Source of the DNA: Pectobacterium zantedeschiae
Lineage (GTDB): Bacteria > Pseudomonadota > Gammaproteobacteria > Enterobacterales > Enterobacteriaceae
Assembly: GCF_004137795.1 (NCBI RefSeq)
Contig: NZ_NWTM01000001.1
Coordinates: forward strand, 3,072,035-3,136,034
DNA length: 64,000 nt
Direction of reading: 5' to 3'
Positions 1 to 64,000 of this stretch are shown piece after piece. The notes below the pieces were generated by a model that was not told the DNA's origin, searched no databases, and saw only the letters and a list, made by a program, of their open reading frames with translations. Position numbers and translations under genes: made by a program. Position 1 is the stretch's first letter. Each line of letters opens with the position of its first letter.

Positions 1-38
1 CAGGCATCTGCTACGCGCCTGCCTGCAACGTCTGCACT

Positions 39-77
39 GGCGTCACTTTTTCCGTGTCAACGGATGAAAGTGACGCC
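39..77. repeat. Long inverted repeat (hairpin) in the element's left flank
   Basis: The 11-base arms 39-49 and 67-77 are perfect reverse complements (GGCGTCACTTT / AAAGTGACGCC). A second pair, TCCGT 51-55 and ACGGA 60-64, lies inside, so most of the 39 bases can fold. No poly-T follows, so it does not look like a simple terminator. It could be an operator, a recombination site or the edge of an upstream feature. The rest of 1-392 has no convincing gene; shorter GC-rich stem-loops occur around 205-245. Confidence 0.5.
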
Positions 78-392
78 GCAGCCGAAGACCCTATCAGCCC
101 CTGAGACATGCACCTCACCCACAGCGTCATGAATCTGACACACCCGTTTGTGCCGGACTGATCGCTTTTTTTACAGGAGATTGAACCGATACCGAGGCAG
201 GCCTAACGGCCTGAGAGGAAATCCTGCAACCGCAGGCGGCCGCACCGAGTGCATCACCGACACCTCCCAAGACCTCAACGGCTGTCCGCTCTGGCGCACA
301 GGTATCGTTCAAGGCAGGTCAATCGCGATTGTTTCTGCCCTTTCCCATGCGCCAGAGAAAAGCATCCAGTTGAATTATGAGAGGTAAGTTGC

Positions 393-1271
393 ATGAGTAA
401 ATTAAGTCGTGAAATGACCACGCTGGCGAAACAGGCTGGCGGGAGCTACAAGACGGTTCATGATCGTATTCGCATCATGGACAGGCTGTGCCGTCACCTG
501 CTGGCGCTGAATATTCAGGTGCATGACGTTCAGTATCTCAAGGCCAGACATATCGAAAGTTATGTCGCCGAACGCCTGTCACAGCGGATTGCCCTTCGTA
601 CCCTACACAACGAAATGGCAGCGCTGCGCACGGTGTTTAAGCAGGGAGGACGGGAAAAGCTCGCCGTTTCTGATCGCCTGACCAATAACGCGCTGGGGCT
701 GAGCGGGGCAAGCCGTGCCGGGACAAAATTCGCTATCCCGGACGAACGCTATCAGGCCGTTCTGCTTGCGGCGCAACAGCATGATAAAGGACTGGCCTGC
801 GCACTTCAGCTTGCCCGATTGCTGGGGCTGCGTTCTCAGGAAGCGGTGCAATGCGCCAGTTCGCTGAAAACGTGGGAAAAGCAGCTTGAGCGTCACCAAC
901 AAACGCTGACCGTGGTATTTGGCACCAAAGGCGGCAGGCCACGCGAAACCCGGATTATCGATCGCGAAGCGATTCAACGGGCAGTAAACGAAGCGCTAAA
1001 GGTGGCCGAAGCGCGTAACGGCAGGTTGATCGATAAACCCGACCTGAAAACCGCCATGAACTTCTGGCGTACACAGACCACCCGCTTAGGGCTGACCGGC
1101 CACTATTCCCCGCACAGCCTGCGCTACGCATGGGCGCAGGATGCCATGCGTTATTACCTGTCACAGGGCTTTTCCCGCAGTGAAGCTAGGGCATTAACCT
1201 CTATGGATCTCGGCCACGGCGATGGTCGGGGGCGCTATGTCGAGCGGGTTTACACCAGGAAGGAGGATTGA
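393..1271 (+). CDS. Tyrosine recombinase (integrase-domain protein) of the island
   Basis: A 292-residue site-specific recombinase. The N-terminal 100 residues look like a SAM-like core-binding domain. The catalytic half shows Arg147 (GLRSQE), a basic beta-hairpin with Lys179, HSLR (His241/Arg244) and LGHGDGR (His275), with Tyr282 the likeliest nucleophile. It resembles the integrase-domain proteins carried inside genomic islands and plasmids rather than the P4-type integrase at 6441-7694. GAGAGG lies nine bases upstream of the ATG. Its stop codon overlaps the Shine-Dalgarno region of the following alpA-like gene, so the two are probably cotranscribed. It may act in excision, in dimer resolution or on another site in the element; the target is not visible here. 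The family call is firm, the role is inference. Confidence 0.85.
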   Translation: MSKLSREMTTLAKQAGGSYKTVHDRIRIMDRLCRHLLALNIQVHDVQYLKARHIESYVAERLSQRIALRTLHNEMAALRTVFKQGGREKLAVSDRLTNNALGLSGASRAGTKFAIPDERYQAVLLAAQQHDKGLACALQLARLLGLRSQEAVQCASSLKTWEKQLERHQQTLTVVFGTKGGRPRETRIIDREAIQRAVNEALKVAEARNGRLIDKPDLKTAMNFWRTQTTRLGLTGHYSPHSLRYAWAQDAMRYYLSQGFSRSEARALTSMDLGHGDGRGRYVERVYTRKED

Positions 1272-1273
1272 AC

Positions 1274-1474
1274 ATGAAAGATAACACGTTGATTCGCTTA
1301 TCGGGTGTGATGAAAAAGACTGGCCTTAAGAAATCATGGATTTACCTGTTGATGAAGCAGGGGGAATTTCCTCAGACGGTCAAAATCGGCGCCCGCTCGG
1401 TAGCGTGGGTGGAAAGTGAGGTGAATGACTGGATCGCGGCACGTATCAGCCAGCGCGGGGAGGTCAAACCATGA
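1274..1474 (+). CDS. AlpA-family excisionase/transcriptional regulator
   Basis: A 66-residue winged helix-turn-helix protein of the AlpA/MerR-like type. The order IRLSGVMKKTGLKKSWIY, a loop with FPQTVKIG, then VAWVESEVNDWI is the standard AlpA layout. Such proteins regulate integrase expression or act as directionality factors in P4-like elements and other islands. I chose the ATG at 1274 because a perfect AGGAGG (1261-1266) lies eight bases upstream; an in-frame TTG at 1268 is less likely. Its stop overlaps the next reading frame (ATGA at 1471). Confidence 0.85.
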   Translation: MKDNTLIRLSGVMKKTGLKKSWIYLLMKQGEFPQTVKIGARSVAWVESEVNDWIAARISQRGEVKP

Positions 1475-2007
1475 TGCATTGTTATTTTTTTCTGGCAGGC
1501 AATTTACGATATACTGCTGACGCTGCGGCAAAATCCGCAGCCGGAATTGGCGTTCCGACACTTACCACGTTGCCTAAAAGACACGGATTTATTACGTGTC
1601 TTTTATTAGGCGATGCCTGCGCATACCTGTCAATGGTGGCTCAGGCGGGGGCTCCGCAAGGAGCGCCGGGCTACGTGGTAACCGGTTACGCCAACCCCGT
1701 CTGGGCTACCACCATCGAGGTTGGCGTCTCAGGTGGTAGTGATACCCTGCTTACCACGGAGGCTGCCTTATGGCTACGATCCTTCCCTTTCTTTACCCGC
1801 AATCTTTCTTTTTTTCTGCGGGGGTACATCATGTATGACACCACTCCCCTGACGTTAGAAGAACTCGTCGATCACTGTCGGGCGCTGGCCTACGCCATCA
1901 TTGAACTCGACAACGCGCTCGCGAAAGAGCTGCTGATCTTTATCCTGTGGGAGCGTCTGAACCAGTTGAATGACGCGTTGCAAGCGGAGGTGGCTGACGA
2001 TGAGTAA
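1471..2007 (+). CDS. Ash/Icd-like reading frame spanning the immunity-RNA region
   Basis: The open frame overlaps the alpA stop by four bases and encodes 178 residues. The first ~115 residues (with AAAKSAAGIGVP, KRHGFIT, GDACAYLSMV and GGSDTLLTTEAALWLRSF) resemble proteins annotated as Ash family or host-cell-division-inhibitor Icd-like in P1/P4-type elements. The same DNA carries the RNA structures described at 1575-1605 and 1632-1740. In P1 and P7 the icd frame also overlaps the antirepressor/C4 region, so coding and RNA function may coexist, or the frame may be only apparent. Here the frame continues without a stop into the small gene at 1831-2007. Translation from 1471 is uncertain. Confidence 0.4.
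   Translation: MMHCYFFLAGNLRYTADAAAKSAAGIGVPTLTTLPKRHGFITCLLLGDACAYLSMVAQAGAPQGAPGYVVTGYANPVWATTIEVGVSGGSDTLLTTEAALWLRSFPFFTRNLSFFLRGYIMYDTTPLTLEELVDHCRALAYAIIELDNALAKELLIFILWERLNQLNDALQAEVADDE
1575..1605 (+). terminator. Perfect 11-bp stem-loop in the leader (attenuator-like)
   Basis: TAAAAGACACG (1575-1585) and CGTGTCTTTTA (1595-1605) pair perfectly. Flanking GCC (1572-1574) and GGC (1609-1611) extend the helix with a small bulge. It lies just ahead of the C4-like RNA elements, where P4-type satellites control read-through into the replication operon. There is a short T run within the 3' arm. Termination is an inference. Confidence 0.5.
1632..1740 (+). ncRNA. Probable P4 cI / C4-type antisense immunity RNA region
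   Basis: A segment at 1634-1650 (TGGTGGCTCAGGCGGGG) can pair with 1695-1714 (CCCCGTCTGGGCTACCACCA), leaving a three-base bulge. A third segment at 1732-1739 (GGTGGTAG) can compete for the same middle strand. A perfect GCTCC-GCAA-GGAGC hairpin sits at 1651-1664 and a 12-base palindrome at 1678-1689. Such competing complementary boxes are the known design of the phage P4 cI RNA (seqA/B/C) and the P1/P7 C4 antisense RNA, which terminate transcription into downstream replication genes. The position immediately upstream of a primase gene fits. Ends are approximate; no promoter was assigned. Confidence 0.5.
1831..2007 (+). CDS. Small acidic helical protein upstream of the primase
   Basis: An ATG at 1831, preceded by GGGGG eight bases upstream, gives a 58-residue acidic protein (MYDTTPLTLEELVDHC... 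to EVADDE) predicted to be largely alpha-helical. It is in frame with the longer Ash-like frame, so it could be that frame's C-terminal part or an independent gene. Its last bases overlap the primase start at 2000, suggesting translational coupling. I do not recognise a family; small genes of unknown function are usual at this position in P4-like elements. Confidence 0.5.
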   Translation: MYDTTPLTLEELVDHCRALAYAIIELDNALAKELLIFILWERLNQLNDALQAEVADDE

Positions 2008-4036
2008 ATTCGTTTCAGACATTACCGCACAGTCTCGCCACCGCTGGCGTGCCATTCTGTCCGCGCTGGCTATTCCGGTGCCTTCTGGCGGTAAACATGG
2101 TGCTTGTCCTGCCTGCGGTGGCAAAGATCGCTTCCGCTTTGATGACAAAGAAGGACGGGGAACGTGGTTTTGCAGTCAATGCGGTCATGGCGATGGCCTT
2201 GATCTGGTCGCACGGGTGAAAAACTGCGACCTGTCAGATGCCGCAAAACAGGTGGCCGCGCTGACGCTCCCTGCCTCAACTGCGCCAGCCAGGGAAAAAG
2301 CTGCTGAGCGCCCGCCGCTGGCCGATAAAATCAAGCAGATGCTGACCCATTCAAGGAACGGCGAAAGCGCTTACCTGAAAGCCAAAGGGTTCTCTATCGT
2401 CCATGCCCGCCTGACCGCACAGCAAAAAATGCGCATCGGCGGCGTGTTGTTTGATGAGGGAAGCCTGCTGCTGAAATTGCATCGCGTTTCCGGTGAACTG
2501 ATCGGCGCACAGTTGATCAACGACAACGGAGAAAAACGCCTGCTGCCCGGTTCACAATTGAAAGGCGCTTTCATCGCCGTGCATTACCCGAAAGAGCCGG
2601 ACACCATCGTGATCACTGAAGGGTACGCCACCGGCCTGACCATCAGCCAGATCACTACGGCGGCGGTGGTTGCGGCGGTGTCGGCCAATAACCTGATAAA
2701 CGTCGCCCAAGCGCTGCGTGGCTGGTATCCCGATGCCACTATTATTCTGGCGGGCGATCATGACCTGCATGCTGATGGTTCAACCAATATCGGTAAAGAA
2801 CAGGCTGAAAAAGCCGCGCTCGCGGTGGACGGCTGGGTGTCGTTACCGCCCACCACAATGCTCTGTGACTGGGATGATTACCGTCAGCAATATGGGCTTG
2901 AGGCCACCAAATCCGCGTTCAACAAACAACGCTATCAGCCCGACACGATGTATACACCTTTAGTCCGCACCGATTCCGCTATACCGGCATTCAACACCGC
3001 ATTACCCCTGCGCAAAGGCTCTGACGGTTTTGATACGCGGCAGGACTACCTGATTAAAGGCTATCTGCCGAGTTCGTCCGTCGCCAGTGCTTACGGTGCC
3101 AGCGGCTCGTATAAGTCGTTTCTGGCGGTATCGTGGGGATGCCACATCGCCACTGGCAAACCGTGGGCAGGCAAGCCAGTGACACAGGGTGCGGTGATTT
3201 ATGTCGTCGGCGAAGGTGGGATCGGCGTTCCCCGCCGTATCCGGGCATGGGAGCAGGCGCTTAACGGCGGTAGCCCGATTGATGCGCTTTATCGCGTCGA
3301 TTGCCCGATTTTTCCGGCCAGCCCGGAGAGCGTACAACAGGTGATACGTGCCGCCCGCGATGTGAACGTCACCTCCGGTATGCCGGTTCGTCTGATTATT
3401 CTGGATACGCTCGCCCGCTGTTTTGGCGGTTCGGATGAGAATGCGGCTAAAGACATGGGCGCATTCATTCAGGGATGTGACGCGATTAAAGCGGCAACAC
3501 AGGCCACGGTGCTGATTATCCATCATTCCGGTAAAGATCAGGACAAAGGGGCTCGCGGCTCCAGCGCCTTCCGTGCTGCGCTGGACGTGGAATTTAACGT
3601 CAGGCGTGAAGGTGAAGGCGGCGCGTTGATCCTCAGTTGCACCAAGATGAAGGATGCGGAAGAGCCGCCGCGTCGCGCCTATGATCTGAATAGCGTCGAT
3701 CTGTACGTGGACGATGATGGCGACCAGATCACCTCACTGGTGCTGAACGATGAAGGCCGTGAAGTCAGAGAAGATGAGGCTGCCAGCGATCCCGATTTAG
3801 CCGGTATTCCACGGCTGACGGAAAACCATTTTGCCCTCTGGCAGACTATTCGCTCACGCACGGCCAACGGTGAAGGCTGTACCCGTTCATTAGTGCGGGA
3901 TGACATGCGGGCAATGGGCTTTGATGTGAACAAGAAGTTCACCCGCTGGCTGGACAAGCTGGAAAAGGATGGCCTGATCGCCTTTGAGGGGGAGCGGATT
4001 ACGCCGCTATCGCAACGGAATAAGGTGGGGGATTAA
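2000..4036 (+). CDS. P4-alpha-like primase fused to RepA-type helicase
   Basis: A 678-residue replication protein. Domains in order: a zinc ribbon with CPAC (Cys36/39) and CSQC (Cys58/61); a Toprim primase core with ITEGYATG (Glu207), as in the P4 alpha primase, and DHD (Asp253/255); then a RecA/RepA-like ATPase with GASGSYKS (366-373) as Walker A, LIILDT (Asp469) as Walker B and IIHHSGKD as sensor; and a C-terminal segment of ~70 residues that looks like a winged helix. It probably primes and unwinds the excised element for autonomous replication. I chose ATG 2000, which overlaps the previous stop; an in-frame start at 1970 would add ten residues. Direct GTGGGGGA repeats begin at its last codons and continue downstream. 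Confidence 0.88.
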   Translation: MSKFVSDITAQSRHRWRAILSALAIPVPSGGKHGACPACGGKDRFRFDDKEGRGTWFCSQCGHGDGLDLVARVKNCDLSDAAKQVAALTLPASTAPAREKAAERPPLADKIKQMLTHSRNGESAYLKAKGFSIVHARLTAQQKMRIGGVLFDEGSLLLKLHRVSGELIGAQLINDNGEKRLLPGSQLKGAFIAVHYPKEPDTIVITEGYATGLTISQITTAAVVAAVSANNLINVAQALRGWYPDATIILAGDHDLHADGSTNIGKEQAEKAALAVDGWVSLPPTTMLCDWDDYRQQYGLEATKSAFNKQRYQPDTMYTPLVRTDSAIPAFNTALPLRKGSDGFDTRQDYLIKGYLPSSSVASAYGASGSYKSFLAVSWGCHIATGKPWAGKPVTQGAVIYVVGEGGIGVPRRIRAWEQALNGGSPIDALYRVDCPIFPASPESVQQVIRAARDVNVTSGMPVRLIILDTLARCFGGSDENAAKDMGAFIQGCDAIKAATQATVLIIHHSGKDQDKGARGSSAFRAALDVEFNVRREGEGGALILSCTKMKDAEEPPRRAYDLNSVDLYVDDDGDQITSLVLNDEGREVREDEAASDPDLAGIPRLTENHFALWQTIRSRTANGEGCTRSLVRDDMRAMGFDVNKKFTRWLDKLEKDGLIAFEGERITPLSQRNKVGD

Positions 4037-4225
4037 ACGGGGGAAAGTGGGGGCGAACGGATAAGAAGTCCTTCTATCCGGCATTTTCCCCCACTTCCCA
4101 CGCATATATAGGTGCGAAGTGGGGGAATGACTTAACTCAATAATAAATAAAAATTTTTAACAGAGTGGTGAAAATAAGGTGGGGGAAGCCGTGATCCCTG
4201 AGTCAGTGGGGGAAAAGTGGGGGAT
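4025..4225. repeat. Iteron-like GTGGGGGA(A/T) array, candidate replication origin
   Basis: Eight copies of a GTGGGGGA motif lie in 201 bases. Good copies start at 4025, 4119, 4179, 4206 and 4217, with one in reverse orientation at 4086-4094. Degenerate copies lie at 4038-4045 (CGGGGGAA) and 4047-4054 (GTGGGGGC). An AT-rich block (about 4136-4163) sits in the middle. Clustered repeats beside an AT-rich stretch directly after a primase-helicase gene are what one expects of an iteron-type origin, as in P4 ori/crr. The repeat sequence differs from the P4 one as I recall it. No gene is seen here. Confidence 0.55.
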
Positions 4226-4271
4226 GGTTTGCTAATGTTTTACTCTGCCGATACACGCTAAATATAACATT

Positions 4272-4316
4272 TGAGTTATTATAACTTATGAGTTATATTC
4301 CCCGTTAATAAGGGGA
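4272..4316 (+). promoter_or_regulatory. Toxin-antitoxin operator and occluded ribosome-binding site
   Basis: Two direct TGAGTTAT repeats (4272-4279, 4289-4296) are 17 bases apart around ATAACTTAT, as expected for an autoregulatory XRE-antitoxin operator. TCCCC (4299-4303) can pair with GGGGA (4312-4316), which covers the only Shine-Dalgarno-like sequence of the toxin gene. Function is inferred. Confidence 0.45.
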
Positions 4317-4321
4317 CTGAC

Positions 4322-4642
4322 ATGTATGAATTGATTTTTCACCCCGAAGCTGCAAGCGAAATTTATGACCTCGAACCTGTTATGCAGGCAAAAGCGCTTA
4401 AAGGGCTTGAAAAACTTGAAGCTAAAGGGCCCGAGCTAAGATATCCAGATACGGACATCATCGAAGGTGGGTTATTTGAGCTACGGGTTGGTAGAAAAGA
4501 CATAAGCAGAACGTTTTTTGCTTACGCAAAAGGACGTAAGATCTATATTTTAAGGACATTCGTAAAGAAAACCCCTAAGACCCCGAAAGCTGAAATAGCG
4601 CTGGCAAAGTCAAGATGGGAGGAATTGAAAGATGGCAGTTAA
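4322..4642 (+). CDS. HigB/RelE-like toxin of a type II toxin-antitoxin pair
   Basis: A 106-residue protein of the phage Gp49/HigB-like RelE superfamily. It has an N-terminal YELIFHPEA strand and helix, a central LRYPDTDIIEGGLFELRV segment and a C-terminal KIYILRTFVKKT strand followed by a basic helix. Such toxins are usually ribosome-dependent mRNA endonucleases. The gene comes first and overlaps the antitoxin start by 11 bases, the typical HigBA order. It is within the island, downstream of the possible origin, and may stabilise the element. Confidence 0.88.
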   Translation: MYELIFHPEAASEIYDLEPVMQAKALKGLEKLEAKGPELRYPDTDIIEGGLFELRVGRKDISRTFFAYAKGRKIYILRTFVKKTPKTPKAEIALAKSRWEELKDGS

Positions 4643-4916
4643 AGGTATCAACTTCTCTGAAGTTAAAGCGAAAGCGCTTTCTAATCCTGAAGTTAAAAAA
4701 GCGTATGAGGACGAAACTCAAGAAGAAGCGCTTCGCGCTGTTCTGATCGAAATGAAGTCCAAGTCAGGTCTGACAAGTACAGAAATTGCCGCTCGCATGG
4801 GTGTAAGCCAACCTGCGGTGAGCCGCCTTGAGAGAAATGTTTCCAGTGCGAGTATCTCAACCTTACAACGGTATGCTGCTGCTTGCGGTATGCAGCTTAA
4901 GCTGTCACTGGGTTAA
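4632..4916 (+). CDS. HigA-like XRE antitoxin
   Basis: A 94-residue antitoxin with an XRE helix-turn-helix in its C-terminal half (LTSTEIAARMGVSQPAVSRL). It should neutralise the toxin encoded just upstream and repress the shared promoter through the TGAGTTAT repeats. The start lies inside the toxin's 3' end, favouring coupled translation. After its TAA stop, the same reading frame continues with the remnant of another XRE protein (4917-5048), so the 3' end of this locus has been rearranged. Confidence 0.88.
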   Translation: MAVKGINFSEVKAKALSNPEVKKAYEDETQEEALRAVLIEMKSKSGLTSTEIAARMGVSQPAVSRLERNVSSASISTLQRYAAACGMQLKLSLG

Positions 4917-5048
4917 GATTCGCGCGGTATTTATAAGCCGGATTTTGCACTGGTTTGCCGGTTAGCATCAGTACTACAGGTTCCGGCTTGCTACTTCTAT
5001 AAGGTGGAAAACGATCTGGCGGAAATGATACTTAGGTATGATGAGTAG
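4917..5048 (+). pseudogene. Remnant of an XRE-family regulator (C-terminal part)
   Basis: Directly after the antitoxin stop, the same frame reads about 43 codons to a TAG at 5046-5048. They include KPDFALVCRLASVLQVP, ACYFYKV and DLAEMILRYDE. This pattern is the C-terminal end of helix-turn-helix regulators common in enterobacterial islands. The DNA-recognition half and a start codon are missing. It looks like the 3' stump of a regulator whose 5' part was replaced by the toxin-antitoxin pair. Confidence 0.65.
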
Positions 5049-5078
5049 CTGGAAAATCATCCACATAAGAAAAATGAG

Positions 5079-5108
5079 CGCCAGCCCCTCCCAAAAAAGG
5101 GGCTGGCG
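5079..5108 (-). terminator. Strong terminator of the membrane-protein gene
   Basis: CGCCAGCCCC (5079-5088) and GGGGCTGGCG (5099-5108) form a perfect 10-bp stem. Read on the minus strand it is followed by a TCATTTTTCTT tract, fitting the gene ending at 5125. It may also stop plus-strand transcripts from the toxin-antitoxin side. Confidence 0.75.
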
Positions 5109-5124
5109 TGGTGGATAATATGTC

Positions 5125-6357
5125 TCAAATTTTAAATTTTCCTTCCGCATTCATAATAGTATCCCACTGTTTAAATTCGTCACTACTAAGAACTACACAA
5201 CCTTTTGCCATAGATTTAAAATTTTCAGTAAGGTTTTTATCTTGCTTTGGAGGGAAATGATCGAAACTTGAAATCAATGTTTTTCTTCTCAGACTCTCTA
5301 CATATTCAGGGCAAATTAGATTTTTCCCATCAAGCGAGAACATATTAACAGCCTTAATGAAGAAATCATTTCTATCTTTTAAAGATTTCGTATCCCATAT
5401 TGAATTAGGAAATAATTCTTTATAGTACTTATCAGATGTAACATGGTAATAATGAGTTCTTTTATCTAACACTCCGATTGTACTTAATGTATTCGAGCTA
5501 ATAAATAAAAAGCCATTAGGCCAAAAGAAAAAAACCAAAAATAATGAGGCTAACACAGAAAAAATCGTTTCTTTTGCCACTTCAAAATTAAAAACCCCAT
5601 TATTATTAAACGAAAAATTTCTTGAATAAAAGATCATTGCTGGAAATAATGATAACACTGAGTAAAACGATAAAAAAAAGAAAGCATAAACAAACCCATA
5701 AAAAGTATGCCCATCCATATTCATCAAAAGCAAAGAAATAGACAAACTTATTGATATTGAGGCTAAAAAGCATATAAACAAGGTGGCAATAATAGAGCCA
5801 GTTATTTTAATAAACTTTTTAAATCCGCTATCGCGATAGGCGTGAGTGTTTTTTACTTTAAATGGAAACACAGTAAAAATTGTAGAAACAATAAAAGATA
5901 TGAGTAAAGAACGAAATGGTTCATCTATATATAATAAAATTTTCCCTATGTATACATACTTTTTAGAAAATTCATAAAAACCATCCGATGATAATATCAA
6001 AATAGAAACCAACATAGATATTATCATTATCAAAGTAATATATGGCATCTTTTTTGTATTAGCAATATAGCTTTCATTAACAAAAGATGAAAAAAGCATT
6101 AGATTAAAACTTGGAAGTACAAATACAAATGACATTAATACAGAAATGAATATAAATGAGCCAAATATTGAAAGAAGTGTTGTTTTATTATCAATAGTAC
6201 CAATCAATAGGTCAAGACGTGAAAAATGCCCTAAATATCCCCAAACAACAATTATGGAGAGTAGGATGCATATTGGTGAAACTTTCAGTGCATAAAGAAA
6301 ACATTTTTTAGCATTATTAAAAAAAGAGGTTAACTCGCTCTCTTTGATTCCTTCCAT
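5125..6357 (-). CDS. AT-rich orphan polytopic membrane protein of the island
   Basis: A 410-residue protein of no family I recognise. A short N-terminal cytoplasmic part is followed by roughly eight hydrophobic segments (first near SPICILLSIIVVWGYLG). It ends in a soluble domain of about 130 residues with three cysteines and several acidic patches. The gene is strikingly AT-rich compared with its neighbours, a sign of recent transfer. I prefer the ATG at 6357, preceded by AGAGAG; an in-frame TTG at 6399 would add 14 residues but has no ribosome-binding site. It lies beside the integrase, the place where P4-like satellites carry variable cargo such as phage-defence genes. A defence role is only a hypothesis. 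Confidence 0.7.
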   Translation of the reverse strand: MEGIKESELTSFFNNAKKCFLYALKVSPICILLSIIVVWGYLGHFSRLDLLIGTIDNKTTLLSIFGSFIFISVLMSFVFVLPSFNLMLFSSFVNESYIANTKKMPYITLIMIISMLVSILILSSDGFYEFSKKYVYIGKILLYIDEPFRSLLISFIVSTIFTVFPFKVKNTHAYRDSGFKKFIKITGSIIATLFICFLASISISLSISLLLMNMDGHTFYGFVYAFFFLSFYSVLSLFPAMIFYSRNFSFNNNGVFNFEVAKETIFSVLASLFLVFFFWPNGFLFISSNTLSTIGVLDKRTHYYHVTSDKYYKELFPNSIWDTKSLKDRNDFFIKAVNMFSLDGKNLICPEYVESLRRKTLISSFDHFPPKQDKNLTENFKSMAKGCVVLSSDEFKQWDTIMNAEGKFKI

Positions 6358-6440
6358 ATATATCTCTCTGAACAAGGCTAACAATCTATTTAAAATCAAT
6401 GAAATGATTAAATACCATAATAATGGAGTATATCAATACA

Positions 6441-7694
6441 TCACTTCTTGAACTCATACGGCACCACATACTCATCCCGATTGGCATCCAGATAATCCGC
6501 CCACCATTGCAGCATCAGCCTGCGTTCATCCAGATGTTCCGCTTTGTGGATATAGGCAGCACGGACGCCGTTGCGTTCCTGATGACTCATCTGGCGCTCT
6601 ACCGCATCCCGTGACCACTGACCGGATTCTACCAGTGCGCTACAGGCCATGGTGCGAAACCCATGCCCGCAAATCTCTGTAGTAGTGTCATAGCCCATGG
6701 TTCGTAATGCGTTGTTGACGGTGTTTTCACTCATCGGTTTGGTTGGCCGACGATCGCCGGGGAAGATCAGTTCATGAGCGCCGCTGATAGCCTTAATCTC
6801 TTCCAGCAGCGCTAAAGCCTGTCGGGATAATGGCACCAGATGTTCAGAGCGCATCTTTGCACCGCGCTGTGAGTGCTTCACACCAGGGATGGCTTCACGT
6901 TCAGCCGGTATCGTCCACATAGCGCGTTTAAAATCGATTTCCGGCCAGCGGGCAAAACGTAGCTCGCTGGAACGGATAAAAACGCACAGCGTGAGTTTTA
7001 ACGCCAGTCTGGTTAACGCCCGCCCTTTGTGGCGTTCTATCCGTGCCAGAAAATCCTGCAGCTTGTTCAGCTTCAACGCTGGTCGATGGGTGGCTTTTGG
7101 TGCGGCTATCGCCCCGGAGAGGTCTTGCGCGGGGTTGCGCTCTATCAGATCGTTTTGCACCGCGTAGCGCATAATATCGGTGACGCGCTGGCGCAGCCGT
7201 GACGCCAAATCAAGATGACCGTTCTGTTCGACGACTTTCAGCGGCTCCAGAAGGTCTTTAGTTTTCAGGTCAGCAATATGACGATGCCCGATAGCAGGCA
7301 GGAGATTTCGTTCCATATCGCGCCATACCCGTCCGGCGTGTGTTTCTGACCAGCGGTTTTGGCTAATGTTCCGGTGCCAGTCCTGCGCGACCTTCGCAAA
7401 AGTATTCAACGCCTCTTGCGCCTGCTCTTTCTCTTCTTCACGCTTTTCCGTTGGGTGGATACCCTCCAACAGCAGCAATCGTATCTCATCACGCTTCTCT
7501 CTGGCCTTCGCCAGCGAGATCAGCGGATAGGCACCGAATGCAATCCGGCTTTCCTTACCTTCAAAGCGATATTTGAGATACCAGCGCTTAGAGCCGTTAG
7601 GACTCACCAAAAGATACAGGCCATGCGCGTCCGCGAGCTTATAGGCTTTCTCGCGGGGCTTGGCGGTACGGGCAACAACGTCGGTCAGCGCCAT
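6441..7694 (-). CDS. P4-family tyrosine integrase
   Basis: A 417-residue integrase. It has an N-terminal DUF4102-type arm-binding domain (LADAHGLYLLV, WYLKYRFEGKE), a central core-binding domain and a C-terminal catalytic domain with FIRSSELRFARW (Arg), GHGFRTMA (His/Arg), MSHQER (His) and a tyrosine in AYIHKAEHLDERR. Members insert at tRNA 3' ends. This one lies 220 bases from the 3' end of tRNA-Leu(CAA), with its gene start facing the tRNA, the usual P4 arrangement. It should catalyse integration and excision of the element at that tRNA. The inverted repeats at 7697-7749 overlap its promoter region. Confidence 0.95.
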   Translation of the reverse strand: MALTDVVARTAKPREKAYKLADAHGLYLLVSPNGSKRWYLKYRFEGKESRIAFGAYPLISLAKAREKRDEIRLLLLEGIHPTEKREEEKEQAQEALNTFAKVAQDWHRNISQNRWSETHAGRVWRDMERNLLPAIGHRHIADLKTKDLLEPLKVVEQNGHLDLASRLRQRVTDIMRYAVQNDLIERNPAQDLSGAIAAPKATHRPALKLNKLQDFLARIERHKGRALTRLALKLTLCVFIRSSELRFARWPEIDFKRAMWTIPAEREAIPGVKHSQRGAKMRSEHLVPLSRQALALLEEIKAISGAHELIFPGDRRPTKPMSENTVNNALRTMGYDTTTEICGHGFRTMACSALVESGQWSRDAVERQMSHQERNGVRAAYIHKAEHLDERRLMLQWWADYLDANRDEYVVPYEFKK

Positions 7695-7696
7695 AA

Positions 7697-7749
7697 TTTG
7701 GGGGTCAACTCATAATCGAAGTGAATTGACCCTCATCTTGACCCCCAAA
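7697..7749. promoter_or_regulatory. Perfect 12-bp inverted repeats upstream of the integrase
   Basis: TTTGGGGGTCAA (7697-7708) and TTGACCCCCAAA (7738-7749) are exact reverse complements 29 bases apart. A partial third copy, TTGACCC, lies at 7726-7732. They start three bases upstream of the integrase ATG and lie between it and the tRNA. They could be arm-type integrase sites or an operator for AlpA or the integrase itself. Confidence 0.5.
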
Positions 7750-7876
7750 TCATCTGGATGTCAATGGACGAAGAAAGACCACTGTGGAGAAAACAGACAA
7801 AATAGCGGAGATGGAAATGAAATTAAAATCTTTATTTTACAGATAGATATGGACATTACTGGACGATTTTGGACAT

Positions 7877-7900
7877 AAAAAAAGCCACCCTGAGGTGACT
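7877..7900 (-). terminator. Rho-independent terminator of the tRNA-Leu transcript
   Basis: On the minus strand AGTCACC pairs with GGTGGCT (one G-U pair) and a run of seven T follows. It starts about 15 bases past the encoded CCA end of the tRNA. Confidence 0.75.
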
Positions 7901-7914
7901 TGATTTTCATACTA

Positions 7915-7935
7915 TGGTGCCGAAGGCCGGACTCG
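7915..7935 (-). other. Probable attachment site (3' end of tRNA-Leu)
   Basis: P4-type integrases recombine within tRNA 3' ends, so the crossover should lie in this T-arm/acceptor segment. I found no second copy of it between 1 and 6440, so the other junction lies beyond the left edge. Confidence 0.5.
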
Positions 7936-7999
7936 AACCGGCACGTATTTCTACGGTTGATTTTGAATCAACTGCGTCTACCGATTTCGCCACTTCGGC
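7915..7999 (-). tRNA. leuX: tRNA-Leu, anticodon CAA (leuX type)
   Basis: The 85-base minus-strand gene begins GCCGAAGTGGCGAAATCGG, has the anticodon stem-loop TTGATTCAAAATCAA (anticodon CAA), a long variable arm as in leucine tRNAs, GGTTCGAGTCC as T arm and an encoded CCA. It matches E. coli leuX as I recall it. Its 3' end is the probable integration site of the adjacent element, which preserved the tRNA. Confidence 0.97.
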
Positions 8000-8163
8000 A
8001 CAGAAGTAGTATGCGGAAAACGGGTGCATTATACCGTTTGACGGCCCACGCGCAACGTTAATCCACTCAGTGATCGGTTAAGTGCTGAAAAAATCATCTT
8101 TAGCAACGCGTTACGGCCATTTTGCATTCAATGTTGTGTGATATGAACGTTGTCACGAACAAC

Positions 8164-8200
8164 AAAAAAGCGCCGAGGATTACTCCATCCGGCGCTTTTT
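8164..8200 (-). terminator. Terminator after lptG
   Basis: AGCGCCG and CGGCGCT arms are flanked by A6 and T5 runs, giving a bidirectional Rho-independent terminator between lptG and the tRNA gene. Confidence 0.85.
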
Positions 8201-8215
8201 AAGACTCGTTGAGTT

Positions 8216-9292
8216 CTATCGGCGTTTCAGCAGGAGTGCCACACTGATGAACAAGAACACCGAGCTAGGCAAGATAGCGCCCAGGATAGGTGGGATGCCG
8301 TAAACCAGGCTGAGCGGACGGAAAATCTCATTCAGCAGATAGAATAGGAAACCGAAGCTGATACCTATCACGATGCGTGACCCCGCCGATACACTGCGCA
8401 ACGGGCCGAAAATGAACGAGACCGCCATGAGCATCATGACCGCCACCGAGACTGGCGCAAAGATTTTGCTCCACATATTCAGCTGGTAGCGATTCGATTC
8501 CTGTCCGCTTTGCTTCAGGTATTTGGCGTAATTATGTAGCCCACGGATTGATAACGCGTCAGGCTCCAGCGCTACCACGCCCAGCTTGTCCGGCGTCAGG
8601 TTGGTTTTCCATTCGCCGCTGAGCGTCTGGCTACCACCAATCTGTTTGCCATCGCTCAAATCGGATTCATCAACCTGCGAGAGTCTCCAGACATTTCTGT
8701 CATCCTCAAACTCGGCGGAGGCCGCATAGCGTACGGATAGCAGCTTGTTCTGATCGTCGAAGTGGTAGATGTTGACGCCAGACAGCTCTTTATCGCCCGC
8801 TACCCGTTCGATATAGATAAAGTCATTGCCGTCTTTTGCCCACAGTCCGCCCTGCGTCGAGATCATCGATCCGCCGGAGATCATCTGAGAACGATAGTTA
8901 CGGGCCATCTGCTCCCCTTGCGGAGAAACCCACTCGCCAATCGCCATTGTCAGCAACACCAGCGGGATCGCCGTTTTCATCACGGCAGTCGCAATCTGTA
9001 AACGGGTAAAACCAGAAGCCTGCATCACTACCAGTTCACTGCGGGTCGCAAGCTGGCCCAGCCCAAGCAACGCCCCGAGTAGCGCCGCCATCGGAAAGAA
9101 AATCTCAATATCTTTAGGTACGCTGAGCAGCGTGTAGAGCCCCGCGCCCAGCGCAGAATATTCACCCTGCCCGACTTTACGCAACTGGTCGACAAACTTG
9201 ATGATGCCAGAGAGCGACACCAGCATGAACAGCGTCGTCATGATAGTGGTAAAAATCGTTTTACCGATATAGCGGTCTAATACACCAAACAT
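8216..9292 (-). CDS. lptG: LPS export ABC transporter permease LptG
   Basis: A 358-residue inner-membrane subunit of the LptB2FG complex, which extracts lipopolysaccharide from the inner membrane and passes it to the LptC-LptA-LptD bridge. Three N-terminal membrane segments (starting MFGVLDRYIGKTIF), a periplasmic jellyroll of ~150 residues and three C-terminal membrane segments are visible. The length is as in E. coli. Its ATG shares a base with the lptF stop (TGATG), so translation is coupled. The two genes diverge from pepA. Confidence 0.97.
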   Translation of the reverse strand: MFGVLDRYIGKTIFTTIMTTLFMLVSLSGIIKFVDQLRKVGQGEYSALGAGLYTLLSVPKDIEIFFPMAALLGALLGLGQLATRSELVVMQASGFTRLQIATAVMKTAIPLVLLTMAIGEWVSPQGEQMARNYRSQMISGGSMISTQGGLWAKDGNDFIYIERVAGDKELSGVNIYHFDDQNKLLSVRYAASAEFEDDRNVWRLSQVDESDLSDGKQIGGSQTLSGEWKTNLTPDKLGVVALEPDALSIRGLHNYAKYLKQSGQESNRYQLNMWSKIFAPVSVAVMMLMAVSFIFGPLRSVSAGSRIVIGISFGFLFYLLNEIFRPLSLVYGIPPILGAILPSSVFLFISVALLLKRR

Positions 9293-10407
9293 CAGACCGC
9301 TCCTTGTGTTTTAAGCGTACCAGGCTTCAAGCGGGCGCGCATTTTGCGCATCGGCACGGTATCCCATAGGTTAAGCATGACCGCGATACCGAAGTACATC
9401 AGGTTGGTCAACCAGACCCACACCATCGGATCGATTTTGCCTTTACTGGCGTTAGAACGCAGCGAACTTTGCAGCAGGAAGAAAATCAGATACAGCAGCA
9501 TCGCAGGCAGCATGCTCAGCACCCTGCCCTGACGTGGGTTCACCACACTCAGCGGCACCACCATCAACGCCATGATCATCACCGAAATAATCAGCGTTAG
9601 CCGCCAGTGTAACTCTGCGCGCGCATCGTGCGCATCAGAACCCCAGAGGGTTCGCATATCCATTTGCTGCACGTCACTATTATTTAGCGTCACGGCCTGG
9701 TGACCAATCACGGCCTGATAGTTGGTGAAATTAGTAATACGGAAGTCTCGCAACAATGCTGTGCCTTCGTAACGCGATCCGTTATCCAAGGTCACGACCT
9801 GAGCACCGTCTTCATTTTGCGTGATATGACCGCGATCGGCCACAACGACGGAAGGCCGGGCGTTACCGCTGGGGCGTAACTGTGCCAGAAAGACGTGCTG
9901 AAACTCCGATCCTTTGACATTACCGACAAACAGCACCGAGTTTCCGCCCTGTGCAGACTGGAACTGCCCCTCTACCAGAGCCGCCATACCGGGGTTTGCC
10001 TTCGCCTCCGCCAGTACTTCTTCCTGATGTCGGGACGACCACGGACTGAGCCACATGACGTTAATGGTTGCGATGATAGCAGTGAACACAGCCAAGACCA
10101 GCGCGGCTTTCAGCAAGACGCGTTTGCCCAGCCCACAGGCGTGCATGACGGTGATCTCGCTTTCTGAATAGAGGCGACCAAACGTCATCAATACGCCAAG
10201 AAACAGACTTAATGGCAGGATGAGCTGCACCATCTCTGGCACACCTAATCCCAACAGGGAGATAACCAAATTTGTCGGGATTTCACCATCAACAGCGGCG
10301 CCCAGTATCCGTACTAATTTCTGGCAAAAGAAAATCAGTAACAGAATGAAAAGGATCGCCAGTTGGCTCTTAAAGGTTTCCCGTACCAGATATCGAATGA
10401 TGATCAC
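9292..10407 (-). CDS. lptF: LPS export ABC transporter permease LptF
   Basis: A 371-residue partner of LptG in the LptB2FG lipopolysaccharide exporter. It begins MIIIRYLVRETFKSQ and has the same 3 + 3 membrane-segment plan around a periplasmic jellyroll domain. It is the first gene of the lptF-lptG operon. The 282-base gap to pepA holds the divergent promoters; no specific operator was identified there. Confidence 0.97.
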   Translation of the reverse strand: MIIIRYLVRETFKSQLAILFILLLIFFCQKLVRILGAAVDGEIPTNLVISLLGLGVPEMVQLILPLSLFLGVLMTFGRLYSESEITVMHACGLGKRVLLKAALVLAVFTAIIATINVMWLSPWSSRHQEEVLAEAKANPGMAALVEGQFQSAQGGNSVLFVGNVKGSEFQHVFLAQLRPSGNARPSVVVADRGHITQNEDGAQVVTLDNGSRYEGTALLRDFRITNFTNYQAVIGHQAVTLNNSDVQQMDMRTLWGSDAHDARAELHWRLTLIISVMIMALMVVPLSVVNPRQGRVLSMLPAMLLYLIFFLLQSSLRSNASKGKIDPMVWVWLTNLMYFGIAVMLNLWDTVPMRKMRARLKPGTLKTQGAV

Positions 10408-10674
10408 GCTTAATTACGCCTGTGAAAACTTGTCTTTTTGCAGGAAAATCGATAGTTTCTTCGCTAACGCGCCATTTATACTCATTTTTGGCAGCCCTCA
10501 TAGCTAAAACGGTATTACAACACACTGCGTTTGAACTGTTGTATCAGAACCTGCTTATAGTCACCAAAACAGGCTCGTTACGTCGTTAAGATTAACACAG
10601 GTTATGTTAACGCAACGGCGGGAAAGTATTACGGAGTGTCACATTCTAGCCGTTGCCCCCGCCTTTGTCTTTAA

Positions 10675-12201
<1,527 letters not shown>

Positions 12202-12328
12202 GGCTTTTGCGTCAACGGCGATGACCAAAGCCAGCGATTGCCTTATCCTTATCAAGCAATTGTCGTCTTATGGGCCGGACTTCCGGCCCTTATCACTTTC
12301 TGGCTCTTAGCAATCAATAGTGTAAACA

Positions 12329-12778
12329 ATGAAAAACGCAACGTTCTATCTTCTCGAACACGACAGCAAAAGCGGTGAGCTCAGCGCCCATGAGGCACTG
12401 GCATGCGATCTGGCGGCAGAACGTTGGCGAGCAGGAAAGCGCGTGCTGATTGCCTGCGAAGACGAGCAGCAGGCCATTAGGCTGGACGAAGCATTATGGC
12501 AGCGCGATCCCAATGCGTTCGTCCCGCATAATCTGGCAGGCGAAGGGCCGCGTCACGGCGCGCCAGTCGAACTGGCATGGCCACAGCGGCGTGGTAATGC
12601 ACCACGCGACCTGCTAATCAGCCTATTGCCGCAGTTCGCAGATTTTGCCACCGCTTTCCATGAAGTGATAGACTTTGTCCCTTACGAAGAATCCCTGAAA
12701 CAGTTGGCGCGCGACCGCTATAAAACCTATCGCAGCGTCGGCTTCCAATTGACCACGGCTACGCCGCCAACTCACTGA
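12329..12778 (+). CDS. holC: DNA polymerase III chi subunit HolC
   Basis: A 149-residue chi subunit, which with psi connects the clamp loader to SSB-coated lagging-strand template. It begins MKNATFYLLEHD and contains VLIACEDEQQA, LWQRDPNAFVPH and DFVPYEESLKQLARDRYK, typical of HolC. It lies between pepA and valS; the valS start follows 12 bases after its stop, so the two are probably cotranscribed. Confidence 0.97.
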   Translation: MKNATFYLLEHDSKSGELSAHEALACDLAAERWRAGKRVLIACEDEQQAIRLDEALWQRDPNAFVPHNLAGEGPRHGAPVELAWPQRRGNAPRDLLISLLPQFADFATAFHEVIDFVPYEESLKQLARDRYKTYRSVGFQLTTATPPTH

Positions 12779-12790
12779 ATTTTGAGCACA

Positions 12791-15646
12791 ATGGAAACGA
12801 AATATAACCCGCAAGATATCGAGCAGCCGCTCTACGAACACTGGGAAAAGCAAGGCTACTTCAAGCCGCACGGCGACACGAGTAAAGAAAGCTTCAGCAT
12901 CATGATCCCGCCGCCCAACGTTACTGGCAGCTTGCATATGGGTCATGCTTTCCAGCAAACCATTATGGATACGTTGATCCGCTATCAGCGTATGCAGGGC
13001 AAAAATACCCTGTGGCAGGCGGGCACCGACCACGCCGGTATCGCCACGCAGATGGTGGTTGAGCGTAAGATCGCCGCAGAAGAAGGTAAAACTCGCCACG
13101 ATTATGGCCGCGAGGCGTTTATCGACAAAATCTGGCAGTGGAAAGGCGAATCCGGTGGCAACATCACCAATCAGATGCGTCGTCTGGGCAACTCCGTTGA
13201 CTGGGAGCGCGAGCGCTTCACCATGGATGAAGGCCTGTCCAACGCGGTGAAAGAAGTTTTCGTCCGTTTGTATAAAGAAGACCTGATTTACCGCGGCAAA
13301 CGTCTGGTGAACTGGGATCCGAAACTGCGCACCGCAATTTCAGATCTGGAAGTAGAAAACCGTGAAGTAAAAGGGTCCATGTGGCACCTGCGTTATCCGC
13401 TGGCTGATGGCGTCAAAACCGCCGAAGGGAAAGACTATCTAGTCGTTGCCACTACCCGCCCGGAAACCATGCTGGGTGATACTGGCGTTGCCGTTAACCC
13501 GGAAGATCCGCGTTATAAAGATCTGATCGGCAAGGACGTGATCCTGCCGCTGATTGGCCGTCGTATTCCAATCGTTGGTGACGAACATGCCGACATGGAA
13601 AAAGGCACCGGCTGCGTGAAGATCACGCCAGCCCACGACTTCAACGACTACGAAGTCGGTAAACGCCACCAGTTAACGATGGTAAACATTCTGACGTTCG
13701 ATGGTGATATCCGCCAGAGTGCTGAAATTTTTGATACCAATGGCGAAGCCAGCACAGCTTACAGCAGCGAAATCCCAGAAGCCTTCCAGGGTCTGGAGCG
13801 TTTTGCCGCGCGTAAAGCGCTCGTCGCCGCATTCGATGAACTCGGCCTGCTGGAAGAGATCAAAGCGCACGATCTGACCGTTCCTTACGGCGACCGTGGT
13901 GGCGTCGTCATTGAACCTATGCTGACCGATCAGTGGTACGTGCGTGCTGCCGTGCTGGCTAAACCTGCGGTGGAAGCTGTGGAAGATGGCCGCATCCAGT
14001 TCGTGCCAAAACAGTATGAAAACATGTACTTCAGTTGGATGCGTGACATCCAGGACTGGTGTATCTCCCGTCAGCTATGGTGGGGTCACCGCATCCCAGC
14101 CTGGTACGATGCCAATGGCAACGTCTACGTCGGTCGTACCGAAGCGGAAGTACGCAGTGAAAACAACCTCGCTGATGATGTCGTTCTGAATCAGGACGAG
14201 GACGTGCTGGACACCTGGTTCTCATCCGGCCTGTGGACGTTCTCTACGTTAGGTTGGCCAGAACAAACACCCGATCTGAAAGCGTTCCACCCAAGCAGTG
14301 TGATGGTGAGCGGCTTCGACATCATCTTCTTCTGGATTGCCCGCATGATCATGCTAACCATGCACTTCATCAAAGATGAAGACGGCAAACCGCAGGTGCC
14401 ATTCCACACCGTCTACATGACTGGCCTGATCCGTGATGAAGAAGGTCAGAAGATGTCCAAATCCAAAGGGAACGTGATCGACCCGCTGGATATGGTAGAC
14501 GGCATCTCGCTGGAGGCATTGCTGGAGAAACGTACCGGCAACATGATGCAGCCGCAACTGGCAGAAAAAATCCGCAAGCGCACCGAGAAGCAATTCCCGA
14601 ACGGCATCGAGCCCCACGGTACAGATGCCCTACGCTTCACGCTGGCGGCGCTAGCCTCAACGGGTCGCGACATCAACTGGGATATGAAGCGTCTGGAGGG
14701 TTACCGCAACTTCTGTAACAAGCTGTGGAACGCTAGCCGCTTTGTGCTGATGAACACCGAAGATCAGGATTGCGGTTTTGGTGCAGGTGAAAAAGTGCTG
14801 TCGCTGGCTGACCGTTGGATTCTGGCGGAATTCAACCGTACGGTGAAAGCCTACCGCGATGCACTGGACGGTTATCGCTTTGATATTGCGGCCAACATTC
14901 TGTACGAGTTCACCTGGAACCAGTTCTGCGACTGGTATCTGGAGCTGACGAAACCCGTGATGAACGGTGGTTCAGAAGCGGAGCTACGCGGTACGCGCCA
15001 CACGCTGGTTACCGTACTAGAAGCGTTGCTGCGTCTGGCACATCCGATTATTCCGTTCATTACCGAAACCATCTGGCTACGCGTTAAAGCGCTGAAAGGC
15101 ATTAGCGCCGACACGATCATGTTGCAGCCATTCCCTGAATTCGATGCCGCGCAGGAAGATACGCTGGCACTGAACGATCTGGAGTGGATCAAGCAGGCCA
15201 TCATCGCTGTGCGTAACATCCGTGCGGAAATGAACATCGCACCGGGCAAACCGCTGGACGTCTTGCTGCGTGATGCCACTGCTGAATCACAGCGTCGTGT
15301 GGAAGAGAACCGTAGCTTTATTCAAACGCTGGCGCGTCTGGAAAGCATTACGCTGCTGCCAGCGGGTGATAAAGGCCCGGTTTCCGTCACTAAGCTTATC
15401 GATGGCGCCGAGCTGTTGATCCCAATGGCAGGCCTGATCGACAAAGCAGCAGAGCTGGATCGTCTGGCGAAAGAAGTGGCAAAACTCGAAGCAGAGATTG
15501 AGCGCATCGCGAGCAAGCTGTCTAACGAAGGCTTTGTGGCACGAGCACCGGAAGCGGTCGTTGCCAAAGAGCGTGAGAAGATGGACGGCTACGCTGTAGC
15601 GAAAACCAAACTGCTGGAGCAGCAAGCAGTCATCGCGGCGCTGTAA
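12791..15646 (+). CDS. valS: Valyl-tRNA synthetase
   Basis: A 951-residue class Ia aminoacyl-tRNA synthetase that charges tRNA-Val and edits threonine. HMGH (in [12 protein letters not shown]), the editing domain with [30 protein letters not shown] and a C-terminal coiled-coil tRNA arm are all present. I start at ATG 12791 (METKYNPQD), which gives the E. coli length; an in-frame TTG at 12782 would add three residues. It is followed by a strong terminator. Confidence 0.98.
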
Positions 15647-15682
15647 CGCTAACCGATTCTCTAGCAAGAGTATGATCAGTAC

Positions 15683-15715
15683 AAAAGCCTCGTTGCAAAA
15701 CGGGGCTTTTTATTT
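15683..15715 (+). terminator. Terminator after valS
   Basis: AAAAGCCTCGTT (15683-15694) pairs with AACGGGGCTTTT (15699-15710), with one G-U pair, followed by TATTTTATT. This is a canonical Rho-independent terminator separating valS from kptA. Confidence 0.9.
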
Positions 15716-15751
15716 TATTCGCTTCACACAATACATGGAGGGAGTAACACA

Positions 15752-16312
15752 GTGGACAACACGAATCATGCTGAGGTCAGCAAGTTTCTTAGCTACGTCT
15801 TACGTCACAAGCCCGAAGCCATTGGATTAACGCTGAGCAGCGACGGCTGGGCAAGTATGGCTGAACTGATCAGCGGCGCGGCAAAAGAGGGACGCCTTCT
15901 TACCAGAGAAGTGATTCAGTCTGTCGTTGATAACAGTGATAAAAAGCGTTTTTCTATTTCGCCGGATGGTTTGTCGATCCGCGCTGCGCAGGGGCACTCG
16001 TCATCGCAGGTCGATATGTGTTACGAGCCTAAAGTTCCGCCCGCATTTCTTTACCACGGCACAGCAACTCGTTTTGTCGACTCGATAAACCAGCAGGGTT
16101 TGCTTTCCGGTTCACGTCAGTACGTGCACTTATCTGCCGATCCAGCAACAGCGATAAGCGTTGGGCAACGGCATGGCAAGCCCGTGGTATTAAAAATAAA
16201 AGCGCGGGACATGCATCAACAGGGGATTATTTTTTATCAGGCGGATAACGGCGTCTGGCTAACGCTAGCGGTTCCCGTGCCGTTTATCGATTTTACGTCA
16301 TGTATTCATTGA
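15752..16312 (+). CDS. kptA: RNA 2'-phosphotransferase (Tpt1/KptA)
   Basis: A 186-residue enzyme of the Tpt1/KptA family, which removes a splice-junction 2'-phosphate from RNA by transferring it to NAD+. The N-terminal winged helix (SKFLSYVLRHKPEAIGL) and the ADP-ribosyltransferase-like half with RAAQGHS, LYHGT and YVHLSADP carry the conserved Arg/His/Arg positions. The start is GTG at 15752, preceded by GGAGGGAG. No RNA ligase or other RNA-repair gene lies nearby, as is common in bacteria. It is convergent with the chemoreceptor gene; a 13-bp-arm hairpin (16330-16371) lies between them. Confidence 0.93.
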   Translation: MDNTNHAEVSKFLSYVLRHKPEAIGLTLSSDGWASMAELISGAAKEGRLLTREVIQSVVDNSDKKRFSISPDGLSIRAAQGHSSSQVDMCYEPKVPPAFLYHGTATRFVDSINQQGLLSGSRQYVHLSADPATAISVGQRHGKPVVLKIKARDMHQQGIIFYQADNGVWLTLAVPVPFIDFTSCIH

Positions 16313-16329
16313 TGAATGCGTGCATGAGT

Positions 16330-16371
16330 CGCCTGTCTTCGCTGCCCAAATAGCCTCGGCGAAAACAGGCG
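16330..16371. terminator. Hairpin between convergent kptA and chemoreceptor genes
   Basis: Thirteen-base arms (CGCCTGTCTTCGC and GCGAAAACAGGCG, one mismatch) around a 16-base loop. There is no poly-U run, so intrinsic termination is uncertain. Confidence 0.45.
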
Positions 16372-16389
16372 CTGGAGATCAATTAATGA

Positions 16390-18009
16390 TTAGCGGGAAT
16401 CGGCCAGTGCAATATTCTGACGCAAACCGGGCAGCACGTTGCCCATTTCCATATTTTCTCTTGCGATCTGGAAACGGGAAACGGACTGTTGCAGGTTGAT
16501 AACCTGTTCCTGAAGCGCATTCGCTGAAGTCGCCACTTCTGATACCAGTGACGCATTCTGCTGAGTCACACCATCCATCTGATTGATGGCGATATTAATC
16601 TGCGAAATACCGCGACTCTGTTCGCTGGAAGCCAGCGTGATCTCATCCATGATATCGACCACTTTTTTCACATCCATCAGCACTTCGTCCATGGTGTTAC
16701 CAGCGACTTCAACCAGCCCCGCACCCTTTTCAATACGGCCGAGAGAATCATCAATCATGGTGCCGATCTCTTTTGCTGCCGTCGCACTGCGCGCAGCCAG
16801 CATCCGTACTTCGGAGGCAACGACCGCAAAGCCTTTACCGTATTGGCCCGCACGCGCAGATTCCACCGCAGCATTCAGCGCCAGCAGGTTCGTCTGGAAG
16901 GCAATGCCGTCGATCACTCCAACAATGTCGGAGATCTTGGCAGAACTCATCTTAATAGAACGCATGGTATCAACCACTTCGGAGACAACATTCCCGCCGC
17001 GAGATGCTGAGTCAGAAGCCTTCTGCGCCAACTGATTAGCCTTACGTGTGTTGTCTTCGTTATTTTTCACCGTCGACATGATCTGTTCCATGCTTGAAGC
17101 GGTTTCATCCAACGAGGCCGCTTGCTGTTCGGTACGGCTGGAGAGATCGATATTGCCGGATGCGATTTCCTCGACACCGATGCTGATCGCATCAGTTCCG
17201 TTACGCACCACACGCACCATATTTTCCAGCCCATCACGCATGCGCTGAACCGCAGCGAACAACTGAGCAATTTCATTTTTCCCACTGCTATCAATCTGCG
17301 CGCGTAGGTCACCTTCCGCGATGCGATCAAAGACGGAAATAGCCTGATTCAAGGGTTTTACGATAAGGTTAGTCATCACAGACCAAGCCAGGGCAGCCAG
17401 CAACAACGCACAGGCAATCGCGGCGTACAGGATGGTTTCCATGAGTTCCACACGCCCATTCGAATCCGCGTAGGCTTCATCAATGCTCTTCAGCTTGAAG
17501 GCAACCAGCGCTTTAGAAGATTTATCAAACGCGGCATACAGCACTGTCGATTTTCCTGCACGCTGGCGGTATTCATCCAAATTCCCAGCGTTAAGCGCTG
17601 CAAATGCCGGATCGATAAACTCTTGCATCAGCGTATTACGCTTCTCGGCCATGTCGGAAGAAATCACTTTTTCCTCTTCAGACTGTGGATATTTCAGGTA
17701 TTCCTGCCATTTCTCGCTGGCACCATCGACCTTGCCTCTGGCACGTCCCAGTGCGACTTTAGCGGCCTCGACATCCCCTTTCCCCATTAATGATTCGTAC
17801 AGACGTAAATCTAACCGACCACGCAACAGCAGTTCGGAGCTGTCATTCAGCGCCACCAGCCCTGGCAGTACTTCCATATCGACGCGAGCAAATGATTTAT
17901 TCCCTGACTGAACGGCAATTAGCCCCAAAACGCCGACAAACAGCAGTAACGCCGCTAACGAGAACACCATCATGCTGAGTGCAGTACGGATCTTTATCTT
18001 ACGAAACAT
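16390..18009 (-). CDS. Methyl-accepting chemotaxis protein
   Basis: A 539-residue transmembrane chemoreceptor. The first membrane helix (about 11-33) is followed by a periplasmic four-helix-bundle sensor of ~155 residues, a second membrane helix near 192-212, a HAMP domain and a long coiled-coil signalling domain. The hairpin tip is IDGIAFQTNLLALNAAVESARAG, with VES where most receptors have VEA. It lacks the C-terminal NWE(T/S)F pentapeptide that tethers CheR/CheB in high-abundance receptors, so it probably relies on other receptors for adaptation. The ligand cannot be told from sequence. It stands alone between kptA and a hydrolase gene. Confidence 0.95.
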   Translation of the reverse strand: MFRKIKIRTALSMMVFSLAALLLFVGVLGLIAVQSGNKSFARVDMEVLPGLVALNDSSELLLRGRLDLRLYESLMGKGDVEAAKVALGRARGKVDGASEKWQEYLKYPQSEEEKVISSDMAEKRNTLMQEFIDPAFAALNAGNLDEYRQRAGKSTVLYAAFDKSSKALVAFKLKSIDEAYADSNGRVELMETILYAAIACALLLAALAWSVMTNLIVKPLNQAISVFDRIAEGDLRAQIDSSGKNEIAQLFAAVQRMRDGLENMVRVVRNGTDAISIGVEEIASGNIDLSSRTEQQAASLDETASSMEQIMSTVKNNEDNTRKANQLAQKASDSASRGGNVVSEVVDTMRSIKMSSAKISDIVGVIDGIAFQTNLLALNAAVESARAGQYGKGFAVVASEVRMLAARSATAAKEIGTMIDDSLGRIEKGAGLVEVAGNTMDEVLMDVKKVVDIMDEITLASSEQSRGISQINIAINQMDGVTQQNASLVSEVATSANALQEQVINLQQSVSRFQIARENMEMGNVLPGLRQNIALADSR

Positions 18010-18144
18010 AAATTATCCCTGTGGTCTGAAAATAAGAAAGTACGATCGCCAGTTCTACAGCGGAGCCGTTCAGTTATTTACGTAATGGTCGTTATATTTC
18101 AACTTTCAGACGTGTTCATTTCTACAGCCTGAAATAAATCCGTT

Positions 18145-18206
18145 ATATACCCGTAATACTTCAAGCTGCATGTGCGTTGGCTACGCCACTCGAATTATTT
18201 GAGGCA
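18145..18206. repeat. Dispersed intergenic repeat, short copy
   Basis: The stretch from TATACCCGTAATACTTCAAG to CTCGAATTATTTGAGGCAT shares both ends with the longer copy at 22822-22934 (AATAATTCGAGTTGCA ... TGCAACTTGAAGTAT, read from the other strand). The ends are imperfect inverted repeats of each other. It appears to be an internally shortened member of a palindromic, non-coding enterobacterial repeat family. Confidence 0.65.
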
Positions 18207-18242
18207 TGAATCGTAATAAAATAAAAAACGTATATAGAAGAT

Positions 18243-18278
18243 AATGACCGACAGAAAATTGACTTTCTGTCGGTCATT
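18243..18278. terminator. Perfect 15-bp hairpin after the hydrolase gene
   Basis: AATGACCGACAGAAA (18243-18257) and TTTCTGTCGGTCATT (18264-18278) pair perfectly around a six-base loop. It is just downstream of the minus-strand hydrolase gene, though the T-rich tract (TTTTATTTTTT) lies on the plus-strand side. Confidence 0.6.
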
Positions 18279-18283
18279 AAATT

Positions 18284-19357
18284 TTATTTTTTATTCTGAT
18301 GCTGGTTTTTGTCTAAGAAACGTTGCAGCTCATCTTTATAAAACTTCGCCGACATCATCGTGCCATGCCCGCTGGTATCTTTACTGGCGGGAATAAGAAA
18401 CAATGTCGCCTGCTTAATTTTCTTAAGTTCAGTATCCAGAATGCCGGTTTCAACAGGATTTCGTTCATCATCCGCAGAGTTGATCACCAAAACGGGAGCC
18501 TTAATTTTATTCAGATCCGGCGCCGCGTTATAATTTGCAGACGAGCCCCAGAGATAAATAAAATCATTGGCATCGCTGGTTGAAGGAGCCGCGAGACGAT
18601 CTTCTACCAGTTTGTCCGCCTGAGCACGCGTCGGTGCTTTACTCTGATACGCTAACGTACCGCCAGTAGTAGCAATGCTAAACATAATGTTGGCTGTTTT
18701 TAGCGTTGGCGGCTGCTGCGTATAATCACCGTTATTCCACACCGGATCGTTCTTGATTGATTCAATCAAGATGCGGCGCATCATCCAGTTACGTCCAGAC
18801 AGTTCATTCGGCAGCGACGCCATTGGCACCAGTGCATCCATCATGTCCGGGTATTTTTCACCCCAGAGCCAGGTTTGCATGCCGCCCATGGAATATCCCA
18901 TGACCAGATTCAGGTGGTTAATGCCCAGCCCTTCTTTAACCAAGCGATATTGTGCCTGCACCATATCGTTATAATCGTACTGTGGGAATTTCATCCGTAA
19001 GCCGTCTGACGGTTTGGACGATTTCCCAGAACCAATGCTCTCCGGCATGATGATAAAATATTTGCTGCTATCCAGTGCCTGCCCCGGCCCGAAGAGTTCT
19101 CCGCCAAAACCATTTGCTAACAGCGCTTTAATCGGCTGGTTTGTTCCATGTAGCAATAAGACAGCTGGCTTGGTTTTATCACCGATCGTGTAATAGTGAA
19201 TTCGCAGATCTTTTAATTTCTCGCCACTGTTGAAGGTAAATTCTGGCGCAATCCAGTCGCCTTCTTTGGGCTCAGGGAAATTGGCCTGCGCATGCGTTAA
19301 TGGTGACAGCATTAACAGAAATGCGCCCACCACCCCTGATAGAATTCGGTTAATCAT
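18284..19357 (-). CDS. Secreted alpha/beta hydrolase (MetX-like fold)
   Basis: A 357-residue exported alpha/beta hydrolase. A signal peptide (MINRILSGVVGAFLLMLSPL... to THAQA) precedes a core with the LLHGTNQ oxyanion region, the nucleophile elbow GYSMGGMQ, an acidic residue in NSADDERNP and a histidine in SGHGTMM, together a complete Ser-Asp-His triad. The layout resembles homoserine O-acetyltransferase relatives, but the export signal rules out a cytosolic methionine role. The substrate is unknown. I chose ATG 19357, which has GAAGAG upstream; an in-frame start at 19378 would spoil the signal peptide. The 330 bases upstream (19379-19710) are AT-rich with one GC-rich hairpin (19635-19661) and no gene. 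Confidence 0.85.
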   Translation of the reverse strand: MINRILSGVVGAFLLMLSPLTHAQANFPEPKEGDWIAPEFTFNSGEKLKDLRIHYYTIGDKTKPAVLLLHGTNQPIKALLANGFGGELFGPGQALDSSKYFIIMPESIGSGKSSKPSDGLRMKFPQYDYNDMVQAQYRLVKEGLGINHLNLVMGYSMGGMQTWLWGEKYPDMMDALVPMASLPNELSGRNWMMRRILIESIKNDPVWNNGDYTQQPPTLKTANIMFSIATTGGTLAYQSKAPTRAQADKLVEDRLAAPSTSDANDFIYLWGSSANYNAAPDLNKIKAPVLVINSADDERNPVETGILDTELKKIKQATLFLIPASKDTSGHGTMMSAKFYKDELQRFLDKNQHQNKK

Positions 19358-19634
19358 AAATAACTCTTCGGCAATCATGAAGTCGTGAAGCCGCGATTTT
19401 AATGTCTATTAGGAAAAATCCCAATGAACATAAGCGGACTAATAATAAAAAGAGATTATTCTCTGAATTTTTTATTTATCGCGAGAGATTCTACAAGAAG
19501 TTTTTAATAGTATGCTATTTAACAAATTCCTACCCAAGAGCCTCACCACATTGCTCATATCCTTAATTAGAGATAGGCGTGCATAAAAACAGCAAAACGC
19601 GTTTTTTTCGCTCAAAATATCTAACAGAAAGGGT

Positions 19635-19661
19635 ATCGTGCGCGGTGATACCGCACACGAT
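19635..19661 (-). terminator. Hairpin downstream of the M48 peptidase gene
   Basis: ATCGTGCGCGGT and ACCGCACACGAT form a 12-bp stem with one G-U pair and a three-base loop, 50 bases past the stop of the yjgN-peptidase operon. The T run is weak. Confidence 0.45.
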
Positions 19662-19710
19662 CGACACAGGACAGGGAATTAAGTCGACGTTGAGAATCAA
19701 GAATTGAGGA

Positions 19711-20748
19711 TTATTGCTTATTCATCTCTCTTTCAATCGTTTTGAGACGCTCATCCATATCTGGGTGCGTACTCAACCAGTCCGGTAAATCCAGCGAATC
19801 AATTTCATCCTGACTACGGTCTTTAGCGATCAAGGCCTGATACATCGTCTGCATTGACTGAAGTGAACGCCCCTGCTGCTGCATTTCTGCTATTGCCCAT
19901 GCGTCGGCTTCCCTCTCCATATCACGGGAAAACTGCATTTCGTTGATAAAGGCGGCAGACTGCAACACAGTATCTCCGATTCCACTGACATCTCCCGTCA
20001 TCCACATGAACGTCAGCGATACCAGCGATGAACGCACTACCATACGCATTGGGTGGCGATAGGCGTGGTGACCCATTTCATGCAGCATCACCGCGGCCAG
20101 CTCGTTGTCATTTTTCGCCAGCTTCACCAAATCGTCACTGATAATCAGTGTGCCATCCGCCAGCATGAAAGCATTCGGCCCAATAGGTGCAGCCATCATC
20201 TCCAGACGCAGCGGCGTTTTGTCTTCCCGCATGTCAGCGGGCATAACCTGTTGAAACAGCGTTTGCATCGCCTGTTGACGTTCAATCGGCAATTCGGAAG
20301 GCTTAAAATCACTGTGTCGTAACAGCGTCAGCGTATGTTGTCCCAACTGCTGTTCGATAGCGGTAGGAATGCGTAGCGCCAGTGTGGAACTCGCCCAGGG
20401 CAGTACCACATAAACGTAGTTGATAACGATTAATACGGTGGCAAATAGCGTGAGAATAACGCCACGCTTATGGCGTTCCAAACGATGGACAAATCCCGGT
20501 CGGCGTCGTGCGGAATACCACGCGCGAAAGGCGGGATCATCGGCAGGCACAAAGCGGCCACCATCAGGAAACGTCAATGTCAGAGGAATGGAGCCCAGCG
20601 CATCGGAAACAGTAACCTGCTCCAATGCAAAGGTCGTGTTCGATGACCCGGTGTTCAACACCATCATCGAACCGTTATCCGCTAAATGAAGAGAAGCGGC
20701 CACACGGGCCGCCAATCCGGGGTATTGATAATGCCCCTCAATATTCAT
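19711..20748 (-). CDS. M48-family zinc metallopeptidase, membrane-anchored
   Basis: A 345-residue protein. A soluble N-terminal domain of ~95 residues is followed by one hydrophobic segment (GVILTLFATVLIVINYVYVVL) and an M48/Ste24-HtpX-like peptidase domain. The zinc motif is HEMGHH in AVMLHEMGHHAYRHP, with the third ligand expected in DMEREADAWA. It lies 16 bases after the DUF898 gene and is probably translated from the same mRNA, preceded by AGGAAT. M48 proteins next to DUF898 membrane proteins are a recurrent pairing, which suggests a joint envelope function. The substrate is unknown. Confidence 0.9.
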   Translation of the reverse strand: MNIEGHYQYPGLAARVAASLHLADNGSMMVLNTGSSNTTFALEQVTVSDALGSIPLTLTFPDGGRFVPADDPAFRAWYSARRRPGFVHRLERHKRGVILTLFATVLIVINYVYVVLPWASSTLALRIPTAIEQQLGQHTLTLLRHSDFKPSELPIERQQAMQTLFQQVMPADMREDKTPLRLEMMAAPIGPNAFMLADGTLIISDDLVKLAKNDNELAAVMLHEMGHHAYRHPMRMVVRSSLVSLTFMWMTGDVSGIGDTVLQSAAFINEMQFSRDMEREADAWAIAEMQQQGRSLQSMQTMYQALIAKDRSQDEIDSLDLPDWLSTHPDMDERLKTIEREMNKQ

Positions 20749-20764
20749 ATTCCTGCCTTATAAC

Positions 20765-21946
20765 TTACAGGCCAACACCTAAATCGAGCGCCTGCACAGC
20801 TTCTTCGGCCAGTGCGCTGTTTGCCGCGTCTTGGTGTGCCTGAACGTGCAGCAGTGCCAGATCGCCTTCAACCGCGGTTGCATTCGCGAGATAGCGTGCA
20901 TGACGAATCTCTGCCACCGGCGCAGCCCAACCCAAAGAGAAAATAGTGATCAGGCTATTGGTTATCAGCAGCCCCATGTAAGACAGCGTTTGCATGGAAG
21001 AGTGCAATTTCACATCGCCATTCAGTGAAGTCTGGCTAAACAGATAATTACGCTGCGCGACGACCAGATAGCTGCTGGAAACCAGCACGCCCAACAGCGC
21101 CACAATAATCATCATAATAAAATTAAAGGCATTGCTCAGCAGCATCATCAGTATGAGATCTTCATTGCCGCCACCCATCATAATGGTTTGAAACAGCGTG
21201 AAAAAGAACGAGCTCATGAACGACAGCGATGCGATCAGGAAAGGAACAAAAATCAGCAGGCTAACCAAGGCGAATTTAATAAATGCCGCTTTCGTCAATT
21301 CCGCTTTAAACGCAGTTTTGCCGAAGAACATATTATTCACATAGAAATCCAACTGCATCATCTTCATGATGCCATTCACCGCAGCAAACCCCGGAATAGC
21401 AATGGCTAGCGCAATGAATCCAATCAGAATTGGGCTATTGCTCTGCATACCAATCATTACCACAACAACCAGAGCAATATAAAAAGCCAGCAGCAACAGG
21501 ATGGGGCAAAACAGTAATACCCAATATGCACGGCCCGTCTGACAATGGTAGTTAAAACGGATACCGCGATAGCTGGACATAATAGCGTCATAGCGCCAGC
21601 TGCGGATCACAATAACCGGAATAAGTGCCGCAAATGCCAACGCAAGAATCGTTCCCAGCGTTGGTGACATCGCCATTAAGATATAAAACAGAATAATACC
21701 GGCGATAACCAGCAAACGTCCTTTAAGGATCTGAATGGGCTGCGCGTGGTAATCAAACCGGTCGCCATTAATTTCCGTGTTACCGTAGAAATAACGGCGG
21801 CGGCGCACGGTAGCCCAGGCAGAATAAATACCCAGTGTGATGACCGTTAATAACGCATTCACCAGCCAAATTGCAAAATATTCCCCAGCCTTACCATGAA
21901 ACTGCACGCGATGCTGCGTGCTATTTTCTGAAGTATTGATTGTCAT
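20765..21946 (-). CDS. yjgN: DUF898 inner-membrane protein, YjgN-like
   Basis: A 393-residue polytopic membrane protein of the DUF898/YjgN family, for which no function is established. It starts with a polar stretch (MTINTSENSTQHRVQFHGKAGEYF), then has repeated modules of two to three hydrophobic helices (ITLGIYSAWATVRRRRYFYGNT is a family signature) and a second signature SLGWAAPVAEIRHARYLAN near the end. AAAGG precedes the ATG. It heads the operon with the M48 peptidase. E. coli yjgN lies in the same neighbourhood near valS and argI. Confidence 0.9.
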   Translation of the reverse strand: MTINTSENSTQHRVQFHGKAGEYFAIWLVNALLTVITLGIYSAWATVRRRRYFYGNTEINGDRFDYHAQPIQILKGRLLVIAGIILFYILMAMSPTLGTILALAFAALIPVIVIRSWRYDAIMSSYRGIRFNYHCQTGRAYWVLLFCPILLLLAFYIALVVVVMIGMQSNSPILIGFIALAIAIPGFAAVNGIMKMMQLDFYVNNMFFGKTAFKAELTKAAFIKFALVSLLIFVPFLIASLSFMSSFFFTLFQTIMMGGGNEDLILMMLLSNAFNFIMMIIVALLGVLVSSSYLVVAQRNYLFSQTSLNGDVKLHSSMQTLSYMGLLITNSLITIFSLGWAAPVAEIRHARYLANATAVEGDLALLHVQAHQDAANSALAEEAVQALDLGVGL

Positions 21947-22241
21947 AAACCTTTCATCCTAAAAGAAATAAGCCTTATAAACGCATTATCTGACACGTTA
22001 TTGGCATACAAAAAGCGGCTTATTTAAACATGTCCTGTTAATGACAACAATAAAAGTTAACAGTAATTAAACAAGTTCATATACTTGTAAATTACAAGGA
22101 ATAGAAAAGTCTCCGAGGAAGCCAACACCTAAGTAACGTTGATTCTGACAGGTATAGACGTTGCATCAATGTGGTCTGAAATGGTATTACAATCGGCCAG
22201 GATCATTACCCTCGTAAACCGTAAGAACAAGAGTACGTATT

Positions 22242-22745
22242 ATGACAACCGCGACCTCCGCCAATCTTCAGGTACGCCCAATCACCGCGCAGGACGATGC
22301 CGCTATCGCTCAGGTCATCCGTCAGGTTTCTGCCGAATTTGGTTTGACAGCCGACAAAGGCTACACCGTTTCCGATCCTAATCTGGATACGCTGTTTGCC
22401 CTGTATAACCAGCCGAAAAGCGCTTATTGGATTGTTGAATATGAAGGCCGCGTGGTTGGCGGTGGCGGCATTGCCCCACTGGTCGCGGGGGAAGAAGATG
22501 TGTGTGAATTACAGAAAATGTATTTCCTACCCATCGTGCGGGGCAAAGGGCTGGCACGTCAGTTAGCGATACGGGCGCTTGATTTTGCACGCGAGCACGG
22601 CTTTCGCCGCTGCTATCTGGAAACAACCGGCCACCTGACCAGCGCGATTCGGCTGTATGAATCTCTGGGCTTCGATCCTATTCCCCACTCAATGGGCAAC
22701 ACGGGCCACACCGATTGTGAAGTAACGATGCTGAAAACGCTGTAA
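22242..22745 (+). CDS. yjgM: GNAT acetyltransferase, YjgM-like
   Basis: A 167-residue GCN5-related N-acetyltransferase. The acetyl-CoA-binding signature is [20 protein letters not shown], followed by [21 protein letters not shown]. Length and position match E. coli yjgM. The acetyl acceptor is not evident. It is transcribed opposite to yjgN; 290 bases between the two starts hold the promoters. Confidence 0.9.
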
Positions 22746-22753
22746 CAGCAAAT

Positions 22754-22780
22754 AAAAAAGCCGCAGGAATATCCTGCGGC
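22754..22780 (-). terminator. Terminator facing rraB and yjgM
   Basis: GCCGCAGG and CCTGCGGC arms with a short loop. On the minus strand TTTTTTATTTG follows, fitting the end of rraB transcripts; on the plus strand it lies just past yjgM. Confidence 0.75.
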
Positions 22781-22821
22781 ATTCAGTGAAGCGTGTTCTT
22801 TGGGGAATTCACACGCTATCG

Positions 22822-22934
22822 CCTAAATAATTCGAGTTGCAGGCAGGTGGCGACGCAGTGACAACCCTGCCAGGGCGAGGCTCAGAAGTGAGCCGAGTAT
22901 CGCCAATGTACATGCAACTTGAAGTATGACGGGG
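22822..22934. repeat. Dispersed intergenic repeat, long copy
   Basis: The stretch begins CCTAAATAATTCGAGTTGCA and ends CATGCAACTTGAAGTATGAC. Its ends are imperfect inverted repeats, and its interior contains GGCAGGTGGCGACGCAG and a GGCTCAGAAGTGAGCC hairpin. The ends match the copy at 18145-18206. It sits between the convergent yjgM and rraB genes and has no coding potential. Confidence 0.7.
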
Positions 22935-22935
22935 A

Positions 22936-23361
22936 TTAATGACGTTTGCCGTCATCATCTTCATCATAAAAATCTTCATCATCCCCTTCTTCTTCGCCTT
23001 CACCATCTGGGTCTTCGAAGTAGGTACCCCAACCGTCATAATTCACACCGTGGCGTTCTGCCAGTGCCAGCAGTTGTTCTACCTGTGTGTCGATCAGTTC
23101 AGCTTTCAGCGCAACTTCACTGATAGCATCGCAACACATCAGCAACACACCATCTTCCACTTCCAGTTCTTCTGCATCCGTCACTTCATAGCCCAGCTTG
23201 AAGGCTTCTACAGCGAGTTTTTCCAACACTTCAAACTTCTCAGCAGAGAAATGGTGTTCAATGGTATAGAGCGCGTCAGGATCGCTGCCATCATCCAGCA
23301 GTTCTTCAATGATCAGGCGTGTCTCTTCCCGTTGCTCTTCCAGTAATTCGCGGTTTGCCAT
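22936..23361 (-). CDS. rraB: Ribonuclease E inhibitor RraB
   Basis: A 141-residue very acidic protein that binds RNase E and changes which mRNAs are degraded. [20 protein letters not shown] and [13 protein letters not shown] are typical, and the tail is almost entirely Asp/Glu/Gly with a final DDDGKRH. GAGGACTGAGG precedes the ATG. It is divergent from argF, as in E. coli. Confidence 0.96.
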
Positions 23362-23433
23362 GCCTCAGTCCTCATTAATCGACGTAATATTACTTATTGT
23401 CCCACAGCCCTGCTGCTTGCTCCACCATAAAGT

Positions 23434-23490
23434 TTGATATCACCACTTGAATTTGAATAATTACACGGATAAAGTGAATTTTAATTCAAC
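23434..23490 (+). promoter_or_regulatory. argF promoter with tandem ARG boxes
   Basis: A -35 TTGATA (23434-23439) and -10 AATAAT (23456-23461) are about 16-17 bases apart. Two ArgR boxes overlap and follow the -10: TGAATAATTACACG at 23454-23467 and the perfect palindrome TGAATTTTAATTCA at 23475-23488. They are exactly 21 bases apart, the spacing known for ArgR hexamer sites, so arginine should repress argF. Confidence 0.88.
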
Positions 23491-23522
23491 CGATGATGTT
23501 GAGCCACATGGAGAAGTACATC

Positions 23523-24530
23523 ATGCAACCGTTCTATAAGCGTCACTTTTTAAGGTTAATGGATTTTACACCCGCAGAAATTGCCAATCTTTTAGCCCTG
23601 TCAACGAAACTCAAAGCCGATAAAAAAAACGGAACAGAAGCCCGCCGCCTGCAAGGTAAAAACATCGCACTCATCTTCGAAAAAGATTCGACTCGTACTC
23701 GCTGCTCTTTCGAAGTTGCTGCATACGATCAGGGCGCGCAAGTGACCTATCTCGGCCCAAGCGGTAGCCAAATCGGTCATAAAGAATCCATCAAAGATAC
23801 CGCACGCGTACTGGGAAGAATGTACGACGGCATTCAATATCGCGGCTACGGTCAGCAAATTGTTGAAACGCTGGCGCAATATGCAGGCGTTCCGGTTTGG
23901 AACGGGCTGACAAACGAATTCCACCCCACGCAGCTGCTGGCAGATTTGCTGACGATGCAGGAGCATTTACCGGGTAAAACACTGTCAGAGATGACGCTCG
24001 TCTACGTCGGCGATGCGCGTAACAACATGGGTAATACCATGCTGGAAGCGGCAGCGCTGACCGGGCTGGATTTACGTCTTGTTGCGCCAAAAGCCTGCTG
24101 GCCGGACGCCGGGCTGGTAGCTGAGTGTCAGGCAGCGGCAAAGCAAACGGGTGGCAGCATTACGCTGACGGAAGACATCGCCTCAGGTGTTGCGGACGCA
24201 GATTTCATCTATACCGACGTCTGGGTTTCCATGGGAGAACCGAAAGAAACCTGGCAGGAGCGTATCGCGCTGCTGAAACCGTATCAGGTGAATATGGCGA
24301 TGATCGCCGCAACGGGCAACCCACAGGTGAAGTTTCTGCACTGCCTGCCTGCGTTCCATGATGACCAGACAACGATGGGTCAGCAAATGGCGGAACAGTA
24401 TGGCCTGCATGGCGGAATGGAAGTCACGGACGAGGTCTTTGAATCCGCGCATAGCATCGTGTTCGATCAGGCGGAAAACCGTATGCACACCATCAAAGCG
24501 GTGATGGTCGCCACGCTGGTACAGGATTAA
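23523..24530 (+). CDS. argF: Ornithine carbamoyltransferase
   Basis: A 335-residue catalytic chain that makes citrulline from ornithine and carbamoyl phosphate in arginine synthesis. STRTRCSFE and [10 protein letters not shown] bind carbamoyl phosphate and HCLPAFHD binds ornithine. The sequence is very close to E. coli ArgI/ArgF. I chose ATG 23523 (MQPFYKRHF), preceded by GGAG; the frame could start ten codons earlier at 23493 but that would fall close to the ARG boxes. It is the only such gene in the window. Confidence 0.97.
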
Positions 24531-24555
24531 TACGCACGGCCGACCCTTCGTGCTT

Positions 24556-25692
24556 TTACTCAACTCCTCGGTGCATGTCCGGGGAGTTATTTTGTCTTTC
24601 CCTTATGTCCCGCTCTCCAGGTATGCTCATTCGCTCTCTAAACGCTTTGCGCCAGCGCGTCGGCGTCGTGTTAAGCCGTTGTCGAAAATGATGTCGCAGC
24701 GTTTCAGGCGAGCCAAAACCCGCTTGTTCTGCCACACGATCGATACTCAGCCTTTCGTTTTCCAGCAGCGCACAGGCCTTTTCCAGCCGCACACTCAGCA
24801 TCCATTCGCCCGGCGTTGTACCCGTAGCATCGTGAAAACGGCGCAAGAACGTGCGGCGACTCATGCCAACCTGCGCAGCAAGTTGCTCAATCACCAACGG
24901 CATTTTTAGATGACTGCGCAAATCGTCGAGCAGCGGAGCGAGCGTTTTCGCCTGACGTAACGGGACAGGTTGTTGGATAAGCTGCGCTTGATTGCCTTCA
25001 CGCAGTGGCGGCGTGACCATCCGGCGAGCAGTACGATTGGCGACATCAATTCCGTAATCACGCCGGATCAAATGCAGACACAGATCAACACCCGCGGCGC
25101 CCCCCGCAGACGTAATCACGCTACCTTCATCAACGTAGATCATGCCGTGCTCGACCTGCACGTTAGGAAATCTCTGCGCCAGAATGTCAGTGCTGTTCCA
25201 ATGAGCAGTAGCACGTTTACCATCCAATAAACCCGCTGCGCCGAGAACAAAACTCCCTGCACAAATCGACACAATACGCGAACCGTTGCGGTGCGCCTTT
25301 TGCAGCACGGTAATGAGCCGTTCTGATGCCGTGTCGTGAACGCTACGCCAGCCAGGAATGACGATAGTTCCCGCCCCCTCGAGTAATTCCAGGCCGCCAT
25401 CAACCACGAGCCGCACACCGCCTTGCGCACCAAAAGGGCCGTCTTCCACTGACGCCACACACAGGTCATACAGCGGTTCACCCAATACCTCATCGGTACG
25501 TCCGAATGCTTCGACCGCAGTTCCAAATTCAAATGTACACAGGCATTCATATGCCAACAGTACCAACCGTCGGTTTATCGGAGCAGAGGAACGGTCAGGA
25601 GGTAAAGATAGGGGGGCTATGTTCATAACAGAATTACCGCTGATTTTGGCACGATCTTGACGATACATGGCATCAGAGTGCATTTCCACCAC
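24556..25692 (-). CDS. GlxA/FtrA-type transcriptional regulator (PfpI + AraC)
   Basis: Up to 378 residues. An N-terminal DJ-1/PfpI-like domain (LLAYECLCTFEFG to GGAAGVDLCLHLIRRD, with SICAGSFVLGAAGLLDG at the nucleophile-elbow position) is followed by two AraC helix-turn-helix units (VIEQLAAQVGMSRRTFLRRF and SIDRVAEQAGFGSPETLRHHF). Members of this type regulate a neighbouring gene, here probably the divergent DHA2 exporter. The start is unsure: GTG 25692, ATG 25683 and ATG 25626 are all in frame and none has a strong ribosome site. The C-terminus runs through the argF terminator, so its last ~10 residues are set by the hairpin sequence. Confidence 0.88.
   Translation of the reverse strand: MVEMHSDAMYRQDRAKISGNSVMNIAPLSLPPDRSSAPINRRLVLLAYECLCTFEFGTAVEAFGRTDEVLGEPLYDLCVASVEDGPFGAQGGVRLVVDGGLELLEGAGTIVIPGWRSVHDTASERLITVLQKAHRNGSRIVSICAGSFVLGAAGLLDGKRATAHWNSTDILAQRFPNVQVEHGMIYVDEGSVITSAGGAAGVDLCLHLIRRDYGIDVANRTARRMVTPPLREGNQAQLIQQPVPLRQAKTLAPLLDDLRSHLKMPLVIEQLAAQVGMSRRTFLRRFHDATGTTPGEWMLSVRLEKACALLENERLSIDRVAEQAGFGSPETLRHHFRQRLNTTPTRWRKAFRERMSIPGERDIRERQNNSPDMHRGVE
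24562..24593 (+). terminator. Terminator after argF, overlapping the next gene's end
   Basis: AACTCCTCGG (24562-24571) pairs with CCGGGGAGTT (24579-24588, one G-U), followed by ATTTTG. The last codons of the minus-strand regulator at 24556-25692 are encoded inside this hairpin. Confidence 0.8.
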
Positions 25693-25743
25693 GACATCAA
25701 TCTTCCATGCTAGCCATCTCTTAACGTTTTGCAGGAATTGAGT

Positions 25744-27207
25744 ATGAAGAACATGTTGGCACTGATGGCGGTCTGTCTGGCTGCACTCATGTCAGGGCTG
25801 GAGATTTCCAGCGTACCGGTCATTTTACCCATGCTGGAAAAAGAGATGCACGCCAGTTTCAGGGAATTACAGTGGATCATGAATGCCTACACGCTAGCCT
25901 GTACGACGGTGCTGATGGCGACTGGCACACTGGCGGATCGCTACGGCCGTAAACGTGTCTTTATCATCAGCATCATCGCGTTCGGGTTAACCTCGGTCAT
26001 GTGTGGGCTAGCGGAAAGCCCGCAGTGGCTGATCGTCGGGCGCTTCCTTCAGGGATTGAGCGGTGGAGCTATGCTGACCTGTCTGATTGCCATTCTCTCG
26101 TTCCAATTTCCACAAGGAGCATCACGCAGCCGTGCTTTTGCGGCATGGGGTATTACGTTTGGATTTGGGCTGGGGTTCGGGCCGATGATCGGCGGTGTGT
26201 TGGTTGCCTGGCTAAGCTGGCAGTGGGTGTTTCTGGTACACGGTTTTATCGCCTTGCTGACGCTGATTCTGGCATGGAAAAATGTGGTGGAATCCCGTGA
26301 TAGTGCGGTTAAAAAACTCGACCTCGGCGGCATTGTTACGCTATCGAGCGCGGTTATGGGCGCAACTTACCTCATCACACAGGGTGGCAGTCTGGGGTGG
26401 GACAGCCTTGTCGCACGTCTTATCCTGCTGCTCACAGTACTTAGCACAGCGTTATTTATCTGGGTGGAGAAACGCCATCCGTATCCCATGTTTGATTTTT
26501 CTGTATTTCGTATTCGCTCCTTTTCCGGGGCACTCATGGGCTCGATTGGCATGAATTTCAGCTTCTGGCCGCTGATGATTTACCTCCCCGTCTATTATCA
26601 GATCGGGCTAGGATACAGCAGCCTGGCCACCGGACTCGCGTTGCTGGCTTATACCTTACCGACTCTGCTAATGCCGCCTCTCGGCGAGAAACTGGTGGTT
26701 CGTTTTGGCGCTGCACGCGTCATTCCGATAGGGCTATTTACCATTGGTGCCGGTTTTATGCTGATGAAATTCGCCGCCGCAAACCATCTGAGTCTACTTC
26801 CGGGGGCGCTGTTGGCAGGTACTGCACTTGGGCTAATCAACACGCCAGTGACCAACACAACGACAGGCTCAGTCTCGGGCGATCGGGCAGGAATGGCATC
26901 TGGTATTGATATCAGCGCGCGGTTGATTACGCTGTCGATAAACATCGCATTGATGGGAAATTTACTGGTCGCGGGCGTGGCGGCGAGCTTGAAGGGTGTC
27001 ATGTCGGAGGGTATCGATGCACTCGCAGAGCGCATTGCCGGAGGTGGAGAAGTCTCGGCACTTGCCACTGAGGTGGTATCGAGAGCGCTGACAGAAGGAT
27101 TCGGCAGTATTCTGTTATACGGTGCGGGAGGTGTTTGGGTGCTGGCGCTAATGAGCCACTTCTTGTTCAATTTCAAATTCGCCGTCAGGGTGAAGCGCGA
27201 AGAATAA
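25744..27207 (+). CDS. DHA2-type (EmrB/QacA-like) MFS efflux transporter
   Basis: A 487-residue proton-driven exporter with about 14 membrane segments. The loop 2-3 signature GTLADRYGRKRVF and motif C, with GFGLGFGPMIGGVL, mark the drug/H+ antiporter group. ATG 25744 with AGGA upstream was chosen over an upstream TTG at 25729. No membrane-fusion partner (EmrA type) is adjacent. It diverges from the GlxA-type regulator, which probably controls it. The substrate is unknown. Confidence 0.92.
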   Translation: MKNMLALMAVCLAALMSGLEISSVPVILPMLEKEMHASFRELQWIMNAYTLACTTVLMATGTLADRYGRKRVFIISIIAFGLTSVMCGLAESPQWLIVGRFLQGLSGGAMLTCLIAILSFQFPQGASRSRAFAAWGITFGFGLGFGPMIGGVLVAWLSWQWVFLVHGFIALLTLILAWKNVVESRDSAVKKLDLGGIVTLSSAVMGATYLITQGGSLGWDSLVARLILLLTVLSTALFIWVEKRHPYPMFDFSVFRIRSFSGALMGSIGMNFSFWPLMIYLPVYYQIGLGYSSLATGLALLAYTLPTLLMPPLGEKLVVRFGAARVIPIGLFTIGAGFMLMKFAAANHLSLLPGALLAGTALGLINTPVTNTTTGSVSGDRAGMASGIDISARLITLSINIALMGNLLVAGVAASLKGVMSEGIDALAERIAGGGEVSALATEVVSRALTEGFGSILLYGAGGVWVLALMSHFLFNFKFAVRVKREE

Positions 27208-27270
27208 TGTGGCAACGCTAGCCAATGCCACATCCCGTTTGGCACAAGAAATCATTGTAAAGATAAAATA

Positions 27271-27307
27271 AAAACTGCGCCCTGATGAATCAAAAGACGC
27301 AGTTTTT
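27271..27307. terminator. Bidirectional terminator between the exporter and tabA
   Basis: AAAACTGCG and CGCAGTTTTT arms around a long loop give T runs on both strands. It serves the convergent exporter and tabA genes. A TGTGGCA/TGCCACA hairpin (27209-27232) lies just before it. Confidence 0.75.
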
Positions 27308-27393
27308 AGAAGTACATACCGTAGCGGTAAACCATCCGTTGCCATGCAATCAGATCGGTTCAGCCCTACTGGCCTTATCCTCTTCCCGGCGGT

Positions 27394-27960
<567 letters not shown>

Positions 27961-28060
27961 TCATCACTCTTCTCAACTGGTCTTCCCCCGTCTACAGTCA
28001 TCATGCACATAGCATTCGCTCCGCAACCGATTGCGATGCGTAAAAAACCACGTTTTCTGC

Positions 28061-28088
28061 TTGAAATAGCCTAGTCGGCGCGTATAAT
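28061..28088 (+). promoter_or_regulatory. pyrL-pyrBI promoter
   Basis: TTGAAA (28061-28066), a 16-base spacer and a perfect TATAAT (28083-28088). Transcription should start near 28095, about 20 bases before the leader peptide gene. Confidence 0.85.
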
Positions 28089-28113
28089 TCCCGACAGTTT
28101 GCCGGGAGGGGTC

Positions 28114-28236
28114 ATGTACCGTTACACCAAAAAATCCGCTGCTTATGTTGGTTCTCAACCACAACTGCCATCCGGCAGCCAGCTAGCGTTTTCCTTTCCG
28201 TTGCTCAATCGATCAATTAAGAAAGCCCCTCAATGA
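28114..28236 (+). CDS. pyrL: pyrBI operon leader peptide PyrL
   Basis: A 40-residue leader peptide (MYRYTKKSAAYV... to KKAPQ) that starts at an ATG after GGGAGGGG and ends at a TGA lying inside the attenuator hairpin. In the known pyrBI mechanism, low UTP makes RNA polymerase pause in the leader. The ribosome then keeps up and prevents the terminator from forming. The T-rich GTTTTCCTTTCC stretch (28178-28192) is the likely pause region. The peptide sequence itself differs from the E. coli leader, as expected for a gene selected mainly for position. Confidence 0.9.
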   Translation: MYRYTKKSAAYVGSQPQLPSGSQLAFSFPLLNRSIKKAPQ

Positions 28237-28249
28237 GGGGCTTTTTTTT
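28222..28249 (+). terminator. pyrBI attenuator
   Basis: AAGCCCCTCA and TGAGGGGCTT arms followed by T8. The pyrL stop codon is in the hairpin, which is the arrangement needed for UTP-sensitive, translation-coupled attenuation. Confidence 0.93.
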
Positions 28250-28309
28250 GCCCACCGTCCGGGCCGCCAGATACAACATTTCCTGTTTACTCGTTAGGAG
28301 AAAGACAAC

Positions 28310-29245
28310 ATGGTCAATCCGCTCTATCAAAAACATATTATTTCGATTAACGATCTCAGTCGGGAAGATTTGGAACTGGCGCTGAGCGTAGCTGCCAGCC
28401 TGAAAGCCAAACCCCAGCCTGAGCTGTTAAAACACAAAGTGATTGCCAGCTGCTTCTTCGAGGCCTCCACACGGACGCGTTTATCCTTTGAAACCGCGAT
28501 GCATCGTCTCGGCGCTTCCGTCGTCGGTTTCGCCGACAGCAACAACACCTCGCTGGGGAAAAAGGGCGAAACGCTTGCCGACACCATCTCCGTTATCAGC
28601 CAATATGTTGATGCCATCGTGATGCGTCATCCGCAAGAAGGCGCGTCCCGCCTTGCGACCGAGTTTTCCGGCGGTATCCCGGTACTGAACGCCGGCGACG
28701 GTGCAAACCAGCACCCGACGCAAACGCTGCTCGATCTGTTCACCATTCAGGAAACGCAGGGCCGGCTGAACAACATCAATATCGCGATGGTCGGTGATTT
28801 GAAATATGGCCGCACCGTACATTCACTCACGCAGGCGCTGGCGAAGTTCGAAGGAAACCGTTTCTACTTCATCGCTCCAGACGCGCTGGCCATGCCGGAC
28901 TACATTCTGAGCATGCTGAAAGAGAAAAATATTGCTTACAGCCTGCACAACAGCATCGATGAAGTCGTCGGCGAGCTGGATATTCTGTACATGACGCGCG
29001 TTCAGAAAGAGCGTCTGGATCCGTCCGAATACATCAACATCAAATCCCAATTTGTCCTACGTGCTGCCGACCTGGACAACGCTCGCCCGAATTTGAAAGT
29101 GCTTCACCCACTGCCGCGCGTAGATGAGATCACCATTGATGTGGATGCCACGCCCTACGCCTATTATTTCCAACAGGCGGGTAACGGCATATACGCCCGT
29201 CAGGCGCTGCTGGCGCTGGTCCTGAATCGCGAACTGGTTCTGTAA
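28310..29245 (+). CDS. pyrB: Aspartate carbamoyltransferase catalytic chain
   Basis: A 311-residue catalytic subunit that condenses carbamoyl phosphate and aspartate, the committed step of pyrimidine synthesis. [18 protein letters not shown] and HPLPRVDEI are the substrate motifs. It forms c6r6 holoenzyme with PyrI, encoded 15 bases downstream. AGGAGA precedes the ATG. Controlled by the attenuator at 28222-28249. Confidence 0.98.
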
Positions 29246-29725
<480 letters not shown>

Positions 29726-29736
29726 TTTTCTGCCTT

Positions 29737-29773
29737 GCCCCGTAATCGACATTGCCTGTCGCGGGGCTTTTTT
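29737..29773 (+). terminator. Terminator after pyrI
   Basis: GCCCCG (29737-29742) pairs with CGGGGC (29762-29767), with an inner CGACA/TGTCG stem, followed by a T run. Confidence 0.88.
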
Positions 29774-29823
29774 GAATAATGGCTGCGTCCGCGTTCCTTT
29801 TACGCCCCCATCAAGGAGATACC

Positions 29824-30210
29824 ATGTCACGCACTATCAGCACTGAGCACGCCCCTGCCGCCATCGGCCCTTATGTTCAGGGCGTCGACCTTGGCAGCAT
29901 GATCATCACGTCCGGCCAGATTCCGGTGAACCCGAAAAGCGGTCTGGTCGCTGACAACATCACCGCCCAGACGCGCCAGTCACTGGAAAATGTTCAGGCG
30001 ATTGTCGAAGCCGCTGGCCTGAAAGTTTCCGATATCGTGAAAACGACCGTATTCGTGAAAGACCTGCACGACTTCACTCTCGTGAATACCGCGTATGAAG
30101 CGTTCTTCAACGAACACGACGCACCGTTCCCAGCTCGCTCTTGTGTTGAAGTCGCACGCCTGCCGAAAGATGTGAAGATCGAAATCGAAGCGATCGCCGT
30201 TCGTCGCTAA
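29824..30210 (+). CDS. ridA: Reactive intermediate deaminase RidA
   Basis: A 128-residue member of the RidA/YjgF family, which hydrolyses reactive enamine/imine intermediates from PLP enzymes. IGPYVQG, SGQIPVNP and RSCVEVARLPKDVKIEIEA are family motifs with the key arginine. ATG 29824 follows AAGGAGAT and gives the E. coli length; the longer in-frame start at 29779 falls in the spacer. A 9-bp hairpin (30236-30263) ends the unit. Confidence 0.97.
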   Translation: MSRTISTEHAPAAIGPYVQGVDLGSMIITSGQIPVNPKSGLVADNITAQTRQSLENVQAIVEAAGLKVSDIVKTTVFVKDLHDFTLVNTAYEAFFNEHDAPFPARSCVEVARLPKDVKIEIEAIAVRR

Positions 30211-30235
30211 GCACCATCATTGATCATCCCCTTCT

Positions 30236-30272
30236 CAAGACGCACCATTGTGGCTGCGTCTTGCTGATTTTC
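30236..30272 (+). terminator. Terminator after ridA
   Basis: CAAGACGCA and TGCGTCTTG form a perfect 9-bp stem around an 10-base loop, followed by CTGATTTT. Confidence 0.65.
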
Positions 30273-30431
30273 AGCGCCTTTATTTTCCCTCCTCAGTGCA
30301 AACCGGCCTTGCTACGCACCAATTAGAGGAAAAAACCGGGCACTATCCTGACTGCACCACACTTTTTCGAAAATGGCGCATTTTATGCATTGTCCTATTA
30401 TCGCTATTAAGCGTGATGCCTGGGGATGACA

Positions 30432-31871
30432 ATGATAAAAATGAAACTTCCATCTGCGCCTTATTACGACGAGATGCTCTCGTCGCAAGGCCAACAACGT
30501 CAACACTACAATTCCTATTGGCAATGGCTCCAACAAACCGACCAGCAGGCCATTAAACAGAAGAAGGAACAGGCAGAACTGCTGTTTCACCGCGTGGGTA
30601 TTACGTTTAACGTTTATGGCGAGGAAGGCGGTACCGAGCGCTTAATTCCCTTCGACAGCGTACCGCGCATTATTCCTGCCCACGAATGGCAATTGCTCGA
30701 TCGTGGTATCCGTCAGCGGGTACAGGCGCTGAACGCCTTTCTCTACGATATTTACCATCAGCAGCACATACTCAAGGCCGGTATTATCCCCAGTGAGCAG
30801 GTGTTGGCGAATGAGCAGTATCAACCCTGTATGCAAGGGGTGAATCTGCATAACAATATTTACGCCCACATCACTGGGATCGATATGGTGCGCAACAGCG
30901 ACGGCCATTATTACGTGCTGGAAGACAACCTGCGTACCCCATCCGGCGTTTCCTACATGCTGGAAAACCGCAAAATGATGATGCGGCTCTACCCGGATTT
31001 ATTTGCCAGCCAGCATATCGCGCCCGTTGAACGTTATCCCAGCTATCTGCTACAGACCCTGCGTGAAAGCACGCAGGTTGACGACCCTACCGTGGTCGTG
31101 ATGACGCCGGGCCGTTTCAACAGCGCCTACTTTGAACACAGCTTTCTGGCGCAGCAAATGGGCGTTGAACTGGTAGAAAGCGCAGACTTGTTCGTGAAAG
31201 AAGGCGCAGTCTATATGCGCACCACAGAAGGTCCGTGTCAGGTCGATGTGATTTATCGTCGCGTGGACGACGCCTTCCTCGATCCGCTAGCATTTCGCGC
31301 GGATTCCATGCTCGGCGTGCCTGGTTTGTTGTCCGTGTATCGTGCTGGCGGCGTCGTACTGGCGAATGCTGTCGGTACCGGTGTCGCCGACGATAAATCC
31401 ATCTATCCCTATGTGCCGGAAATGATCCGTTTCTACCTGTCTGAAGAACCAATCCTTCACAACATTCCAACCTGGCAGTGTCGTAACCCCAAGGACCTGC
31501 GCTATGTGCTCGATCATCTGGATAGCATGGTGGTGAAGGAAGTTCACGGAGCAGGCGGCTACGGTATGCTGGTCGGTCCGCGGGCAACGCGTCAGGAGAT
31601 CGAAACGTTCCGCCAGCGTTTACTTGCCCATCCGCACAACTATATCGGTCAGGAAACGTTAGCGCTGTCCACCTGCCCAACGTTTATCGACGATGGTTTG
31701 GCTCCCCGACATATCGATCTGCGCCCTTTCGCCTTGTCCGGTGAGGAAATCCGACTGGTTCCCGGCGGCCTGACGCGCGTCGCACTCACGGAAGGTTCTC
31801 TGGTCGTCAACTCTTCACAGGGCGGCGGTACCAAAGACACCTGGGTCATGGAGGAGGACGAATCATGCTAA
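30432..31871 (+). CDS. Circularly permuted ATP-grasp ligase of the Anbu cluster
   Basis: A 479-residue protein of the circularly permuted type 2 ATP-grasp family (formerly DUF404/DUF407). Signatures: YVLEDNLRTPSGVSYMLENR, VVKEVHGAGGYGMLVGP and HIDLRPFAL. ATP-grasp enzymes form amide or peptide bonds through acyl-phosphates, so it probably ligates an amino acid or peptide to an unknown acceptor. It is the first of four genes coding alpha-E, transglutaminase and Anbu proteins, with its stop overlapping the alpha-E start (ATGCTAA). I prefer ATG 30432, five bases past GGGGA, over the in-frame ATG at 30426. The biochemical product of such clusters is not established. Confidence 0.92.
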   Translation: MIKMKLPSAPYYDEMLSSQGQQRQHYNSYWQWLQQTDQQAIKQKKEQAELLFHRVGITFNVYGEEGGTERLIPFDSVPRIIPAHEWQLLDRGIRQRVQALNAFLYDIYHQQHILKAGIIPSEQVLANEQYQPCMQGVNLHNNIYAHITGIDMVRNSDGHYYVLEDNLRTPSGVSYMLENRKMMMRLYPDLFASQHIAPVERYPSYLLQTLRESTQVDDPTVVVMTPGRFNSAYFEHSFLAQQMGVELVESADLFVKEGAVYMRTTEGPCQVDVIYRRVDDAFLDPLAFRADSMLGVPGLLSVYRAGGVVLANAVGTGVADDKSIYPYVPEMIRFYLSEEPILHNIPTWQCRNPKDLRYVLDHLDSMVVKEVHGAGGYGMLVGPRATRQEIETFRQRLLAHPHNYIGQETLALSTCPTFIDDGLAPRHIDLRPFALSGEEIRLVPGGLTRVALTEGSLVVNSSQGGGTKDTWVMEEDESC

Positions 31872-32794
31872 GTCGTACTGCCAGTGAACTGTATTGGATG
31901 GCTCGCTATCTGGAACGGGCCGAGAGCCTCGCCCGCGTGCTGGATGTCACCTACAAACTCTCGATGATGCCGCGCCACAGCCAGCAGCAGCGCGATCTGG
32001 CTCTGCCCCTGAATCTGACTGCTACTCACGAGCTATTTCAGCAGCGCTACCCCCACTTTTCTATGAACAATCTGCTGAATTTCTTTGCGCTGGACAGCCA
32101 GAACCCAAGCAGCATCTACAACTGTATCGAAATGGCCTGGAATAATGCACACGCCGTGCGCGGCAGTCTTTCCTCCGAGGTCTGGGAGTGTATTAACGCC
32201 ACCCGCATCGACATTCGGAATCTGCGACATCAGGGTGTAGATAACATCGGGATTGATGCGTTCTTTGACTGGGTGAAAGAGCGTTCCCACCTGTTTCGCG
32301 GCGCGATGTTTGGCACGCTGCTGCGCAATGATGCTCAGTGCTTCATCCGTGTGGGCACGTTGATTGAACGCGCCTATGCGACCGCACAGTTACTGAATGT
32401 TAAACACCAACAGCTCAATAGCGACCCTGACCCCGTTCGCGAATACTATCGTCTGGATACCCTGCTGCGTGCCGTCAGCGCGCGCGAGGCCTACCACAGC
32501 ATCTATCGCCAACCAATTAGCCCGGAAACCGTCACCGAGCTGCTGGTTTTACGCGAGGACGTACCGCGTTCGCTGCACGCCTGCGTCGGCGATCTGGTCC
32601 TTCAGCTAGAGGCCATCGGCAGCCAACGTGCCAAAGTCCCGCATCGGCTCGCCCACCTGCTACACGTCGAGCTACGCTTCAGCACGCTGGACGACATTCT
32701 GGAGCAAGATCTACCCACCTATCTCAATACTTTCATAATTAAAATCAACGAACTGGCAGACAGCATTCGTCATACCTATCTGGAGGCGCTATGA
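31865..32794 (+). CDS. Alpha-E domain protein (former DUF403)
   Basis: A 309-residue mostly helical protein of the alpha-E family. It opens with LSRTASELYWMARYLERAES, the family hallmark, and has conserved AYHSIYRQ and RSLHACV stretches. Members occur beside circularly permuted ATP-grasp and transglutaminase genes. Their exact role is unknown; they are thought to assist the ligase. It overlaps both neighbours (ATGCTAA upstream, ATGA downstream), indicating strict translational coupling. Confidence 0.92.
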   Translation: MLSRTASELYWMARYLERAESLARVLDVTYKLSMMPRHSQQQRDLALPLNLTATHELFQQRYPHFSMNNLLNFFALDSQNPSSIYNCIEMAWNNAHAVRGSLSSEVWECINATRIDIRNLRHQGVDNIGIDAFFDWVKERSHLFRGAMFGTLLRNDAQCFIRVGTLIERAYATAQLLNVKHQQLNSDPDPVREYYRLDTLLRAVSAREAYHSIYRQPISPETVTELLVLREDVPRSLHACVGDLVLQLEAIGSQRAKVPHRLAHLLHVELRFSTLDDILEQDLPTYLNTFIIKINELADSIRHTYLEAL

Positions 32795-33612
32795 AACTCA
32801 CCATCAACCACCTCACTCACTACCGTTATGATGAAGAAGTAAAATTTAGCACCCAGTACCTGCGCCTGACGCCGCAAAACTCCGCACATCAGAGAATTCA
32901 GGAATGGAAACTGACGCTGCCCGCCTCAGCGGTTCAAACCACCGATGCGTATGGTAATGTGTTGCATGTGCTGACACTCGACCATCCGCATCACGACATC
33001 ACGATTCATGCGCAAGGCGTGGTTGATATCGGCGACGACGGCGAAAGAGAAGCGTTCGAAACGCAGGATGGTCTGTCGCCACTGGTTTTTTTACGCACGA
33101 CGCCGCTGACAGAAGCCGATGGCGAAATTCGAGCATTTGCACAACGTTATTATCGCTCGGATGCAGCGGAAGAAAGCCTGAATACGCTGATGGCGGAATT
33201 ACGGCTGAAAATGCCGTATACTCCCGGCGCGACGCAGGTGCAGGATACCGCAGCAGCGGCGTTTGCCATGCAGAAAGGCGTTTGTCAGGATCATACCCAT
33301 GTTTTCCTGGCCTGCTGCCGCAGCCTGAATATTCCAGCACGCTATGTCAGCGGCTACGTATACAGTCAGGACACCCACCATGTCGCCATGCACGCCTGGG
33401 CGGAAGTGTGGCTAAACGGATACTGGCAGGGATTCGATATTACCAACAGCACCCGGCAGCTCCATCAGCATCTGTGGCTAGCCGTGGGAATGGATTATAT
33501 GGATGCCTGCCCAGTACGCGGTACGCGGCTGGGAGGCGGATGTGAAGAGATGTTTTCAGAAGCTGAAGTCCGCTTGTTTGAACGGCAACAGCAGGTGCAG
33601 CAGCAACAGTAA
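32791..33612 (+). CDS. Transglutaminase-like cysteine protease
   Basis: A 273-residue protein. It has an N-terminal beta domain typical of bacterial transglutaminase-like proteins (LTHYRYDEEVKFSTQYLRLTP) and a papain-fold core with a complete triad: Cys in GVCQDHTHV, His in MHAWAEVWL and Asp in GFDITNS. There is no signal peptide, so it should act in the cytoplasm. It may hydrolyse or rearrange amide bonds made by the ATP-grasp partner. The start overlaps the alpha-E stop; Anbu follows after 23 bases. Confidence 0.93.
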   Translation: MKLTINHLTHYRYDEEVKFSTQYLRLTPQNSAHQRIQEWKLTLPASAVQTTDAYGNVLHVLTLDHPHHDITIHAQGVVDIGDDGEREAFETQDGLSPLVFLRTTPLTEADGEIRAFAQRYYRSDAAEESLNTLMAELRLKMPYTPGATQVQDTAAAAFAMQKGVCQDHTHVFLACCRSLNIPARYVSGYVYSQDTHHVAMHAWAEVWLNGYWQGFDITNSTRQLHQHLWLAVGMDYMDACPVRGTRLGGGCEEMFSEAEVRLFERQQQVQQQQ

Positions 33613-33635
33613 AATTTTTAACGAAAAGGTGCTTT

Positions 33636-34373
33636 ATGACGTACTGTGTCGCCATGTGTCTGTCTGACGGCCTGGTTTTTGCTTCCGATTCCCGCACTAA
33701 CGCGGGCGTCGATCATATTGCAACGTTCAAAAAACTCTATGTTTTTCAGCATGACGATGAACGTGTGTTAGTGATCCAATGCGCGGGCAACCTGGCGACA
33801 ACACAAAGCATCATTAGCCTACTCAGCGCCCGCATTGACGCACAGCATACGCCAAATCTCATGCAGGTTAACTCCATGTATGACGCTGCGATGCTACTCG
33901 GGGAAACCGTGCGGGAAGTGATTCACCGCGATAGCAGCGCGCAGCAGAGCGGCAGTAATACCAATTTCGGCTGCAACCTGCTGCTAGGCGGCCAGATTGG
34001 CGGTGAAACACATCGGCTGTTCCATATTTATCCTGAAGGCAACTTCATTGAAGCCACGCCGGACACTCCCTATTTCCAGATTGGCGAGAGTAAGTACGGT
34101 AAGCCGATCATCGATCGTGTGTTGACGATGGATACTCCGTTGGAGCAAGCCATGTGCTGTGCGCTGATTTCTATCGACTCCACTCTGCGCAGCAACCTGT
34201 CGGTTGGTCTGCCGCTGGACGTGATGATTTATCGCACCGGTAGTTTTGACAGCGGTGAGCAGCAGCGCGTTACCGAAAACAACGCCTATTTCACCACGAT
34301 CCGTAAAGCCTGGTCGGAGGGGCTAGTGAATATCTTCCGCCAGCTTCCCCCCTTCCCTGATAGCCAAGCGTAA
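33636..34373 (+). CDS. Anbu, proteasome-like N-terminal nucleophile peptidase
   Basis: A 245-residue member of the Anbu (ancestral beta subunit) branch of the proteasome/HslV superfamily. It starts MTYCVAMCLSDGLVFASDSRT. Removal of the initiator Met would expose Thr2 as the catalytic nucleophile, and SDSRTNAG and a lysine in FKKLYVF match the active-site surroundings. Anbu proteins form open helical or ring assemblies without a known ATPase. No hslU- or clpX-like gene is adjacent, so the partner and substrate remain unknown. It ends the ATP-grasp/alpha-E/transglutaminase cluster; linkage of these four families has been described in other bacteria. Confidence 0.92.
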   Translation: MTYCVAMCLSDGLVFASDSRTNAGVDHIATFKKLYVFQHDDERVLVIQCAGNLATTQSIISLLSARIDAQHTPNLMQVNSMYDAAMLLGETVREVIHRDSSAQQSGSNTNFGCNLLLGGQIGGETHRLFHIYPEGNFIEATPDTPYFQIGESKYGKPIIDRVLTMDTPLEQAMCCALISIDSTLRSNLSVGLPLDVMIYRTGSFDSGEQQRVTENNAYFTTIRKAWSEGLVNIFRQLPPFPDSQA

Positions 34374-34643
34374 CTCATCTCCTCATCGGCATTCTGTAGT
34401 CACCCTCACGCTTTACTACGAATGCCGAAAAACGCCATCTGGCATTTCAGATATTTCTGTACATTAACTCTCGCAGCCCATAAAAAAACTCCCGATAAGC
34501 CGCCAGACCACGCACCGTAAGCCTTCATGGACCTCACCCCCAATCTGATTGAATTTTGTTCAAGTTCGATTTATCTACTAGGTAAGAATTTCTTTGCTCT
34601 ACATCAATTTTGCAGCGATAAAAGCGCAAACACTCCTACGCAA

Positions 34644-34690
34644 TTTCAATATATAGTGCCTATCCTATAAACACGACCTACATATAGTGT
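34644..34690 (+). promoter_or_regulatory. Pair of NrdR boxes upstream of nrdD
   Basis: Two sites resembling the NrdR consensus ACACWATATATWGTGT: TTTCAATATATAGTGC at 34644-34659 and GACCTACATATAGTGT at 34675-34690. Their ATATAGTG cores are 31 bases apart, three helical turns, the spacing typical of paired NrdR boxes. They should let NrdR repress nrdDG according to ATP/dATP. The rest of 34374-34775 holds no gene. Confidence 0.8.
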
Positions 34691-34755
34691 TTATCCACAG
34701 TATCATCCACAGCCCTCTGTAACCCTTGTCGGTTAGGGCTTTTGCCTGTGGATAA
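34691..34755 (+). promoter_or_regulatory. Inverted DnaA boxes and hairpin in the nrdD leader
   Basis: TTATCCACA at 34691-34699 and its exact inverse TGTGGATAA at 34747-34755 are perfect DnaA boxes; a weaker TCATCCACA lies at 34703-34711. Between them AGCCCT...TAACC can pair with GGTTA-GGGCT (34711-34740), followed by TTT, resembling a weak terminator. This suggests DnaA-linked control of nrdD, by analogy with nrdAB, and possible attenuation. Confidence 0.6.
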
Positions 34756-34775
34756 CCTTTCTAGAGGAAGAAAAC

Positions 34776-36914
34776 GTGAAACCAGTAGTGATTAAACGGG
34801 ACGGTTGCCAGGTGCCTTTTGATGAGATTCGTATCAAAGAGGCGGTCGAACGCGCGGCGCATGCAGCCGGTGTCAATGATGCAGACTACTGCGCAACTGT
34901 GGCCTGTGCGGTCGCTCAACAAATGCAGGATAAATCGCGCGTAGATATCCGCGATATTCAGGACGCGGTCGAAAATCTGCTGATGTCCGGCAATTATAAG
35001 CAGCTGGCGCGTACCTACATCGAGTACCGACATGACCGAGACATCGCGCGTGAACGCCACGGTCGGCTGAATCAGGAAATTCGCGGTCTGGTCGAGCAGA
35101 GTAACATGGCGTTGCTAAACGAGAACGCCAACAAAGACAGTAAAGTGATTCCCACCCAGCGTGACCTGCTGGCTGGTATTGTCGCCAAACATTACGCCAA
35201 ACAGTACATCCTGCCTCGCGATGTGGTGCTGGCACACGAGCGTGGTGAGATTCACTATCACGACCTCGATTACTCACCCTTTTTCCCAATGTTCAACTGC
35301 ATGCTCATCGACCTGAACGGCATGCTGACTAACGGCTTCAAAATGGGCAATGCGGAAATTGAGCCACCAAAGTCGATCTCAACCGCTACCGCCGTCACCG
35401 CGCAGATTATCGCGCAGGTCGCCAGCCACATTTATGGCGGCACCACGATTAACCGTATTGATGAAATTCTAGCCCCATTTGTCACCGCCAGCCACGCCAA
35501 GCATAAGGCCGTGGCGGAGGAGTGGCAGATTCCAGATGCGGAAAACTATGCCCTGACGCGCACCGAAAAAGAGTGCTACGACGCCTTTCAGTCATTGGAA
35601 TATGAAGTCAACACGCTACACACCGCCAACGGTCAGACGCCGTTCGTCACCTTTGGCTTCGGGCTTGGCACCAGTTGGGAATCCCGTCTGATTCAGGAAT
35701 CCATCCTGCGCAACCGCATTGCCGGGCTGGGTAAAAACCATAAAACGGCGGTATTCCCGAAACTGGTCTTCGCTATCCGCGACGGTCTGAACCATAAAGC
35801 AGGCGATGCGAATTACGATATCAAGCAGCTTGCACTGGAGTGCGCCAGCAAACGCATGTATCCCGATATTCTGAACTACGACCAGGTCGTCAACGTTACC
35901 GGTTCATTCAAAACCCCTATGGGCTGCCGCAGCTTCCTCGGTGTTTATGAAGAAGACGGCCAACAGATTCACGATGGTCGCAATAATCTGGGCGTCATCA
36001 GTCTGAACCTGCCGCGTATTGCGCTGGAAGCCGAGGGCAATGAAGACCGCTTCTGGACGCTGCTCGATCAACGCCTGACCTTGTCGAAGAAAGCGCTGAT
36101 AACCCGTATCGCGCGGCTGGAAAACGTGAAAGCCCGCGTCGCGCCAATCTTGTATATGGAAGGTGCCTGTGGCGTGCGCTTAAATGCGGACGACAGCATC
36201 GCGGACATCTTCAAGAACGGACGCGCCTCAATTTCGCTGGGCTATATCGGCCTGCATGAAACTATCAATGCTCTCTTCGGTAGCCAAACACACGTGTTTG
36301 ATGACGAAACGCTACGTGCCAAAGCCGTGGCTATCATTGCCCGTCTGAAAGCCGCTACCGAACAGTGGAAAGACGAAACGGGTTACGGGTTCAGCCTTTA
36401 CAGCACGCCGAGCGAAAACCTGTGTGACCGTTTCTGCCGTCTGGATACCGCTGAATTTGGCGTCGTACAGGGCGTGACGGACAAAGGCTATTACACCAAC
36501 AGCTTCCACCTTGATGTGGAGAAGAAGGTGAACCCTTACCAGAAAATCGACTTCGAACTGCCCTATCCGCCGCTGGCTAACGGTGGGTTCATTTGCTACG
36601 GCGAATACCCGAACCTGCAACACAACCTCAAAGCGCTGGAAGACGTATGGGATTATAGCTACAGCCGTGTGCCTTACTACGGCACCAACACGCCAATCGA
36701 CGAATGCTATGAGTGTGGTTTTACTGGTGAATTCGAGTGCACCAGTAAAGGCTTCACCTGCCCGAAATGTGGTAACCACGATTCGGCACGCGTTTCCGTC
36801 ACGCGCCGCGTGTGCGGCTACCTAGGTAGCCCGGATGCACGTCCGTTCAATGCGGGTAAGCAAGAAGAGGTTAAACGCCGGATTAAGCATCTGGGTAACG
36901 GTCAACTGGGGTGA
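34776..36914 (+). CDS. nrdD: Anaerobic ribonucleoside-triphosphate reductase NrdD
   Basis: A 712-residue class III ribonucleotide reductase that makes dNTPs without oxygen using a glycyl radical. An N-terminal ATP-cone (MKPVVIKRDGCQVPFDEIRI) is followed by the ten-stranded barrel, a zinc site with CYEC and CPKC near the C-terminus and the radical loop RRVCGYLG. The start is GTG 34776 with GAGGAA upstream. NrdG, its activase, follows. Control is probably by the NrdR boxes and the DnaA boxes upstream. Confidence 0.98.
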   Translation: MKPVVIKRDGCQVPFDEIRIKEAVERAAHAAGVNDADYCATVACAVAQQMQDKSRVDIRDIQDAVENLLMSGNYKQLARTYIEYRHDRDIARERHGRLNQEIRGLVEQSNMALLNENANKDSKVIPTQRDLLAGIVAKHYAKQYILPRDVVLAHERGEIHYHDLDYSPFFPMFNCMLIDLNGMLTNGFKMGNAEIEPPKSISTATAVTAQIIAQVASHIYGGTTINRIDEILAPFVTASHAKHKAVAEEWQIPDAENYALTRTEKECYDAFQSLEYEVNTLHTANGQTPFVTFGFGLGTSWESRLIQESILRNRIAGLGKNHKTAVFPKLVFAIRDGLNHKAGDANYDIKQLALECASKRMYPDILNYDQVVNVTGSFKTPMGCRSFLGVYEEDGQQIHDGRNNLGVISLNLPRIALEAEGNEDRFWTLLDQRLTLSKKALITRIARLENVKARVAPILYMEGACGVRLNADDSIADIFKNGRASISLGYIGLHETINALFGSQTHVFDDETLRAKAVAIIARLKAATEQWKDETGYGFSLYSTPSENLCDRFCRLDTAEFGVVQGVTDKGYYTNSFHLDVEKKVNPYQKIDFELPYPPLANGGFICYGEYPNLQHNLKALEDVWDYSYSRVPYYGTNTPIDECYECGFTGEFECTSKGFTCPKCGNHDSARVSVTRRVCGYLGSPDARPFNAGKQEEVKRRIKHLGNGQLG

Positions 36915-36995
36915 TCCCTTCTGGGCCGCAGCAAAGCGGCCCACCTTTCGCGGCACCGTTAGCACACGCCCGCTTCACAACATGGGCTCTACCGT

Positions 36996-37460
36996 ATGAA
37001 TTACCATCAGTATTATCCGGTCGATGTCGTCAACGGCCCCGGCACCCGCTGCACGCTGTTTGTCGCAGGCTGCGTGCATGAGTGTGTCGGGTGCTACAAC
37101 AAAAGCACCTGGCGACTGAACTCCGGTCAACCGTTTACACAGCAACAAGAAGATCGGATCATCACCGATCTTCAGGATACGCTCATCCCTCGACAGGGAA
37201 TTTCGCTATCTGGTGGCGATCCGCTTCACCCACAGAATGTGCCTGACATCCTGCGGCTGGTCGAACGCATACGTGCGGAATGCCCCGGCAAAGATATTTG
37301 GGTCTGGACAGGTTACGTGTTGGCGGAACTGACGCCGGAACAACAGCGGGTGGTCGATCTCATCAACGTGTTAGTCGATGGAAAATTTGTGCAAGATCTG
37401 AAAGATCCTGCACTGATTTGGCGCGGCAGCAGCAATCAGGTTGTCCACCGCCTGCGTTGA
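36996..37460 (+). CDS. nrdG: Anaerobic ribonucleotide reductase activase NrdG
   Basis: A 154-residue radical-SAM enzyme that generates the glycyl radical on NrdD. The 4Fe-4S motif CVHECVGC (CX3CX2C) and the GISLSGGDPLHP loop are present. It follows nrdD after 81 bases that contain a GGGCCGC/GCGGCCC hairpin (about 36922-36948), which may tune the NrdD:NrdG ratio. Confidence 0.97.
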   Translation: MNYHQYYPVDVVNGPGTRCTLFVAGCVHECVGCYNKSTWRLNSGQPFTQQQEDRIITDLQDTLIPRQGISLSGGDPLHPQNVPDILRLVERIRAECPGKDIWVWTGYVLAELTPEQQRVVDLINVLVDGKFVQDLKDPALIWRGSSNQVVHRLR

Positions 37461-37471
37461 TCGATAAGAGG

Positions 37472-38125
37472 CTACTGAAGCGGTTGCCACTTCCCTAGCG
37501 AACGTAATTGATCGGATTCCAGTACCGTAACCCGCGCTTTTGGCTCCGGCGAGAACGCCTGATTCAACAACGCCTGCGCCACGGTTTTCCCCTCAATCGC
37601 CCGCCACTTCGCAGGGAACAGGCGGAACAACGGCGCGGCCAAGCTCTCCAATGTGCGACTGTCTTCTCGTTCCCCCAGCAGCATCGACGGCTGTGCCAAT
37701 GTCAGATGCTGCCAGCCTTGCTGACGCAGCGATTTTTCCGTTTCTCCCTTCACTCGCGAGTAGAAGAAAGGCGATGTGGCATTCGCGCTCAGTGAACTGA
37801 CGACCAGAAGATGCGTCGCGCCCAGCGCTAACGCCACTTTTGATCCTTCCACGACCAGCGTGTAATCCACATAGCGGAAAGCCTGCTTGCTGCCTGCCGT
37901 CTTAAGCGTCGAACCCAGACAACAAAATGCAATATCAACAGGATCGGTCAATTGCGCAAGCGCAGCAGACAGATCGGGATCGTGTGGATTGACCACTTTG
38001 TCCGAATGCGCCAACGGTTTACGGGTCGGCGCATAGATCGTCTCTACCCGATTATTGGCTTTCAGCAGTTCTAACAATTCGTGTCCCACTAACCCTGTTG
38101 CACCTAGTAACAGTACCCGGCTCAT
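37472..38125 (-). CDS. yraR: NAD(P)-binding oxidoreductase, YraR-like
   Basis: A 217-residue short-chain-dehydrogenase-like protein with a Rossmann GATGLVG motif near the N-terminus and YSRVKGE, which carries the Tyr-x3-Lys pair. It resembles E. coli YraR and HTATIP2-like proteins; the substrate is unknown. The neighbouring yhbP homologue repeats the E. coli yraR-yhbO-yhbP order, minus yhbO. Confidence 0.88.
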   Translation of the reverse strand: MSRVLLLGATGLVGHELLELLKANNRVETIYAPTRKPLAHSDKVVNPHDPDLSAALAQLTDPVDIAFCCLGSTLKTAGSKQAFRYVDYTLVVEGSKVALALGATHLLVVSSLSANATSPFFYSRVKGETEKSLRQQGWQHLTLAQPSMLLGEREDSRTLESLAAPLFRLFPAKWRAIEGKTVAQALLNQAFSPEPKARVTVLESDQLRSLGKWQPLQ

Positions 38126-38154
38126 CGGCTTCCCCCCTTGCTCTGCGCCTTTTA

Positions 38155-39104
<950 letters not shown>

Positions 39105-39257
39105 GAATATTCCCTCCCCTTTTTCCTGTTCATCCTACCTGCCTTATCCACAAGCTGAAAAACTGACCGTGTATTTTTGGTTGCAGAGTAAAACCAGATT
39201 GTCCACACCTTAACTGATTTTACTTTGAAACCAAACTGAGTAATGAAAGCCAATACT

Positions 39258-39571
39258 ATGAAAAATAGTCCTATTCATACCACGTCATCCGTCACTGAAT
39301 ATAATCTTTACAGCACGCTGTACAGCACTGCACCACCAGCACAGAGCATTACCGCGTGCGTTAGTGTTTTGCTGTTGGACTGTGCCAGCACTCTCAGCAT
39401 CGCCAATGTTTATTACGCACAGCATGGCTGAAGGCATTATCGATAGATTTTCATATCCGTATCGCCGCCGTTGGCAGCGTGACGATTGGGATTTTATTGG
39501 CTCGCGTACTGTCCGGTTTCATCGCCGATATGGCAGGCTGGCAGCCATTCTTAATAACGAAGAAACCATGA
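39258..39571 (+). pseudogene. Collapsed MFS transporter gene
   Basis: The first frame contains LLLDCASTLSIANVYYAQ, typical of the first membrane helix of sugar or drug MFS proteins, and then stops. A second frame, from about 39434, reads ALSIDFHIRIAAVGSVTIG and then ILLARVLSGFIADMAGW, two pieces normally some 100 residues apart in such proteins, ending at 39571. So the gene has a frameshift, a large internal deletion and a missing C-terminal part. It probably was the transporter controlled by the divergent HxlR regulator. No other gene is seen in 39105-39689. Confidence 0.7.
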
Positions 39572-39618
39572 CCGAACGGATATGGCTGACCGATGTGGAT
39601 AAGCGAGATATGGAACAA

Positions 39619-39643
39619 CTGTCCCCGCAAAATGCGGGGACAG
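39619..39643. terminator. Perfect 10-bp hairpin
   Basis: CTGTCCCCGC (39619-39628) and GCGGGGACAG (39634-39643) pair around a five-base loop, between the MFS remnant and a convergent gene. No T run follows on either strand. Confidence 0.45.
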
Positions 39644-39689
39644 GAGAAAGAGGAAGGATGACGTCATCAGGCCATAGCGTACCAATACG

Positions 39690-40148
39690 CTAGACGTAAA
39701 CGCTAATACTAGATACCTGCCCCTGAAAGCGGTTTAGCGCTTCTGCTGCACGTTGCAGACTTTCGGTATTCTGCACTTCGCTACGGGATGATGCACCCGC
39801 AACACCCTGCTGAATAGTGTCGAAAACATTAATCGGCTGGAATACGTTGGAAGGCGGAATGCTCCCACCTTCAGCTCGCGGCGACGAAATGAAACCCAGC
39901 AACGCAGAGCCTTCTTCCCGCCCCAGTTGTCCGCTGCTCACCAGACTACCGACCGTTTCATATAATTCAGCAGGGCTAATACGGGTGAAATCATACCGCG
40001 TCGTCTGACCAACAGGCACAGCCCCGCTGCCCGCCTGATAAGACTGAAGCTGTTCAGACAGCGCCGTTTTCTCGGCATGCTCTGTAGAACGCTTAGCCAT
40101 CACCTGCTGGCTGGCAAAGACGGACGTCTCTGCGGCTTCAACTTTCAT
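39690..40148 (-). CDS. Hypothetical protein of unknown function
   Basis: A 152-residue soluble protein I do not recognise. It has no signal peptide or membrane segment. The centre (TRYDFTRISPAELYETVGSL, VSSGQLGREEGSALLGF) looks like a compact helical domain, and the rest is rich in Ser/Gln/Ala and may be disordered. GGAGG near 40155 precedes the ATG. It stands alone between a pseudogene and a toxin-antitoxin pair. Confidence 0.7.
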   Translation of the reverse strand: MKVEAAETSVFASQQVMAKRSTEHAEKTALSEQLQSYQAGSGAVPVGQTTRYDFTRISPAELYETVGSLVSSGQLGREEGSALLGFISSPRAEGGSIPPSNVFQPINVFDTIQQGVAGASSRSEVQNTESLQRAAEALNRFQGQVSSISVYV

Positions 40149-40404
40149 ATCACCTCCTTACGGTAACGTATGGAAGACAAAAATTATTGGCATAGCACGA
40201 CACCATTACGGTGAGTGCAAAAATGGCGTTCTTTAATACTGACACGCAATCTAGCATCCCGCCAGCCAGAAGGGGGATTTGATCCTGTGCGGGGAACTCG
40301 CAGGCAAAGACGGCCAGGTGCTCAGCTCTGGAGGTTTATCTCTGAAGACGCAGCAGAGCCATAAACAAAAAATAAGAAAAAAGAGAATAATATTTAAATT
40401 GTCT

Positions 40405-40410
40405 TATAAT
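40405..40410 (+). promoter_or_regulatory. Probable -10 box of the second toxin-antitoxin pair
   Basis: A perfect TATAAT in an AT-rich stretch 38 bases before the toxin ATG. No convincing -35 is present, which would fit an autoregulated promoter. The rest of 40149-40447 shows no gene. Confidence 0.45.
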
Positions 40411-40447
40411 TAACTTATATCAAGGAAGACTGTCGCTTGAGGGATTC

Positions 40448-40708
40448 ATGATTAAGGTTAGTTGGTCAAAACGGGCATTAAAACAACTCGGCACCATTGA
40501 CACCAGGTATCGAAAACGAATCAAAGAAAAAGTGGGCGAGCTGAGTACATTTCCAGATGTGAATCTGGATCTGAAAAAACTCGAATCGTCTGGTAAGCAA
40601 TATCGGCTACGGGTTGGAGATTACCGCATTATCTTTGAGCTAATCAACGAGGTACCACAAGTGTGCGAGATACTTGAAGTCAAGCGAAGGACAACGACGA
40701 CATACTGA
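40448..40708 (+). CDS. RelE-family toxin
   Basis: An 86-residue RelE/ParE-fold toxin. It begins IKVSWSKRALKQL and has the core YRLRVGDYRIIFEL typical of RelE mRNA interferases, ending in a basic VKRRTTTTY. GAGGG precedes the ATG. The antitoxin is encoded 73 bases downstream, so the order is toxin first. Confidence 0.9.
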   Translation: MIKVSWSKRALKQLGTIDTRYRKRIKEKVGELSTFPDVNLDLKKLESSGKQYRLRVGDYRIIFELINEVPQVCEILEVKRRTTTTY

Positions 40709-40781
40709 GAAGGAAAGCGCATCCTTCTTTACACCACAACTGATTTTCACCTATCGAAAGAAAATGTTGGAGCAATACACT

Positions 40782-41153
40782 ATGAGCATACAAGTGATTC
40801 GGGATAAAAGCGGTAAACCTGAATATGCTGTTGTTCCGTATGAGTTATATCAGAAACTTATTGAAAACGCTGACGATCCAGCCCTTTATGAGAGTATTCC
40901 CTACGCTCAGAGCAAAGATGACGACGTCTCTATCCCTCATGAAGTGGTTAGCATTCACATTGATCAAGAAATCAGCTTACAGGCAGCATGGCGAATTTTC
41001 AGAGGTTTCTCTCAGCAAGAGGTTGCAAGCGCGCTTGGCATGACGCAAGCAGCCGTCTCTCAGCTTGAATCTCCAGACTCAAGGCCACAAAAACGCACAC
41101 GAGAAAAGCTGGCTAAGCTGTACAACTGCGAACCAGAACAGCTAATCCTTTAG
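40782..41153 (+). CDS. Antitoxin with Phd-like N-terminus and XRE domain
   Basis: A 123-residue protein. The N-terminal 35 residues (VIRDKSGKPEYAVVPYELYQKL) resemble the Phd/YefM dimerisation strand-helix, and the C-terminal half holds an XRE helix-turn-helix (FSQQEVASALGMTQAAVSQLE). It should neutralise the RelE-like toxin and repress the operon. ATG 40782 has GGAG nine bases upstream; an in-frame ATG at 40764 is an alternative. The CCCCGC/GCGGGG hairpin at about 41179-41192 follows. Confidence 0.87.
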   Translation: MSIQVIRDKSGKPEYAVVPYELYQKLIENADDPALYESIPYAQSKDDDVSIPHEVVSIHIDQEISLQAAWRIFRGFSQQEVASALGMTQAAVSQLESPDSRPQKRTREKLAKLYNCEPEQLIL

Positions 41154-41230
41154 TCACCTCAATCCTCAGTTTTTTATCCCCGCTAGCGCGGGGAACAATA
41201 AATTGTCATTCAGATGATTAAGAACGAGTC

Positions 41231-41959
41231 TTACACCGTCGGCGCATTACTCGCCAATGCGACGACGTTCTCTTGCTCTGTGGTGGCTTTACTGGCCTTC
41301 TCTTTTTTCTTTTCCACGTAGGTCAGTTTTTCCTGGCTCTGCGTCGGTGGGGTCAACGGATGGGATTGGCCAGTGAAGATGCCACCTTTTTCGATGGAGA
41401 GTTCATCAGTGAAAATATCACCGAACACTTTTCCTTGCGCCAGAATCGCCACGACGCTGGCGACTACGCGTCCTTCAACACGACCATTGATGACAATCTG
41501 CTGCGATTTCATTTCGCCGTTTACCTGACCAGTGTGTTCCACTTTAATCGTGTTATCACACTGCACATCACCTTCTACCTGACCTTCCACGGTGATGTTG
41601 CCATCAACCGACAGAGACCCCGTCATACGCGCCCCCTGAGAAATGAAAGTGTCCTTTTTTACACGAACAGGGGTCACTGAATTAATCAACTCGTTCGATG
41701 GGCTGATGGCGGGAGAGGTGTTTATTTCACTGCGCTCTTGCGGCTCTTTTACGTCTTTTTTATTTTTATCAAATGAAAACATCATGTTATTCCTTTTAAC
41801 AGTATAGAAAAATGCAATCACGGCACTTGCAGCCAGCATGGCAGCCACTCCCTGACCGTAATATCGAAGGGGAAATTCGCTATAAATATCAACAAGCCAG
41901 ACGACAACCAACAAAGCCCATATCGCCCATATTCCCCAAAGCAGGTTGTAATTACGCAC
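41231..41959 (-). CDS. Membrane-anchored bactofilin
   Basis: A 242-residue polymer-forming cytoskeletal protein. Two N-terminal membrane helices (about 7-24 and 36-53) are followed by a linker and a bactofilin beta-helix (ISQGARMTGSLSVDGNITVEG, VEGDVQCDN, VEGRVVASVVAIL), then a Lys/Glu-rich tail. Bactofilins assemble filaments without nucleotides and position cell-wall or polar machinery. The usual partner, an M23 peptidase, is not adjacent. The gene is alone, divergent from the sucrose genes. Confidence 0.9.
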   Translation of the reverse strand: MRNYNLLWGIWAIWALLVVVWLVDIYSEFPLRYYGQGVAAMLAASAVIAFFYTVKRNNMMFSFDKNKKDVKEPQERSEINTSPAISPSNELINSVTPVRVKKDTFISQGARMTGSLSVDGNITVEGQVEGDVQCDNTIKVEHTGQVNGEMKSQQIVINGRVEGRVVASVVAILAQGKVFGDIFTDELSIEKGGIFTGQSHPLTPPTQSQEKLTYVEKKKEKASKATTEQENVVALASNAPTV

Positions 41960-42186
41960 CGGGATAAACCCAGCAAGAGGTGGGGTAACGCATATCCTTC
42001 TCCATTCGTCCTTTTTTGCAGCTTGATGCCAGATTAATTCTGGTCATGCCTCATAACTATCGGATGGTAAGTCCTTTTATTTAGTCTGATGACCGTAGCA
42101 CGTGATGACTATCGCATAAATTTTCGCCAACACAGCGTGGAAATGTGCGTTTTCTTGATGTGGGTTCATCTCTGCGGTGAAGAGTG

Positions 42187-42223
42187 TTGCTTAGCAAAAC
42201 CGATTCTTCTATTTTAGCAAACA
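42187..42223 (+). promoter_or_regulatory. Possible ScrR operator before scrK
   Basis: TTGCTTAGCAA (42187-42197) is a palindrome about one central base, and TTTTAGCAAAC (42213-42223) repeats the TTTAGC half-site found in the scrY operator. The match is weaker than at scrY. The remainder of 41960-42252 shows nothing definite. Confidence 0.4.
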
Positions 42224-42252
42224 GTCTGACTATCGTTGATAAGAGTAACTTT

Positions 42253-43188
42253 ATGGCAAACAGAATTTGGGTCATGGGCGACGCGGTTGTCGACCTCATC
42301 CCGGAAGATACAGAACGCTATCTGAAATGCCCCGGCGGTGCGCCAGCCAATGTCGCGGTTGGCATTGCCAGACTGGGAGGAGACAGCGCCTTTGTCGGTC
42401 GCGTCGGTGACGATGTTTTTGGCCATTTTCTAAAAACGGTGCTGGAACGGGAAAATGTCGATACCCATTACATGGCGCACGACAGGCACCATCGCACGTC
42501 AACCGTCGTCGTGAGCCTTGATGAAACAGGAGAGCGCACCTTCACGTTTATGGTGCGCCCAAGCGCTGACCTGTTTTTACAGCCTGACGACCTGCCAACA
42601 TTCAACCGGAGAGAGTGGCTGCACCTCTGCTCCATCGCGCTGTCACAGGAACCGTCGCGCAGTACTGCCTTTGAGGCAATGCGGCAGATTAAAGCCGCAC
42701 TGGGGCGAGTTTGCTTCGACCCCAATATCCGTGACGACCTCTGGCAAAGCGAGCAGGAACTGCGCGACTGCCTGACACAAGCGCTGATGCTGGCCGATGT
42801 GGTGAAACTATCGCGCGAAGAACTGACCTTTCTTTGCCCAACACTGGACGTTGAAGAAGGGATCCAACAGTTCATGCAGCGCTACCCCACTCGGCTATTG
42901 CTGGTGACGCTGGGCAGCGAAGGCGTCTGGCTGCACGATCGCCATCAGCTACGACACTTTAGTGCGCCGTCGGTGACGCCTGTCGATACCACCGGTGCAG
43001 GGGACGCCTTCGTTGCCGGTTTGCTACACGGCCTGGCGGAATATGACGATCTGTCACAGCCACTAAGCTGGGACCCGATTATCGAGCAGGCGCAGCAGTG
43101 CGGCGCACTGGCGACCACGGCAAAAGGCGCGATGACGGCACTCCCCTACGCGCAGCAATTGCACACCCTCCCCGCAGCCAAACCCTAG
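42253..43188 (+). CDS. scrK: Fructokinase ScrK
   Basis: A 311-residue PfkB-family kinase that phosphorylates the fructose released from sucrose 6-phosphate. GGAPANVAVGIARLGG and the anion-hole motif VDTTGAGDAFVAGLL are intact. I chose ATG 42253 (MANRIWVMGDAVVDL); the frame extends upstream to 42184, across the putative operator. It leads the scrK-scrY-scrA-scrB-scrR cluster with a separate promoter. Confidence 0.95.
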   Translation: MANRIWVMGDAVVDLIPEDTERYLKCPGGAPANVAVGIARLGGDSAFVGRVGDDVFGHFLKTVLERENVDTHYMAHDRHHRTSTVVVSLDETGERTFTFMVRPSADLFLQPDDLPTFNRREWLHLCSIALSQEPSRSTAFEAMRQIKAALGRVCFDPNIRDDLWQSEQELRDCLTQALMLADVVKLSREELTFLCPTLDVEEGIQQFMQRYPTRLLLVTLGSEGVWLHDRHQLRHFSAPSVTPVDTTGAGDAFVAGLLHGLAEYDDLSQPLSWDPIIEQAQQCGALATTAKGAMTALPYAQQLHTLPAAKP

Positions 43189-43307
43189 CCCCTTCGTTTC
43201 ATGCAGTTACCGCCCGGTTTTGTAGTCAGGATCACAGTTACAGAATCGGGCGAGTGAAATTTCTTGCTAACCCTTCTGCTGGCTTTTATTTTCCTCATGA
43301 AAAACCG

Positions 43308-44911
<1,604 letters not shown>

Positions 44912-44927
44912 TCATTGGCTAGCCTCG

Positions 44928-44952
44928 GCGTCGATTACGCGTTAATCGACGC
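44928..44952 (+). terminator. Intercistronic hairpin between scrY and scrA
   Basis: GCGTCGATT (44928-44936) and AATCGACGC (44944-44952) pair perfectly with a seven-base loop; no T run follows. It may stabilise scrY mRNA or reduce read-through, giving more porin than permease. Confidence 0.5.
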
Positions 44953-44981
44953 TGAAGACACAGCATATATAGAGGAATAAC

Positions 44982-46352
44982 ATGGATATCAACGCTACTG
45001 CCGCCGCGCTCATCCCCCTTCTCGGAGGGAAAGAAAACATCGCCAGCGCTGCCCACTGTGCGACTCGCCTGCGCCTGGTGCTGAATGACGACAACCTGGC
45101 TGACAAGAAAGCCATTGAGAACGTTGACGGTGTGAAAGGGTGCTTCCAGAACGCCGGACAAATGCAGATTATTTTCGGCACAGGGCTGGTTAACAAAGTG
45201 TATGCCGAGTTCATCAAAGCGGCGGGCATCAGTGAATCAAGCAAATCCGAAGCGGCCTCTATCGCGGCGAAAAAGCTGAACCCGCTACAACGTCTGGCGC
45301 GCCTGCTCTCGAACATTTTCGTCCCTATCATGCCAGCGATTATCGCTTCTGGCCTGTTGATGGGGCTGCTCGGCATGATCAAGACTTACGGTTGGGTCGA
45401 CTCCAGCAGTGCAATCTTCGTGATGCTGGATATGTTCAGTTCCGCGGCCTTTATTATCCTGCCTGTGCTGATCGGTTTTACTGCCGCACGGGAATTCGGC
45501 GGTAATCCCTATCTGGGTGCAACGCTGGGTGGCATTTTGACGCATCCGGCGCTGACCAATGCCTGGGGCGTCGCGGGCGGCTTCCAAACCATGCATTTCT
45601 TCGGCATGGACATCGCCATGATCGGCTATCAGGGCACCGTATTCCCAGTCTTGCTGGCCGTCTGGTTCATGAGTATCGTAGAAAAGCGCCTGCGCAAAGT
45701 CGTACCAGATGCACTCGACATCATCGTCACACCTTTCCTGACCGTCATCATCTCAGGGTTCGTCGCGATGCTGCTCATCGGTCCGGCTGGGCGCGCATTG
45801 GGTGATGGCATTTCTCTCGTCCTCAGCACCTTGATTACTCATGCGGGTTGGTTAGCCGGTTTGCTGTTCGGCGGTCTCTATTCCGTCATTGTGATCACCG
45901 GTGTTCACCATAGCTTCCATGCGATTGAAGCTGGGCTGCTTGGTAACCCGAATATCGGCGTCAACTTCCTGCTGCCGATTTGGGCGATGGCAAACGTGGC
46001 GCAGGGCGGTGCGTGTCTGGCGGTCTATTTCAAAACGCGTGATGCCAAAACCAGAGCGATTGCCGTTCCAGCGGGACTCTCTTGTCTGCTGGGTATCACC
46101 GAAGCGGCGATCTTTGGTATCAACCTGCGCTTCATTAAGCCATTTCTGGCGGCGCTGGCAGGCGGTGCGCTCGGTGGCGCATGGGTCGTCTTCAATCACG
46201 TCAATATGACTGCCGTCGGGCTGACCGGTTTTCCGGGTCTGGCCATTGTGCAGGGTGGCTCGATGCTTAACTACCTGATTGGGATGTTGATTGCATTCGG
46301 TGCCGCCTTTGTCATTTCCTTACTGCTGAAATACAAAACGGATAGCGAATAA
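44982..46352 (+). CDS. scrA: PTS sucrose transporter EIIBC ScrA
   Basis: A 456-residue enzyme II that imports sucrose and phosphorylates it to sucrose 6-phosphate. The N-terminal EIIB domain has the phosphorylated Cys26 in HCATRLR, and the C-terminal EIIC has about ten membrane segments. There is no EIIA domain, so it must borrow EIIA(Glc) (Crr), as known for ScrA. GAGGAA precedes the ATG; the stop overlaps the scrB start (TAATG). Confidence 0.97.
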   Translation: MDINATAAALIPLLGGKENIASAAHCATRLRLVLNDDNLADKKAIENVDGVKGCFQNAGQMQIIFGTGLVNKVYAEFIKAAGISESSKSEAASIAAKKLNPLQRLARLLSNIFVPIMPAIIASGLLMGLLGMIKTYGWVDSSSAIFVMLDMFSSAAFIILPVLIGFTAAREFGGNPYLGATLGGILTHPALTNAWGVAGGFQTMHFFGMDIAMIGYQGTVFPVLLAVWFMSIVEKRLRKVVPDALDIIVTPFLTVIISGFVAMLLIGPAGRALGDGISLVLSTLITHAGWLAGLLFGGLYSVIVITGVHHSFHAIEAGLLGNPNIGVNFLLPIWAMANVAQGGACLAVYFKTRDAKTRAIAVPAGLSCLLGITEAAIFGINLRFIKPFLAALAGGALGGAWVVFNHVNMTAVGLTGFPGLAIVQGGSMLNYLIGMLIAFGAAFVISLLLKYKTDSE

Positions 46353-47761
46353 TGAAGGAAGTCCACTTAGTAAAGCGCATGGCACACGCCCTGATGTCAG
46401 GTCACTCACGGAAACAGGCAGACCCGTATCGCCCGGAATGGCATCTGTCGCCGTGTGTGGGTCTGCTTAACGATCCGAACGGATTTATTCATCACAACGG
46501 GCGTTACCATCTGTTTTATCAGTGGAATCCTTTAGCCTGTGCCCACGGAGCAAAATTCTGGGGGCACTGGAGTTCCACCGATCTGGTGAACTGGAAGCAT
46601 GAACCCGTCGCGCTGGTGCCGAGCGAAAGCTATGAAAGCCACGGCTGCTACTCCGGTTCTGCCGTCGTGGACCAAGGTGCGATCACGCTAATTTATACCG
46701 GTAACGTCAAATACGATGACGGTTCACGCACCGCGTTTCAGTGCCTCGCCCGCGAAAATCCTAACGGAGAATACGATAAGCTGGGCGCGGTTCTGACGCT
46801 TCCTGACGGCTACACCGGACATGTTCGCGATCCCAAAGTGTGGCGTCATGATGACCACTGGTACATGGTGCTCGGCGCGCAGGATCTTGATCTTCAGGGA
46901 AAGGTACTGCTCTATCGTTCTACCGATCTGCTGGCGTGGGAAAAGATCGCCGAGATCGCGGGTTCTCGTTTGGGCGGACTCGGTGATTTTGGCTATATGT
47001 GGGAGTGTCCAGACCTGTTTCCTCTGGATGGCAAGGACGTACTGATTTGCTGCCCGCAGGGCGTTCCCGCCGAAGACGAGCGCTACTTGAATACCTTTCA
47101 GGCGGGCTATTTCATTGGCTCACTCGATTACCAAAGCGGTGCTTACCCGCATCAGGGCTTTCACGAGCTGGATCTCGGCTTCGAGTTTTACGCCCCACAA
47201 ACTACGCTGAGTGAAGATGGGCGACGCCTGCTTTTTGGTTGGATGTCGATTCCTGACGACAATGAGTTTTTTGAACCGACCATCGAGTACGGCTGGATCC
47301 ATATCATGACCTGTCCGCGTGAACTCACGCTGCATGGCGATCGTGTTTATCAACGTCCTGCGCGCGAATTACAACAGCTGCGTAGGCAGCATTACACCTG
47401 GCAGGGTGCAGCAGAATACGCCTCGCCGCTACCCATAAGTAGTGCAGAAATACTCATCACCGTTCAGGGGGAATTCCAACTCAACCTTGCCTCTCAGCTT
47501 GTTCTCTGTTGGGACGGCGAACGCGTAACGATGAGCCGACACAGCCGTCGCACTGGCGAGCCCGAACACCGCTACTGGCGCGGCGACCTGAGTCAATTAC
47601 AGATATTGTGCGATCGCTCCAGCGTTGAAATTTTTATCAACGACGGCGAGGCCGTGATGTCTGCACGTATTTTCCCGGAAAGCGAGGCGACCATGACGTT
47701 CAGTGGCTCTGGACGATTAACGCTACAACACTGGCTGTTAGCGCCATGCGTGATAGAATAA
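46352..47761 (+). CDS. scrB: Sucrose-6-phosphate hydrolase ScrB
   Basis: A 469-residue GH32 enzyme that splits sucrose 6-phosphate into glucose 6-phosphate and fructose. The three acidic motifs are NDPNG (nucleophile), RDPK (transition-state stabiliser) and ECPD (acid/base). A C-terminal beta-sandwich follows the five-bladed propeller. It is translationally coupled to scrA. Confidence 0.97.
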   Translation: MKEVHLVKRMAHALMSGHSRKQADPYRPEWHLSPCVGLLNDPNGFIHHNGRYHLFYQWNPLACAHGAKFWGHWSSTDLVNWKHEPVALVPSESYESHGCYSGSAVVDQGAITLIYTGNVKYDDGSRTAFQCLARENPNGEYDKLGAVLTLPDGYTGHVRDPKVWRHDDHWYMVLGAQDLDLQGKVLLYRSTDLLAWEKIAEIAGSRLGGLGDFGYMWECPDLFPLDGKDVLICCPQGVPAEDERYLNTFQAGYFIGSLDYQSGAYPHQGFHELDLGFEFYAPQTTLSEDGRRLLFGWMSIPDDNEFFEPTIEYGWIHIMTCPRELTLHGDRVYQRPARELQQLRRQHYTWQGAAEYASPLPISSAEILITVQGEFQLNLASQLVLCWDGERVTMSRHSRRTGEPEHRYWRGDLSQLQILCDRSSVEIFINDGEAVMSARIFPESEATMTFSGSGRLTLQHWLLAPCVIE

Positions 47762-47791
47762 CTTTCCTTTTTTCTGATAGCAGACCACGCG

Positions 47792-48811
47792 GTGAAACCG
47801 ACTAAACGCATAACAATCAGTGACATCGCCGCGCTGGCCGGTGTATCAAAATCCACCGCCAGTCTGGTGCTTAATGGCCGCAGCAAAGAGTTCCGCGTTT
47901 CTGATGAAACGCGCGATCGCATTTTAGCCGTCGCGCACGAGCAACGTTATCAGCCCAGCATTCACGCGCGTTCTCTACGTTCCTCACGCAGCAATACGTT
48001 AGGGCTGGTCGTGCCGGAAATGACCAACTACGGCTTCGCCGTGATTTCCCGCGAGCTGGAGATGCTGTGCCGTGAAGCCGGGCTACAACTGCTGATTGCC
48101 TGTACCGACGAGAATGCCAGTCAGGAAATGATGGCAGTCAACAGTCTGGTGCAGCGCCAGGTCGATGGCCTGATTGTCGCCTCCAGCCTGCTGAGCGATA
48201 CCGAGTATCAGAAAATTAACCAACAACTGCCCGTCGTACAATTTGACCGGGTTATTGGTGATTCCACGCTGCCGATGGTCATTTCCGAAGCGGTAGAATC
48301 CACAGCAGAAATGGTCGAACGTATCGCCCGTCAGCATCGTGATGAGTTCTACTTCCTTGGCGGCCAGCCGCGAATTTCCCCGACTCGCCATCGTCTGGAA
48401 GGCTTCCAGCTTGGGCTGGCAAGGGCTGGCATCGACGGCAAGCCGGAGTGGATTATTCACGGTAGCTATCATCCCAGCGCGGGTTATGAAATGTTTGCCC
48501 AACTGTGTGCAACACTAGGCCGTCCGCCCAAAGCGCTGTTTGTTGCCGCCTGTGGCCTGATGGAAGGCGTGCTGCGTTATATGAACCAGCATAACCTGAT
48601 GGAAAGCGGCATCCGTCTGTGCTGCTTTGACGATCACTATCTGTTTGATTGTTTACCGCTGAAGATCGATACCGTGGCGCAGGATTGTGAAAATCTGGCG
48701 CGCAACAGCTTTGAAATGATTACGAGTTTGATTGCACAACAGCCGCTTGAAGACGATCGACGCTATATCCCGACGCGTATTCACTGGCGTCATCCTGACT
48801 CCCGGGCATGA
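47792..48811 (+). CDS. scrR: Sucrose operon repressor ScrR
   Basis: A 339-residue LacI/GalR-family repressor. The DNA-binding domain is [21 protein letters not shown] followed by a hinge helix near [16 protein letters not shown], then a periplasmic-binding-like sensor. In known scr regulons it responds to fructose or fructose 1-phosphate. The start is a GTG at 47792, 30 bases after scrB. Likely operators are at 43308-43327 and near 42187-42223. Confidence 0.94.
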
Positions 48812-48855
48812 CTCGCAACATAGCCCAACACACTTCGCCAACCGGTAGAACGTAA

Positions 48856-48907
48856 AAAGGGAACGTGGTTAGCGTCGCTCCTAAGAGCCTCACACCACAT
48901 TCCCTTT
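48856..48907. terminator. Bidirectional terminator between scrR and exbD
   Basis: AAAGGGAACGTGG (48856-48868) and CCACATTCCCTTT (48895-48907) pair with one mismatch around a 26-base loop that folds further. The A/T runs at both ends suit the convergent scrR and exbD genes. Confidence 0.7.
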
Positions 48908-48921
48908 GAATCGATAAAACG

Positions 48922-49347
48922 TTATTTAGCGGCAGCGGTTTCCGCCCCAACCAGACCGACCTTGAGGTAGCCCGCTTTACGCAGCGAATCCATCACGCTC
49001 ATGATGGTTTCATAATCGACGCTTTTATCTGCCTGAAAGAAGATGGTCGTTTCTTTGTTAGCACTGGTTTTCGCATCCAGTACCTGAGCCAGAGACTGCT
49101 CGTTAACCACCTCTTCCCCCAAGAACATTTGCTTATCCGCTTTTACCGTCAGGTAAAGCGGTTTTTCCGGCCGCGGCTGCGGTACTGCCGATGAAGCTGG
49201 CAGATCGACACGAATGTCCACCGTCGCCAACGGTGCCGCTACCATGAAGATAATCAGCAGAACCAGCATGACGTCAATGAACGGCGTGACGTTAATGTCA
49301 TGCATTTCACCGTCATCACTCACGTCCTCCTTCAAATGCATCGCCAT
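48922..49347 (-). CDS. exbD: TonB-complex proton channel subunit ExbD
   Basis: A 141-residue inner-membrane protein with one membrane helix (FIDVMLVLLIIFMVAAPL) carrying the proton-pathway Asp in INVTPFIDVML, and a periplasmic domain. With ExbB it energises TonB for siderophore and B12 uptake. It follows exbB by three bases. Confidence 0.97.
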   Translation of the reverse strand: MAMHLKEDVSDDGEMHDINVTPFIDVMLVLLIIFMVAAPLATVDIRVDLPASSAVPQPRPEKPLYLTVKADKQMFLGEEVVNEQSLAQVLDAKTSANKETTIFFQADKSVDYETIMSVMDSLRKAGYLKVGLVGAETAAAK

Positions 49348-49350
49348 GAC

Positions 49351-50355
49351 TTAACCCACCCGCAGTTTATGCGCGGCTGAAGACGCCCGGTTATCATTGC
49401 TGGCAGCCACGTCGAGATCGCGACTTTGCAGCAGCAGCACTTGAGCAGCCACATCACCAACCGTTGCTTTATAACCAGCAATAGAGCGTGCGAAGACGTT
49501 ATAGATGACAACCGCAGGAATCGCGGCAACCAGACCAATCGCCGTCGCCAGCAGGGCTTCCGCGATACCCGGCGCAACCACCGCTAGGTTAGTTGTTTGT
49601 GTCTGTGCGATACCGATGAAGCTATTCATGATGCCCCATACCGTACCAAACAGACCCACGAACGGTGCAACCGCGCCGACCGTTGCCAAATAGCCGTTAC
49701 CACGCCCCATATGACGTCCGGTAGCCGCCACTCGACGTTCCAGACGAAACGCGGTGCGCTCTTTAATTCCGTTGTTGTCATCAGAACGGGCAGAAAGCTC
49801 CAGTTCGTTCTGCGCATCTGCCAGCAATTGTTGCGCTACGCTGCCTGCTTTGAAGGCGTCCGCCGTTTCCAGCGCATCGTCGAGCGTTTTCGCCTGTTGC
49901 AGCGCCAGATACTCACGACGCAGACGACGTTTCGCGCCAGACATTTCGACGCTTTTACTGAAGAAGATCGCCCAGGTAATCACAGAGGCCAACAGCAGTC
50001 CGATCATCACCGTTTTCACTACAGCATCAGCGTGCTGGTACATGCCCCAAACGGACAGGTCGGTTTTCATCAGATTATTCGTACCCGGCGCAGCACTGGC
50101 CGGAAGCGTGAGCGCCGATGCTGGTGCATCTGTCGTCACGGGGGTAGAAGGAGATGCAACAGCAGGCTGTGCGGCTGGCGCTGTATTCTCGGTCGATAAC
50201 GGCGTGGTTGCCGGAGCCGCAAACGCATTTCCACTTAGTCCCGCTGTACACAGCAGGATAACCAGCACGCTACGGGAAAATGCGCTGAACGCGCCACGTT
50301 TTTTTTGCCAGGTTGATAACACCTGTTGAGTTGTATTACTGACAGCCGTCTTCAC
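49351..50355 (-). CDS. exbB: TonB-complex proton channel subunit ExbB (long form)
   Basis: A 334-residue form of ExbB, about 90 residues longer than E. coli ExbB. A signal-like hydrophobic segment and an Ala/Pro/Thr-rich stretch (about 50-90) precede the conserved part, which starts LMKTDLSVWGMYQHADAVVK and has three membrane helices with GAVAPFVGLFGTVWGIMNSF. The start is GTG 50355 with GGAGG seven bases upstream. Its promoter probably carries a Fur box. Confidence 0.95.
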   Translation of the reverse strand: MKTAVSNTTQQVLSTWQKKRGAFSAFSRSVLVILLCTAGLSGNAFAAPATTPLSTENTAPAAQPAVASPSTPVTTDAPASALTLPASAAPGTNNLMKTDLSVWGMYQHADAVVKTVMIGLLLASVITWAIFFSKSVEMSGAKRRLRREYLALQQAKTLDDALETADAFKAGSVAQQLLADAQNELELSARSDDNNGIKERTAFRLERRVAATGRHMGRGNGYLATVGAVAPFVGLFGTVWGIMNSFIGIAQTQTTNLAVVAPGIAEALLATAIGLVAAIPAVVIYNVFARSIAGYKATVGDVAAQVLLLQSRDLDVAASNDNRASSAAHKLRVG

Positions 50356-50455
50356 GCTGTGCCTCCACCATTCGTTCTGTACAATACCCGCACATACCCG
50401 CAGGTATAATGCAGCAATAACGCAGCCTGAAATGATACCAAACCCTGAACGAATT

Positions 50456-50474
50456 GATAGTCGTTCTCATTATT
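50456..50474 (-). promoter_or_regulatory. Probable Fur box upstream of exbB
   Basis: GATAGTCGTTCTCATTATT matches the 19-base Fur consensus GATAATGATAATCATTATC at 12 or more positions and lies about 100 bases before exbB. Iron repression of exbBD would fit its role. Confidence 0.6.
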
Positions 50475-50851
50475 ATTTACACCAGATAACGCACTTTTTC
50501 TTGCGTTCTGACAGGGTTTTTAGGGGTATTGTCAGCACATTGGCAGGAAAAGCATAAAAACACTCAGAAGAAGAGCATTCAGGAATATATCGGGAAAGGG
50601 ATCGTCCTAAAAACAACGTACTGCCCAAGGTTTTTATGATCAACTTTTTGTGATCAACATTAAGTTATCAGACCATTTCATGATGGCTGGCGATAAGTTT
50701 GCTGAAATAAATAGATACATACGCACACAATAAGATAAATAAAAACACCACGTTACGCATATCACCGTGAAGCAGATAGGAAGAAAATCCATATAAAACA
50801 GCATTTCATATTAGCTTTTTCTTTTGTGACATGAGTCATTCTACAAAGTTG

Positions 50852-50928
50852 TATAATAGGTTAGCTTAACTCGAAGAGAATACCGACGCGCGCCACAATA
50901 ATACTTAACAGGTGGCCGTCTTCTCTTC
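50852..50928 (+). promoter_or_regulatory. TRAP operon promoter and structured 5' leader
   Basis: A TATAAT at 50852-50857 has TGTGACATGAGTCATT (50825-50840), a CRP-like palindrome, just upstream, though its spacing from the -10 is unusual. The transcript would open with GAAGAGAA (50873-50880) pairing TTCTCTTC (50921-50928) and GCCAC (50892-50896) pairing GTGGC (50912-50916), a large stem-loop about 100 bases before dctP. The remainder of 50356-51026 is AT-rich with no gene seen. Confidence 0.45.
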
Positions 50929-51026
50929 ATTAAACCCACTCTCCATTATTCTATTTTTCATGGGTTTATATTTTTAAATCACCATTTGATTATCGATAAT
51001 GTCACCCAACCTCTGGAGATAACTCA

Positions 51027-52004
51027 ATGAAGCTGTCGAAAACATTGATCGGTGTTTGTCTGGGATCTACCGCACTCCTGATGAGCCAAGCGATTCAGGC
51101 TCAACAAATTAAAGCCTCTGATGTTCACCCTGAAGGTTACCCTAATGTCGTTGCCGTACAGAAAATGGGAGAGAAATTAAAAGCGGCCACAAATGGCAGG
51201 CTGGAAATTAAAACCTTCCCCGGCGGTGTATTAGGTGATGAAAAACAAATGATTGAGCAGGCGCAGCTCGGTGCGATTGATATTATCCGTGTATCCATGA
51301 CACCCGTTGCCGCTATTTTACCAGAAATAGAAGTCTTCACCCTGCCCTATATTTTCCGTGATGAAGATCATCTGCATAAAGTACTGGATGGAAAAATCGG
51401 TCAGGAAATTGGCGACAAGATTACCCAGAGTAGTAAATCAAAATTAGTTTTTCTAGGCTGGATGGATGCGGGAACGCGTAACTTAATCACCAAGCAACCG
51501 GTAGTGAAACCAGAAGACCTCAAGGGCATGAAAATTCGCGTACAGGGTAGCCCAGTCGCGCTGGCAACGCTAAAAGCTATGGGCGCCAACTCGATTGCCA
51601 TGGGCGTCAGCGAAGTCTTCAGCGGCATGCAAACTGGCGTAATTGACGGTACCGAAAATAACCCACCAACGTTTGTCGCACACAACTACCTGCCTGTAGT
51701 GAAAAACTATACCTGGAGCCGCCACTTCATCATCCCTGAACTGTTTCTGTATTCCAAAACCAAATGGGACAAACTTTCTAAAGAGGATCAGGATGTTATC
51801 CTGAAACTGGCGAAAGAAGCACAGCAAGAACAACGCGTACTGTGGAATGAATATACTCAGCAATCTTTGGATAAAATGAAGGCCGGAGGCGTTCAGTTCC
51901 ATGAAATTGATACCGAGTACTATTTCAAAGCAACGCAGCCCGTACGCGATCAATTCGGTGCCAAATATCAGGATCTGATTAAAGCCGTCGCTGACGTCCA
52001 ATAA
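51027..52004 (+). CDS. TRAP transporter substrate-binding protein (DctP family)
   Basis: A 325-residue periplasmic solute receptor. A signal peptide (MKLSKTLIGVCLGSTALLMSQAIQA) is followed by the two-domain binding fold. KIRVQGSPVALATLKAMGAN contains the conserved arginine that binds the carboxylate of the ligand. The ligand is most likely an organic or sugar acid but cannot be named from sequence. GGAG precedes the ATG. dctQ and dctM homologues follow after a 190-base gap with a strong hairpin. Confidence 0.95.
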   Translation: MKLSKTLIGVCLGSTALLMSQAIQAQQIKASDVHPEGYPNVVAVQKMGEKLKAATNGRLEIKTFPGGVLGDEKQMIEQAQLGAIDIIRVSMTPVAAILPEIEVFTLPYIFRDEDHLHKVLDGKIGQEIGDKITQSSKSKLVFLGWMDAGTRNLITKQPVVKPEDLKGMKIRVQGSPVALATLKAMGANSIAMGVSEVFSGMQTGVIDGTENNPPTFVAHNYLPVVKNYTWSRHFIIPELFLYSKTKWDKLSKEDQDVILKLAKEAQQEQRVLWNEYTQQSLDKMKAGGVQFHEIDTEYYFKATQPVRDQFGAKYQDLIKAVADVQ

Positions 52005-52066
52005 TTCAAACTTCATTTTAGCGGATAAATAACAGAACGTTGACGAACCTATTTACGCGATGAAAA

Positions 52067-52099
52067 CGGTGATAATGGAAGATTAATCCATTATCACCG
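52067..52099 (+). terminator. Perfect 13-bp hairpin between dctP and dctQ genes
   Basis: CGGTGATAATGGA (52067-52079) and TCCATTATCACCG (52087-52099) pair perfectly around a seven-base loop, without a T run. This looks like a stabilising or partial-termination element that keeps the binding protein in excess over the membrane subunits. Confidence 0.6.
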
Positions 52100-52213
52100 C
52101 GCTGCGGAATTCATTAGCAACGTTATAAATAGCTATTTATCTTCACCCTTAATGACCTGATATCAACGATTATCCTTCGCTTATCACTCACCTGAGTGAA
52201 TATAGGTGGCACA

Positions 52214-52720
52214 ATGGCACAGTCTTATCTTTCAAGTATGGATGTACTCTATCGTATTGCCATGTGGGTTTCTGGTCTGGCGTTACTTATTATGACGCTA
52301 ATAATTCCTGTCGGCATATTTGCGCGCTATGTTTTAAATGCTGCATTATCCTGGCCAGAACCCATTTCAATTATTTGTATGGTGACGTTTACTTTTGTAG
52401 GCGCAGCAGTCAGTTACCGTTCCAATTCACATATTGCTGTCAGCATGTTGACCGATAGATTGCCAGAATCTGGTAAGAAGATTTGCATTCACCTGTCAAA
52501 TCTCCTAATGCTCTTAATCAGCCTGTTTATTCTCTATTACAGCTCCGTGCTCTGCATCGAATTGTGGGAACAGCCCGTCGCGGAATTTCCATTATTAACC
52601 GCAGGTGAAAGTTATTTACCGCTACCTATCGGCTCGTTAATTACCGTGCTCTTCATCATCGAAAAAATGTTTTTCGGCCCGCAGGATAAACGCCCTGTGG
52701 TAATGCTTGGCAGTTCTTAA
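52214..52720 (+). CDS. TRAP transporter small permease (DctQ family)
   Basis: A 168-residue membrane protein with four hydrophobic segments; the first two flank IFARYVLNAALSWPEP, the DctQ hallmark. It forms the permease with the DctM-type subunit. I prefer ATG 52214 (AGGTGG five bases upstream) to a GTG at 52196. Confidence 0.92.
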   Translation: MAQSYLSSMDVLYRIAMWVSGLALLIMTLIIPVGIFARYVLNAALSWPEPISIICMVTFTFVGAAVSYRSNSHIAVSMLTDRLPESGKKICIHLSNLLMLLISLFILYYSSVLCIELWEQPVAEFPLLTAGESYLPLPIGSLITVLFIIEKMFFGPQDKRPVVMLGSS

Positions 52721-52735
52721 TTCGGAGCCAATACC

Positions 52736-54028
52736 ATGGATGCATTTATTCTTGTTGCCACATTGGCCGTGCTGTTGGCCGTCGGCGTTCCTGTCGCTTA
52801 TGCGGTAGGGTTAAGCGCGATTGTTGGCGCTTTCTGGATCGATTTGCCACTTGAGGCGGTCATGATCCAAATTACCAACGGCGTGAACAAGTTTTCACTG
52901 CTGGCAATCCCCTTCTTTATTCTCGCGGGGGCCATTATGGCCGAAGGCGGTATTGCCCGTCGGTTGGTCAGTTTCGCGTATATCTTTGTCGGCTTTATTC
53001 GCGGCGGCTTATCGTTGGTTAACATCGTCGCATCAACGTTTTTCGGTGCGATATCTGGCTCTTCCGTGGCAGATACGGCCTCAATCGGCTCGGTGATGAT
53101 CCCGGAAATGGAGAAAAAGGGCTACCCGCGCGATTTCTCTGCTGCCGTCACCGCCAGCGGCTCTGTACAGGCCATTCTGACTCCGCCGAGCCACAACTCG
53201 GTGATCTACTCGCTGGCAACCGGTGGCACGGTTTCGATTGCCGCGCTGTTTATTGCGGGGATCCTGCCTGGTCTGCTGCTCAGCCTGACCCTGATGGTGA
53301 TGTGCGTCGGTTTCGCACATCGGCGCGGTTACCCGAAAGGCGAACGCGTACCGTTCCGTCAGGCGCTGAAAATCTTTGTCGATACGCTGTGGGGTCTGAT
53401 GACCGTCGTCATCATCATGGGTGGGATTCTGTCCGGCATTTTTACCGCCACCGAGTCCGCGGCCATCGCCTGCCTGTGGTCCTTCTTCGTGACCATGTTT
53501 ATCTATAAAGATTATAAATGGTCAGAACTGCCCAAGCTGATGTACCGCACGGTAAAAACTGTCACGATCGTGATGATCCTGATCGGCTTCGCTGCTGCAT
53601 TCGGTGCCATCATGACCTACATGCAGTTGCCAGCGCGCATTACCGAGTTTTTCACCTCCATTTCAGATAACAAGTACGTCATCCTGATGTGGATTAACAT
53701 CATGCTCCTGCTGATCGGCACACTCATGGACATGGCACCGCTAATCCTGATCCTGACGCCCGTGCTGCTGCCTGTTGCCCTCTCGCTTGGCATCGATCCG
53801 GTGCATTTCGGTATGATCATGCTGGTGAACCTTGGGATCGGTCTGATTACTCCGCCAGTGGGGTCGGTACTTTTCGTCGCCAGTGCGGTCAGTAAGCAGA
53901 AGATAGAGCAGGTCGTTAAAGCAATGTTGCCCTTCTACTGTGGGCTTTTCTTTGTTCTGATGCTGGTCACCTATATTCCAGCTATCTCGCTCTGGCTGCC
54001 TAAATTCTTTGGCGTCCATACCGGTTAA
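52736..54028 (+). CDS. TRAP transporter large permease (DctM family)
   Basis: A 430-residue membrane protein with about 12 segments, the sodium-coupled transport subunit. FFGAISGSSVADTASIGSVMIPEM and the second-repeat motif NLGIGLITPPVGSVLFV are conserved in DctM. It begins 15 bases after the small permease stop. Confidence 0.95.
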   Translation: MDAFILVATLAVLLAVGVPVAYAVGLSAIVGAFWIDLPLEAVMIQITNGVNKFSLLAIPFFILAGAIMAEGGIARRLVSFAYIFVGFIRGGLSLVNIVASTFFGAISGSSVADTASIGSVMIPEMEKKGYPRDFSAAVTASGSVQAILTPPSHNSVIYSLATGGTVSIAALFIAGILPGLLLSLTLMVMCVGFAHRRGYPKGERVPFRQALKIFVDTLWGLMTVVIIMGGILSGIFTATESAAIACLWSFFVTMFIYKDYKWSELPKLMYRTVKTVTIVMILIGFAAAFGAIMTYMQLPARITEFFTSISDNKYVILMWINIMLLLIGTLMDMAPLILILTPVLLPVALSLGIDPVHFGMIMLVNLGIGLITPPVGSVLFVASAVSKQKIEQVVKAMLPFYCGLFFVLMLVTYIPAISLWLPKFFGVHTG

Positions 54029-54040
54029 CACACTCTAATT

Positions 54041-54085
54041 GCGCCATGTTATTCGCTGCACGACAGAAGAACATGGCGCTTTCCT
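54041..54085 (+). terminator. Terminator after the TRAP operon
   Basis: GCGCCATGTT (54041-54050) and AACATGGCGC (54070-54079) pair perfectly, followed by TTTCCTT. The remaining gap to metC (to 54363) shows no gene and no clear MetJ box. Confidence 0.7.
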
Positions 54086-54363
54086 TACGTTTTCTTACCT
54101 GAAATATTTTCACCTACCTCCAATTTTACCCCATAAGAATCGGCGAAAAGCCCCTTTCGCTGCGGGAATTCCTGCGATATAGAACATTTTTTCCATGATG
54201 ACAAAACCCGCCCACATGCCGCTTCAGCCGTGATAACGTAGACCTTATAAATCGAATCCTGATAAATCCAATTATGCTCCGTGATTCTCCTGTGCCCACT
54301 GTCGGAAATGAGTCGGCATATTGAGTCATTCGGCAGGACTGAACAGAAAAGGTGATAGTGGTT

Positions 54364-55554
54364 ATGACAAGCAAAAAAACGGCAACAGCATTAGTCGCCG
54401 CAGGACGCAGCAAGAAATTCACCCATGGCTCCGTCAACCCCGTTATTCAGCGCGCTTCTTCCCTGGTATTTGATACCGTACAGGACAAGAAGCACGCCAC
54501 CATTAACCGGGCCAAGGGGGCGCTGTTCTACGGTCGTCGTGGCACGTTGACGCATTTCTCATTTCAGGAAGCGATGGTGGAGCTGGAAGGCGGTGTGGGT
54601 TGCGCACTGTATCCCTGTGGGGCGGCCGCCATTTCTAACGCGATCCTCTCTTTCGTCGCGGCAGGCGATCATATTCTGGTGACGGAATCAGCCTATGAAC
54701 CCACGCAGGATTTCTGCACGAAAGTGCTCAACAAGCTGAACGTCAGCACCACCTATTTCAATCCACTCATCGGTGCCGATATTGCCAACGTGATCCAGCC
54801 CAATACCAAAGTCGTCTTTCTTGAATCGCCGGGCTCTATCACCATGGAAGTACACGATGTGCCAGCTATCGTCCAAGCCGTGCGCCGTATTAATCCCGAG
54901 ATCGTTATCATGATCGATAATACCTGGGCCGCAGGTATTTTATTTAAGGCGTTCGATTTCGATATTGATATCTCGATTCAGGCTGGTACGAAATATATCG
55001 TCGGCCATTCCGATGCCATGATCGGCACGGCGGTGGCTAACGAACGCTGCTGGGTACAGCTACGTGAGCACTCTTACCTGATGGGACAAATGGTGGACGC
55101 TGATACCGCCTACGTCGCCAGCCGCGGTCTGCGCACGTTGGGCGTCAGACTCAAACAGCATCAGGAAAGCAGCATCCGCATTGCGAAGTGGCTGTCGGAA
55201 CGGCCAGAGGTCGCAGTCGTTAATCACCCCGCATTGCCAGGATGCAAAGGGCATGAATTCTACGAGCGCGATTTTAAGGGCTGTAACGGCTTGTTCTCAT
55301 TCGTCCTGAAAGAGAAATTAAGCAAAGAAACGTTGGCGCACTATCTGGACCATTTTGAGCATTTCAGTATGGCGTATTCCTGGGGCGGTTTTGAGTCTCT
55401 GATTCTGGCAAATCAGCCAGAAGAACTGGCGGCTATTCGTCCTGTGAGCGGCGTGGATTTTACCGGCACACTTATTCGGTTACATATTGGACTTGAAGAC
55501 AGTGACGATCTGATCGACGATCTGGCTGCGGGTTTTGGCAGAATCAGCGCTTAA
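54364..55554 (+). CDS. metC: Cystathionine beta-lyase MetC
   Basis: A 396-residue PLP enzyme that cleaves cystathionine to homocysteine, pyruvate and ammonia in methionine synthesis. The PLP lysine lies in [13 protein letters not shown], and the sequence follows E. coli MetC along its length ([28 protein letters not shown]). I use ATG 54364 ([19 protein letters not shown]). In E. coli metC is next to exbBD; here the TRAP operon has been inserted between them. Confidence 0.96.
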
Positions 55555-55615
55555 TCAGCAAAGCACAGCCAAACGACAGGGAAACAAAATACAAGCAGGG
55601 AAAAAATACAGAAAA

Positions 55616-55662
55616 TGTGACGGCCATAAGGCCGCCGCGTCTTGATTTCCCCTGCGACGCGG
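55616..55662 (+). terminator. Stem-loops after metC
   Basis: GGCC-ATAA-GGCC (55622-55633) and CCGCGTC...GACGCGG (55634-55662) are adjacent hairpins about 70 bases past the stop; the T run is weak. Nothing else is evident in 55555-55880. Confidence 0.45.
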
Positions 55663-55880
55663 TGGGTAATGCGTTATGATAATAATGAGTCAACGCTTAC
55701 TAAAAAACGGCGTTACCTTAACCAAAAATTAAGCATTAAGCCCTATCGTATTCTCACAATGCGGTAAGGCGTTTTGCCCATACTGATTTTAGGGCTTGAT
55801 AGACAGTAAATTTCAGGTAACCCAGCGTTCTACCGCCGCTGCCTGAGAGATAATGAATATCGTCACTGGCGGGAAGTAAT

Positions 55881-56540
55881 ATGAGTATGGTTCACGACAT
55901 TATGCAGGCTCTCTGGCAGCAGGATTTTAGCGCACTGGCCGATCCCCACGTCATTTGGGTCATTTACGGCATTCTGTTCACGACGCTATTTCTGGAGAAC
56001 GGCCTGTTACCTGCCTCTTTTTTGCCCGGCGATAGTCTGCTGCTGCTCACTGGCGCCATGATTGCCAAAGGTGTGATGAGCTTTTTCCCCACGATGATTC
56101 TGCTTACCATCGCCGCCAGCCTCGGCTGCTGGCTCAGCTACCTTCAAGGGCGCTGGTTGAGCGATACACGTCTGGTAAAGGGCTGGCTATTACAGCTTCC
56201 CGCTCATTATCACCAGCGTGCCCATCATCTGTTCCATCGTCACGGCCTGACGGCGCTGCTGGTTGGCCGCTTTTTAGCCTTTATCCGCACGCTGCTGCCG
56301 ACAATGGCAGGTATTTCCGGGTTAAATAATACGCGCTTTCAAATTTTCAACTGGCTCAGTGGGCTACTGTGGGTCGGGGGGATTGTCACACTCGGCTATG
56401 CGCTCAGCCATATTCCGTTGGTCAAACGCTATGAAGATCAGGTGATGACCGCGCTGATCCTGCTGCCGATTATTTTACTGGTCAGCGGTCTTATCGGTAT
56501 GGCAGTCGTCGTATGGCGTAAAAAACGCTCGGTCGCCTAA
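55881..56540 (+). CDS. yghB: DedA-family inner-membrane protein YghB
   Basis: A 219-residue DedA-family membrane protein. It has [28 protein letters not shown] and the arginine-containing [16 protein letters not shown] signature. DedA proteins act in envelope proton homeostasis and probably lipid flipping, and YghB/YqjA are needed for normal cell division in E. coli. The metC-yghB-yqhC order matches E. coli. It converges on yqhC with 29 bases between. Confidence 0.93.
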
Positions 56541-56569
56541 TCCGGTAACCGTGCAATTTATTGCCGCCT

Positions 56570-57580
56570 TTAGCCTTCCTCAACCGCCATATTATTGGCC
56601 TTTAATCTTGACACTTCGTCGCCCGGCGTCGCGCCAAAATAGCGTTTAAATTCCCGGCTAAACTGCGACGCGCTCTCATATCCGACACGGGCCGCTGCAA
56701 CACCAGCTTTCAGGCCATCGTTGATCATCATCACCCGCGCTTTATGCAGGCGGTAGGATTTCAGATACTGCAACGGCGAGGTGTTGGTGACCGCCTTGAA
56801 GTTATGATGAAACGCAGACACGCTCATGTTCACTTCGGCAGCCAACTGCTCCACATTCAGGCTATCAGCATAGTGATTCTCAATGCGCCGCAGCGCTTTG
56901 GTGATTTGGCTGAAGTGCGTGTGCCGATTCACCAGCGCCTGTAATGCCGCACCACTTTCACCACAGAGCATATGATAGATAATCTCGCGCACAATCGTCG
57001 GGCCCAGCACGCGAGCGTCGCGCGGGTTATTCATCGCATCAAGCAGCCGTTCGACAGCACACAGGATCTCATCGGTCAACGGCGCGCTGTTCACCCCGCA
57101 CGTGCAAGAACAGGGACGAATCGCGCTGTCATCATCACCGATGTCGATCAGCAAATCCTGAAGCATTTGGATGTCGATGCTAATCGACATCCCTACCAGC
57201 GGGTTCTCAACGCTGGCTATCGTTTCACATTCGAACGGCAGCGGAACGGTCATCAACAGGTAATTTTCCGGGTCGTACTGGAACATTTTTCCACCCAGGT
57301 AGCCAATCTTTTGGCCCTGAAAAATGATGACGATCGTCGGCTCATACATCACTGGCACACGCGGGTGATGTTGTTCGGTATACAGAATCCTTACCTGAGG
57401 CACGAGCGAAGGCGTGACCCAACTTTTAGTTGAACAGCGTATTGCTTGCTCCACGATGCGCTGGCGCACGGTCTGTTGCTGTTCTGCTTCTCTCTGTGTT
57501 GTCTGTTTCTGAATTTTTTGTTTCTGAACAAGCTGCTCACGTTGGCTTTCCGTCGACATGCCTTGGCTTTCCGTCAACAT
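56570..57580 (-). CDS. yqhC: AraC-family aldehyde-responsive activator YqhC
   Basis: A 336-residue AraC-type regulator with a cupin-like sensor ([18 protein letters not shown]) and a C-terminal pair of helix-turn-helix units ([43 protein letters not shown]). In E. coli YqhC activates yqhD-dkgA in response to reactive aldehydes; here it diverges from the nitroreductase-yqhD-dkgA group. The N-terminus has an odd Gln/Glu-rich stretch ([20 protein letters not shown]) preceded by a 21-base tandem duplication that gives two in-frame starts, 57580 and 57559. Confidence 0.9.
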
Positions 57581-57791
57581 AATGTTATCTCGCTACCGGT
57601 TCTTTTTTCCTGCCTGAAGCCTCTCTCCTGACACGGGAAACAAAATGACATACCCGCGAACTATTATCACCCTTTTCTCCTGTATTTTGTAGAAATAGGC
57701 AATAACCAAACAGAAATGTGCATTGAACGTCTTCCAGAGGTTGATGACAATACTGAGCGTACCCTCATCCACTCATCACACGGGAAAAGAC

Positions 57792-58532
57792 ATGAATAAA
57801 ACGATTGAACTGTTTACGTCACACCGCAGCGAACGTAGCTACCTTGATAAACCTATTCCCGATGACGTGTTGGATGCCATTGTTCAATCCGCACATTTAG
57901 CGCCGACATCCGTGAACTCTCAGCAAGTGTCGCTCATCGTCACCCGTGACCCAGAACGCAAGGCACGCATTGCCGAACTGGCTGGCGGACAACCGTGGAT
58001 TGCCAAAGCACCCGTGTTCATCACCGTAGTGCTAGATATGCACAAAACGCAGGTCGGGATTGCCATGAGCGGCAAACAGCAACACGCGCATGAAAGCCTC
58101 GAAAGCCTGATCGCTGGCACAACGGATGTCGGTATTGCACTCGGTACGCTGATGGCCGCCGCACGCTCATTCGGACTGGGCATCGTCCCGATTGGCGGCA
58201 TCCGTCGCGAACCGCAGGCGATGATCGATTTTCTGCAACTCCCTGAACTGACGTTCCCCGTCGCAGGCGTTGCTATCGGCTATGTCGATACCCCAGCACA
58301 TCAGAAACCACGCCTTCCGCTAAATTCATTCCGCCATGATGAAACCTATCATCAGGACGTTCTGCCTACGGCGATTGAGCAATATAACCACACGCTAGTG
58401 ACACACTGGCAGCAAACCGGTCGTGCAGACGGCGACAACTGGGGTGATAACACCGCCAGCTACTACCAACACATCTACTTCCCGAAAGTCTTGCCCGCGA
58501 TCCTTCAACAGGGCTTTAAACTGGACAAATAA
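57792..58532 (+). CDS. NfsA-like NADPH-dependent flavin nitroreductase
   Basis: A 246-residue oxidoreductase of the NfsA/FRP group. SHRSERSYLDKPIPDD and SAHLAPTSVNSQQVSLIVTRDPERKARIA line the FMN site, and FGLGIVPIGGIRREPQ is typical of the group. It likely reduces quinones, nitro compounds or flavins with NADPH. I chose ATG 57792 (MNKTIELF). yqhD starts three bases after its stop, so they are one operon, opposite yqhC. In E. coli no nitroreductase gene lies at this position, as I recall. Confidence 0.9.
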   Translation: MNKTIELFTSHRSERSYLDKPIPDDVLDAIVQSAHLAPTSVNSQQVSLIVTRDPERKARIAELAGGQPWIAKAPVFITVVLDMHKTQVGIAMSGKQQHAHESLESLIAGTTDVGIALGTLMAAARSFGLGIVPIGGIRREPQAMIDFLQLPELTFPVAGVAIGYVDTPAHQKPRLPLNSFRHDETYHQDVLPTAIEQYNHTLVTHWQQTGRADGDNWGDNTASYYQHIYFPKVLPAILQQGFKLDK

Positions 58533-58535
58533 CCC

Positions 58536-59699
58536 ATGCTAAATTTCACACTTCATACCCCAACCAAGATTCTGTTTGGCGAAGGCCAGATTGCTGAATT
58601 AGGCAAAGAAATTCCTGCCGATGCCCGCATCCTCATCACTTACGGCGGCGGCAGCGTGAAGCACAATGGCGTACTGGATCAGGTTTATCGCGCGCTGGAA
58701 GGGCGCAACGTACGCGAGTTTTCCGGCATTGAGCCGAACCCGACGTATGAAACGTTAATGAAAGCCGTCGATGTTGTCAGAGCAGAGAAGATTGATTTCC
58801 TGCTGGCGGTTGGAGGGGGCTCTGTCGTCGATGGTACAAAATTTATCGCCGCCGCAGCGGATTATCAGGCCGCGCAGGATCCGTGGCACATTCTGCAAAC
58901 TGGTGGAGCAGAAATCGATCGCGGCGTCGCACTGGCAGCGGTACTCACCCTCCCCGCGACCGGTTCGGAATCCAACAATGGCGCGGTAATCACCCGTAAA
59001 GCAACCAACGATAAGCTCGCCTTCCACTCACGATACACTCAGCCGCTTTTCGCCGTGCTCGACCCGGTAGTAACTTACACTCTGCCCGCTCGCCAGATCG
59101 CAAACGGTGTGGTCGATGCCTTCGTTCATACGGTTGAGCAATACCTGACCTATTCGGTCGATGCCAAAGTACAGGATCGTTTTGCGGAAGGTTTGCTGCT
59201 GACGCTGGTTGAAGAAGGCCCGCGTGCGCTGGCTGAACCAGAAAACTACAAGGTCAGAGCCAATGTGATGTGGAGCGCAACCATGGCGTTGAACGGCCTG
59301 ATTGGTGCCGGAGTACCGCAGGATTGGTCAACTCACATGCTGGGGCATGAATTAACGGCGCAGCATGGCCTCGACCATGCCCAAACGCTGGCAATCGTTC
59401 TGCCTGCCATGCTGACAGCAAGAAAAACCCAGAAGCGTGACAAGCTGCTGCAATACGCCGAGCGCGTCTGGAACCTACGTGACGGCAGCGAAGACCAGCG
59501 TATCGACGGCGCGATTGCCGCCACACGTGGCTTCTTCGAAAAAATGGGCGTACCAACCCGCATGTCTGACTATCAGTTGGATGGCAGCTCCATACCAACA
59601 CTGGTCGCCAAACTCAGCGAGCACGGCCTGACTGCGCTAGGCGAGCACCGTGACATTACGCTGGAAGAAAGCCAGAAGATTTACGAGGCGGCGCGTTAA
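58536..59699 (+). CDS. yqhD: NADPH-dependent aldehyde reductase YqhD
   Basis: A 387-residue iron/zinc-type alcohol dehydrogenase that reduces short and toxic aldehydes with NADPH. The cofactor motif GGGSVVDGTKF and the metal ligands in DAFVHTVEQYL, MLGHELTAQHG and LDHAQTL are intact; the length is as in E. coli. It follows the nitroreductase gene and probably is activated by YqhC. Confidence 0.97.
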   Translation: MLNFTLHTPTKILFGEGQIAELGKEIPADARILITYGGGSVKHNGVLDQVYRALEGRNVREFSGIEPNPTYETLMKAVDVVRAEKIDFLLAVGGGSVVDGTKFIAAAADYQAAQDPWHILQTGGAEIDRGVALAAVLTLPATGSESNNGAVITRKATNDKLAFHSRYTQPLFAVLDPVVTYTLPARQIANGVVDAFVHTVEQYLTYSVDAKVQDRFAEGLLLTLVEEGPRALAEPENYKVRANVMWSATMALNGLIGAGVPQDWSTHMLGHELTAQHGLDHAQTLAIVLPAMLTARKTQKRDKLLQYAERVWNLRDGSEDQRIDGAIAATRGFFEKMGVPTRMSDYQLDGSSIPTLVAKLSEHGLTALGEHRDITLEESQKIYEAAR

Positions 59700-59831
59700 G
59701 CCCCTCTTCCCGAATAATTGGAATTAAGGAGAAAACGCTATCGTTTAAACTACCCCTATCCCCTCAATGCTGTGTCTGTTAAGGGGAACCAATCGGCTAA
59801 TGCTGGTCACTTACGCCCGTTGTCAGGGGAA

Positions 59832-59861
59832 ACACAGGGGAGATCACCTCACCCCTGTGGT
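59832..59861 (+). terminator. Hairpin in the yqhD-dkgA spacer
   Basis: CACAGGGG and CCCCTGTG arms (within 59832-59861) form a stem with no T run. The 380-base spacer is otherwise without a convincing gene; an 80-codon frame (59718-59960) has no family resemblance. Confidence 0.4.
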
Positions 59862-60079
59862 CACCCCATGTATTACGATGCTTATACGATCGGCGCTAAG
59901 CCAATAGGTTCCCTTTATCATCACGTAACGTATAGCCAACGAATTTTTCTACTAGACTGAAATCATATACCTGTTCCTGCGAGGGATCACGTTCCTCTCT
60001 GTTCGTGATATGAACAGGTCGCCCATCCAGTTAAGTCTATGATACGTTTATGGATTAACGGATATAAAAGGAGAATGAG

Positions 60080-60907
60080 ATGACGCAACCGAAAGTTAAG
60101 CTGGCGGACGGCAATATCATGCCCCAGTTGGGCCTTGGGGTCTGGCGAGCAAGCAGTGAGGACACGGTGACCGCCGTGACCGAAGCATTGTCCATCGGTT
60201 ATCGGGCGATCGATACCGCCGCAATTTATAAGAATGAGGAAGCGGTCGGTCAGGCGCTGAGTTCCGCGAATCTACCGCGCGAAGAGGTATTCATCACCAC
60301 CAAGCTCTGGAATGGCGATCACACCGATCCGCAAAAGGCGCTGCAAGAGAGCCTGCGAAAACTTCGATTAGATTATATCGATCTCTACCTGATTCACTGG
60401 CCGTTACCGCAGCAGAATACTTTCGTGGATGCCTGGCGCGGGCTCATCAAACTTCAGGAACAAGGTCTGGTGAAAAGTATCGGCGTCAGTAATTTCCATA
60501 TTCACCATTTACAGCGGTTAAAAGAAGAAACGGGCGTCTTACCGGTCATCGATCAGGTCGAACTCCACCCGCTTCTCCAGCAAAAACAGCTCCATGCCTG
60601 GAATGCTACACACCATATCCAGACTGAATCCTGGAGCCCGCTGGCGCAAGGGGGCGAAGGAGTCTTTGATCACCCGATTATCCGTAAACTAGCGATGAAA
60701 TACGGCAAAACACCAGCACAGGTCGTGATCCGCTGGCATCTGGACAGTGGACTGGTGGTGATACCTAAATCGGTGACACCTGCACGTATCAAGGAAAACT
60801 TCGAGGTGTTTGATTTCCGTCTGGATAAAGACGAGCTGGGTGAAATTGCCAAGCTGGACAGCGGAAAACGCCTGGGCTCGGATCCTGACGAACCAAGAAA
60901 CGACTAA
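60080..60907 (+). CDS. dkgA: Aldo-keto reductase DkgA (YqhE)
   Basis: A 275-residue aldo-keto reductase that reduces 2,5-diketo-D-gluconate, methylglyoxal and beta-keto esters with NADPH. The tetrad lies in AIDTAAIYKNEEAVG (Asp, Tyr), TKLWNGDHT (Lys) and LIHWPLP (His). AGGAGA precedes the ATG. It completes the aldehyde-detoxification group controlled by YqhC, but the 380-base spacer suggests its own promoter. Confidence 0.96.
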   Translation: MTQPKVKLADGNIMPQLGLGVWRASSEDTVTAVTEALSIGYRAIDTAAIYKNEEAVGQALSSANLPREEVFITTKLWNGDHTDPQKALQESLRKLRLDYIDLYLIHWPLPQQNTFVDAWRGLIKLQEQGLVKSIGVSNFHIHHLQRLKEETGVLPVIDQVELHPLLQQKQLHAWNATHHIQTESWSPLAQGGEGVFDHPIIRKLAMKYGKTPAQVVIRWHLDSGLVVIPKSVTPARIKENFEVFDFRLDKDELGEIAKLDSGKRLGSDPDEPRND

Positions 60908-60917
60908 CCCACCTTTG

Positions 60918-60946
60918 ATGCCAGCATTCTCCGTGCTGGCATTCTT
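60918..60946. terminator. Terminator between convergent dkgA and GntR genes
   Basis: ATGCCAGCA (60918-60926) and TGCTGGCAT (60934-60942) pair perfectly with a seven-base loop, followed by TCTT. Confidence 0.65.
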
Positions 60947-60949
60947 CCT

Positions 60950-61687
60950 CTAATCGGCAAACTGAATCTCATACACATCGCTACGACAGTGTGCTTCGCT
61001 ATATTCCAGCAGTTCACCTTGGTTGTTATAAACATGCAGTTGGCAATACAGCGCAGGAGCTTCCGCCGCGATGTCAAGAAGCGTAGCGATTTCTGCCGCA
61101 CAGGCAATCGCCTTGAAACGATAGCGTTTTTTGTCCGGCGTGACCCCATGCGTCACCCAATATTGATAGAGCGACTGTTCAAACGTTTCTGGATCGGGTA
61201 AGAATTTTTGCGGAATCCAGGTTGTTTCCAACGAGACAGGTTCGCCGTTGATGAGCCGGACACGCCGTAGATAGGTGACAGCTTCGCCTTCCGGCAAAGA
61301 CATTTTTTCAGCGATGTTAGCAGGCGGAACCTGTATTTTTCTCTCTAACCAGAGGCTGCCAGCGATGCCGCCTTGTTTCAGCACAAGCGCGGTGAACCCT
61401 TCATCCTCAGCACTCAAGGCATAATTAAGCCGCTGGGTAACGCGGGTTCCCACCCCCTGCTGGCGAACAACAAGCCCTTTTTCTTCCAAAAGCGACAGGG
61501 AACGGGAAACCGTCACGCGCGATAACCCCAGCTGTTGTGCAATCAATCTTTCCGCGGGTAAGAACTGGCCTGACAACGTCTTACGGCGGCCGATTTCTGA
61601 TTCAAGCAACGACGCGAGCTGCATATAGCGAGGCGCCGACGGCGCCCCTGCCAGCTGATCCCTGACCCAAAGCAGTAATTCCCGCAT
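60950..61687 (-). CDS. GntR/UTRA-family transcriptional regulator
   Basis: A 245-residue regulator with an N-terminal GntR winged helix (FLPAERLIAQQLGLSRVTVSRSL, LVVRQQGVGTRV) and a C-terminal UTRA ligand domain (YLRRVRLINGEPVSLETTWIP). UTRA sensors bind small metabolites such as sugar phosphates or phosphonates. No obvious target operon is adjacent, so its regulon is unknown. The gap 61688-62051 upstream has one GCGGCGTCTGGCCGC stem-like stretch near 61712 and no gene. Confidence 0.92.
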   Translation of the reverse strand: MRELLLWVRDQLAGAPSAPRYMQLASLLESEIGRRKTLSGQFLPAERLIAQQLGLSRVTVSRSLSLLEEKGLVVRQQGVGTRVTQRLNYALSAEDEGFTALVLKQGGIAGSLWLERKIQVPPANIAEKMSLPEGEAVTYLRRVRLINGEPVSLETTWIPQKFLPDPETFEQSLYQYWVTHGVTPDKKRYRFKAIACAAEIATLLDIAAEAPALYCQLHVYNNQGELLEYSEAHCRSDVYEIQFAD

Positions 61688-62051
61688 AGTACAGCCTTTT
61701 TTAGTGACGCGGCGTCTGGCCGCGTACAGGTTAAAACAGAAGTGAACCTGATTTCATGGCGAAACGAAACGTTCTGACGCTGAGATTGTTGTAATAAAAA
61801 ATGTTTTTTTAGCACTCATCAGACACGAAACCGCACGTACACCAAACGACAATTCACACTTAATTCATAGCAACATCAATATATAAGGTATCGTCCGCAC
61901 GGCACCGCAGCTTTAATCTTGGTTTGTCTGAATAGAGGTGGATCACATCAAGAAGCAAGTGGGCATCGAAAACATCGCGGGTCAAACGAGGTTGCCGTGA
62001 CATTGGTCACGGCAGAGGGATAACGGCAGAAGGTGACTGACAGGCTAGAGT

Positions 62052-63467
62052 TTACATCGCAGACTGTACGATGAGCTGCCCTGTCGAGCCGCGATCGGCC
62101 AGTTCCAGCGTCTGGCTGTAATACAGGAAGGGGAACGCCATTGAGGAAGGCTGCATGAAATAAACCAGCAGCTCGACATCGTTATCCACCCATACCGTAT
62201 CTTTCCAGCCACTGTCTTCCACCGACGGTGGGCGGCCATTCGCGCTACGTACCAGGAATTTTACGCCCTGAATATGGAAAGCCTGCGGCGTGTCGGCGTG
62301 GATAATCCAGCGCTCACAGCGGCCAAGCTGGGTTTGTACATCGGCACGCGTCATGTCCCACATCGCACCATTGATCCCAGGCAGACTGTCGCCCAGACGG
62401 AATTCTCGCGTGCGGCTAATGCTGCCTTCAATAATGTTATCCGCCAGCAAACGCATTGGCAGGTTGTCCGTTACCAATGGCAACAGTCCGGTCGGCTTAA
62501 GCGTCAGTATTTGGGTAGAAATCAGGATACTGGAAGGCTCAAACAGTCCGCGCAGGCGATCCATAATCCCAGCTGACTCACCGGCCGTCAGCGTGACTTC
62601 CTCACCTTGCGACATGTCGATCAGAATTTCACGTCGCTCACCGGGCGCGAGAGAAAGCTGGTTCACAGCCATCGGTGCTGGTAACAGCCCTTGATCGCTG
62701 GCGATCACGTGCATCGCCCGTCCATCGCTCAGTCGCATCACGTAACGGCGGGAGTTCGATGCGTTCAGCAGTCTCAGCCTAACCCAACCACGAGAAACTT
62801 CAACAAAGGGGTTTTGGATCCCGTTGATCAACAGCGAATCCCCTACGAATCCACCGCTAGAAGGCGGGTTATAGAGAGGAACACCAAAGTTATCCAGTCG
62901 TTTATCCTGAATAATCAATGGGAAATCATCAACACCGTAGTGATTAGGCAGTGGCAGAGATTTACTGGTGCTGTCTTCCACCAGCCATAGCCCAGCCAAC
63001 CCGTTATAGATATGGGGTGCCATGCGGTTCGGCGTATTCGCGTGATACCAACAGGTCGCCGACGACTGACGAATCGGCAACACTGGCGACCAATCAGATC
63101 CTGGAGAGATAATACGCGCAGCGCCGCCCATCAACGGCCCCGGCACCTGCAACCCACCAATTGTCATCGCGACAGGCTCATTCAGGCGGTTGCTGTAAAT
63201 CAGCTTCACATCATCGCCGTCATATACCCGTACCGTCGGCCCTAAATAACGGCCGTTGATTCCCCAAATAGATGTTTTACGGTCACCGGAAAACGCCCAA
63301 TGGGCACGCTGCATGGTCAGAAAAAGAGGCTGGCCTCGGCGCGACTCCAGTAATGGCGGTATCGGCAATGCGTCGGGACTCCCACTGGCTTTTGCCGCCA
63401 GTGGCGTCATACCCGCACATAACGCAAGGCCCGATGCCTGAATAAACTGACGTCGGCTGAGTGACAT
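62052..63467 (-). CDS. ftsP: Cell division protein FtsP (SufI)
   Basis: A 471-residue periplasmic protein with a multicopper-oxidase fold that protects or stabilises the divisome under stress. The twin-arginine signal is SRRQFIQASGLALCAGM. Three cupredoxin domains are recognisable, and the copper-ligand histidines of true oxidases are largely replaced. GGAG precedes the ATG. It lies downstream of plsC, as in E. coli. Confidence 0.96.
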   Translation of the reverse strand: MSLSRRQFIQASGLALCAGMTPLAAKASGSPDALPIPPLLESRRGQPLFLTMQRAHWAFSGDRKTSIWGINGRYLGPTVRVYDGDDVKLIYSNRLNEPVAMTIGGLQVPGPLMGGAARIISPGSDWSPVLPIRQSSATCWYHANTPNRMAPHIYNGLAGLWLVEDSTSKSLPLPNHYGVDDFPLIIQDKRLDNFGVPLYNPPSSGGFVGDSLLINGIQNPFVEVSRGWVRLRLLNASNSRRYVMRLSDGRAMHVIASDQGLLPAPMAVNQLSLAPGERREILIDMSQGEEVTLTAGESAGIMDRLRGLFEPSSILISTQILTLKPTGLLPLVTDNLPMRLLADNIIEGSISRTREFRLGDSLPGINGAMWDMTRADVQTQLGRCERWIIHADTPQAFHIQGVKFLVRSANGRPPSVEDSGWKDTVWVDNDVELLVYFMQPSSMAFPFLYYSQTLELADRGSTGQLIVQSAM

Positions 63468-63569
63468 AATGACTCCGTAAATCCATTAACCGTAAGCAAA
63501 GTTTAACTTCCGATTATTTATTTCGACGATGTATTAGAAATAAATAATCCAACAACGGATGGGATAAGC

Positions 63570-64000
63570 TTACTTTTTGCCTGCCGCTTCGCGTGCCGCG
63601 ACTTCCGCATCCAACTCCGCAATTTTGGCAGCCATCACATCATGGCAATGTGTAGCCAATTCGCGCACCTGATCTTTGGTATACGCACGGGTATCAATCG
63701 GTGGCAGCATTTCGACGATCACGACGCCGTTATTCCAGCGGTTCAATTTCACCTTATTGCTGGTAGTAGAAACACAAATAGGCACAATCGGCACTTCTGC
63801 GCTAATCGCGGCATGAAAAGCACCGGTTTTGAATGGCAGCAGGCCGCGTCCACGGCTGCGCGTACCTTCAGGGAACATCCAGATAGACGTATTGCGCTCT
63901 TTAATGTGTTTCACCACCTGTGCGATGGTGCCATGCGCTTTGGCGCGGTTTTCACGATCAATCAGCAGGTTACCCGTCAGCCAGTAGAGCGGGCCGAAGA
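63570..64000 (-). CDS. plsC: 1-acylglycerol-3-phosphate acyltransferase PlsC (3' part)
   Basis: The C-terminal ~143 codons; the gene continues past the right edge. PlsC adds the second acyl chain in phosphatidic acid synthesis at the inner membrane. Visible motifs are FPEGTRSRGRGLLPFKTGAF (acyltransferase motif III) and VPIVPICV (motif IV); the NHxxxxD motif lies outside the window. The reading frame is open from the window edge through YWLTGNLLIDRENRAKAHG. It ends with a Glu/Ala-rich helix. Confidence 0.96.
   Translation of the reverse strand, partial: FGPLYWLTGNLLIDRENRAKAHGTIAQVVKHIKERNTSIWMFPEGTRSRGRGLLPFKTGAFHAAISAEVPIVPICVSTTSNKVKLNRWNNGVVIVEMLPPIDTRAYTKDQVRELATHCHDVMAAKIAELDAEVAAREAAGKK

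Follow-up and report, generated by a model that had tools for sequence, protein, structure and literature searches.

The Anbu operon was reportedly treated in early work by Iyer (2009) and by Valas and Bourne (2008). Operons of this kind have been described in Yersinia bercovieri and Pseudomonas (Fuchs 2017, PMC5666114; Piasecka 2017/18, PMC6376114), and the gene cluster, the structures and ideas about tagging and turnover are already in print. According to the available portions of these reports, Anbu forms a 12–14-mer with many active sites (PMC6376114) and binds epoxomicin, at Thr1, and MG132 in a protease-like manner (PMC5666114). In the same portions, purified particles left the tested peptides uncut (PMC6376114, PMC5666114), no peptidase activity was detected, the operon holds no ATPase partner and the Yersinia operon proteins formed no complex with one another (PMC6376114). 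These portions mention nitrogen limitation and do not mention a sigma54 promoter (PMC5666114, PMC6376114). The operon studied here lies in a stretch of 64,000 nucleotides from Pectobacterium zantedeschiae (the window). To judge from those portions, it shares with the Yersinia and Pseudomonas operons the four genes, their order, the Thr/Asp/Lys residues of Anbu and the lack of an ATPase partner, and we find no difference in kind.

Table 1. Features of the Anbu operon and its surroundings in the window.
Feature	Position	Strand	Basis or remark
Block of four genes	30432-34373	+	Known Anbu operon
Circularly permuted ATP-grasp protein (predicted amide-forming ligase), 479 aa	30432..31871	+	Pfam PF14403/PF04174; PDB 3n6x
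Alternative start of the ATP-grasp gene	in-frame ATG at 30426	+	
Alpha-E protein, 309 aa, predicted ATP-grasp partner	31865..32794	+	Pfam PF04168
Transglutaminase-like cysteine enzyme (predicted hydrolase or transferase), 273 aa	32791..33612	+	Pfam PF08379 + PF01841; PDB 3isr
Anbu, Ntn-hydrolase, 245 aa counting Met1; predicted nucleophile Thr2	33636..34373	+	Pfam PF00227; PDB 5nyw, 5lox, 5loy
Sigma54-type -24/-12 element TGGCGCATTTTATGCA	30374..30389	+	58 bp 5' of the ATG at 30432; score 13.2
Hairpin AAGACGCA..TGCGTCTT	30237..30262	+	Sequence
Block gained or lost as a unit between the ridA-like and nrdD-like genes	30211..34553		25 genomes of the genus

The genes are arranged on one strand in the order ATP-grasp, Alpha-E, transglutaminase, Anbu. 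The first two frames overlap by 7 bp (ATGCTAA) and the next two by 4 bp (ATGA), and a 23 bp spacer precedes the Anbu gene, as expected from the first-pass annotation, which had described the genes as overlapping or nearly so. Its four genes and their positions also stand, the Pfam and PDB matches being unambiguous, and it was right that the association is known in other bacteria, given the published Yersinia bercovieri and Pseudomonas operons. A Pfam scan of the neighbours identified carbamoyltransferase/PyrI-like and ridA-like genes on the 5' side, nrdD-like and nrdG-like genes on the 3' side, and an NAD-binding protein. All four genes were detected in the same collinear order in 38 of 80 named relatives; this shared order, together with the E-values given below, rules out chance, and the presence of an Anbu operon in the window is confirmed.

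Anbu proteins are characterized by an open lock-washer particle of 12–14 subunits. Anbu from the window matches the Pfam Proteasome family with E=2.6e-9. A sequence search of the PDB returned Y. bercovieri Anbu (5nyw, E=9e-111) as the closest match and P. aeruginosa Anbu (5lox) at E=5.3e-90, the species being those named in the available part of PMC6376114; the best 20S match reached 5.5e-5, which places the protein nearer to the solved Anbu structures than to HslV or 20S subunits. Thr2, Asp18 and Lys33, which become Thr1, Asp17 and Lys32 upon the predicted removal of Met, are identical in 90 of 90 aligned sequences, in agreement with the proposal that Thr2 would be the N-terminal nucleophile. 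The S1-pocket position is occupied by Cys49, a residue present there in 2 of the 90 sequences, in contrast to Thr48 in P. aeruginosa Anbu. The transglutaminase-like protein contains Bact_transglu_N (4.4e-22) and Transglut_core (2e-21) Pfam domains and matches PDB 3isr with E=3.6e-13. Its Cys165/His201/Asp216 triad, which the earlier reading had called complete, is invariant (63/63 aligned sequences), and a search among the aligned relatives for loss of catalytic residues found none in either enzyme.

The ATP-grasp protein is recognized by the CP_ATPgrasp_2 family (E=4e-166; 553 bits against a curated cut-off of 32) and, in the PDB sequence search, by 3n6x (E=3e-211). Residues E164 and N166, which we take to be the Mg-binding Glu/Asn pair, are present in 67 of 70 aligned sequences, including the window protein; the three exceptions are the fused paralogue of three loci. 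Alpha-E is identified with similar clarity (PF04168, E=1.1e-86; 291.6 bits, cut-off 20.8), and 10 checked positions, as well as the ER motif (E17 R18), are identical in 62 of 62 aligned sequences. Its AlphaFold2 model has a mean pLDDT of 92.1, and the best match in a fold search of the PDB had an E-value of only 0.51. Open reading frames that fuse ATP-grasp and Alpha-E occur in nature (14, of which 12 are distinct). A model of the fusion has a pLDDT of 89.7 and a pTM of 0.89, and Foldseek matched the fused-paralogue model to 3n6x, glutathione synthetases and glutathionylspermidine synthetase. These natural fusions suggest that ATP-grasp and Alpha-E act as one ligase, with the caveat that the fusions in question are paralogues that lack the Glu/Asn pair. 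An assay of the ATP-grasp protein for amino-acid-dependent ATP hydrolysis, as the annotation had proposed, has been carried out in part by others on the Yersinia protein: in the available text, phosphate release was observed and is the only activity on record, and Glu, Gln or Anbu gave no stimulation (PMC6376114).

A sigma54-type -24/-12 element precedes the operon. Scores were computed with a matrix that we take to represent the sigma54 consensus; values of at least 13 were reached by 64 of 75 operon starts, compared with 3 of 75 reverse strands and 18 of 916 upstream regions taken as controls. By lineage, as assigned by us from record titles, the element occurs in 34 of 43. Within the genus, 11 of the 12 genomes that have the operon, that of the window included, share the 21 bp AATGGCGCATTTTATGCATTG around the element without change, and the twelfth has one mismatch; the best match in 13 empty-site regions has 6–8 mismatches. 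Within the 64 kb window taken alone, such elements are at chance level (3 sites against 3.9 expected). A class-wide sample has the element at just 7 of 39 linked loci, it precedes 3 of 24 ATP-grasp starts in genomes without Anbu, and it was found before none of 20 Anbu starts and none of nine named lone Anbu genes. The element is conserved in place before Anbu operons, yet not universal. NtrC-like palindromes matching at 11 or more of 14 positions occur at 34 of 75 loci against 1.5 expected; the upstream region in the window has a best match of 10/14 and no clear site. The hairpin upstream of the element was considered as an NtrC site and set aside; we read it as the terminator of the ridA-like gene, which it would part from the operon. 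Aligned empty-site genomes have a GC-rich inverted repeat followed by T at the same place.

Published expression data connect such operons to nitrogen limitation. Pseudomonas putida PP_2686-2688, encoding the ATP-grasp, Alpha-E and transglutaminase proteins, rise 11–15 fold in nitrogen-limited wild type, and PP_2685, encoding Anbu, only 1.1 fold (PMC7801951). Induction of PP_2686-2688 persists in an rpoN mutant (14–20 fold), which counts against strict sigma54 dependence in P. putida; the NtrC-linked urt genes are likewise still induced there, so that this strain or set-up is also doubtful (PMC7801951). Elsewhere, PP_2685 and PP_2688 show log2FC values of 4.4 and 4.0 on nitrate, the promoter at the operon start (PP_2688) is induced 3.7-fold upon nitrogen depletion, and the region 5' of PP_2685 drives constitutive, nitrogen-independent expression, which allows for Anbu production when nitrogen is not limiting (PMC8050072). 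Increases of 6.6–11.1 fold are on record for PP2685-2687 (PMC3325844). In Burkholderia cenocepacia, I35_5080-5083 belong to the common sigma54/NtrC targets, and their log2FC in an ntrC mutant is -6.0 to -9.4 (PMC5491218). That cluster also contains ATP-grasp, Alpha-E and transglutaminase genes; unlike the window operon, its listing includes an additional, large transglutaminase protein but not Anbu. For the window operon, such regulation is predicted from sequence, and sigma54 and NtrC would be used in its genome. The first-pass annotation had noted neither the sigma54-type promoter nor any tie to nitrogen limitation.

Across genomes, Anbu is rarely found without Alpha-E, which is also encoded by 80 of the 86 Anbu genomes in a first sample (369 genomes) and by 99 of the 101 in a second (249 genomes); Alpha-E often occurs without Anbu. 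The distance between a standalone Alpha-E gene and Anbu is at most 7 kb in 57 of 84 genomes and in at least 85 of 99; in others, the two are apart. Anbu without detectable Alpha-E or ATP-grasp occurs in two genomes of one genus (G505 and G783, both 100% complete) and in G225, G578 (92% complete) and G303 (78% complete), and a partial Anbu in G255 and G402. With Alpha-E distant in some genomes and a few with Anbu alone, the earlier suggestion of a self-contained system is not supported as it stands. Such genomes, the constitutive promoter activity that PP_2685 has of its own (PMC8050072), and the inhibitor binding and proteasome-like active site described in the available part of PMC5666114 would suit the view of Fuchs et al. 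that Anbu is a general protein-degrading particle for nitrogen starvation, the other three genes being neighbours for regulation only. We consider this improbable in light of the persistence of Alpha-E in most Anbu genomes, the all-or-none distribution described below, and the lack of both detected peptidase activity and an operon ATPase partner in the accessible text of PMC6376114.

Within the genus of the window, the complete set of four genes is present in 12 of 25 genomes; the other 13 have none at this site and no ATP-grasp match anywhere. Here the genes are gained and lost together. A gap of ∼0.4 kb between ridA and nrdD replaces the block in the empty-site genomes. Sequence homologous to the window begins again at 34554 in the genome that matches best and at most ∼35 bp later in the others. 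On a one-locus tree of the genus, well-supported branches force at least four changes between presence and absence. This repeated gain and loss, the patchy occurrence of Anbu in the order (10 of 197 genomes) and a Klebsiella plasmid, typed as conjugative, that carries the operon would also be expected of a mobile accessory block in which each gene is dispensable by itself and no pathway is shared. That explanation is highly improbable given the invariant active-site positions, the overlapping frames, the conserved promoter element and the strong co-occurrence of Anbu with Alpha-E.

We favor a reading, to which we assign a probability of roughly 0.46, in which the four genes would constitute a module for amide ligation and cleavage during nitrogen starvation. 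The unit would be turned on mostly from the sigma54-type promoter when nitrogen is short. ATP-grasp and Alpha-E would form a single ligase of the glutathione-synthetase/glutathionylspermidine-synthetase fold class. With ATP, this ligase would activate a carboxylate, most probably that of a protein end or a short peptide, for coupling to an amine. Amide bonds in the product, or in proteins bearing it, may next be trimmed, transferred or cut by the transglutaminase-like enzyme and by Anbu, a threonine Ntn-hydrolase without a known unfoldase, and amino-acid nitrogen would in this way be recovered. We infer the class of substrate, the direction of the reaction and the action of Anbu on the ligase product; gene identities, intact active sites, overlapping frames, the promoter element, block-wise gain and loss and the apparent dependence of Anbu on Alpha-E are read from sequence.

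As the annotation had noted, no unfoldase ATPase is nearby: the Pfam scan of the operon neighbours contains no AAA+ gene. Across 80 loci, no conserved extra gene of at least 80 aa adjoins the operon, apart from a protein of ∼1109 aa in 9 of the 80 and lineage-specific or antisense ORFs, and eight small ORFs at the two ends, compared with 12 relatives, matched nothing there at an E-value below 0.23. The suggested tag thus finds no conserved small substrate ORF adjoining the operon, and the caution that chemistry, tag and substrates are not established still holds. The make-and-break idea is supported in part. A recycling scheme for nitrogen starvation like that of the Pup-proteasome that dispenses with protein tag and unfoldase seems unlikely: here the ligase would attach an amino acid or amine as a mark to peptides or proteins, the transglutaminase-like enzyme and an open Anbu ring would remove or process the marked parts and so recover nitrogen, and, where the fused paralogue is present, its pseudo-ATP-grasp, devoid of the Glu/Asn pair, would be a regulatory partner. 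Rather doubtful is a small-molecule route, in which a peptide-amine conjugate akin to glutathionylspermidine would store or carry nitrogen, the transglutaminase-like enzyme and Anbu would be its amidases, and no protein would be tagged. Foldseek points to the glutathione/glutathionylspermidine synthetase class, whose members form an amide between an amine and the carboxylate of a small peptide. The glutathionylspermidine enzyme of E. coli is by name a synthetase/amidase, and no small-protein tag adjoins the operon. Proteasome peptides left uncut by Anbu fit the same route; a 12–14-mer with many active sites exceeds the apparent need of a small amidase (both from the available portions of PMC6376114), and protease-like binding of epoxomicin and MG132 also speaks against it (PMC5666114, likewise in part).

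The question of the Anbu substrate dates from its solved structures. For the favored ligation and cleavage module, the rarity of Anbu in genomes that lack Alpha-E or ATP-grasp implies that the ligase product should be sought as that substrate, and the sigma54-type element, now found in enterobacteria too, and the published nitrogen data indicate when to look; sister species with clean empty sites provide natural controls. To the published picture, the present analysis adds the conserved promoter element, the block pattern in the genus, the co-occurrence of Anbu and Alpha-E, and the fusions pointing to one ligase. Among related systems, the Pup-proteasome of actinobacteria combines an amide ligase with a proteasome-type Ntn hydrolase and is tied to nitrogen starvation. 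Its ligase has a glutamine-synthetase fold, whereas that of the window is ATP-grasp, and the window, unlike the Pup system, has no AAA ATPase among the scanned neighbours and no adjoining small tag gene. RimK/RimB and the P. aeruginosa rlo operon resemble the window in uniting ATP-grasp, a transglutaminase-related protein and a protease in a single unit; in the available portion of that report, the rlo protease is a retropepsin in place of Anbu, the transglutaminase is termed inactive and no Alpha-E is named (PMC12239564). Glutathionylspermidine synthetase/amidase and eukaryotic-type glutathione synthetase share the ATP-grasp fold seen in the fused-paralogue model. The window operon differs from such synthetases in its separate genes, its additional Alpha-E and Anbu and an identity of ∼9–14% in the Foldseek comparison, and it resembles the E. 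coli glutathionylspermidine enzyme in the pairing of a ligase with an amidase.

The Anbu operon of the window is best accounted for as an amide ligation and cleavage module that serves in nitrogen starvation, a reading to which we give a probability of roughly 0.46. All four genes have strong Pfam matches, while an NCBIfam search of the window genes returned none over the family cut-offs. The first two genes overlap by 7 bp and the second and third by 4 bp, and 23 bp separate the third from Anbu, a spacing that suggests a single transcript. By Pfam, the operon is flanked upstream by carbamoyltransferase/PyrI-like and ridA-like genes and downstream by nrdD-like and nrdG-like genes, in a source genome of 5.06 Mb on 13 contigs.

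Coordinates of the operon genes and promoter element (window positions) and of fused paralogues (positions within each relative's locus)
Feature	Position	Strand	Basis or remark
sigma54-type site TGGCGCATTTTATGCA	30374-30389	+	matrix score 13.2
ATP-grasp	30432-31871 (possible start 30426)	+	gene call, Pfam
Alpha-E	31865-32794	+	gene call, Pfam
transglutaminase-like	32791-33612	+	gene call, Pfam
Anbu	33636-34373	+	gene call, Pfam
fused ATP-grasp/Alpha-E paralogues	L155:2669-5074, L144:3426-5963, L041:12170-14680, L087:12864-15392, 8 more		Glu/Asn both replaced

The first-pass annotation had described the Cys-His-Asp triad of the transglutaminase-like protein as complete; loss of catalytic residues among relatives was sought as grounds for refutation, and the outcome does not refute the reading. 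Anbu Thr2, Asp18 and Lys33 are invariant in 90/90 aligned sequences, and Cys165, His201 and Asp216 of the transglutaminase-like protein in 63/63. Ten Alpha-E positions are likewise invariant (62/62), as are Asp151, Arg276, Arg277, Asp279 and Lys369 of the ATP-grasp protein (70/70), in which Glu164 and Asn166 are kept in 67/70, the three exceptions being a fused paralogue in each of the loci L041, L072 and L087. Among these relatives, tblastn identity falls to ∼40% (Anbu), ∼33% (ATP-grasp), ∼26% (Alpha-E) and ∼22% (transglutaminase-like protein); two ATP-grasp and two transglutaminase rows are omitted, as the match extended beyond a stop. The Alpha-E model is confident (pLDDT 92.1), yet it has no recognizable fold in the PDB, a fold search having given nothing better than E = 0.51.

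ATP-grasp and Alpha-E are fused in 12 distinct ORFs. A model of a fused ORF (802 aa) has a pTM of 0.89, and its fold matches are 3n6x, glutathione and homoglutathione synthetases, YjfC, glutathionylspermidine synthetase and trypanothione synthetase. The Glu/Asn pair of the putative Mg site is missing from every one of the 12, replaced in most by A/G-D-R; the window ATP-grasp and the separate relatives compared with it keep the pair. The loss indicates that the fused ORFs are paralogues, perhaps not catalytic, which therefore bear on the ATP-grasp/Alpha-E pair of the window by homology alone; judged by their residues, they are candidate pseudo-ATP-grasps. In several loci they stand beside an intact ATP-grasp copy.

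The portions of the biochemical literature available report that the ATP-grasp protein releases phosphate, that purified Anbu is without peptidase activity on the peptides tried and that no stable complex forms (PMC6376114). They also report that epoxomicin was bound at Anbu Thr1, in a study whose authors favour protein degradation over peptide synthesis (PMC5666114). A version of the module that joins and cleaves small molecules is the main rival to our account, and we consider it unlikely. In a literature search of mostly open-access papers, seen in part, we found none that establishes the substrate of the operon and none that combines Pectobacterium with “proteasome-type protease”; PMC10274813 and PMC12096838 contributed nothing on the operon. 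A conserved small substrate ORF, for which the first-pass annotation had suggested a search, was sought beside the loci and none was found adjoining the operon.

Within the genus, the operon is present as a unit. ATP-grasp occurs in 12 of the 25 genomes (own included) with Alpha-E behind it in all 12 loci, and Anbu and the transglutaminase-like gene occupy the ridA-nrdD site of the same 12; the remaining 13 have a gap of ∼0.4 kb there. Mapped on a tree of the 1.8 kb beginning at nrdD, the trait requires six changes, four of them forced by well-supported branches, although recombination is possible because the tree was built on one locus. Membership of the ridA-like gene in the operon, considered by analogy with P. 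putida PP2689, is not supported, as genomes lacking the operon still carry this gene and it is provided with a hairpin of its own.

Among the 80 named loci, which were chosen for likeness to the window Anbu and are thus biased towards its relatives, all four genes were detected in the same collinear order in 38. Others have the order ATP-grasp, Alpha-E, Anbu, transglutaminase; in still others the genes form divergent pairs, or Anbu has no partner gene inside 8 kb. Nine Acinetobacter loci have ATP-grasp and no Alpha-E match by tblastn; in one of them, L042, a weakly scoring gene of the Alpha-E cluster (6600-7202; 200 aa vs 309 in the window) occupies the Alpha-E place, leaving eight further loci without a match. 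Once antisense ORFs, which produced false conserved neighbours in GC-rich loci and were removed by eye, and lineage-specific ORFs had been set aside, the sole other widespread neighbour was a protein of ∼1109 aa in nine named loci, in eight of which the transglutaminase query matches directly after Anbu. Three loci (L053, L086 and L179) contain two Anbu genes, and L177 and L178, from two species of one genus, hold only the first part of Anbu (∼125-170 residues matched) and no ATP-grasp match.

In wider sampling, the dependence is one-sided: Anbu nearly always keeps Alpha-E, and Alpha-E is often found without Anbu. The class sample (369 genomes) has Anbu in 86, Alpha-E in 105 and both in 80, and the phylum sample (249 genomes) has 101, 146 and 99, respectively, leaving 25 and 47 genomes with Alpha-E and no Anbu. 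Fisher p values of 8.7e-51 (class) and 7.9e-30 (phylum) ignore shared ancestry, and the two samples have genomes in common. Standalone Alpha-E lies ≤7 kb from Anbu in 57/84 class genomes, a count that omits G255 and G402 (partial Anbu) and to which the fused form would add G590. In the phylum sample Alpha-E is linked in at least 85/99, a lower bound that takes one Alpha-E place per genome among the matches listed. Independent variation of the genes, which would count against a single system, is absent within the genus (12/25 with all, 13/25 with none) and partly present beyond it. Of the six class genomes with Anbu and no Alpha-E, G586 (locus L166) has ATP-grasp and transglutaminase genes and a gap that could fit a short Alpha-E. 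Anbu is kept without an Alpha-E match in G505 and G783, both 100% complete and of one genus, and in G225 (Acinetobacter sp. A47). A PF14403 search for ATP-grasp found none in G505, G783, G225, G303, G578, G255 and G402 (0/7); the Thr/Asp/Lys residues are retained in Anbu of G505 and G225. In L074, the A47 locus, Anbu (7974-8735) is bordered by the genes found on either side of the L042 operon, the other three operon genes being missing there.

The timing of operon function is suggested by a sigma54-type element. Using a general sigma54 consensus matrix, defined independently of the present sequences, we scanned the 350 bp before the ATP-grasp start and found scores ≥13 at 64/75 operon starts, vs 18/916 upstream regions of other ORFs in the same loci and 3/75 on the reverse strand of the operon starts; by lineage, with labels taken from record titles, 34/43 have the element. 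The 75 come from 93 sequences (80 named loci, 12 genus loci and the window, which is identical to L092), less 16 named loci in which ATP-grasp had no match and 2 with too little start or upstream DNA. The 21-bp surround of the window site is identical in 11 of the 12 operon-bearing genus genomes and has one mismatch in the twelfth, amid diverged flanks; its best matches in the 13 empty-site regions have 6-8 mismatches. Since such scores are not rare in 64 kb (3 sites found vs 3.9 expected), the case for a promoter rests on place and conservation. A sigma70 scan found 2 sites vs 4.2 expected.

Outside this lineage the element is scarce: 3/24 ATP-grasp starts in Anbu-less loci (20 loci, from 20 of the 25 class genomes with Alpha-E and no Anbu), 0/20 in a separate set of Anbu starts (including two partial genes and L166, with ATP-grasp adjoining), 0/9 lone named Anbu genes and 7/39 linked class loci (drawn from 40 of the 57 linked genomes). 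It is accordingly a feature of the window's own operon lineage, and given its rarity elsewhere we reject the idea that nitrogen controls every Alpha-E/ATP-grasp or Anbu gene. In L055, L062 and L087, the DNA separating divergent Anbu and ATP-grasp genes holds strong sigma54-like sites on each strand. An entire operon (L244, 2810-6747; NZ_CP084831.1) lies on a plasmid typed conjugative from a Klebsiella pneumoniae water isolate, with a sigma54-like site before it scoring 13.8; it gave no megablast match, which detects DNA of roughly ≥85% identity, among 20,395 E. coli records. NtrC-like palindromes (≥11/14) occur in 34/75 loci vs 1.5 expected by shuffling; the best in the window is 10/14. A candidate NtrC site there, CGCACCATTGTGGCTGC, was rejected because it lies inside a hairpin belonging to the ridA-like gene.

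Expression studies, consulted in part, bear on this switch. In P. putida, PP_2685 (Anbu) and PP_2688 are up on nitrate, and the promoter before PP_2688, the operon start, is induced 3.7-fold on nitrogen depletion, which fits a switch at that position; the promoter before PP_2685 is constitutive, so Anbu alone can also be expressed without nitrogen limitation (PMC8050072). PP2685-2687 are up 6.6-11.1 fold in another study (PMC3325844). PP_2686-2688 rise 11-15 fold in the wild type and 14-20 fold when rpoN is mutated, a result that counts against a strict sigma54 requirement in that experimental system, and the urt genes, likewise assigned to NtrB/NtrC, behaved alike in the mutant (PMC7801951). 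In Burkholderia cenocepacia, mutation of ntrC changes the expression of I35_5080-5083 by log2 values of -6.0 to -9.4, and these genes are named among common sigma54/NtrC targets; the portion available names no Anbu with this cluster (PMC5491218).

Our analysis adds when the operon probably acts, that Anbu is nearly always accompanied by ligase genes, and that the empty-site genomes of the genus are natural controls. The system itself is already known (PMC6376114), and the window member is ordinary in make-up. Nor is the promoter idea wholly new, since COG3484 falls within predicted sigma54 regulons in the part of PMC12316311 available. As described in the available part of PMC12239564, the rlo system offers a parallel to the Anbu operon.
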